DNA from: Deltaproteobacteria bacterium
GTDB taxonomy: Bacteria > Desulfobacterota > Binatia > HRBIN30
Reading direction: 5' to 3'
Assembly (NCBI GenBank): GCA_017860575.1
Contig: JAGDMS010000133.1
Coordinates: 1-33,375, forward strand
DNA: 33,375 nt
Below are positions 1-33,375 of this stretch, in pieces (position 1 is the stretch's first letter; each line of letters starts with the position of its first letter). Position numbers and translations under genes: made by a program. The notes under the pieces were generated by a model. The model searched no databases and was not told where the DNA came from. It saw nothing but the letters and a program-made list of their open reading frames with translations.

Positions 1-1
1 G

Positions 2-760
2 ATCCTGTCGGGCTTGGTCGCGTTTGGCGCGTACAAGCTCGTGGTGGGGGTTGGGTTCGCGGCGCTTCGCCGTGAACGCGTGTCGGACAAGCGCGGCCCG
101 CGGCTGTTGCTCTTGCGGGTCTTCTCTCTCGGCAAACGGAGCGAGCGGCTCTTCGACGCCCTCGCGACGCACTGGCGCTACGTCGGCAGCCTCCAACTCA
201 TTGCCGGACCCGACCTTGCAACCAGCACCGTCGAACCGCACGAGTTCCTCGATTTCGTCAGCGGCAGGCTGGCGCGCCGCTTCATCGATGCGCCGGAGGC
301 TCTCGACCGCCGTCTCGCGGAGATGGACCTCACCCCTGACCACGACGGGCGCTTCCGCGTGACCGACTTCTTCTGCCACGCCGATAGTTGGAAAATGGTC
401 CTCTCCCGCCTGGTGCGCGACAGCGACGCGGTGCTGATGGATCTCCGCGGGTTCTCCGCACACAACGCCGGTTGCGTGTACGAAGTGAGCGAGCTCATCA
501 ACGTTGCGCCGCTACGCAGCGTCGTTTTCGCTATAGATGAGACGACCGACCTCCCCTTTCTCGAACAGCGCCTGCGGGACTCCGCGAGCGTCATGCGGCC
601 GGACTCGCCCAACTTCGCCACGCCATCCGTCCGGGCGGCACTCCTGCGACTGAGCGGGTCTCACGTCGAGGTGTCGGACCTGTTGGGCATCCTGTGCAGC
701 GGGGCGACCAGCGCCGCAGGTAGCGTTGCGCTCACTCAGCAGCCCGTTGAAAAAGGCTGA
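2..760 (+). CDS. Membrane-anchored protein of unknown family (5' end outside window)
   Basis: The reading frame is open to the left edge, so the N-terminus is missing; the first in-window candidate start is a TTG at 14. The first ~20 visible residues are hydrophobic and look like a transmembrane helix, followed by basic residues and then a soluble domain of about 220 residues. Recognisable local patterns are LIAGPDLAT, a hydrophobic AVLMDLRGF strand and NAGCVYEVSELI, which give the feel of an alternating alpha/beta (Rossmann/TIR-like) fold, but I cannot assign a family. The gene is convergent with the TIR-TPR gene at 962. Its position beside TIR, CHAT and caspase genes suggests a role in the same conflict-type island, which is inference. 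The last residues run into a sequence resembling an insertion-sequence end, so the native C-terminus may be altered. Confidence 0.7.
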   Translation: MLSGLVAFGAYKLVVGVGFAALRRERVSDKRGPRLLLLRVFSLGKRSERLFDALATHWRYVGSLQLIAGPDLATSTVEPHEFLDFVSGRLARRFIDAPEALDRRLAEMDLTPDHDGRFRVTDFFCHADSWKMVLSRLVRDSDAVLMDLRGFSAHNAGCVYEVSELINVAPLRSVVFAIDETTDLPFLEQRLRDSASVMRPDSPNFATPSVRAALLRLSGSHVEVSDLLGILCSGATSAAGSVALTQQPVEKG

Positions 761-800
761 GGCCCGCAAGGGTATGCGAGGCACGCTGCTTCACTGCATG
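735..800. repeat. Possible insertion-sequence end remnant
   Basis: The sequence GCAGCCCGTTGAAAAAGGCT at the end of the left-edge gene resembles the terminal inverted repeats of IS5/IS1182-type elements (consensus-like CAGGCTGTTGAAAAA), recalled from memory. No transposase or second end is visible here. The rest of the gap to 961 shows no convincing gene. Confidence 0.2.
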
Positions 801-961
801 CGAAAATCGACGCGCGTGGAGTGGCAGCACTGGAATGCCGAAGCGCAGCGGCCGTTTGCGCTGACCTTCGACGAGACTGAGCAGGCTTGGGGTAAGGGCG
901 GTGAGTCGGGCCATTGCGAGGCAGTGCCGGCGCTTGGAAGTCTTCGTCGCCTGAGCAGCTC

Positions 962-2386
962 TCAATGCGACAGTCGCTTGATACTCGCGGCTGTGGCGTC
1001 GACGAGCGGGCCACCGACTGCGCCCTGGCCAGCCAGCGCGTCCTGCACCGCCCTGTACGCCTTCAGGGCCTCCGTTTGCTGTCCGTTGCCTTCCTCGAAC
1101 GTGGCGAGCATGAACAGGTACAGATTGCGTTTGTCGTCGGGGACAGAGTCCTCGGGAAAAAGCCAGCGGAAGGTCGCGAGGTGATCTCTGGGCGGCAGGG
1201 CGGATAAGAACGCTGCCTTGTCATTGCCGCGGATCACACGATCGTAGTACACATTCCACAGCTGCCACCGCTGGTAGTCATTCTTATCCGCTCCCGCCAT
1301 GGGTTCACTGTTCCGCCGCATGTCATCCGCAACCCGGATCGCTTCCTCCTCCGATTGCGGACTGTGATAATAGAGCAGGGCGGCAAATTGGTAGTGCCGG
1401 ACGAATCCGCGTTCCCTTCCCGAAGCCAGCGCGGCAGAGAACTGGCTGCGGATGTCATTGATCGCGCCACTGGCGCGTGCCAGATGGTGGGCCAGCATCG
1501 TGTGCGCGAAGACGTTGCCGGGATCGACCTCGAAGGCGCGGCGGTAGTATTGCGCCGGATCGAGCCCGCCGGCCCCCTCCCGCGAGCGGAGGAAGTCCGC
1601 CCACCCCAGGTGAGCGAGACAATCGGCAGCGCGCTGCGACGGCGCGGAGGCGGCGCACTGCGAGAGCACGGGTAAGACCTTGTTGACGATGTCCGTGAAC
1701 GTTTCCTTACCTTCGATCACCCAGATGTTGCGCAGCCACTCCATTGCGACCTGTTCCTGTGCGCCCACAACCTCCGCTGTGGATGCGTTCGAGGCAGCGT
1801 TCGCAGCCAGGTCCCACGCCGAGGCGTAGTTGCCGGTCTGCTCTTGCAGCTTCGCAGCGTTTACCAGGCGGATCGCTTCCGCGCGCTGCTGCTCGTGCAA
1901 GTAGGCTCGCGCAAGCCAGACCGCGCCGGCAGCGCCCACCAGCACCACCAGCACCATCGCTGCGCTCTGACGCAGCCGTGGGTACCGCCAGGGCTTGGCG
2001 AGACGCTCAACTTCCGCCGCGACAGAGGCGGCGATGTCCCCGCTTGGTTGCAGCATGCTCACCGCCTTCAGGTACGGCGGAACGGCGTTCATCTCGGTCG
2101 GTGTCACCAGAACCGGCAATACATGCCCCGCAGGGTTCGGCCATTTCGCTTGGGCGAACTCCAACTCCGCGAGCGAGTAACGCCCGTGGGTGACGGATTG
2201 AGGGCTCACCAAGAAGATGAACAGGTCGCAGTCCTGAACACCGTCACGAATCTTGCGGTTGTACGCTTCCCCGCTCGGCAGCGACGCACGGTCGAAGAAG
2301 GTCGAATGCCCCTCGGCGCGGAGCGCGAGGTCGAGGCTCTGCGCGACCTCCGCCTGCTCCGAGGTGTACGACACAAAGATCTTCAT
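962..2386 (-). CDS. TIR domain - transmembrane - TPR protein
   Basis: The 474-residue protein opens with a TIR domain (about residues 1-115): MKIFVSYTS first strand, DLFIFLVSP central strand, and an SLAELEFA segment whose Glu74 occupies the place of the catalytic glutamate of TIR NAD+-cleaving enzymes. A single hydrophobic helix follows (about 142-160) and then a long helical, TPR-like region to the C-terminus, with the NVFAHTMLAHHLARA segment a recognisable TPR-type helix pair. I chose ATG 2386 over the GTG seven codons upstream because GGAGAGGT sits five bases before it. The likely topology is a cytoplasmic TIR with the TPR part across the membrane. It is the last gene of the leftward caspase/CHAT train, 95 bases after the PGDYG gene. 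NADase activity is inferred from the glutamate; TIRs can also be scaffolds. Confidence 0.88.
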   Translation of the reverse strand: MKIFVSYTSEQAEVAQSLDLALRAEGHSTFFDRASLPSGEAYNRKIRDGVQDCDLFIFLVSPQSVTHGRYSLAELEFAQAKWPNPAGHVLPVLVTPTEMNAVPPYLKAVSMLQPSGDIAASVAAEVERLAKPWRYPRLRQSAAMVLVVLVGAAGAVWLARAYLHEQQRAEAIRLVNAAKLQEQTGNYASAWDLAANAASNASTAEVVGAQEQVAMEWLRNIWVIEGKETFTDIVNKVLPVLSQCAASAPSQRAADCLAHLGWADFLRSREGAGGLDPAQYYRRAFEVDPGNVFAHTMLAHHLARASGAINDIRSQFSAALASGRERGFVRHYQFAALLYYHSPQSEEEAIRVADDMRRNSEPMAGADKNDYQRWQLWNVYYDRVIRGNDKAAFLSALPPRDHLATFRWLFPEDSVPDDKRNLYLFMLATFEEGNGQQTEALKAYRAVQDALAGQGAVGGPLVDATAASIKRLSH

Positions 2387-2481
2387 CGGACCTCTCCGCG
2401 CCCTCACGGATTCCGATCAGCCGTAATTACCGGACGCGTTCAGGTGCCATTGCGCCGTCTGGCTTCGAAAGCCTCTCACCC

Positions 2482-2871
2482 TCAGGCGTCCGGTTCATAC
2501 ATAGCCTCGAACTTCTCGGCGCTCATGCAGTACCCGTCCGTCCCGGCTTCCTCGTTGTAAACCAAATAGTCGCCGGGCGCGTAGTGCGACACTCCTTCCT
2601 TTGTCTGGATCGCGCCTTCGACGTCGGCGATCGCAGCCCACACAGGTGTAACCTTGACGTAGAGGCCGGGGCTGACCGGCCGATACGTGCGGGCAAAAAC
2701 ATCCGCGTCCACCGTGTAGATGTCACCCGCATTGTCGACGATCCAGTCGCCAGGTTTGCACCGCTGCACGCCGCCCCACTTGCCGTAAGTGAAGCCGTCC
2801 GTTTCCAGGTCGAGGCGGACCGCTGCTACAAACGACGTGGCTCTCTTGCGGTATCGACGGCGCTGGCCCAT
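2482..2871 (-). CDS. Duplicated PGDYG-domain protein
   Basis: The 129-residue protein contains two copies of the same short module: residues about 38-64 (KPGDWIVDNAGDIYTVDADVF, then ARTY) and about 98-127 (APGDYLVYNE, YCMSAEKFEAMYEP). The PGD(W/Y) turn, an internal Tyr and a final F..xY repeat in both halves match the Pfam PGDYG family as I remember it, a small beta-rich domain of unknown biochemistry. The N-terminus is very basic (QRRRYRKR). No signal peptide or membrane segment is seen. The gene lies between the clostripain remnant and the TIR gene on the same strand, so it is probably cotranscribed. The ribosome-binding site before ATG 2871 is weak. A ligand-sensing or adaptor role is guesswork; the family assignment is fairly solid. 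Confidence 0.75.
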   Translation of the reverse strand: MGQRRRYRKRATSFVAAVRLDLETDGFTYGKWGGVQRCKPGDWIVDNAGDIYTVDADVFARTYRPVSPGLYVKVTPVWAAIADVEGAIQTKEGVSHYAPGDYLVYNEEAGTDGYCMSAEKFEAMYEPDA

Positions 2872-2988
2872 GCGTGCTTTTCAGTATGATCCTTGTTGAA
2901 CGGCGAGGCGAGGCCCATGATTGCCGTTGATGCCGGCGGCCAGATCTTCGTCCCGGTGGCGCGTGTGGTTGTCCCTCGCCGTGTCGAC

Positions 2989-3114
2989 TTACGCAATGAC
3001 GTCGACGTTCGAATTCGAGCCGACCTGTTTGAGTTCACCGAGATCGTCGATGGCAGCGTCCTCTAAATCGTTGTCACCAGCCATCGAGACCATGACGCTC
3101 CATTGCTTTGACAT
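2989..3114 (-). pseudogene. Clostripain-family (C11) peptidase N-terminal remnant
   Basis: A 41-codon frame starts at ATG 3114 behind a purine-rich GGGGGTAAGGG stretch and reads MSKQWSVMVSMAGDNDLEDA, then IDDLGELKQVGSNSNVDVIA, followed by TAA. This is the classic start of C11 clostripain-like peptidases (KWTVMVYMAGDNNLE...DL.EM..VGS...VNVIAQ). The TAA stands where the family has Gln, so one C-to-T change explains it; directly after it the same frame continues VDTARDNHTR, matching the next strand, before homology fades by about 2881. The catalytic His and Cys regions are absent. It is therefore a nonsense-truncated and deleted gene, sitting downstream of the CHAT gene and upstream of the PGDYG gene on the same strand. 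A programmed short peptide is possible but unlikely. Confidence 0.7.
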
Positions 3115-3173
3115 CTTGCCCTTACCCCCGTTCTCCGCTTTCGCTCATTCGATCATTCGGCCCAGTGGCACAG

Positions 3174-6100
3174 TCACCTTGACGTTTCGTGCTCACGATC
3201 GTTCTCCCTTCGGAGCCGTTCGCTGATGTGCTCCAGTCCCCTCACGATCTCAGGCTCGCCGGCTCCCATGACCGTCAGGAAGTCAATCTGATCGAGCACC
3301 GAGGCAAGCTCGCGGCGGCTGGCGAGCGTGCGTGCTTCGGTGTACCTGGCTGCCAGTCCGTCGGCCTTCCTGGCAAGGGTGCCTCGAACGATCGCGTCGA
3401 GCAGGTCGCAGTCGACGCGCATCGCCGAGTCCCAGAATCCTTCCTTGCGCTCGAGGCGAATGTCCAACAGGTTGCGGACTTCGGAAAGGCGGCGGAGGAT
3501 CTGGACGTTCGAGGGTTTCGCCGGTGCTTTCGCCACACGCCAGCGCTCGACCACGACCGCAAACAGCCAGTTGAGATGGGGGTACGGATCGGGCCTGTCC
3601 GCCGCGAGCTGGTACCCTTTCGCGTACGCTTCCCGCATCTGCCGGAGCGCTCGAGCCACGTCCTCGGATTTCTTGCTGATCCAAGCCTTGCGTTTGTATG
3701 CGCTGCCAACGACTGAGAGCCGCTCGACCGTTTCGCCGCTCTTGCGCAACCAGTCGAGATGCCGCAACGAGGCCTCGATTTCTGCCAGCAGCTGCCGCGA
3801 GGTCTTGGCTTCACCGCCCTGACCTGCATGACTCCGACGCTGCCACGCCGCCACGGCGGCGCGGCTCATCAAGTTGGCAAGCTGTTCCACATCCTTCAGC
3901 GTCATGCCGGAGGAATCGCCGGTGAGCCCCTGCTGGTAGTATCGTACCGCTTCGTCGAAACACTGCGCCTCGCCGTACGCCCGCCCGAGGGCCGCACACA
4001 CTCGGCCGTTGTGCGACCACGCTGGCTGATTCTCCTCCAACCACCGCACGATCCCACCGAGCCGGTCGAGCTTTGGACTGCAATCATCGGCCGCCATGAG
4101 TTCGAGTTCGGCCGTGAGGTTGTCGACGGCACTGACAACCTCTCCTGGCGAGACGAAGGAGGGGGTTGGTGGCACAGCGTCGCCAGCCGGCTCGTCATGA
4201 ATCAGCCGGTAGTCCGGGTCCCCGTAACATTGATAGGCTCCCCAGGTGTTCGTCGATCCGTGCCGCTCGAACGTCTCTGTCCGAGCCTGTTTGACGGCTG
4301 CGCCAAACGGTTGACCCGCCAGCATGCAGTTGTAGAAGGTCGTCGCAAATGTCGTTGCCGCACCGTCATCCACCGCCCAGCCCGCGGCGATGACGCCGCG
4401 CGCGCCCATCTCGATGAACTCAGTGGCAAGGTTGGCGGCCAGGAGATTGAAGTCCCTGCGCACGTTGAGCGTCGCGGTGGAGCCCGCCTCGATTCGGCCC
4501 AAGTGGCAACAGTTGATGAACACCAGCTCGGGCACTTGTCGCATCTGGCCTGCCTCGACCGGCGTGAGGAACGCCCCGTCGCCGATGACCATGCCGGTAA
4601 CGGGCTGACGTCGCCTCCGGCTGGCCGCGGCCGTCTCGTCCGCCGGTGATTGCCCACCGGCACTGCCTTCGGGCGGTTCAGGCGGCAGGTAGCGGTACAC
4701 GCCGTGCCCCGCGAGGTGCAGCACGCGGTACGGCCGCTTGTAGAGCGCGTGCATCACGTCGTCGACGGTCGGACGAATCAGCGTTTCGACATAGAAACGA
4801 CCGTCGCCCTCCAGCCTGTGGGCGACCGCTTCGGCCTCGGCCTGCGCACCCTTCAGTTCGACGAAGGGACTCTGCGGATCGCCGATCACCAGGGCCGCAC
4901 GTTCAGTCACCGCCCGGATCGTTTCGCGGAACGCCTCGGTTTGGAGCTGGCGGAGGACTCCGTGCTGGATCACAAATGGCTCGTGTTGCGTGCCGCTTGG
5001 GTCTTCGAGCAACTCCCAGGGGTAGCCGGCCGCCTCCTTGTCGAGCAGGAGAACGATGCTGTCCTCGTCGGGCGCGGCATCCTTCAGTTCGTTGGGGAAT
5101 AGCAGCTCGAACAGGGTGCGAGACACGCTCCGGTTGTCTTGCGTCGTACGGATCGCCTGCTCGACGAACCGGTCCACCAGGGTGCGCTGCGTGGGAAGCA
5201 AGCGCACTTCATTCCGCGCCCGCCGTGTCATCATGGTAAAGCGCAGACCACCGCTGCCGGCAGATGCGTCGTCGTCGCCGAGGATCTGAAGGCGATGCCA
5301 CCACCCTGGGGACTCATCGTAACTGAGACGCCGCTTGGCGCCTTTGACCCTGTCGATTCCGGTCCGGAACACGAAGGAACGGTCGAATTCCGGGTCCCTC
5401 TTTAAGGCCTCGAACGATCGTACCGTTTGGATCGCCCGATCTTCCCACACATCGAGCACCTCAACGTGGCAAAACCGTTCCGGTTGGTGCCTCAAACTCA
5501 GTGTTTCGTTTGCCTGCACGACGCCGCGCAACAAGGCGCACACCGCTTCTGGTACGCTCATGCCGCCGGCCCCTGTGCCGATCAGCAGGATCGATACCCC
5601 CAGTGCCGGTGTGCCCGCTGTGTTCGGGTCCGCACGATCGTGCACAAAGCAATCATGCTCGGTCCCGTCGGCCACATATTCCAGCAAACCGCGGGTGACC
5701 GTGCGCGTGAGGGACGATGCGGTGAGCGCCCCAGGCGTGCCGAGGCCAACGACGATGGCGCCCTTGGGTGTCGCGTGCCGATCGGACTGCAGCCGGGGAT
5801 TCACAAAGACGGCGCAGCTCTCCAGCGGCCCAGGGTAGAGCCCGAGCACATGGCGGCGTGTCAGCTGGCCATCGAGGGCGCGATCGAGCGCGCGCTCGGC
5901 ACTGATGATGGTGTCGCCCGTGTAGTGACCGACCATGACCGGATAGGTGGCAAACGCCAGGTCGCCGTGAACCACGCGCACGTCCATCGGCGCCGCCCGG
6001 CGCTTCGCCTGCCGGCGCTTGCGCGAGCCGGCACCCATGGCAGTGGCAATGAGCGCGGCGCGATCGGGGTAGATTTCATCCACTGCCCGCGGCGCGACGA

Positions 6101-8618
6101 ATGGTGGCGCCGCAGCACGCGCAACCGGCGGGCTCTGCGGCAACTGTGCGGTGCGACCGTTCTGGAGCAAATCGAGCAAAGCCGGGAACGCGTCCTCGTA
6201 TGCGGCCAGGTCACCGTGCTCGACGTCCATGTACCAACAGGGGACGTCAGGCGGAATGCCGCTGTCCCAGGTGACACGCCCATCGCCGCGCACGGTTGCC
6301 AAGAACTTGATCTTCTCCTTCGGGTCCTGCGGATCCAAATACATGTCCGTGAGAGTGACATCGGCACAGCCGGCAACGTAGAGCGTGCGTGCCGCATCGA
6401 CCGGTGTGTTGTCGAGCAGTTGACGAAAGGTGTGCGCAACCTGCAGGTCGTCCTTGCTGGGCTGCACCCACTCACCGCCTGCCGCCCCGGCATACGCGCT
6501 CCACGTGTCGGGCGAGAAGTAATCTTCCCGGCCAGCCTTGGGCAACATGGCGAGCACACCGGGGTAGCGCGCGAGGATTGCCAGTAGGTCGGGGACACTG
6601 TGCTTGAGGTCGACGAACGCCAGCTGGCGTAACAGCGACGCCCGGGCAACAAGCAGCTCCGTAATCGCGTGCGAGCCTCGGTTGGGCGTGCCGAGCATCA
6701 CCAGGCGTGCCTCGGGGTGAGTACAGATATCACGCCATAGTTGACCGTGCCGGGCAATCATCGTTCGCGCAAGCAGACCACCCATGGAGTGGGCCAGGAA
6801 ACGCACGGGCTGATTGTGCTGCTGGGCCTCGTGCAGCTCGCGTTGGACGGTGATGGCGAGACGGTCCGCCTCGTCCTCGAGGCGCAGTCGCCAGTCGTAC
6901 GGGAACGGCACCACGCGGTGGCTGCTCACCAGAAAGTCCACGAGGTCACCATAAGCGCTGGCAAACAGGCTGGTCGGCGTGACTCCGGGTGCTTCGATAG
7001 CGAGTTTGCTGAGCCCTCCGAAGACCAAGTCGGGGATGTCCACCCACACCCGATCCCTTCCCACGGCCAGCTCACTGCCCATGATCCCGGGGAGGATGAA
7101 CAGCACAGGCTGAGGCTCCGCCGAGCGCGCAGCCAATCCGCGGGCGATCTCGACCGTCGGCCGCTGGAGCGGCTTGAACCCCTCCGTATCGTTCGCAGCA
7201 CGTGTGAGGGCGCGGACCAGCTGTGCCGCGCTCGGCTGATTCTTGAAATACGAGAAATGATTGACGCCGGGCCCCTTTTGGAAATCGGCAAGGGCCTGCC
7301 CGGTGCGCTGCGCACCGCCGTACATCGATCGCGTATTCACTACCAGATCGTGGTCCCCCTCATAGAAGCGGTCGGTGAGCCATACGAGCAACTTCGCCCA
7401 CCACGCATCGGGATCGATGTCACCGGCAATCACCGTGAGGTCCCCGCCCAGCTGAGTCGTCGGCCAGTTGACCAGTTTGATGAAGGCCGAACCGGGCATC
7501 ATGGCCTCGATACCCGGCAGCGTCCGTGGGTCGGTGCGCTCCTTCAGGACCGCCGCGAAGAAGTCGCCCACTTCCCGAAACGTATCGAAGAGCGGGGTGC
7601 CGGGAAGCGCCTTGCCCGCCAACGTTCCAACAACCGACAGCCAGCGGTCAAGCCGTTCGGAGGCCAGCGTAGTGCCGAGCGCTGGACAGGCAACGCGCAC
7701 GAAGCGCTCGACGCGCAGCTGCCTGCGGACCAGGGCCTGTTCCAGAGCGTCCAGACTGGCAAGAGCCGCTGCGTCCCCTTGGAACAGTCGCAGCTCATCC
7801 TGCTGGAACAGGCGTGGCGGCACCGCCGCGGTGCCAGCCGTAGCCTGTGGCACACCGTTCGCCCGGCAAAGCAGCTCACCAACCAGACCGCCACGCGAGT
7901 GCGTGACAAGGTGAAGGCGTGCGCCGTCAGGGAGCGACTGGGCCAAGGTTGCCGCGTTCTCGATCGGTCTTTGCGTGAACGATGCGTGCTCGAACGCGAG
8001 TACGCGCTCGCCGTAGGCACGCTGCAAGGCGGCGAGCTCCATCTTGCGCGCTGGTGCCCACAAATCGCCGAAGCTGCCCCAGGTACTGGAGCCAGTGCCG
8101 TGGATGAAGAGGAGATACGGCTTGTCGGCGCCCGCGTCACGCCGTTCAAATCGTTGCAGGGCAAAGGCTTCGGTGTCCATTCCGCAACGAAACAGCCCCA
8201 GACTCGGCCGCGTCTCGTTGGTCCGTTCATCGACCGCCTTGGCGATCGCTGCGGCCGTCTGAGCGGACAGGTCCACACCGAACACCCGCAACGCCTTCAC
8301 CACCCATGTGATCGGGCCACGACTGGCCAGGCCGTTCGGGAGGACCTCGAGGGTCTCCGGGACGTCCAGCACTTCGGCGCCCGCCGCGTCACGGCTGGGG
8401 TGGCCGCCGAAGCGCTCGCGATAGTCATCGGCACGCAGCCAAATTCGGACGCCGTCGTCGAACTCGATCTCGAGCAGATCGTCATCGGCCACGGCGATGG
8501 TTTCGCCGGGGCGTGCGTCACGCGCAGCCTGCGGGCGGAACTCTTCCTTGAGTGTCACGTAATGCGACGCGAGCAGCGCCCCACTGCCCGCCTTTGTAGC
8601 CGCACCTCTGAGTTTCAT
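3174..8618 (-). CDS. Giant PGAP1-like hydrolase / macro-like / CHAT protease / TPR protein
   Basis: The 1,814-residue protein has a multi-domain layout. Residues ~165-455 form an alpha/beta hydrolase with oxyanion strand YLLFIHGTGSS, nucleophile Ser241 in THSRGG and a candidate His454 in GVNHFSYF. Residues ~500-760 are a second PGAP1/LCAT-type hydrolase (LFILPGIMGSE, Ser611 in AHSMGGL). Residues ~878-1040 resemble the macro-fold N-terminal domain of M17 aminopeptidases. Residues ~1165-1475 are a CHAT caspase-like protease with His1305 (HLAGHGVY) and Cys1371 (INCCHLG). The remainder to the end is TPR-like helices. No signal peptide is seen, so it is probably cytoplasmic. It lies 82 bases after the caspase gene on the same strand. 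A protease-triggered lipase or membrane-attacking death effector is plausible but inferred. All three active sites look intact. Confidence 0.88.
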   Translation of the reverse strand: MKLRGAATKAGSGALLASHYVTLKEEFRPQAARDARPGETIAVADDDLLEIEFDDGVRIWLRADDYRERFGGHPSRDAAGAEVLDVPETLEVLPNGLASRGPITWVVKALRVFGVDLSAQTAAAIAKAVDERTNETRPSLGLFRCGMDTEAFALQRFERRDAGADKPYLLFIHGTGSSTWGSFGDLWAPARKMELAALQRAYGERVLAFEHASFTQRPIENAATLAQSLPDGARLHLVTHSRGGLVGELLCRANGVPQATAGTAAVPPRLFQQDELRLFQGDAAALASLDALEQALVRRQLRVERFVRVACPALGTTLASERLDRWLSVVGTLAGKALPGTPLFDTFREVGDFFAAVLKERTDPRTLPGIEAMMPGSAFIKLVNWPTTQLGGDLTVIAGDIDPDAWWAKLLVWLTDRFYEGDHDLVVNTRSMYGGAQRTGQALADFQKGPGVNHFSYFKNQPSAAQLVRALTRAANDTEGFKPLQRPTVEIARGLAARSAEPQPVLFILPGIMGSELAVGRDRVWVDIPDLVFGGLSKLAIEAPGVTPTSLFASAYGDLVDFLVSSHRVVPFPYDWRLRLEDEADRLAITVQRELHEAQQHNQPVRFLAHSMGGLLARTMIARHGQLWRDICTHPEARLVMLGTPNRGSHAITELLVARASLLRQLAFVDLKHSVPDLLAILARYPGVLAMLPKAGREDYFSPDTWSAYAGAAGGEWVQPSKDDLQVAHTFRQLLDNTPVDAARTLYVAGCADVTLTDMYLDPQDPKEKIKFLATVRGDGRVTWDSGIPPDVPCWYMDVEHGDLAAYEDAFPALLDLLQNGRTAQLPQSPPVARAAAPPFVAPRAVDEIYPDRAALIATAMGAGSRKRRQAKRRAAPMDVRVVHGDLAFATYPVMVGHYTGDTIISAERALDRALDGQLTRRHVLGLYPGPLESCAVFVNPRLQSDRHATPKGAIVVGLGTPGALTASSLTRTVTRGLLEYVADGTEHDCFVHDRADPNTAGTPALGVSILLIGTGAGGMSVPEAVCALLRGVVQANETLSLRHQPERFCHVEVLDVWEDRAIQTVRSFEALKRDPEFDRSFVFRTGIDRVKGAKRRLSYDESPGWWHRLQILGDDDASAGSGGLRFTMMTRRARNEVRLLPTQRTLVDRFVEQAIRTTQDNRSVSRTLFELLFPNELKDAAPDEDSIVLLLDKEAAGYPWELLEDPSGTQHEPFVIQHGVLRQLQTEAFRETIRAVTERAALVIGDPQSPFVELKGAQAEAEAVAHRLEGDGRFYVETLIRPTVDDVMHALYKRPYRVLHLAGHGVYRYLPPEPPEGSAGGQSPADETAAASRRRRQPVTGMVIGDGAFLTPVEAGQMRQVPELVFINCCHLGRIEAGSTATLNVRRDFNLLAANLATEFIEMGARGVIAAGWAVDDGAATTFATTFYNCMLAGQPFGAAVKQARTETFERHGSTNTWGAYQCYGDPDYRLIHDEPAGDAVPPTPSFVSPGEVVSAVDNLTAELELMAADDCSPKLDRLGGIVRWLEENQPAWSHNGRVCAALGRAYGEAQCFDEAVRYYQQGLTGDSSGMTLKDVEQLANLMSRAAVAAWQRRSHAGQGGEAKTSRQLLAEIEASLRHLDWLRKSGETVERLSVVGSAYKRKAWISKKSEDVARALRQMREAYAKGYQLAADRPDPYPHLNWLFAVVVERWRVAKAPAKPSNVQILRRLSEVRNLLDIRLERKEGFWDSAMRVDCDLLDAIVRGTLARKADGLAARYTEARTLASRRELASVLDQIDFLTVMGAGEPEIVRGLEHISERLRRENDREHETSR

Positions 8619-8700
8619 TTCAGTCAGCCTTCGTTCAGCAGCCCTCAGTCAAGCCACGCAGCGGAACATCTTGGTCTCGGTCGGTGGTGCGCACGCCGCT

Positions 8701-9549
8701 CTACACAACGGCGGGAGAGAGGAACAACCGATCGAAGTTGCCCTTCCGCCCCTCGAGTTGCGGGACCTGATCGTAGCCACCTTTTTTCAGCTGCGGCACC
8801 ATGCGGCTGTGCAGCTCGCGGTAGCTGAGTTGCCCCTTGGCCTGCTTGATGGTCTGCGCCAGGTAGTAGGTCAGGGCACCATTGTAGCTGCCGTCGATAT
8901 ACGCGTCCGCGGAGGTCTGCGTGTCGCGGCAGCCCGTGATGAGCAGCTCGGGGATGTTGGCGTTGACGACATCGGTCTTCTTGCGCACCGCGCGTGACGA
9001 GGTCCGGAGTTGCCCCACGACCGTGCCGCGAAGCTTACGGTTCGACTCTTCCGCCATGATGTCCCACGGATTCGGCAGATAGCGGGGAATCGACGGCGCG
9101 TCCGGTGGCTGAATTGCCCGCGTATTCGTGCCGGAGTGGCAACAGTCCATGATCGCCGTCAGGCTGACACCGGCCGGCAGCTTGTCGAAGGTCGTACGCA
9201 GCCAATCGTCGCGTAGCGGATCCTTCCAGTCGAGATCCGTCGGGCACAGGATTTCATCGCGGCGGTCCGCCTCGTCGCCGTTGTCGTCGGGCACGTTTGA
9301 GCCATGACCGGAGTAGTGCAACAGCAGCACGTCTCCCTTTTTGGAACCCTTGACGAGGCCGGCGATCGCCGCGCGCATCGCCTTCGTGGTCGCGGCCAGG
9401 TCGGTCAGCAGCGTGATGTCGGCGCTGCGGAAGCCGTAGTAGCTCGTGAGCGCCGACTGCATGTTGCGCACATCGTTCACGCAACCTCGCAGGTCCGCTC
9501 CCGCGATGCGGTAGCGGTTGATACCGATCAACAATGCCTTCTTGCTCAT
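8701..9549 (-). CDS. Metacaspase-type C14 cysteine peptidase
   Basis: The 282-residue protein is a caspase-fold peptidase of the bacterial metacaspase (orthocaspase) type. It starts with KKALLIGINRY, carries the catalytic His82 in HYSGHGS and the catalytic Cys137 in DCCHSG, and has the strand ELLITGCRDTQTSADAY and a YNGALTYYL segment typical of the p10-like half. The acidic, basic-cleaving metacaspase pocket residues around NGDEADRRDEIL are present. There is no prodomain, signal peptide or membrane segment. Its ATG overlaps the stop of the lysozyme-like gene (ATGA, 9546-9549) and has an AGGAGGA ribosome-binding site, so it is translationally coupled. It precedes the CHAT gene. Function in regulated death or in processing the CHAT-hydrolase protein is inferred from context. 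Confidence 0.92.
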   Translation of the reverse strand: MSKKALLIGINRYRIAGADLRGCVNDVRNMQSALTSYYGFRSADITLLTDLAATTKAMRAAIAGLVKGSKKGDVLLLHYSGHGSNVPDDNGDEADRRDEILCPTDLDWKDPLRDDWLRTTFDKLPAGVSLTAIMDCCHSGTNTRAIQPPDAPSIPRYLPNPWDIMAEESNRKLRGTVVGQLRTSSRAVRKKTDVVNANIPELLITGCRDTQTSADAYIDGSYNGALTYYLAQTIKQAKGQLSYRELHSRMVPQLKKGGYDQVPQLEGRKGNFDRLFLSPAVV

Positions 9550-10427
9550 TTCTGTCCTCCTTTGGCCAAGACGTTACGCCCTCGCATCGTGCGACTACGA
9601 TCGCCGCGCCGTGAGTCCTCGGCTCGCGGATCTCCAACCAGATAATGCCCCGTCGCTCTCTTCAGCGCACTCGATGTCCGTTGCCCCGGCTTGCCATCCA
9701 CCTTCACGAAGATGCCGGGCAGGCGGTTCAGGAAGTCCTGCAACTCGCGCGCACCGGGCATCTCCGGCCCTTTCGTCCAGTAGGTGATCAGTGGCTCGGC
9801 GCCGGCCGCGGCCCCTCCCGGTGCGACCGCAACCCCCGTGCTGTCGAATCGAATGATGCCCGTCTCGGCCATGCGCCGGAGCAGCACCGCCGCGCCGCAT
9901 TGTCTGGAGACGCCGGTGGGCGAGAAGGTGCCGTCGCCGACGTACTTACCGCTCGTGTAATGATTCGAGTAGCTCCACAGGTACGGCGACAGCACCTCCG
10001 GATGGCGGAGCCGGTACCCAAAGCCGTTGTATTCTTCGAGCTTGTACAGCAGCCCCGGCACGCTCCAGTCGTTCCATTGGTCAAGCTTCTGCAATATGAG
10101 TGCGTCGGCTGCGCTCTCTTCCCAGGTAAATGGCGGATCACCCGTCGGGGGGCGCCCGGCCGGCACCTGAACGGTGCGTGCGGTCAAGGGATCGCCATTG
10201 TGGAGATGGCGGGAGAAATTCAACGACGACTCCATGCAATGGACGACTCCAACAAAGAACCACGGGATCCCCAGTGCCGTTTCGAGCCTCGCGTAGCGCC
10301 GACGCTTTGCCCCGAGTTTGCCGACCAGCGGCTCGACCTCCTGCGCTCGGTCCGACCGGATGTCGCAGGTGTTGAACAGCTGTTCATACTCCGTGCGGAG
10401 CCTGTCTGTCAGGCGTACTCGTGCCAC
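9546..10427 (-). CDS. Lysozyme-like protein with peptidoglycan-binding domain
   Basis: From GTG 10427 (preceded by AGAAAGGGA) the protein is 293 residues. A longer frame reaching 10625 is rejected because its extra N-terminus is Arg-rich and overlaps the upstream gene. Residues ~45-185 resemble a lysozyme-family fold I know from bacterial secreted or phage-like proteins: WFFVGVVHCMESSLNF with Glu66 as a candidate catalytic acid, then NGFGYR and SNHYTSGKY. Residues ~224-267 form a peptidoglycan-binding module (ELQDFLNRLPG, VKVDGKPGQRTS, GHYLVGDP). No signal peptide is visible, so export would need another route or lysis. It lies 23 bases after the lipoprotein gene and overlaps the caspase gene by four bases. 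Cell-wall binding is well supported; hydrolase activity is less sure. Confidence 0.78.
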   Translation of the reverse strand: MARVRLTDRLRTEYEQLFNTCDIRSDRAQEVEPLVGKLGAKRRRYARLETALGIPWFFVGVVHCMESSLNFSRHLHNGDPLTARTVQVPAGRPPTGDPPFTWEESAADALILQKLDQWNDWSVPGLLYKLEEYNGFGYRLRHPEVLSPYLWSYSNHYTSGKYVGDGTFSPTGVSRQCGAAVLLRRMAETGIIRFDSTGVAVAPGGAAAGAEPLITYWTKGPEMPGARELQDFLNRLPGIFVKVDGKPGQRTSSALKRATGHYLVGDPRAEDSRRGDRSRTMRGRNVLAKGGQK

Positions 10428-10450
10428 GGTCCCTTTCTCAAGGCCCGGCT

Positions 10451-11197
10451 CTACAGGTCGGTCCCTGCCGTTTGGGTCGCGGTGATCGTCCGACAATCGT
10501 TCGTCACGCCGTGTGCCTCCAAGCGTTCGCTCATCGTCTTCTTGCGTTGGGCCATGTCGCTGAACTCCGCCATGGGCACGTCCTCCACATCGCCGCTGAG
10601 GCTCCAGGCTTTGACGGCGTTGCAATAGATAATCAGCCAGCGGCGATCGGTGCCGACGGTGAGCTCGGGACGCACGTCAAGATGGGCGAGCCCGGCGCGA
10701 ATCGCCGCCACCTGGTCGAACTGGGTCTCGAATTGGGTGAACAATTTTTGCAGCCGCGCGAAGTCGGCTGCCGGCAACTTCGCCCCAGGTGTCCCGGGCA
10801 ACTGGTGTTGCAAGGTGATGAGGTCTCGAGCCAAGTCGTCTTGCACGGCGAGAGGCGCTGCCAGGCGTATGAGGGAGCAGTCCCGCGGCGCTGTCATGTC
10901 CTTGGCTGGCAGCGCGTCACACGCCGCTGCGCCGGCGGCGCTGATCGGCAACACGGCGGCCTTCCCTGGGGCGCCGGCATGCCAGGCCGCCACCGCGGCG
11001 ATCCGGTAGTAGGCGACGCGGTCTTTGGGATCCGTGGCCTGCTGTGCGGCGTTCCGAGCGTCCTGTGCGAGGGCAGCGAGGTCCTGCGCGTTGGGAGCGC
11101 TGGTGAGCCGCGCGTCGAGCTTCCCGACGGTCGTGACGGGCCGGCAGCCGGCCAGCAGCGACGTCGTCAGGACGAAGGCGATCAGTCTCCTGCTCAT
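10451..11197 (-). CDS. Lipoprotein of unknown family
   Basis: From ATG 11197 the product is 248 residues. It begins with a type II signal peptide, MSRRLIAFVLTTSLLAGC, with lipobox LLAGC and lipidated Cys18. The mature part is Ala-rich and helical, with a TPR-like segment (DRVAYYRIAAVAAWHAGAPGK) and two further Cys residues that could form a disulfide, then an SDVEDVPMAEFSDMAQR-like tail. The upstream-extended frame to 11494 is rejected because its start would lie deep inside the preceding gene and would hide the signal peptide. ATG 11197 overlaps the stop of the 608-aa gene (ATGA) with GAGGTG as ribosome-binding site. I recognise no family. It places one product of the caspase/CHAT operon in the cell envelope. 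Confidence 0.75.
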   Translation of the reverse strand: MSRRLIAFVLTTSLLAGCRPVTTVGKLDARLTSAPNAQDLAALAQDARNAAQQATDPKDRVAYYRIAAVAAWHAGAPGKAAVLPISAAGAAACDALPAKDMTAPRDCSLIRLAAPLAVQDDLARDLITLQHQLPGTPGAKLPAADFARLQKLFTQFETQFDQVAAIRAGLAHLDVRPELTVGTDRRWLIIYCNAVKAWSLSGDVEDVPMAEFSDMAQRKKTMSERLEAHGVTNDCRTITATQTAGTDL

Positions 11198-13020
11198 GTG
11201 CTGGCACCTCTTCCGAGAATCGTATTGATCTGGCGCTTCGTGAGTGTCCCCATCGCACCGCCCTGGAGAACGCGGGGAATGAGGTGGCGATAGAGCACCA
11301 ACCACTGCTCGCTTCCGTATTGATTCGGGTGGCCGCGGACAAACTCGCTGAGAGTCTTGGCCAGATCTTTCAGGGCGGCTTGATATTCGGCAGCCGCCTT
11401 GACATTTCCCGCGGCCGTTCGCAGCGCCAGAACCATTGCTTCCCGGAGCGTCGCGCCGAAGAGGACACCACCCGCATTGCGTCCTCCGCCGCACTCCGCG
11501 GTGGCGACCGCCAGCAGGTCCTTGAGCAGCTCGGCGCCAACACCGAGGGAGCCGGCGGCCGTGGGGAATAGCCGTTGCGGGTTGGCGGCCCCTTCCTCCG
11601 CCGCTACGGCGGCGATGGTGAGCCAGTCATCAGGCGTCAATAGCAAGTCCTTGTCCTGCGACATCGCTGCCGCCACCCCGCCGACTATGGCCTGCAGCTC
11701 CATGTTGCCGCCGGCAATCATTGCCGGGGTCTTCGCTGCTTGCGCGAGGAAGATCCGTGCGAACTCCAGCAGCTGTCGCTGCGTGAACACGCTCTTGATG
11801 CCGCCGGTTGCTGGGTCGGTCAACGCGACCTTAAGACCGTCGACGACTTGTAGCGCCATTGCCCCGACCGCGCTCTCCCACGGGGCGCTGGCGTCGAGGA
11901 AATTCAGGCCATTGTCTTTGACGGCGTCGAGCACGGCCACGGCCAAGTGGGCTCCAAGGTCCTTGTCAAAAGGTGGCGGACTGGCCTTCAGCGCTCCCGC
12001 CACATCGCCGAAAAGATCGACCGCCAGTTGCTCGGTTGGCGTACCCGGCCGCCCGACGAATAACTCCGGCCGCTCGGCAGCCACGCCCAGTGTGGCAGTG
12101 TACAAGGCCACGAAGCCCGTTTCGGTGAACTGTTGCTTCAACCCCGTTCGGCAGGCTTCCCGGAGCATTGCTTGGGTCAGCGCACCCATAGCCCTGTGCG
12201 GATCGAAGGTTGCTCCCAGAAAGGCGCTCGGATTCGCTGCCACGGTGGCCATGGCGGCGCTCGCTGCCGGTCCGAGCAACGCGTCCGCCACGTCACGCCA
12301 CTGGCTCTGCTCCGAAAGCTTCTCGGGGAGCGCCGCGATAAGCGGCGGCAGCGTGTGCTTCACCAGTTGCTGCAGGTCCGTTGTGCGGACGACCCAGTCG
12401 GGTTGATCATTCAGCGTCTTGAGCCCGGCACGCAGCATGATGCCGACAAAGCGCTCTGCGAGTTGGCTCTTGCCACCGAAGTCCTCGGCGTCGTCTGGGA
12501 TCATCTCCGACAAGTTGGCCGCCAAAGCTGCCACCAGCTTCTCGCCGTCCCCACCAATTCCCAGGAGTGACGGATTGGCGCCGACGAACTCTAACGCAAT
12601 GTCGGTGAGGGAAAGCACCATGCGGCCCATGGCGCCGACGGGACCTTTGCCGTCGGCCCACTGTTGAATCATGAGGGCACCACCCACCTCGATGCCCCGT
12701 TCCGCCGATGCCTCGTGCTTTTTCGCGGCGTCGTCTGCCCGCAGCTGTACGGCGGTCATGTAGAGTGCCTCCAAGGCGCCGGGGACCGGTGCGGGCCGCG
12801 TGCCGTGCCAGAACTTCGCCAGCGCCCCGCCAGCAGTGATCAGGTCGCTGTGATCCGGAAAGAACGTGTCTCGAATGAAGTCAATGTCCCGGAAGTCGGC
12901 ACTGATGGCGTCGGGGAACAGGACTGCCTTGTCCCGCTCGTACTGCTTGACGGCAGCAATGCCTTCGCGCCTCAGGCGGAGCAGCGTGCGGATGCCGAAG
13001 ACGATGATGGACGGATCCAT
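11194..13020 (-). CDS. Conserved-looking 608-aa helical protein, unknown function
   Basis: This is the first gene of the leftward train, starting at ATG 13020 after GGGAGGGA. The 608-residue product begins with MDPSIIVFGIRTLLRL and is almost wholly alpha-helical, rich in Ala and Leu, with loosely repeated units of about 50-60 residues containing patterns such as LAVAVLDAVKDNG, MALQVVDGLKVAL and ILREAMVLALRTAAGN. There is no convincing signal peptide or catalytic motif. Short hydrophobic helices around LSLTDIALEFVGANPSLLG might be amphipathic or pore-like, but this is uncertain. I recognise no family. The 4-base overlap with the lipoprotein gene shows tight coupling. Its position at the head of a caspase/CHAT/lysozyme operon makes it a candidate structural, sensor or pore component. 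Confidence 0.75.
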   Translation of the reverse strand: MDPSIIVFGIRTLLRLRREGIAAVKQYERDKAVLFPDAISADFRDIDFIRDTFFPDHSDLITAGGALAKFWHGTRPAPVPGALEALYMTAVQLRADDAAKKHEASAERGIEVGGALMIQQWADGKGPVGAMGRMVLSLTDIALEFVGANPSLLGIGGDGEKLVAALAANLSEMIPDDAEDFGGKSQLAERFVGIMLRAGLKTLNDQPDWVVRTTDLQQLVKHTLPPLIAALPEKLSEQSQWRDVADALLGPAASAAMATVAANPSAFLGATFDPHRAMGALTQAMLREACRTGLKQQFTETGFVALYTATLGVAAERPELFVGRPGTPTEQLAVDLFGDVAGALKASPPPFDKDLGAHLAVAVLDAVKDNGLNFLDASAPWESAVGAMALQVVDGLKVALTDPATGGIKSVFTQRQLLEFARIFLAQAAKTPAMIAGGNMELQAIVGGVAAAMSQDKDLLLTPDDWLTIAAVAAEEGAANPQRLFPTAAGSLGVGAELLKDLLAVATAECGGGRNAGGVLFGATLREAMVLALRTAAGNVKAAAEYQAALKDLAKTLSEFVRGHPNQYGSEQWLVLYRHLIPRVLQGGAMGTLTKRQINTILGRGAST

Positions 13021-13400
13021 GAGACTCCCTCCCTACAGCCGTGCGCCTTCCGCCGCCCGTAGCCGTCGCGGTTCTAATGTTGCACCACCATCCGCCTGTA
13101 ATCCTACCAGGCTTCACATGATGACCATCAATGTTTCAGCGTTCCGCGGAGTCCGTTTAGACCACGGGAGGCCTAGGGCGTCAATTGAAGATTATTTCTT
13201 GAGAATGTTCGACAATCATCCGTTGCTTATTGCTGCGTCTGTTTACGGATGCCGGGCGGTACGGTGTGTGCGGCCTCGTGCCCGTGCGCACGATCCGTGG
13301 TCGAGGGCAATGGCAGGGAGAACCCTCGAACGGCCGCATCATGATCAAGGCGCATCGAGCTGCTCCGCTGCGGAAAAAGCGGCTCGGACAACCGCGCGCG
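13021..13400. other. Intergenic region upstream of the operon
   Basis: No credible coding frame is present. The stretch from about 13130 to 13250 is AT-rich compared with the surroundings and holds the predicted leftward promoter. The part next to the aminotransferase stop contains a weak CCGCT/AGCGG inverted repeat without a T-run, so no terminator is called. Confidence 0.5.
13156..13184 (-). promoter_or_regulatory. Sigma70-like promoter of the caspase/CHAT operon
   Basis: On the minus strand TTGACG (13184-13179) and TCTAAA (13161-13156) are separated by exactly 17 bases, inside a conspicuously AT-rich patch. Transcription would start near 13149, leaving about 130 bases of leader before ATG 13020. 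It is the only good promoter I see upstream of the gene train. Confidence 0.5.
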
Positions 13401-14528
13401 TCAGCTCCGCAGGCGGTCGAGGGCTGCCAGCAACCGGTCCATGTCGTCTTCGTTGTTGTAGAAGTGCGGCGCCACCCGGATGCCGCCGTTGCGCACCCGG
13501 ACGACGAAACCCTGGCGCGTCAGTTCAGCATGCAGGGGCCGCGGATCGCCGAGCCGGAAGACCACGATGCCGGAACGTTCGCCGGCTCCCCAGGGGCTGA
13601 CCACTTCCGCTCCCCGTCTGGACAGGCCGTACGCCAGCCGGTCGGTCATCTCGAATATCCGGCGCTCGATCTGGTCCGGACCGATCTCCAAAAGGAGATC
13701 GATGGCCGCACCCAACGCATAGGTCCCCAGCACCGAGGGGCTGCCCGGCTCGAATTTCGCCGCATCCGGGCGTGGATCAAAGTGGTACGGCAAATAGGTA
13801 TCGGCGTCGCGCACGCTCTTCCAGCCGTGAAGCACGGACTGGAGGCGGTCGATGACCCGATGGGACACGAACAGGCAGCCACAGCCCTCCGGCGCCAGCA
13901 GCCACTTGTGTCCCCCGACCGCGAGGCAATCGATACATTCCCGTTCGACGTCAAGGCGCACCGCTCCCACGCCTTGGATGCCATCAACGCAGAACAGTAT
14001 CCCGTGTTGGCGACAGAACTCTCCGATTGGGCGCAGCGCGGTGCGCCCGCCGCTATTCCAGTCGACGAAGCTGACCGACACCACGCGCGTGCGCGCATCC
14101 GTCAGCGCCTGTACGTCCTGCACCCGGACGCGCCCCTGCACCGGCCGAACCATGCGCGTTTCCACCCCCCAGCGGCGCAGGCCGAACCAGGGATAGACGT
14201 TGGAGGGATATTCGCCCTCGACCGCGATGATGTTGTCGCCCTTCCGCCAGTCCAGCCCCGCCGCAACCAGTGACAGGCCCTCGGAAGTGTTTTTCACGAA
14301 GGCGATCTCACTCGGCTGTGCACCAACCAACCGTGCGAATCCGGCGCGGACCGCTTCGGTCCGCTCTTCCCAGCGGCGCTGCGCGGCGGCATCCATCACC
14401 GTCGCCTCAGTGATAAATTCGGTGACGGCCGCAGCCACTCGGCGGGATACCGGCGAAACGCCAGCATGGTTGAAGTGGGTCACATGCTCGGTGATCGGGA
14501 ACTCCAGGCGCCACGGGCTCCAGTCCAT
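13401..14528 (-). CDS. Class V PLP-dependent aminotransferase/cysteine desulfurase-like enzyme
   Basis: The 375-residue protein has the full class V fold: FNHAGVSPVSRRV at the N-terminus, the cofactor-binding NTSEGLS region (Asn80-Thr81), FCVDGIQGVG with Asp182 contacting the pyridine nitrogen, and the Schiff-base lysine in AVGGHKWLLAPEG (Lys208). The C-terminal domain ends with RVRNGGIRVAPHFYNNEDDMDRLL, typical of isopenicillin-N-epimerase-like members. No desulfurase active-site Cys loop is obvious, so an aminotransferase, epimerase or lyase of small amino-thiol compounds is more likely; the substrate cannot be named. The start at 14528 has GGAGAAGGAG before it. It diverges from the pseudouridine synthase with only 30 bases between starts, so promoters must overlap. 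Confidence 0.9.
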   Translation of the reverse strand: MDWSPWRLEFPITEHVTHFNHAGVSPVSRRVAAAVTEFITEATVMDAAAQRRWEERTEAVRAGFARLVGAQPSEIAFVKNTSEGLSLVAAGLDWRKGDNIIAVEGEYPSNVYPWFGLRRWGVETRMVRPVQGRVRVQDVQALTDARTRVVSVSFVDWNSGGRTALRPIGEFCRQHGILFCVDGIQGVGAVRLDVERECIDCLAVGGHKWLLAPEGCGCLFVSHRVIDRLQSVLHGWKSVRDADTYLPYHFDPRPDAAKFEPGSPSVLGTYALGAAIDLLLEIGPDQIERRIFEMTDRLAYGLSRRGAEVVSPWGAGERSGIVVFRLGDPRPLHAELTRQGFVVRVRNGGIRVAPHFYNNEDDMDRLLAALDRLRS

Positions 14529-14558
14529 TGCTGCTCCTTCTCCGCTTTCATATAACCA

Positions 14559-15533
14559 ATGCAGGTCCGAAGAACACTCATGGAGCAGGAATCAGGCAGG
14601 CGTACAATCAGGGTTACGGCCGGATCCGCTCCGGTGCGGTTGGACGTGTTCCTCGCGCAGCACGTGCCCGACTGTTCCCGCCGTACCGCTCAGCGCGCCA
14701 TTGCCGCCGGCGAGGTGCGAATCAACGGCCGCCTGGCGCGGAAGGGAGCACTCGTTCGGGCAGAGGACCTAATTCACGTCGCCGACGCGCTGTACGCCCC
14801 GCCCCTCTTACAGCCGAATCCGCGGCTGGCGCTGCGCGTCCTGTACGAAGACGATGCGATGATTGCGGTGGACAAGCCGGCAGGCATGCCGTCACAGGCG
14901 CTGCGCATGCACGAACGCGAGACGGTGGCAAATTTCCTGCTCGCACGCCACCCCGAGGTGGCTGCGTTGGAGCAGGGAGGCCGGGAGGCCGGGCTCGTGC
15001 ACCGGCTCGACATCGATACCTCGGGGGTATTGCTGGCCGCCCGTACCCCGGCAGCGTATCGCTCCTTACGGCAGCAGTTCTCCCGGCATCAGGTCGGAAA
15101 GGAATATGTCGCGCTGGTAGAAGGCGTCGTGCACGCCACGGGCGTCGTGGATACCCCGATCGCGCATGACCGGCGCAACCCGAGCCGGATGCGGATCACC
15201 GCCCCGGACGACCCGCACGGCCGTCCGGCCGTGACCCACTTTCGTCCGGAGGAGCGTCACGACAACTGGACATTGCTACGCGTACGCATTCTGACCGGCG
15301 TGATGCATCAGATCCGGGTGCATCTCGCGTCGATCGGACACCCGATCGTCGGCGACCGCGTGTACGGCACCTCGGCGGTTCGTGCTCCCCGCCAGTGTCT
15401 GCACGCGGCTTCGCTCGCTGTCATCCATCCGACCAGCGGAGCGACGGTAGAAATCCGCAGCCCGCTGCCGGCAGATTTCGCCGGGGTGTTGCACGGTCGG
15501 AGACGTGCCAAACGGGCGGTTGCACACGGCTGA
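14559..15533 (+). CDS. RluA-family RNA pseudouridine synthase
   Basis: The 324-residue protein converts specific uridines in RNA to pseudouridine. It has an N-terminal S4 RNA-binding domain (about 25-80; VRLDVFLAQHVPDCSRRTAQ and GEVRINGR) and the RluA catalytic core: MIAVDKPAGMPSQ, then HRLDIDTSG with catalytic Asp151, VGKEYVALVEG, and the C-terminal GVMHQIRVHLASIGHPIVGDRVYG block. All expected motifs are intact. The start may be ATG 14559 or ATG 14580 (MEQESG); neither has a strong ribosome-binding site. The exact target (23S rRNA or tRNA) cannot be read from sequence. A terminator lies downstream at 15599. Confidence 0.93.
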   Translation: MQVRRTLMEQESGRRTIRVTAGSAPVRLDVFLAQHVPDCSRRTAQRAIAAGEVRINGRLARKGALVRAEDLIHVADALYAPPLLQPNPRLALRVLYEDDAMIAVDKPAGMPSQALRMHERETVANFLLARHPEVAALEQGGREAGLVHRLDIDTSGVLLAARTPAAYRSLRQQFSRHQVGKEYVALVEGVVHATGVVDTPIAHDRRNPSRMRITAPDDPHGRPAVTHFRPEERHDNWTLLRVRILTGVMHQIRVHLASIGHPIVGDRVYGTSAVRAPRQCLHAASLAVIHPTSGATVEIRSPLPADFAGVLHGRRRAKRAVAHG

Positions 15534-15598
15534 CAGTGCCGCGACGTTGCCATCGCCAATAATGCGGAACGATACGCTCAAGGCGATCAGCGATCGGC

Positions 15599-15619
15599 GC
15601 GAGGCTCCACCTCGCTTTT
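15599..15619 (+). terminator. Rho-independent terminator after the pseudouridine synthase gene
   Basis: GCGAGG and CCTCGC pair as a six-bp GC-rich stem around a five-base loop, followed directly by TTTTGTT on the plus strand. It lies 66 bases after the pseudouridine synthase stop and touches the 3' end of the convergent zinc-ribbon gene. Confidence 0.75.
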
Positions 15620-15621
15620 GT

Positions 15622-15975
15622 TCAGGCCGCCGCCTGCTTGCCTTTCGGTTTGGCTTTGCCGCAGGCGCTGCACATGTTACGGACGTTGTCCGGATCCTCG
15701 ACGAGCCCCTCGTCGATATTATGGCAGACTTTCTTGCACTCGGCGCAAACGAAGTACACGCCTTCGATCGTCTTGTTGATCCGTTCGCGGTTGAGAATGC
15801 GCCCTTTTAGTTTTTCGACGCGGATGCCGAGGAGGTCCTCGTACTGTCGTTTGATCTTGCGTCGACCTGCCTCGTCTCTTGGCAGATCACCTTCTTCTTC
15901 AGTTTCGGACGCGGCCTCGTCTTCGAAGATGCGCGAACCCCGCGATGCTTTGCTCTTCTTCGGTGTACGCCCCAT
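15622..15975 (-). CDS. Small Cys-rich (zinc-ribbon-like) protein
   Basis: The 117-residue protein has a basic, then acidic N-terminus (MGRTPKKSKAS; EDEAASETEEEGD), a helical charged centre and a C-terminal metal-binding knuckle pair: Cys77-x2-Cys80 (CAEC, with a further Cys84) and Cys102-x2-Cys105 (CSAC). This pattern fits a single zinc ribbon. There is no signal peptide. I recognise no named family. TGGAGAG precedes ATG 15975, and the gene starts 18 bases after the 56-aa zinc-ribbon gene, so the two form one operon under the leader at 16165-16324. The highly charged N-terminus suggests binding to nucleic acid or to another protein, which is inference. Confidence 0.75.
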   Translation of the reverse strand: MGRTPKKSKASRGSRIFEDEAASETEEEGDLPRDEAGRRKIKRQYEDLLGIRVEKLKGRILNRERINKTIEGVYFVCAECKKVCHNIDEGLVEDPDNVRNMCSACGKAKPKGKQAAA

Positions 15976-15993
15976 GTTGCTCTCCAGACTGTC

Positions 15994-16164
15994 CTAGCGT
16001 GTGCGCTCCATAAAGCCGCAGTTCTTGTCACAAACCCAGAAGAATCCCTTGCGCCCGAAACCGGTGAATAAGGTCACACGGCTTTCGGTACCACAGGTTG
16101 GACACAGGCGCTTGTTCTGAGCCGCGCCGCCCTTCTCAGCTGTTTTTGCCTTCTTTTCCGCCAT
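15994..16164 (-). CDS. 56-aa zinc-ribbon microprotein
   Basis: A short frame from ATG 16164 to TAG 15994 encodes a 56-residue product beginning MAEKKAKTAEKGGAAQNKRL. It contains CPTCG (Cys21, Cys24), the aromatic-rich stretch LFTGFGRKGFFWV, and CDKNCG (Cys45, Cys49), the normal layout of a small zinc ribbon. The ribosome-binding site GGAGGA is well placed, which together with the four ordered cysteines argues for a real gene although it is very short. The Lys-rich tail before the ribbon resembles small ribosome- or nucleic-acid-associated proteins. It leads a two-gene operon with the 117-aa Cys-rich protein. Function is unknown. Confidence 0.78.
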   Translation of the reverse strand: MAEKKAKTAEKGGAAQNKRLCPTCGTESRVTLFTGFGRKGFFWVCDKNCGFMERTR

Positions 16165-16202
16165 GCTAGCGGTCCTCCGTATAATTCAACGTTCAGGGGA
16201 TG

Positions 16203-16234
16203 TGCCGCACCGGCCTGGACATCGCCGTGCGGCA
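16203..16234 (-). promoter_or_regulatory. Inverted repeat in the leader of the zinc-ribbon operon
   Basis: TGCCGCAC (16203-16210) and GTGCGGCA (16227-16234) are perfect 8-base inverted arms around a 16-base loop. On the minus strand the hairpin follows the T-run of the predicted leader terminator and precedes the ribosome-binding site of the 56-aa gene by about 25 bases. Confidence 0.5.
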
Positions 16235-16237
16235 AAT

Positions 16238-16276
16238 AAAAAAATCCGGCCAAGCCGTGAACGTGCTAGACCGGAT
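16238..16276 (-). terminator. Intrinsic terminator (attenuator-like) just after the predicted start of transcription
   Basis: On the minus strand ATCCGG...CCGGAT is extended inward by a G-T wobble, a C-G pair, one mismatch and AGC/GCT, giving a stem of about eleven pairs, and is followed at once by seven T residues. No minus-strand gene lies upstream, so it can only terminate the short transcript from the promoter at 16296-16324, like a leader attenuator or a tiny RNA. Confidence 0.6.
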
Positions 16277-16295
16277 CGTTGCATCTCTGTGGAAG

Positions 16296-16324
16296 CCTAT
16301 ATCGGACGGCTCCGCCGCTGTCAA
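16296..16324 (-). promoter_or_regulatory. Sigma70-like promoter of the zinc-ribbon operon
   Basis: A perfect TTGACA (16324-16319) and TATAGG (16301-16296) are spaced by 17 bases on the minus strand. Transcription would begin near 16289, only about 13 bases before the terminator hairpin and about 125 bases before ATG 16164. Confidence 0.6.
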
Positions 16325-16325
16325 C

Positions 16326-16355
16326 GGACGGGGACGATTCGGACGGGGACGATTC
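16326..16355. repeat. Two perfect 15-bp tandem repeats next to the -35 box
   Basis: The unit GGACGGGGACGATTC occurs twice in direct succession, ending one base from the -35 box of the zinc-ribbon promoter. Placement and spacing (about one and a half helical turns) fit paired activator sites, although a plain slippage duplication is equally possible. Confidence 0.6.
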
Positions 16356-16444
16356 GGCGGACCCACCTTTCCACGGCTGGCGGAATGGTGTACTCGTCGG
16401 CTCCGTTTACTTCACGGAGGCGAAAAGGACGTGCCGGGTGACGC

Positions 16445-17884
16445 ATGAAGTGTGGGGCAGCGGCCCGACGGGCGTACGAAATTCTGCGCCAGCACGGGAT
16501 GTGGGTGCTGTGGATCAAGCTGCTGGGCGAGCTAGGGTACCGCCGCGTCGTACTGCTGGAACAAGCGCTCGATGACCGTGCCACGTTCCCCACGACGCGC
16601 CTCCCGGTGACCGTCAGTCTGCTGCGCAAAGCAGAGGTGGAGGAGTACGCGGCCTTTTATCCCGGCGCCGACCCCGAGGAGATCCGCCAGCGACTCGACA
16701 CTGGCCATCGCTGCTTCGCCGTGCGCCATCGTGGGCGGCTGGTCCACGCGGGATGGGTTGCCACCGGGCGGGTCTGGATCAAATACCTCCGCCGTCACTG
16801 GGATCTGGCCGCGGATGAAGCATACCTTTACGAGGCCTTCACCGCGCCGCCCTACCGCAACATGCGCGTCGGCGTGGCGCGCGCAGCCGAGGAAACCCGT
16901 GTCCTCTCTCGAGAAGGATACCGCCGGGTCATCGCGGTTGTTTGGCCCGAGAACGTCGCCGCCGTTCGTTATGTGGCCACCAGGGGCATGCGACCGGTGG
17001 GAGTGACCGGCTACGTCAAGCTCGGTCGCTGGCGTCACAATTTCACCAAACTTGATCCCGCAGAGCCGCTCGCCGCTCGCGCGACCAGTCTGTACTGGGA
17101 TCGACTGCAACGACATCTTCAAGATCGACCGCGCTATTTGGATGCATTTCTCGGCACCCTGAAACGGAGGGCCTATCTGGAACTCATCGAACGCTGGGGC
17201 GGCGTCCCGCACGGTGGCCGGGTGCTGAAGACCGACCTTTTTGAGGAAGCCAGTGGGACGACCGACGCGTTCGCCATCGACCTCTGCCAGTCGGGCGCCA
17301 CGGTGATCGGCATGGATCTGTCCCCGGCGGCGGTGGCACGGGCACGCGCGCGCCACGCAACGCAGCTGGGGCACGTCGCTGGCGACGCGCGTCATTTGCC
17401 CTTCAAGGACAGCAGCTTCGCTCTCGTCGTGTCGCCCTCAACACTCGATCACTTCCCCGATCCCAGCGACCTCCAACGCAGTCTCCGAGAAATCGCGCGC
17501 ATTCTCGCACCGGCGGGGCGCCTCATCATCACGCTCGACAATCGCCAGAATGTCTTCGATCCGCTGCTGCGGCTGGCGATCCGTCTGCGCCGTGTGCCTT
17601 TTTACATCGGACGCTCATACACGGTGCGGGAGCTGCGGACCGAGTTGGAGGCGGCGGGTTTCGCAGTCGAGGACACCAGCGCCATCGTGCATCATCCCCG
17701 CATGCTGGCGGTGGCAGCGGTGGCTTTCGCCAATCGTCTGGGCTGGCGACCGCTCATACGCGGCGTGCAGCGTGCGCTGACCGCCGGGCAGCGATTCAAC
17801 ACCAGTCGCTGGCGCTACTACACCGGCTGCTTCGTCGCCGCCAAGGCGGTGCCCCGCAAGCCGTCGGACCGAGGAACCGGCTGA
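16445..17884 (+). CDS. GNAT acetyltransferase - SAM methyltransferase fusion
   Basis: The 479-residue protein joins two enzyme domains. Residues ~55-210 have GNAT features: ECYL-type pattern HRCFAVRHRGRLVHAGWVA, the acetyl-CoA-binding strand-loop AYLYEAFTAPPYRNMRVGVAR, and VVWPENVAAVRYVATRGM near the end. Residues ~255-470 are a class I methyltransferase in which the usual glycine loop is replaced by the RVLKTDLFEEASG variant, followed by VIGMDLSPAAVARA, GDARHLPF and the ILAPAGRLIITLDN motif. ATG 16445 has only a weak ribosome-binding site. Its TGA overlaps the start of the PaaK-like gene by one base (TGATG), so the two are coupled. Modification of a carbohydrate or lipid head group in a surface or secondary-metabolite pathway is inferred; both domains look intact. 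Confidence 0.82.
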   Translation: MKCGAAARRAYEILRQHGMWVLWIKLLGELGYRRVVLLEQALDDRATFPTTRLPVTVSLLRKAEVEEYAAFYPGADPEEIRQRLDTGHRCFAVRHRGRLVHAGWVATGRVWIKYLRRHWDLAADEAYLYEAFTAPPYRNMRVGVARAAEETRVLSREGYRRVIAVVWPENVAAVRYVATRGMRPVGVTGYVKLGRWRHNFTKLDPAEPLAARATSLYWDRLQRHLQDRPRYLDAFLGTLKRRAYLELIERWGGVPHGGRVLKTDLFEEASGTTDAFAIDLCQSGATVIGMDLSPAAVARARARHATQLGHVAGDARHLPFKDSSFALVVSPSTLDHFPDPSDLQRSLREIARILAPAGRLIITLDNRQNVFDPLLRLAIRLRRVPFYIGRSYTVRELRTELEAAGFAVEDTSAIVHHPRMLAVAAVAFANRLGWRPLIRGVQRALTAGQRFNTSRWRYYTGCFVAAKAVPRKPSDRGTG

Positions 17885-19233
17885 TGTCGAGTTGGCTCGC
17901 CAAGGGATACTGGAACGCCTTCACGCTGTGGCATGCGCGCGATGAACGCCGGCTGCCATATCGGAGCGTAGACGAGCTGGCCGCCATCCAGAACCGGCGG
18001 GTACGGCGCATGGTGGCACACGCCTACGATACGGTCCCGTACTATCGCGACGTCATGGATGCCGCCGGCTGGCGCCCGCATGATTTTCACACGGCGGATG
18101 ATCTCACCCGCTTGCCGGTAATCACGAGCGCACAAGTGGCGGCTGCTCCGGCACGCTTCCTCTCACGTCCGTTCGCCACACGGCTCGGCGTGTCGCTGCA
18201 ATCGAGCGCCACGACCGGGCAGCCGAAACAGATCCGGCACGATGCGGCATCGGCCTTCTGCTCCATGGCGTACGGGCAGCGCGAGCGCATCGTGGTGGCG
18301 CACTTCACGGGACGGACTGTCGGCTACCGCGAAACCAGCATCTCCCGACTGAACAGCGTTTCTTTGCAGCTGCGCCAGTTTTATGAAGCCCACTCGTGGA
18401 TTCCACGCCCAATTGATTTCCAGCGCAGGGTGCTCCTGGTCGACGGTTCCTTCGAATCCGCGGTGGCGCATATCAACGCCTTCCAACCGGAGGTGCTGCG
18501 CGCCTTCGGCTCATATGCCGGGCCGCTCTTCCGTTGGGCGTGGGAGCGCGGTGTTCCGCTCTTTCGTCCCAAGGTGGTCATCTACGGCGGCGATGGCATG
18601 CCGGATGCCGACCGTGTGCTGCTGCAAGAGCAGATTGGGATCCCGGTGCTGTCAAACTACAGCGCCGCCGAGGTGTTACGCCTTGGCTTCCAATGCGAGC
18701 GGGCCGCGGGCTTTCACATCAATATCGACCAGGTCGCGGTATGGGCACGCGGGGAGGATGGCACGCCCGTCGCGCCCGGCGGTCGCGGCGACATCATCAT
18801 CTCCAACCTCGTCAACCGCGCCACGGTCTTGCTCAATTACAGGCTGGGCGACGTCGTGACGCTGGGGCGGACACGGTGTGCGTGCGGCCGGACCCTGCCG
18901 TTGATCGAGCGCGTCGAGGGGCGGTGCGATGACCTGGTGCTCCTGCCGGATGGCGGGATGCGGCATGCCCGCACCCTCCTGCCCTGCCTTTTCGAAGCTC
19001 CGGGCCTGGTGCAGGTCCAAGTCATCCAAGAAGAATTACGCCGCTTCCGGCTCCGCGCCGTCTGCGCCGCGGGCAGCGATTGGAGCGCCACACGCGCACG
19101 GTTGACCGCCGCAATGGAAAAGACGCTCGGAAACGAAGTGATCGTGGATGTCGAGCAGGTCGACGCCATCCCACTTGAGCCGGGGGGCAAGGTCAGAACC
19201 GTCATTTCGCACTGTCGGAACCGCGCACCCTAA
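17884..19233 (+). CDS. PaaK/CapK-like adenylate-forming enzyme
   Basis: The 449-residue protein belongs to the phenylacetate-CoA-ligase-like branch of adenylate-forming enzymes. Visible motifs are the N-terminal VPYYRDVMDAAG block, the ATP-binding loop SSATTGQPK (107-115), IYGGDGM, the adenine-binding SNYSAAEV segment, and YRLGDVVTLG plus CACGRTLPLIERVEGR near the C-terminal hinge; two CxC-type cysteines there are common in this branch. These proteins activate carboxylic acids or, in capsule clusters, act in polymer assembly; the substrate cannot be read. It starts one base inside the previous stop, so it is translationally coupled to the GNAT-methyltransferase fusion and the two probably act in one pathway. 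Confidence 0.87.
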   Translation: MSSWLAKGYWNAFTLWHARDERRLPYRSVDELAAIQNRRVRRMVAHAYDTVPYYRDVMDAAGWRPHDFHTADDLTRLPVITSAQVAAAPARFLSRPFATRLGVSLQSSATTGQPKQIRHDAASAFCSMAYGQRERIVVAHFTGRTVGYRETSISRLNSVSLQLRQFYEAHSWIPRPIDFQRRVLLVDGSFESAVAHINAFQPEVLRAFGSYAGPLFRWAWERGVPLFRPKVVIYGGDGMPDADRVLLQEQIGIPVLSNYSAAEVLRLGFQCERAAGFHINIDQVAVWARGEDGTPVAPGGRGDIIISNLVNRATVLLNYRLGDVVTLGRTRCACGRTLPLIERVEGRCDDLVLLPDGGMRHARTLLPCLFEAPGLVQVQVIQEELRRFRLRAVCAAGSDWSATRARLTAAMEKTLGNEVIVDVEQVDAIPLEPGGKVRTVISHCRNRAP

Positions 19234-19295
19234 GTCGAGGAGCGTTGTCCCCGGACCACCAGGCGCGTCGCGGCTGCCACCGCGCCGTGGCGCGT

Positions 19296-20135
19296 TCAGG
19301 CCTTCGCCATCTCCCCCCGTTCCGCATCCGCGCGCACGACACACACCTTTTCGCTGAAATCTTCGAAGAAGTACCCCGACCCCCCTTCGCTCACCACCTG
19401 CAGCATCTTGTCGGGATTGCGCACGCGGATGCCCCCCAGCACATGCACGCCGCGGGCGAAAAACGGCGGCGGCCACGGGCTCGCCGTCGGGCCGGCAAGC
19501 ACGAAGCAGCGCACCCCGCGCGCGAGTGCGAGCAAGCCATCGAGACCGCCCTCGATCAGCGCCGACCCGGTCGCGATCACCACCGTGGCTGTCGGGGCCA
19601 GATCGACGATCCGGGCTGGATCGCGCCACAGGTCGCGTTCGTCGGGCTTCAGCGCCTCCGGGTGCTTGTCCACGATCCACAGGTCCGCCACCCGCCCCTT
19701 CAACGCACGGATGAACGGGACAAAACCCCCGATCATGAGCACCCGATCCTCGGCGCACACCGCAGCCGCCGCCAACGCGTCCACGCCCGGTAAAAGACGA
19801 CCGCCGGGAATGCCGTGACGTTCGATGGCCAGCGCCGAGAGGGCGTTCAGCACGGCAACACCGACCGCACGGCGCAGCGGCACGTCAGTCAGCGCGTACC
19901 GCGACAGCGCCCACGCATCCTGCCCGGCGACGCGGCCGGCCGGCGGCGCGGCCGCCGCCGTGCGCGGGCAGCACACCGTGTCGCTCACATCGCGCGGCGT
20001 GAACGCTACGCCAACGTGCCCGGTCGACAAACGGGCAGCGGTGTAGAAGACGCCCATGCGCAAGTCGGAGACGAGCACACGCTCATCCCCCAGCACCGCG
20101 CCGAGATCGTCAACCCATGCCTGAATCAGCTCCAT
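19296..20135 (-). CDS. DUF4213/DUF364 putative heavy-metal chelation protein
   Basis: The 279-residue protein matches the two-part DUF4213-DUF364 architecture. The N-terminal half carries VGVAFTPRD and LRRAVGVAVLNALSAL; the C-terminal half (about 130-265) carries VLMIGGFVPFI, LWIVDKHPEALKPDE, ATVVIATGSALIEGGLDGLL and a conserved VLAGPTASPWPP loop. The Pfam DUF364 description as a putative heavy-metal-binding domain rests on structure, not on biochemistry. No signal peptide or membrane segment is present. It is convergent with the PaaK-like gene (stops 63 bases apart). The start at 20135 has only a weak AGGG upstream. Confidence 0.87.
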   Translation of the reverse strand: MELIQAWVDDLGAVLGDERVLVSDLRMGVFYTAARLSTGHVGVAFTPRDVSDTVCCPRTAAAAPPAGRVAGQDAWALSRYALTDVPLRRAVGVAVLNALSALAIERHGIPGGRLLPGVDALAAAAVCAEDRVLMIGGFVPFIRALKGRVADLWIVDKHPEALKPDERDLWRDPARIVDLAPTATVVIATGSALIEGGLDGLLALARGVRCFVLAGPTASPWPPPFFARGVHVLGGIRVRNPDKMLQVVSEGGSGYFFEDFSEKVCVVRADAERGEMAKA

Positions 20136-20458
20136 GCTCTTGCCCTACGCCTCGTTCTCGGGTTGCAACCGAACCCACGACTGCTCTCATCCATTATCGC
20201 CCATTCTATGCCTGTGCCACGCAACGCGATCAACGCCAGGGCGGCTCACGGAGCGGATCGTCACGCTTGCAAGCTCCGACCAACACGATCCGGCCTGCGC
20301 CTGTTTTGCGAGCATCTCCGTCCCGATTGCCCGGCGCTTGAGCTGTCGCGGGAGATTGCTTCGCGCCACTCCCCGGCACGCGCTCCGCCTTCGAACTGGC
20401 GCGGCCATTGCATCGCGCAAGCGAGGGAGTTGACGGAAAGGGTACATTCGGGTGCGCA
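20136..20458. other. Intergenic region without a recognisable gene
   Basis: I see no coding frame with family resemblance, no tRNA and no strong terminator. A GATAAT-like hexamer on the minus strand about 60 bases upstream of the DUF364 start could be a -10 box, but no good -35 partner is found at normal spacing. Confidence 0.4.
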
Positions 20459-20677
20459 ATGAGAACAGCCGATCGCTTCAGGGTCTGCGAAACGCTTCAC
20501 GCCATTGCGCGGGAGCACGTGCGCGTCACAATCGAAGAACAGCGACTGAGACTGCTCCCGGCTTGCGGTCACCAGCTTACGCCTTACGCCCGAAGCCTGT
20601 GCCGCGAACTCATGGAGGCGTATGAGCAGGAGCCGACGGAAGTTGGGGAGATGATTACCGAGCGGCGAGCCGAGTAG
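20459..20677 (+). CDS. Small hypothetical protein
   Basis: From ATG 20459 the product is 72 residues, MRTADRFRVCETLHAIAREH onward, highly charged and predicted helical, ending EVGEMITERRAE. A longer frame from a TTG at 20408 exists but adds a poor-quality N-terminus. There is no strong ribosome-binding site. The gene overlaps the 3' end of the convergent 161-aa gene by 23 bases. I recognise no family; the amino-acid make-up looks coding but the call is moderate. Confidence 0.45.
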   Translation: MRTADRFRVCETLHAIAREHVRVTIEEQRLRLLPACGHQLTPYARSLCRELMEAYEQEPTEVGEMITERRAE

Positions 20678-21140
20678 CGCTCTCGCGAAAATCCGCTTCG
20701 CCGGCTTGGCTGCAGTTTGCGGTCCGCGACGACTCCAGCAGGTCTCCGCATTGGTCGGATCCTGGCATTGAGAGCGTATCACGCGGCACAGAATCGGACG
20801 CGGCGGTGTCGGCGGGGGCACCTTTCGCGGTGCGCCAACGCTGCAATCCCCGCCGCAACGATCCAGGGTCGATGCCCAGTACGCTGCAGATATATTCGAA
20901 GGAGAACACGAACGCGTCATCCTTCCGCATGATCCAGCGCTCCACCTCCTGAAACAGCTTCTGCTTGCGAGGATCGCTGGAGTCACAATTCTTCCGGTAG
21001 CAATCGATCGCCTCTGTCAACACGGCGGCTAGCAGTTGACACTCGCCCTTGTGACGCCGCAACTGCGCGCGCGCCGAATCGAAGAATTGCTCGGGGAGCA
21101 CGATCTCAGCTTGAAACAACCGTTCCTTGTCCCGCCCCAT
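20655..21140 (-). CDS. Hypothetical protein with putative helix-turn-helix
   Basis: The 161-residue protein has a soluble helical body (LPEQFFDSARAQLRRHKGE; LLAAVLTEAIDCYRKNC) and a compact motif at ~75-103, FVFSFEYICSVLGIDPGSLRRGLQRW, that reads as a helix-turn-helix of the kind in small DNA-binding proteins. The last ~55 residues are Ser/Asp-rich and look disordered. I recall similar short proteins in deltaproteobacterial genomes but cannot give a family name. It diverges from the lipoprotein gene at 21228, so autoregulation in the 87-base gap is possible but is inference. Confidence 0.65.
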   Translation of the reverse strand: MGRDKERLFQAEIVLPEQFFDSARAQLRRHKGECQLLAAVLTEAIDCYRKNCDSSDPRKQKLFQEVERWIMRKDDAFVFSFEYICSVLGIDPGSLRRGLQRWRTAKGAPADTAASDSVPRDTLSMPGSDQCGDLLESSRTANCSQAGEADFRESATRLAAR

Positions 21141-21227
21141 GTCGGCGTCATGACATACCCCGTGCGGCTTTGGTATTCGTAGAAATACGGAGATCGATCC
21201 GCGACCAGCGCGTGCTAGGAAAAGAAG

Positions 21228-21797
21228 GTGATTTTTAACCTCGGACGCAGAGCCGTTCTTGCGTGGTTGGGGCTAGGCATCTGCCTCGCCGGCTGCCCAA
21301 TGCCCTCTTCCCGATCGACCATGGACGGAACGCGCAATCGCTTGCGGGACCCCATGGACGAGCAGGTGGCGATCTATGCGACGGTCATCCGATACCTGTT
21401 CGCTCCGTCCGTTCCCGGTGGATCGCTACGCCTTTACATCGTACGGGCGACGAACGACGCGGCGGCAGACCCCTCCCGCTACGTTCCACAGTCGGTTGTA
21501 CTGCCCGACGCGGTCCAGGCAGGCATCACCGACGCCTTGGGAGACTTTCCGACGCACGTGATCTGGGTCAATCAGTTTACTGACGTGCCGCTCGCCGCTG
21601 AAGGCGGGACGGTTGTGGGTGGGGGTGTCATTGTGCAGGTGGGCAACATCCGCCGGGAGGCGGAAACCCGCGCACTGGTCCCCGCCAGCATTTACGCCCG
21701 CGAGCGAACGACCGGCGGGGCGCTGTACCTGTTAGAGAAACGAGCCGGCATCTGGGCCGTAACGGGAACGCGCGGGGGATTCTGGAGCACGCAGTGA
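21228..21797 (+). CDS. Lipoprotein of unknown function
   Basis: Translation from GTG 21228 (AGGAAAAGAAG upstream) gives 189 residues with a type II signal peptide: positive start, LAWLGLGICLAGC and lipidated Cys23. The mature part alternates helix and strand, with DEQVAIYATVIRYLF, LRLYIVRATNDAA and a glycine-rich VVGGGVIVQVGNI strand, then an aromatic tail GGFWSTQ. The pattern resembles small periplasmic lipoproteins of unknown role. Its TGA overlaps a downstream GTG (GTGA), but the next product is doubtful. The surface or periplasm is the expected location. Confidence 0.7.
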   Translation: MIFNLGRRAVLAWLGLGICLAGCPMPSSRSTMDGTRNRLRDPMDEQVAIYATVIRYLFAPSVPGGSLRLYIVRATNDAAADPSRYVPQSVVLPDAVQAGITDALGDFPTHVIWVNQFTDVPLAAEGGTVVGGGVIVQVGNIRREAETRALVPASIYARERTTGGALYLLEKRAGIWAVTGTRGGFWSTQ

Positions 21798-21877
21798 GCA
21801 ACGTACACACCGGGGGCGTGAAATGCGGGGTGTTCTGTTGGCAAGTTCGGCTCGGTACGCTGGGCGAGGTGGTGCGG

Positions 21878-22210
21878 GTGAATTCGAAATCGACGTTTGC
21901 CATTGCCGTGGTGGCCGTCCTTGTGGGCTGCACCGTGGGCCCGAGCGTGTCGAAATACGGCGCGTTGACCCTAGACTGCATCGCAATCTCACGGGTCGAG
22001 CGATGGCGGGCGCTGACGCCATACCTGAATGATACGACCACCTTGCGACGAGGTAGCGTCAAAAGGGGTGGAAAAAGAGAAAGGCGGTGTAACCTTCCTT
22101 CGACCAAGGTGGGGGTTCCGAACGGTTACGAAATAAGCGAAAAGTGTCGATCTCTCTTGCGGAGAGCTGCCACGGACACGAGCAACAGACCCACAACGCC
22201 GGCCGGCTGA
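21878..22210 (+). CDS. Possible short lipoprotein, probably truncated
   Basis: A GTG at 21878 with GCGAGGTGG upstream opens MNSKSTFAIAVVAVLVGC, a plausible lipoprotein signal with Cys18. After about 45 residues the sequence turns Arg-rich and unconvincing (LRRGSVKRGGKRERRC) to the stop at 22210. I read this as the beginning of a real lipoprotein gene joined to non-coding sequence; the frame also extends upstream to GTG 21794. Identity and reality are uncertain. Confidence 0.35.
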   Translation: MNSKSTFAIAVVAVLVGCTVGPSVSKYGALTLDCIAISRVERWRALTPYLNDTTTLRRGSVKRGGKRERRCNLPSTKVGVPNGYEISEKCRSLLRRAATDTSNRPTTPAG

Positions 22211-22345
22211 ATCGCGGTCAGTACCGCCGCAATCGGCGGCGCTTGAGCGCCACTCCAATGGGTAATCTACCTGAGGACCCAGATTGGGACGTTGACCAAA
22301 GGAACCATGACCGAAGCCGCTACGCCAGCGGCCACAATGGCCCGC
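22130..22345 (-). pseudogene. Possible membrane-protein remnant
   Basis: Read on the minus strand in one frame, interrupted by a single TAG, the sequence gives hydrophobic stretches AIVAAGVAASVMVPLVNVPI, then AAVLTAIQPAGVVGLLLVSV and a basic end ALRKRD. This looks like the last helices of an integral membrane protein cut off at about 22345, exactly where the AraC-tail homology begins. No family is assigned, and chance hydrophobicity in a GC-rich frame cannot be excluded. Confidence 0.25.
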
Positions 22346-22364
22346 GTGGCTTCTACCTGAAGGA

Positions 22365-22482
22365 GATCGCTATTGCCCTTGGTTATACCGACCTCTTCCA
22401 TCTCCATCTGAGCAAAACGTTCAAACGTTTGGTCGGTATCGCACCTCGACGCTTCCGTGAGCACCATCGCAAAGTGACATAA
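22365..22482 (+). pseudogene. AraC-family regulator, C-terminal HTH remnant (copy 1)
   Basis: The last ~38 codons of an AraC/XylS-type regulator survive: EIAIALGYTDLFHLHLSKTF, then KRLVGIAPRRFREHHRKVT and stop. This is the second helix-turn-helix of the AraC DNA-binding domain. A six-base duplication (CATCTC/CATCTG) adds two residues compared with copy 2. Nothing upstream of 22365 matches an AraC protein. Homologous tails stand before the receptors at 25608 and 28713. Confidence 0.75.
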
Positions 22483-22633
22483 AACTCAGGCCATTTTGCC
22501 ATTGGTTCCTCCCCTGGCTGGTGTGCTATTCCCGCGGCGATCATTGACAATGGGTTCTTGCCTTGGGGGATGCACCGTTGTTGGCCAAGCGCGGAACGCG
22601 AGGGGCCATTAAATTCAACAGGGAGGGGAAAGC
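22483..22633. repeat. Conserved receptor leader, copy 1
   Basis: About 150 bases between the AraC tail and the receptor start are shared with 25720-25870 and 28772-28917, including GGCCATTTTGCCATT, GTTGTTGGCC and GCGGAACGCG. A TTGACA occurs in copies 1 and 2 but without a -10 at normal distance. No coding frame is seen. Confidence 0.65.
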
Positions 22634-25063
22634 ATGCTAAACATCGGAAATTCCATGCGATTCGGAATTGGGCTGGCCCTGGTCGCCGGGCTGACCGTTC
22701 CTTCGGCCGGTTGGGCGCAAGCCGCAAGGAAGGGAGCGCCGGGGCAAGCAATGGAGATCGAAGAGATTACGGTCACAGCGCAGAAGCGCGAAGAGGCTCT
22801 TCAAGAAACGCCGATTTCCGTCACCGCGCTCACCAGTGATGCCCTGCAGAATGCAGGTGTGTCTAGCCTCCTGGATATCGCTGCTTCCGTGCCGAGTGTG
22901 CGTCTCTCTAACAATCCGGGGGGCAACAACAGTATCACGTTTGCAATGCGTGGGCTGTCCCAGGGGAGTCCGCAGACGGCATTCGCGCCCAAAGTGGGGC
23001 TCTATCTAGATGGGGCGTACATCGCGCAATTGAAGGGGTCCAACTTTGACCTCGAAGATGCCGAGCGGGTCGAGGTTTTGCGGGGGCCTCAAGGCACGCT
23101 GTACGGCCGCAATACGATTGGCGGCGCGGTGAATTTCATCACCAATAAGCCAACCGAGGATCGCTCGATTACGGTCAGCTCCGAAGTGGGGAACTACGAC
23201 ACCTTCAAGGGGCGCGCCACGTTCAACGTGCCGTTGATCGGCAAGAATGGATTCTTCCAGTCCGAGGCCCTGGGGACGTTGAGTCTGCGAGAGACCGCCG
23301 GCTACAAGACGCATGAAGGCTTCTATCGCAACGCGCTGGCAGCAAACATGCCGGCCACTCCCAGACCCGGCGGTGGCGCCGACTACGACGACCTGAACCG
23401 CGTTTTTAACTTCACGGCGCTACGCTGGCAGCCCACTCGTGACGTCAAGCTGGACTACTTGTTTGAGTACCACCGCTATCACCAACACACGACGAATTTC
23501 GCGCTCACCTACGTGTATCCGGGCTCGCCCATATCCCGCCCGCAGGTCCCCAGCTTGTACGCCGTGCCCTACATTCAAAAGAACCGTCCTGATGTGATCC
23601 CTACGAACGCCGTAAACCAGGTCGACGTACCCCGTACTGACGAGAGTCGCGACGACGGTCACCACCGCATGCATATTTTGACCGGCAGCTGGGACATCGG
23701 CGAACTCGGACCCCTGGGTAGCACCACCCTCAAGTCGATCTCTGTCTATCGCAGCTTATTGGCCGAGGGGGTCCGGGACGCGGATGGCACACCGTTGCCC
23801 ATCGCCGATACCAGCACACCGAGCTCGATCACGCATTGGAGTCAAGAGCTGCAATGGATTGGTAACGCTCCGCGCGTTCACTACATCCTGGGGGCATACT
23901 ACTTCGGCGAATACGACATGTACCGCTCGCGGCAGAGCTTCTTCGGCGGAGCGTCGAAAACCAGCTTAAAGAACTTCAACAAACTCAAGTCGTATGCGGC
24001 GTACGGCCAGGGCACCTGGACGCCACCGATTCTCAACGACAGGCTCAGCCTCACGGCTGGCCTGCGCATCACGCAAGAGCAGGTCCATCTCGATCACTTT
24101 ATTACACAGGTAGCCAGGCCCTTCAGTCAAGTGGGCGGAAAGGCGTTTGGGGGCATCCACGGTGCGGGTGCCCCTGGGATCGACCCAATGGGGGATATCT
24201 CCTATCAATGGACGGATGACGTGATGACCTATGTTCGCGCCGCCCGCGGTTTTGCCGGCGGCGGAATCAACCCCGCTGGCACGATCCCGCAGTTGTTTAC
24301 TCCTTTCGATCCGGAGTCGCTGTGGAACTTCGAGGCCGGATTCAAAACACAGTGGCTCAACAACCGGCTGCGGCTCAATGCCGACGGGTACTTCAGTTAT
24401 TATAAGGATTTGCAGCAAACGGTGTTTCGGGCCAGTCCGACCTTGGGCACACTCCAAATCAGCTCAAATGTCGATCGGGCCGAAATCTGGGGGATGGAGT
24501 TCGAAGGGACAGCGATTCCGTTTCGCGGTATGGAAGCGACCGTGGCGTACAGCTTCCTGGCGCCGAAATTTACGAAATGGTTGGACCAGGCGTTCGATGC
24601 CAATAACAGGCCGATTTTTGATCCCGCGGGGAACCCCGTCCTGGAGAACGTGGCGGACCAGCGGACCTTCGGGAACAGCCCCCGACATCAAATCACAGCA
24701 GGGCTCACGTATACTGCGCCGCCGACCACCACCGGAACCTTCTCCGCGCATCTTGACGTGTTCTGGCAGGACAAAGTGGTTTTCGTCGTTAACAATCTAA
24801 CCGCCGGCAGCCAGGCCGATGAAGGCTGGGCGTATGCGCTGGTCAACGGCCGCCTGGCGTACGTCGGAATTCCGTTGCAGAAGGGTAGTCTCGATGTCGC
24901 GGTGTATTCCCGCAACCTCCTCGACCGGAAATACCGCACGTATGGCATCGATTTCGGCTCATCGGTCGGCTTCTCTGGCAACCAGTACGGCGACCCACGC
25001 ACGTGTGCACTTCGATTTCGACAAGGCGACGCTGAAGGCGGATGCCAAACCAATCCTCGATGA
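22634..25063 (+). CDS. TonB-dependent outer-membrane receptor (copy A), C-terminus altered by deletion
   Basis: ATG 22634 follows GGGAGGGG. The product starts with a signal peptide (GIGLALVAGLTVPSAGWAQ), then a TonB box/plug (EIEEITVTAQKREEALQETP; VEVLRGPQGTLYGRNTIGGA) and a 22-strand-type barrel to about residue 790. It would import an unknown large substrate across the outer membrane using TonB energy. After RKYRTYGIDFGSS...YGDPRT the frame shifts into CALRFRQGDAEGG and stops. Compared with copy B about 122 bases are missing here, removing the last barrel strand (TFGLQLTYNY), a Pro-rich linker and the in-frame join to an OmpA domain that survives at 25004-25319. Because the terminal strand is needed for assembly, the product may be non-functional. 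Confidence 0.85.
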   Translation: MLNIGNSMRFGIGLALVAGLTVPSAGWAQAARKGAPGQAMEIEEITVTAQKREEALQETPISVTALTSDALQNAGVSSLLDIAASVPSVRLSNNPGGNNSITFAMRGLSQGSPQTAFAPKVGLYLDGAYIAQLKGSNFDLEDAERVEVLRGPQGTLYGRNTIGGAVNFITNKPTEDRSITVSSEVGNYDTFKGRATFNVPLIGKNGFFQSEALGTLSLRETAGYKTHEGFYRNALAANMPATPRPGGGADYDDLNRVFNFTALRWQPTRDVKLDYLFEYHRYHQHTTNFALTYVYPGSPISRPQVPSLYAVPYIQKNRPDVIPTNAVNQVDVPRTDESRDDGHHRMHILTGSWDIGELGPLGSTTLKSISVYRSLLAEGVRDADGTPLPIADTSTPSSITHWSQELQWIGNAPRVHYILGAYYFGEYDMYRSRQSFFGGASKTSLKNFNKLKSYAAYGQGTWTPPILNDRLSLTAGLRITQEQVHLDHFITQVARPFSQVGGKAFGGIHGAGAPGIDPMGDISYQWTDDVMTYVRAARGFAGGGINPAGTIPQLFTPFDPESLWNFEAGFKTQWLNNRLRLNADGYFSYYKDLQQTVFRASPTLGTLQISSNVDRAEIWGMEFEGTAIPFRGMEATVAYSFLAPKFTKWLDQAFDANNRPIFDPAGNPVLENVADQRTFGNSPRHQITAGLTYTAPPTTTGTFSAHLDVFWQDKVVFVVNNLTAGSQADEGWAYALVNGRLAYVGIPLQKGSLDVAVYSRNLLDRKYRTYGIDFGSSVGFSGNQYGDPRTCALRFRQGDAEGGCQTNPR

Positions 25064-25319
25064 GGCCATCCAGGTGCTGAAGCAGGAGGGGAGTGTCGAC
25101 ATCGTGGTCGAGGGCCATACCGATAGCGTGGGGACCGACCAGTACAACCTCGGCCTGTCGCGCCGGCGGGCGGAGACCGTGCGGCGCTATCTGGTGGATC
25201 ACGGCATCGCCAATTCGCGCATCACGGCGGAGGGCATGGGCGAGTCCAAGCCGGTGGCGTCGAACGACACCGCCGATGGGCGTGCACAGAATCGCCGGGT
25301 GGAACTGCATGTGAAGTGA
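25004..25319 (+). pseudogene. OmpA-like domain cut off from receptor copy A
   Basis: In the frame shifted relative to the receptor lies a full OmpA_C peptidoglycan-binding domain: VHFDFDKATLKADAKPILDE, IVVEGHTDSVGTDQYN, LSRRRAETVRRYL and GRAQNRRVELHVK before the stop. It has no start codon of its own with a ribosome-binding site. In copy B the same domain is joined in frame to the receptor barrel, so this is the 3' part of the same ancestral gene. Confidence 0.8.
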
Positions 25320-25607
25320 CCACTCCCGCGCCGAGACCGATAAGGGCGGGGCGATGGGGAATGCGTGTTTGCGGATCAGCGACGTTGGTTTGGGGTACGA
25401 ATGTAGCCCAAGCGCGCGCCGATCTGACGTGGAAAGCTGCATTGAGCCACAGGAGTGAGGCATCCTTATGGCCCCTCCTTGGGGATGGCCGCTCCTGGGG
25501 CTCATTGCGGTACCACGCGCGGAGGACACCGCAGGAAGGTGACCAACTCGTCCCCCGCTTCGTGCAGGCTCACCGCGACGCCGCTACAGCGCAGGCTCCA
25601 CTAAAAA
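25320..25607. other. Receptor 3' flank, duplicated downstream of copy B
   Basis: From the OmpA stop to about 25528 this matches 30985-31185 closely (AAAGCTGCATTGAGCCAC, CCCCTCCTTGGGGATG and CTCATTGCGGTA are shared). No gene is recognised. From about 25530 to the AraC tail at 25608 the sequence is unique and holds no recognisable feature. Confidence 0.6.
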
Positions 25608-25720
25608 GATCGCTATTGCCCTTGGTTATACCGACCTCTTCCATCTGAGCAAACCGTTCAAACGTGTGGTCGGTATCGCACCTCGACGCATCCCTGAGCA
25701 CCATCCCAAAGTGACATAAA
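25608..25720 (+). pseudogene. AraC-family regulator, C-terminal remnant (copy 2)
   Basis: The tail IAIALGYTDLFHLSKPFKRV, then VGIAPRRIPEHHPKVT and stop, is the second AraC helix-turn-helix with several substitutions against copy 1 (Arg-to-Pro changes near the end). The upstream sequence ending CTCCACTAAAAA is unrelated, so the gene has been cut. It precedes the leader-only receptor copy. Confidence 0.7.
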
Positions 25721-25968
25721 ACTCCGGCCATTTTGCCATTCCTTCTTCCCCTGGCTGGTGTGCTATTCGCGCTGCAATCCTTGACAAGGAGCTCTTGCCC
25801 CGGGGGGACGCACTGTTGTTGGCCCAGCGCGGAACGCGGGGGCCATTCATTTCAACGGGGAGGGAGAAGCGTGGCAACCGTCGGGAATGCGATGCGATTC
25901 GGAATTGGGCTGGCCCTGCTCACCGGGCTGACCGTTCCTTCGGCCGGTTGGGCGCAAGGGTCTGAGGT
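25721..25968 (+). pseudogene. Leader plus signal peptide of a receptor (copy 2, truncated)
   Basis: The conserved receptor leader is followed by GTG 25871 (GGGGAGGGAGAAGC upstream), encoding MATVGNAMRFGIGLALLTG and LTVPSAGWAQ, nearly identical to receptor copies A and B. Homology stops right after the signal-peptidase site at about 25968 and the plug and barrel are absent. The sequence then runs into the selenoprotein cassette. This is the left breakpoint of that cassette. Confidence 0.75.
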
Positions 25969-26076
25969 CGGAGATTATGTCGTGAAGAGGGGAATTCGGC
26001 CGCTAATGCTGCCTATCCACTCGTCGAGCAGGTGCTCGAGCATTGGACCAAGGGACGACCGGAGCGGGGCGCCCGC

Positions 26077-26895
26077 GTGAGCATCACCATCGATCTCACC
26101 GGGAAGGCCGCGCTCGTCACCGGCTCCGGCGCGGGCATCGGCGCGGAGGTCGCGGTGTGGCTGGCCCGGGCCGGCGCCGCGGTCGCCGTCAACGACGTCC
26201 GCGCCGAGAAGGCGCACGAGGTGATCTCCCGCATCACCGCCGAGGGCGGCCGGGCCGTCCCCGTCATCTTCAACTGCCGCGACGACGCGCAGATCGAGCA
26301 GATGGTCGGCGCCGCCGTGGATCAGCTCGGCGGCCTCGATATCGCCGTCAACAACATCGGAATGACCGCCGGGTACGCGCAGGGCCCCTTCGGCACCATT
26401 CCGGCCGAATCCTGGCGGGGCATCGTCGACCAGAACCTCATCCTTACGGCCCTCTGCGGCCAGGCCGAGGCGCGGGTCATGCAAGCGCAGGGCCGGGGCG
26501 GAGTGATCGTCAACGTGTCGTCCGGCGAGACGACCCGCCCATCGCCGTACATGGCGGCCTACGGGGCGGCGAAGGCCGCCATCAACCATCTCACCAGCAC
26601 GATGGCGGTCGAGCTCGGGCCGTCCGGCATCCGCGTTGTCGCCATCGCGCCCGGGACCACCCTCACCGAGGTGGTCCGGGCCGTCTTCGACGACGCCGGG
26701 GTCGAGGCGATCCGCCAGTCGCACCCGCTGCGCGTGATGACCGAGCCCGAGGAGTTGGCCCGCCTGTCGGTCTTCCTCGTGTCCGATCTCGCCCGCTGCA
26801 TCACTGGGCAGCTGATCCTGGCCGACGCCGGCGCGCACCTCTCGCGCTCCCGGCCGGCCAACGCCCCCGGCCCCGCCGCCAAGGAGAGCGGATGA
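26077..26895 (+). CDS. Short-chain dehydrogenase/reductase (SDR)
   Basis: The 272-residue protein is a classical SDR oxidoreductase: Rossmann motif TGSGAGIG (15-22), NNIG at 92-95, the active-site Ser in VNVSSG (148-150) and the catalytic Tyr162-x3-Lys166 pair in AYGAAKAA, then GIRVVAIAPGT and the C-terminal ITGQLILADAG. It would oxidise or reduce an alcohol/ketone with NAD(P)(H); the substrate is unknown. GTG 26077 is chosen because GGAGCGGGG stands before it; the frame is open further upstream, with NAAYPLVEQVLEHWTKGRPE readable there, perhaps the end of a lost upstream gene. Its stop overlaps the next start (ATGA at 26892), so it is coupled to the partner protein and probably the selenoprotein. 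Base composition is richer in GC than the flanking receptor genes. Confidence 0.9.
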   Translation: MSITIDLTGKAALVTGSGAGIGAEVAVWLARAGAAVAVNDVRAEKAHEVISRITAEGGRAVPVIFNCRDDAQIEQMVGAAVDQLGGLDIAVNNIGMTAGYAQGPFGTIPAESWRGIVDQNLILTALCGQAEARVMQAQGRGGVIVNVSSGETTRPSPYMAAYGAAKAAINHLTSTMAVELGPSGIRVVAIAPGTTLTEVVRAVFDDAGVEAIRQSHPLRVMTEPEELARLSVFLVSDLARCITGQLILADAGAHLSRSRPANAPGPAAKESG

Positions 26896-27947
26896 GCACG
26901 CCACGCGCAGGGGAGGGCGCCGCCGAGATGATCGACCTCGCCAACGATGCGCCGGAGGCGATCTTCGACCTCTTCGAACAGCGCGGCTGGGGCGACGGCT
27001 TGCCGCTAGTGCCGCCCACGTCCGAGCGCGTCACGCTCATGCTCGGCGGCGCCGAACCCGACGAGATTCTCGGCGTCATCCCGCCCCGCTTCGGCGTCGC
27101 CACGCGCCGCGCCGTGGCCATCAACGCCGTCCTCGCCGGCTGCCGCCCCGCGTGGCTTCCAGTGCTGACCACCGCCGTGCGCGCCCTGTGCCGCGACGAA
27201 GTCAACCTCGCCGGCGTCCAAGCCACCACCCATCCGGTGGCGCCGCTCGTGATCGTACACGGCGAGGCCGTCGACGCGTTGGGCTTCAACGCCGGCTGCG
27301 GTACCTTCGGGCCAGGCACACGCGCCAACGCCACCGTCGGCCGCGCCCTGCGCCTCGTGCTGCTGCACGTTGGCGGTGCGCGCCCCGGCTGCGGCGACCA
27401 ATCGACGCAGGGACAACCCAGCAAGTACAGCTTCTGCATCGCGGAGAACGCCGCGCACAGCCCGTGGGAGGCCTACCACCGCAGCCGCGGCCTCGACGCG
27501 CCTAGCGCCGTCACCGTGGCCTGCTGCGAGAATCCGCACAACTTTCACGACATGGAGAGCGCCCGCGCCGACCGCATCCTTCTCAAGGCCGCATCGGCAC
27601 TCGCGTCGCTGGGCAGCAACAACGCCTGCATCAGTCAGGGCGAGATCTTCGTCGCCCTGTGCCCGGAGCACGCGGCGACAATCGCGGCCGACGGTTGGTC
27701 GCGGGCTGACGTGCAGAGCTTCCTCTACGAGCGCGCCCGCCTGCCACGGCGCGTCTTCCTCGAGGCCTTCGATCGCCGCCGCTGGGCGCCGTGGATGCAG
27801 GCCGACGCCAGCGACGACGCGCTGCTGCCCATGACCGAGCGTGCCGACAACTATCGAGTCCTCGTGACCGGCGGCCCCGGCAAGCATTCCTGCGTCCTGC
27901 CGAGCTGGGGCATGACGCGCAGTTGCACACTGCCGCTCTCACCATGA
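26892..27947 (+). CDS. Conserved 351-aa partner of the UGSC selenoprotein
   Basis: From ATG 26892 (four-base overlap with the SDR stop) the protein is 351 residues. An upstream extension to 26043 is only an Arg-rich shadow of the SDR gene and is rejected. Strong blocks are WGDGLPLVPPTSERV, GVATRRAVAINAVLAGC, VQATTHPVAPLVIVHG, GTFGPGTRANATVGRAL, the SPWEAYHR segment and the C-terminal VTGGPGKHSCVLPSWGMTRS. I recall this unnamed family as a companion of UGSC-type (seleno)proteins, but cannot give a family accession. Several Cys residues (NAGCG, ACCENPH) could take part in thiol/selenol redox chemistry, which is inference. No signal peptide. The selenoprotein gene follows 34 bases later. Confidence 0.72.
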   Translation: MSTPRAGEGAAEMIDLANDAPEAIFDLFEQRGWGDGLPLVPPTSERVTLMLGGAEPDEILGVIPPRFGVATRRAVAINAVLAGCRPAWLPVLTTAVRALCRDEVNLAGVQATTHPVAPLVIVHGEAVDALGFNAGCGTFGPGTRANATVGRALRLVLLHVGGARPGCGDQSTQGQPSKYSFCIAENAAHSPWEAYHRSRGLDAPSAVTVACCENPHNFHDMESARADRILLKAASALASLGSNNACISQGEIFVALCPEHAATIAADGWSRADVQSFLYERARLPRRVFLEAFDRRRWAPWMQADASDDALLPMTERADNYRVLVTGGPGKHSCVLPSWGMTRSCTLPLSP

Positions 27948-27981
27948 GCCATACGCCGCGAATGACGAAAGGAGAGTCGAC

Positions 27982-28512
27982 ATGCTGAAGATTTACTCAC
28001 CCGAAGGGTTGCAGGGCCAACAGCCGCTGCAACTGGCGCCGGCACCGGCGGCACTCGCCGGACTGCGACTCGCGGTGCTCGACAACCGCAAGCCCAATGC
28101 CAGGCTGCTGCTGGAGCAAGTGGCGCACGGTCTCGCGCAGCGCGCCGGCGTGTGTGTCGCCGCGGTCACCGCGAAGGCGAACGCCGCTGTCGCCTGCAAC
28201 CCGGAACTGCTCGGCCAGCTGCGCGAGCAGGCCGACGTCATCCTGACCGGAAGCGCCGATTGAGGGTCGTGTACGTCGTGGAGTGTCCACGACCAGATGC
28301 GACTGGAAGCGATGGGGCGGCCGACGGTGCTGCTGGCGACCTCGCGCTTCGCCGACTTCGCTCGCGAGTCGGCCATCGGCTACGGCCTCCCGAACGCCCG
28401 CATCGTCGTGGTCGAGCACCCGCTTGGCGGCGTCGCCGAACCGCTGATCGCGGCCCGCGCCGCGGCGGCGGTCGACGCTGTGATCCAGCTGCTCTCGCGC
28501 CCTTCCCGATGA
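27982..28512 (+). CDS. UGSC-family selenoprotein (Sec94 encoded by in-frame UGA)
   Basis: ATG 27982 has a strong AAAGGAGAG site. The frame reads MLKIYSPEG, LAGLRLAVLDNRKPNARLLL and ADVILTGSAD, then TGA at 28261, and continues without a shift: GSCTSWSVHDQMRLEAMGRP, TVLLATSRFADFARESAIGY, GGVAEPLIAARAA, to TGA 28510. Treating the first UGA as selenocysteine gives a 176-residue protein with U94-G95-S96-C97, the defining motif of the UGSC family. That both halves match the family across the UGA is the main support. The hairpin at 28275-28293 fits a bacterial SECIS. A selenol redox role is assumed from the U-x2-C motif; the substrate is unknown. The last stop overlaps the ATG of a damaged AraC regulator. 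Automated calls would split it into two false genes at 28263. Confidence 0.88.
28264..28294 (+). promoter_or_regulatory. SECIS-like hairpin directing UGA recoding
   Basis: Starting exactly 11 bases after the UGA, GTCGTGGA (28275-28282) and TCCACGAC (28286-28293) form a perfect 8-bp stem closed by the loop GTG. Spacing matches the known position of the bacterial SECIS upper stem. An alternative register, GGTCGTG (28265-28271) with CACGACC (28288-28294), is also possible. Lies inside the coding sequence, as expected in bacteria. Confidence 0.7.
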
Positions 28513-28811
28513 ACTGGGAACTTTCCGAGACGGAGGCTGGGTTCTACCTGCAGCGATTCGCTGGCACAAACGCTCTCCTTGCTGACCGCCCGCATCGGCA
28601 CGATCTTCAGCATATTTGCGTTGTCCAATCTGGTTGTGGCGGCAGGCCGATCGATGGGTATCGCAGCGATTTCCGCCCGAACAGCATCTACCTCATCGCA
28701 AAAGGCCACGTACGTTTGGTCGGTATCGCACCTCGACGCTTCCGTGAGCACCATCGCAAAGTGACATCAAACTCCGGCCATTTTGCCATTTTTGCTTGCC
28801 CAGGCTGGTGA
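28509..28811 (+). pseudogene. AraC-family regulator with internal deletion (copy 3)
   Basis: ATG 28509 overlaps the selenoprotein stop (ATGA). The 100-residue frame begins with an AraC-type cupin sensor domain (MNWELSETEAGFYLQRFAGT, PHRHDLQHICVVQSGCGG, RPNSIYLIAKGHV) and at residue ~68 jumps directly to the last helix of the AraC DNA-binding domain, RLVGIAPRRFREHHRKVT, then reads on because TGACATAA has become TGACATCA. Roughly 200 residues between sensor and tail are missing, so it cannot bind DNA normally. Copies 1 and 2 keep only the tail. It shows that the locus once had a full AraC regulator directly before the receptor. Confidence 0.75.
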
Positions 28812-28917
28812 TATTTGCGTTGCGATCAATGACATGCGGTTCTTACGCCCGGGGGGTGCACTGTTGTTGGCCCGGCGCGGAACGCGGGGGCCATTCAATT
28901 CGCTGGGGGGAAAAAGC

Positions 28918-30984
28918 ATGGCAAACGTCGGGAACCCGATGCGATTCGGAATTGGGCTGGGCCCTGCTCGCCGGGCTGACCGTTCCTTCGGCCGGTTGGG
29001 CGCAAGCCGCAAGGCAGGAGGCGCCGGGGCGCGAAATCGAGATCCGAGAGGTTACGGTCACAGCGCAGAAGCGCGAAGAGGCTCTTCAAGAAACGCCGAT
29101 TTCCGTCAGCGCGCTCACCAGTGACGCGCTGCAGAATAAGGGTGTGTCGAACATCGCCGATCTCGCTACTGCCGTACCGAATACGCGTGTCTCGGAAAGT
29201 CCGGTGAGCAACAACATTCTGACGGCTACAATTCGTGGGCTGTCCCAGGGGAATCCGCAGACCCCCTGGGCAGCACCACACTCAAGTCGAACTCCGTATA
29301 TCGCAGCTTATTGGCCGAGGGGCTCTGGGACCCGGATGGCACACCGAACCACATTGCCGAGATCCTCACACCGAGCGAGATCTCGCATTGGAGTGAAGAG
29401 TTGCAGTGGATTGGTGCCGCTCCGCGTTTTCACTACATCCTGGGGGCATACTACTACGGCGAATACGACATGTACCGCTCGCGGCAGACCTTTTTCGGCG
29501 GAGCGTCGAAATCCGGCTACAAGAACTTCAACAAACTCAAGTCATATGCGGCCTACGGCCATGGCAGCTGGACGCCACCGATTCTCAACGACAAGCTCAG
29601 CCTCACGGCTGGCCTGCGCATCACTCAGGAGCAGGTCCATCCCGATCACCTGGTTACAACGGCGTCCGGAGGCCCCTTCAATGCAAAGGGCGGAAAGGCC
29701 TTTGGGGGAATCCATGGCGCGGGCGCCCCGGGGATCGACCCGATGGGCGACATTTCCTACCAGTGGACGGATGACCTGATGACCTATTTTCGCGTCACCC
29801 GCGGTTTTTCCGGCGGAGGATTCGACCCCAGTGGCACGCTCCCGCAATTATTTAGAAGTTTCAATCCGGAGACGCTGTGGGCCTTCGAGGCCGGGGTGAA
29901 ATCACAGTGGCTAAACAACCGGCTGCGGCTCAATGCCGACGGGTTCTTCAGTTATTATAAGGATATGCAGGTATCGGTGTTTATGGCCAGTCCGACCTTG
30001 GGCACACTCAGTGTCGCCTCAAATGCCCAACGAGCCGAAATCTGGGGGATGGAGTTCGAAGCGACGGCGATTCCGTTTCGCGGTATGGAAGCGACCGTGA
30101 CGTACAGCTTCCTGGCGCCGAAATATACGAAATGGCTCGATCAGCAATTCGACGCCAACAATCAGCCGATTTTTGATTCCTCGGGGAAACCCGTCCTGGT
30201 GAACGTGGCGGACACGCGGACCTTCGCGGCTGCTCCCCGACATCAAATCACAGCAGGGCTCACGTATACTGCGCCGCCGACCACCACCGGAACTTTCTCC
30301 GCGCATGTTGACGTGTACTGGCAGGACAAAGTGGCTTACGTCCCCAGCAATCAGACCCCGGGGGCGCAAGCCGATGAGGGCTGGGCGTATGCGCTGGTCA
30401 ACGGCCGCTTGGCGTACACCGGAATTCCGTTGCAGAAGGGCAGTCTCGATGTCGCGGTCTATTCCCGCAACCTCCTCGACCGGAAATACCGCACGTATGG
30501 CATCGATTTCGGCTTCGCGGGCAACATGTACGGCGACCCACGCACGTTCGGCCTGCAACTGACCTATAACTATACGGCTGGGGCGGAGCCGGTGGCGCCG
30601 CCGCCGGCCCCGGTGGCGCAGGCCGCGCCGCCTCCGCCGCCGGCCAAGAAGAAGATCGTGCTCCGCAGCGTGCACTTCGACTTCGACAAGGCGACGCTGA
30701 AGGCCGATGTCAAGCCGATCCTCGATGAGGCCGTGCAGGTGCTCACGCAGGAAGGGAGCGTCGACATCATCGTCGAGGGCCATACCGACAGCGTGGAGAC
30801 CGACCAGTACAACCTGGGCCTGTCGCGTCGGCGAGCGGAAACCGTGCGGACCTATCTGTTGGACCACGGCATCGCCAAATCGCGCATCACGGCGGAGGGC
30901 ATGGGCGAGTCCAAGCCCGTGGCGTCGAACGACGCCGCCGATGGGCGTGCGCAGAATCGACGGGTGGAATTGCATGTGAAGTGA
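28918..30984 (+). pseudogene. TonB-dependent receptor copy B, disrupted
   Basis: Compared with copy A this gene has one extra G in the signal peptide (CTGGGCCCTG for CTGGCCCTG near 28960), which sends translation to a stop at 29124, and lacks 733 bases (copy A 22978-23710, joined at 29262/29263). The lost piece encodes most of the plug and the first barrel strands. The +1 and the deletion cancel, so the rest is in the original frame from about 29263. The signal peptide, TonB box/plug start (IREVTVTAQKREEALQETP) and late barrel are clearly homologous to copy A. No full-length product is possible. Confidence 0.85.
29311..30984 (+). CDS. Barrel C-terminus fused to an OmpA domain (open part of copy B)
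   Basis: The longest intact frame of the disrupted copy is 557 residues from an ATG at 29311, without a credible ribosome-binding site. It holds the last ~400 residues of a TonB receptor barrel ending RTFGLQLTYNY, a Pro/Ala linker (about 30590-30650), and a complete OmpA_C domain (VHFDFDKATLKADVKPILDE; VEGHTDSVETDQYN; GRAQNRRVEL) to the stop. The fusion of a TonB receptor to a peptidoglycan-binding OmpA domain is unusual and is the ancestral form of copy A as well. Expression from this internal start is doubtful; the value of the frame is as evidence for the fusion. Confidence 0.6.
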   Translation: MAEGLWDPDGTPNHIAEILTPSEISHWSEELQWIGAAPRFHYILGAYYYGEYDMYRSRQTFFGGASKSGYKNFNKLKSYAAYGHGSWTPPILNDKLSLTAGLRITQEQVHPDHLVTTASGGPFNAKGGKAFGGIHGAGAPGIDPMGDISYQWTDDLMTYFRVTRGFSGGGFDPSGTLPQLFRSFNPETLWAFEAGVKSQWLNNRLRLNADGFFSYYKDMQVSVFMASPTLGTLSVASNAQRAEIWGMEFEATAIPFRGMEATVTYSFLAPKYTKWLDQQFDANNQPIFDSSGKPVLVNVADTRTFAAAPRHQITAGLTYTAPPTTTGTFSAHVDVYWQDKVAYVPSNQTPGAQADEGWAYALVNGRLAYTGIPLQKGSLDVAVYSRNLLDRKYRTYGIDFGFAGNMYGDPRTFGLQLTYNYTAGAEPVAPPPAPVAQAAPPPPPAKKKIVLRSVHFDFDKATLKADVKPILDEAVQVLTQEGSVDIIVEGHTDSVETDQYNLGLSRRRAETVRTYLLDHGIAKSRITAEGMGESKPVASNDAADGRAQNRRVELHVK

Positions 30985-31375
30985 CCACTTCGGCGCCCAG
31001 ACCGATGAGGGTTGGGCGCCGGGGGAATGTGCGTCAGCGGATCAGCGCTGTCGGTGTGGGGTGCGAATGGAACCTGAGCGCGTGCCAATCCGGCACGGAA
31101 AGCTGCATTGAGCCACGGGGGTGAGGCCTCCTCTGGGCCCCTCCTTGGGGATGCCCGCTCCTGGGGCTCATTGCGGTAGCACGCGCGGTGGTAGCATCGC
31201 GCGGCACACCTGGGGCGCGAGAGAGTGGGCTTTCGAGAGGTGCAGCGATGGGAGTCAGGATATACATCCAAACCATTATCTTTCCGCCTGGGGGTGCCAG
31301 CCCAGCTCCGTCGCTGACGCTAGTGCGACGATTGGAGTTGCCAGCGCGGTTCCACGAAGGACGGAAGGCTAGACG
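30985..31375. other. Intergenic region after copy B
   Basis: The first ~200 bases duplicate the flank after copy A. From about 31190 the sequence is unique and leads to the fourth receptor; it has no AraC tail, unlike the other three leaders. GGAAGG at 31363 is the ribosome-binding site of that receptor. No other gene is recognised. Confidence 0.55.
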
Positions 31376-33375
31376 GTGGTTGTGGGCAGGACTCGGTTTG
31401 TTCGTGCCGGCCTAACAGTTACGCTCGCCTTGATGACTTCCTCTGGCGGTTGGGCGCAGACGTCCAAAGGGAAGAGGGATGCAGGCTGGGGAGCGGAGAT
31501 CGAAGAGATCACCGTTACGGCACGCAAGCGTGAAGAAAACGTGCAGGAGATTCCGGTCTCGGTGAGCGCAATCACCAGCGCCGCGATCGCAGAAAAGGGG
31601 CTGGCGAATGTCGTCAATCTTACCGAGACCGTGCCGAACCTACATGTGCAGACGTCCAATCAAGGCAACTCGGGCCTCGTCATCGCCATGCGCGGGACGA
31701 ATCAGTCGAACCCGAATCTCGGCCCGAACCCGACCGTGGGACTCTACGTCGACGGGGTGTACATCGCCAAGATCCAGGGGGCCAACCTCGATTTGGATGA
31801 TCTGGAGCGCATCGAGGTCCTGCGGGGGCCGCAAGGCACCCTGTTTGGTCGCAATACCGCCGGGGGGGCGGTCGCGTTGATCACCAAAAAGCCGACGGAG
31901 GAGCGCGCGATCACGGCCGGGACCGAGGTGGGCAACTATGACGCGTTCAAAGGCCGGGTGACTCTCAACGTGCCGCTAATCGGCAAGAATGGATTCTTCC
32001 AGTCGGATGCCCTTGGAACGCTCAGTCTCAGAGGGACCGCGGTGTACCGGTCGCACGACGGCTACATGCATAACACCGGAGCCGGCGGTGCCAAGCTGAA
32101 AGACTTAAGCCGTGTCTTTAACATGACCGCGCTGCGGTGGGCACCACGCCACGACCTCACCCTGGACTACGCGCTCGAGTATCACCGTTTTCGCGAAGCG
32201 CCCTACGAAACCCTAGTTACCTACGTTTATCCGGGATCGCCGGTCTCAGGGAAGATCCCGTCCCTGGATCTGCGGCCGTACATCCACAAGAACCGCGTGG
32301 ATACGATGGCCATCAACGCCGTCATCTTGAACGATGGGACCCAAACCCGGAACAAGGATGATGGCAACGAGCGCATGCACAGCCTCACCGGGGAGTGGGA
32401 TGTCGGCGAACTGGGACCGCTCGGCCGTGTCAGCCTGAAGTCGATCTCGGCCTACCGCGCCTGGAACTTGGACCAAGCGGGGGACTACGACGGCAGCCCG
32501 CTACCGATTTACTCGATCAGCAACTATCAAAACCTCGCGCATTGGAGTGAAGAGCTGCAGTGGCTGGGGAGCGCCCCCCGTGTCCAGTATGTCCTGGGGG
32601 TCTACTACTACGGAGAGCACTCGACCAAGCGAGGGCAGCAGGTAACCTTCTCGGGCAACAGTTACCACTTGAACACCTCGAAGAACAGTTCGTATGCGCC
32701 CTTCGGGCAGCTCACCTGGACGCCGCCGATACTGCACGACAAGCTGAGCCTGACAGGGGGACTGCGCTACACCAGGGAGAACCTCCACACACGGCGGACG
32801 TTCCGGAATCTCACGAATAGCGCCGGGAGCTTTGACCTCTCGCTGGGGCAAGGCTTCGGCGGGCCCGATGCGCTCACGCCCCTGGGGGACATCGCCTACC
32901 AGTGGACGGACAAGGTGATGAGCTATGTGCGGGTCAGCAAGGGCTACCAGAGTGGGGTGATCAACGCCTCGGCGGGCTCGCCCGGGGCGTTCACCGCCAC
33001 CAAGCCGGAGACGATCTGGTCGTATGAGGTGGGGGTCAAGTCGCAGTGGTGGGAGAACCGGCTGCGGTTCAATGCGGACGTGTTCTACAGCGACTACAGC
33101 GACCAGCAGGTCTCGACGTTTCGGGCCAATCCGAGCGGCGGAGTGAGCAGCACCATCGAGAATGCCGGCAAGTCTCGGTACTACGGCAGTGAGGTGGAAG
33201 TGGCGGCGAATCCGCTGCGCGGCGTCACGGTCACTGGAAATTACAGTTATCTGAATGCGCGCTATACCCAGTTCCTCTCGCAACGGATTGATCCGGTGAC
33301 TGGCAAGCCGGTTCTGGACGAGAGTGGCAAGCCCATCCTTGATGACGTCAGTAACCAGCAGCAGGTGAACTATGC
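31376..33375 (+). CDS. TonB-dependent outer-membrane receptor (divergent copy, 3' end outside window)
   Basis: From GTG 31376 (GGAAGG eight bases upstream; a stop at 31370 bounds the frame) the sequence is open to the right edge, giving 666 residues. It has a signal peptide (AGLTVTLALMTSSGGWAQ), the TonB box EIEEITVTARKREENVQEIP, a complete plug with IEVLRGPQGTLFGRNTAGGA and VGLYVDGVYIAK, and most of the barrel (SLTGGLRYTRE; FNADVFYSDYSDQQV). It is clearly a relative of copies A and B but more diverged, and no damage is visible. It may be the only working receptor here. The C-terminus, and so the presence of an OmpA domain, lies outside the window. Substrate unknown. Confidence 0.9.
   Translation, partial: MVVGRTRFVRAGLTVTLALMTSSGGWAQTSKGKRDAGWGAEIEEITVTARKREENVQEIPVSVSAITSAAIAEKGLANVVNLTETVPNLHVQTSNQGNSGLVIAMRGTNQSNPNLGPNPTVGLYVDGVYIAKIQGANLDLDDLERIEVLRGPQGTLFGRNTAGGAVALITKKPTEERAITAGTEVGNYDAFKGRVTLNVPLIGKNGFFQSDALGTLSLRGTAVYRSHDGYMHNTGAGGAKLKDLSRVFNMTALRWAPRHDLTLDYALEYHRFREAPYETLVTYVYPGSPVSGKIPSLDLRPYIHKNRVDTMAINAVILNDGTQTRNKDDGNERMHSLTGEWDVGELGPLGRVSLKSISAYRAWNLDQAGDYDGSPLPIYSISNYQNLAHWSEELQWLGSAPRVQYVLGVYYYGEHSTKRGQQVTFSGNSYHLNTSKNSSYAPFGQLTWTPPILHDKLSLTGGLRYTRENLHTRRTFRNLTNSAGSFDLSLGQGFGGPDALTPLGDIAYQWTDKVMSYVRVSKGYQSGVINASAGSPGAFTATKPETIWSYEVGVKSQWWENRLRFNADVFYSDYSDQQVSTFRANPSGGVSSTIENAGKSRYYGSEVEVAANPLRGVTVTGNYSYLNARYTQFLSQRIDPVTGKPVLDESGKPILDDVSNQQQVNY

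Follow-up and report, generated by a model that had tools for sequence, protein, structure and literature searches.

The locus

The window, by which we mean the whole stretch of 33,375 nucleotides under analysis, holds on its forward strand an apparent operon of three genes (Table 1). It begins with a short-chain dehydrogenase/reductase (SDR), whose stop codon overlaps the ATG of a gene encoding a protein of 351 amino acids, and this partner gene is followed by a frame that opens with an ATG at 27982, meets an in-frame TGA and closes only with a second TGA at 28510-28512. Read with the internal TGA as selenocysteine (Sec), the frame gives a product of 176 amino acids with a predicted mass of 18.4 kDa, in which Sec is residue 94 and the motif UGSC occupies residues 94-97. 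In our opinion it is nearly certain that this is a functional selenoprotein gene whose UGA is read as Sec, and we infer the insertion of Sec in vivo at this codon from the comparisons given below.

Table 1. Features of the operon with the in-frame UGA, with the evidence for each
Feature	Position	Strand	Evidence
Short-chain dehydrogenase/reductase (SDR), start codon uncertain	26032..26895	+	Pfam PF13561, 7.9e-54
Conserved partner gene, 351 aa	26892..27947	+	tblastn neighbourhood; AlphaFold2 model, pLDDT 88.8
Probable ribosome-binding site AAAGGAG	27968..27974	+	7 nt 5' of the ATG; read off the sequence
Predicted UGSC-family selenoprotein gene	27982..28512	+	translation with TGA as U; PF24696, 4.6e-44; NF041046, 125.2 bits
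In-frame UGA, predicted Sec codon, first residue of UGSC	28261..28263	+	frame; TGA or TGC in all aligned relatives
SECIS hairpin, 8-bp stem, GUG loop	28275..28293	+	fold, covariation, bSECIS limits, fdhF positions
Stem, 5' arm, GTCGTGGA	28275..28282	+	
Loop, GTG	28283..28285	+	
Stem, 3' arm, TCCACGAC	28286..28293	+	

The first-pass annotation, made from the letters of the DNA, had placed the frame and its UGA exactly, and it had also described family-conserved sequence on both sides of the codon. Indeed, the Pfam model PF24696 (UGSC) matches residues 4-172 of the product with 151 bits against a cut-off of 25, thus spanning Sec94, and the product carries the U/C-G-S-C motif of the family with Sec at its first position. 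The NCBIfam model NF041046, "UGSC family (seleno)protein", has a cut-off of 125 bits, which is passed by a margin of 0.2 bits. The further expectation, that two truncated genes would come out of standard annotation, is borne out by naive ORF callers, which recover 27982-28263 only, but the NCBI annotation library does include NF041046. An ORF of 219 amino acids in another frame (28152-28811) is without an NCBIfam family.

The naive ORF list closes the gene at 28263, as would be expected if the UGA truly terminated translation or had arisen by a disabling mutation, with a decaying remnant downstream of it. We consider such a situation extremely improbable. The profile match runs on to residue 172, homologues are strongly conserved 3' of the UGA, the UGA is shared by UGSC genes from about 100 genomes within the class, and the hairpin that lies 3' of it is kept with compensatory changes.

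The hairpin downstream of the UGA

Exactly 11 nucleotides separate the UGA from a stem in which all eight of the eight base pairs are formed, just as had been claimed from the letters. The two strands of the whole window contain 832 TGA triplets, of which the one at 28261 alone has a complete eight-pair stem at this distance. The isolated hairpin folds with -11.4 kcal/mol, and its folding-energy z of -1.2 to -2.0 is modestly unusual. Because the energy alone is not outstanding, the case for a SECIS element rests on comparison.

Among 53 distinct relatives, 92.5% of the stem cells are paired, as against 82.4% in shuffled alignments, and the covariation score is 0.236 as against 0.085; none of 500 shuffles was as high in either measure. 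Double changes, affecting both sides, are seen in six of the eight stem pairs, and pairing falls to 14-49% when the partner is slid by one to three columns. At pair 21-27, CG is seen in 28 rows and GC in 25; on one side the switch appears in the protein as a Trp/Cys difference, while on the other side it is, in most rows, a synonymous change of a Val codon. GU occupies loop positions 23-24 in 60 of 64 rows with UGA and in none of the six rows with Cys. Among the four exceptions, L020 owes its place to a wrongly picked TGA, and it was excluded from the covariation test.

It may be argued that the conserved peptide TSWSVHD gives rise to the hairpin by chance and that no signal is involved, given that the peptide limits the choice of codons and that the energy is so modestly unusual. 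We give this argument hardly any weight. When the same peptide is recoded synonymously with local codon usage, 1.0% of the recodings keep the complete stem and 0.3% keep it together with GU at positions 23-24; the GC/CG switch of pair 21-27 is compensated mostly through synonymous Val codons; and Cys homologues with a similar peptide have AGC instead of AGT, with the pairing partly broken. We regard the hairpin as a conserved SECIS element.

The hairpin lies within all published bSECIS limits (PMC13188914): a loop of 3-9 nt (here 3), a stem of 4-16 bp (here 8), a G among the first two loop positions (here the first), a distance from UGA to loop of 16-37 nt (here 19) and a minimum free energy of -7.5 kcal/mol or lower. 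The SECIS of E. coli fdhF, the gene of formate dehydrogenase H, occupies positions 15-31, begins 11 nt from the UGA and exposes G23 and U24 in its loop (PMC8659212). The element described here has the same spacing, the same start at position 15 and the same G23/U24 loop, but its stem is longer and uninterrupted (15-22 with 26-33), the bulged U17 of fdhF is without counterpart, and the two proteins differ. A scan of the window with Rfam returned nothing at the gathering threshold.

Selenocysteine machinery of the source genome

The presence of SelA, SelB, SelC and SelD had been implied by the first-pass annotation, and SelA, SelB, SelD and tRNA-Sec were all found when the source genome was searched family by family. 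The assembly, of which the window is contig C268, has 5.8 Mb in 601 contigs and is 93.8% complete and 6.1% contaminated. SelA (1.2e-156) and SelB (4.8e-119) are encoded side by side on contig C382, and the same assembly has a tRNA-Sec with the anticodon TCA (78.1 bits). SelD is interrupted by contig ends, so that its full length is not covered: its start is found where C289 ends, C401 contributes a C-terminal piece, likewise at the contig end, and the two pieces probably belong together. SelD has an in-frame UGA of its own, across which it reads GUACKIGP (L007 1480-2040, on C289 of the source genome G000), and this is followed by a stable hairpin, GGATCTC-GGT-GAGATCC. SelD would therefore be a second selenoprotein of the genome.

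Given the level of contamination, one may ask whether SelA is native. Its identity to other SelA proteins reaches 76% and 72% in two genomes from its own family, 71% and 70% within the same order and 61-66% beyond it. This order is the one of native inheritance, and contamination as the source of SelA is therefore unlikely.

An in-frame UGA by itself is silent on the residue that is inserted, and the codon might specify another amino acid through a changed code or general read-through. In our view this is most improbable, as UGA terminates both this very gene (28510-28512) and the SDR gene (26893-26895), the genome has SelA, SelB, SelD and tRNA-Sec, and those relatives in which the residue is replaced have Cys there and come from genomes that lack SelA.

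Accepting Sec as the inserted residue, we envisage that SelB carrying Sec-tRNA(Sec) would bind the hairpin, the loop of which would present G23 and U24, while the ribosome stands at the UGA; Sec would then be inserted and translation would run on to 28512.

Selenocysteine and cysteine forms among relatives

The first-pass annotation recommended an alignment with Cys-containing (CGSC) homologues, and such forms do exist. UGSC is found in 105 of 148 genomes of the class, and among the matches listed each copy has one TGA, except for six Cys copies in four genomes (G078, G105, G106 and G145); lower-scoring genomes beyond this listing were checked separately. In one further genome (G107) UGSC is a fragment that ends before Sec, and two more stop-free matches fall below the cut-off. 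SelA is absent from all four of the Cys-only genomes, and it is present in about 95 of the 100 informative genomes with UGA. The association between the UGA form and SelA has a p of about 3e-5, from counts of 96/5/0/4 that include G107 and with the kinship of the genomes ignored. In the Cys genomes the search for tRNA-Sec, with its cut-off of 47 bits, does return tRNAs that score 47-51 bits; true tRNA-Sec genes reach 70-81 bits, and we take the former for ordinary long-arm tRNAs. This amounts to a natural experiment, in which the UGSC protein of lineages without SelA has Cys and the loop signal of the hairpin is missing.

These relatives also bear on the idea that a sequencing or assembly error turned the Cys codon TGC into TGA. 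It is true that a few relatives have TGC at this codon, but TGA recurs in the independent assemblies of the others, a hairpin that has GU in loop positions 23-24 accompanies TGA and not TGC, and the genome has the Sec machinery; an error of this kind is hardly credible. We thus retain the UGA as genuine and as a very probable Sec codon, and its recognition as a recoded codon from raw sequence is, in our opinion, confirmed as correct.

Five genomes with UGA have no SelA over the cut-off (G005, G077, G104, G138 and G139); these are draft assemblies with many contigs. Three of them have a tRNA-Sec over the cut-off. The remaining two, G005 and G138, carry UGA-bearing UGSC genes yet have neither SelA nor tRNA-Sec over the cut-off in assemblies rated as about 100% complete. 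G005 is the sole further representative of the genus to which the source genome belongs, and G138 has 12 UGSC matches. Either contigs are missing in these two cases or there is an odder cause.

A variant subfamily (L093, L094, L096 and L098) has USTC in place of UGSC. Its members have a different, longer GC-rich stretch 3' of the UGA, and the long frames in which they lie are closely followed by the partner.

Relation to the known UGSC family

UGSC-containing selenoproteins were described in 2008 in the survey of the Global Ocean Sampling (GOS) data, with 255 Sec forms as against 21 Cys forms (PMC2398784). Reviews of 2022 and 2026 list the family as well, and the later one counts it with the selenoproteins of largely uncharacterised function. 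The product of 27982-28512 is a fresh member of this known family: it shares the UGSC (UxxC) motif, the full-length profile match and the SECIS 3' of the UGA, the Sec form is again far commoner than the Cys form, and we see no substantive difference from the family as described in 2008 (PMC2398784; PF24696; NF041046). Because the family has been on record for so long, there is less novelty here than one might at first suppose. UGSC proteins are among the commonest environmental selenoproteins, and what is added here is their context, namely a partner gene that is near-obligate in this class, together with a confident structural model that has no thioredoxin among its best 50 PDB matches.

Structure and possible function

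The AlphaFold2 model of the UGSC protein has a mean pLDDT of 94.4 and consists of five beta-alpha units, forming a five-stranded alpha/beta fold, in which the modelled Sec lies between strand 86-92 and helix 95-110, where the helix starts. Its closest PDB matches are moderate, with a TM of about 0.5, and include flavodiiron/flavodoxin, lumazine synthase and glycosidase domains. A "likely Trx-like fold" was suggested in 2008 (PMC2398784). The five beta-alpha units and the absence of any thioredoxin among the best 50 PDB matches argue against this guess, and we do not assign the protein to the thioredoxin fold. In an alignment of 45 members, in which Cys stands for Sec, U94, C97 and D104 are invariant, and H146-P147 are near-invariant in the family. 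These residues would fit a UxxC redox site, with Sec94 and Cys97 as the predicted redox centre at the N-terminus of a helix; redox chemistry of UGSC appears plausible on these grounds.

A homologue of the 351-amino-acid partner, on the same strand, adjoins UGSC in 70 of 73 loci searched with tblastn. It sits before or after UGSC, mostly within a few hundred bases, and in some loci (for example L095) a single long frame spans both. Such a near-constant neighbour is a concrete handle on the function of UGSC. The survey of 2008 reported UGSC fused to a domain called "Unknown_1" (PMC2398784), and our partner may be this domain, as it too adjoins UGSC and shares a frame with it in L095; the two are set side by side here by description only. 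The partner matches no Pfam or NCBIfam model, and searches of PDB sequences with the UGSC and partner families returned no relative among solved structures. The fold search with the partner gave nothing below an E of 0.001; its best matches, an Fe-S fumarate hydratase and a Toblerone-fold hydrolase, have a TM of only about 0.2 and were not used. Cys84 and Cys182 of the partner are 90% conserved.

Selenoprotein subunits of glycine and D-proline reductase, GrdB and PrdB, have a UxxC-type selenium centre and work with partner subunits. The likeness of UGSC to them in this type of centre is a lead only. The Pfam families of GrdB and PrdB are absent among the 25 families listed for the 45 UGSC members at E <= 10, and descent of UGSC from GrdB/PrdB is thus without support.

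Tentatively, and with somewhat less than even confidence, we propose that UGSC and the adjacent partner would form a two-subunit redox selenoenzyme. The broader version of this proposal, which we likewise regard as possible but rather doubtful, is that the pair constitutes a widespread, uncharacterised two-subunit selenoenzyme that carries out a novel redox reaction, with a partner that belongs to a new family, has a fold unlike solved structures and contributes the conserved C84 and C182. If this is true, the reaction is one that is not assigned to any known selenoenzyme. The SDR may act on the same pathway. A close homologue lies beside the partner-UGSC pair in L022 (72%), and L021 has at its edge a match of 65%.

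Surroundings of the operon

A gene for a DUF364/DUF4213 putative heavy-metal chelation protein (19296-20135) lies on the minus strand, some 8 kb ahead of UGSC. The operon itself is flanked by two copies of a unit with a TonB-dependent receptor and OmpA (22364-25530 and 28690-31191), which are 84-91% alike over most blocks. A third piece (25640-25958), just before the operon, contains the end of an AraC-like gene and the start of a receptor, as if the SDR-partner-UGSC operon had taken the place of the receptor body. The second receptor (28796-30984) is split over two frames, with ORFs at 29311-30984, which carries the barrel and OmpA domain, and at 28796-29779; this may be a frameshift, an assembly error or a recombinant gene.
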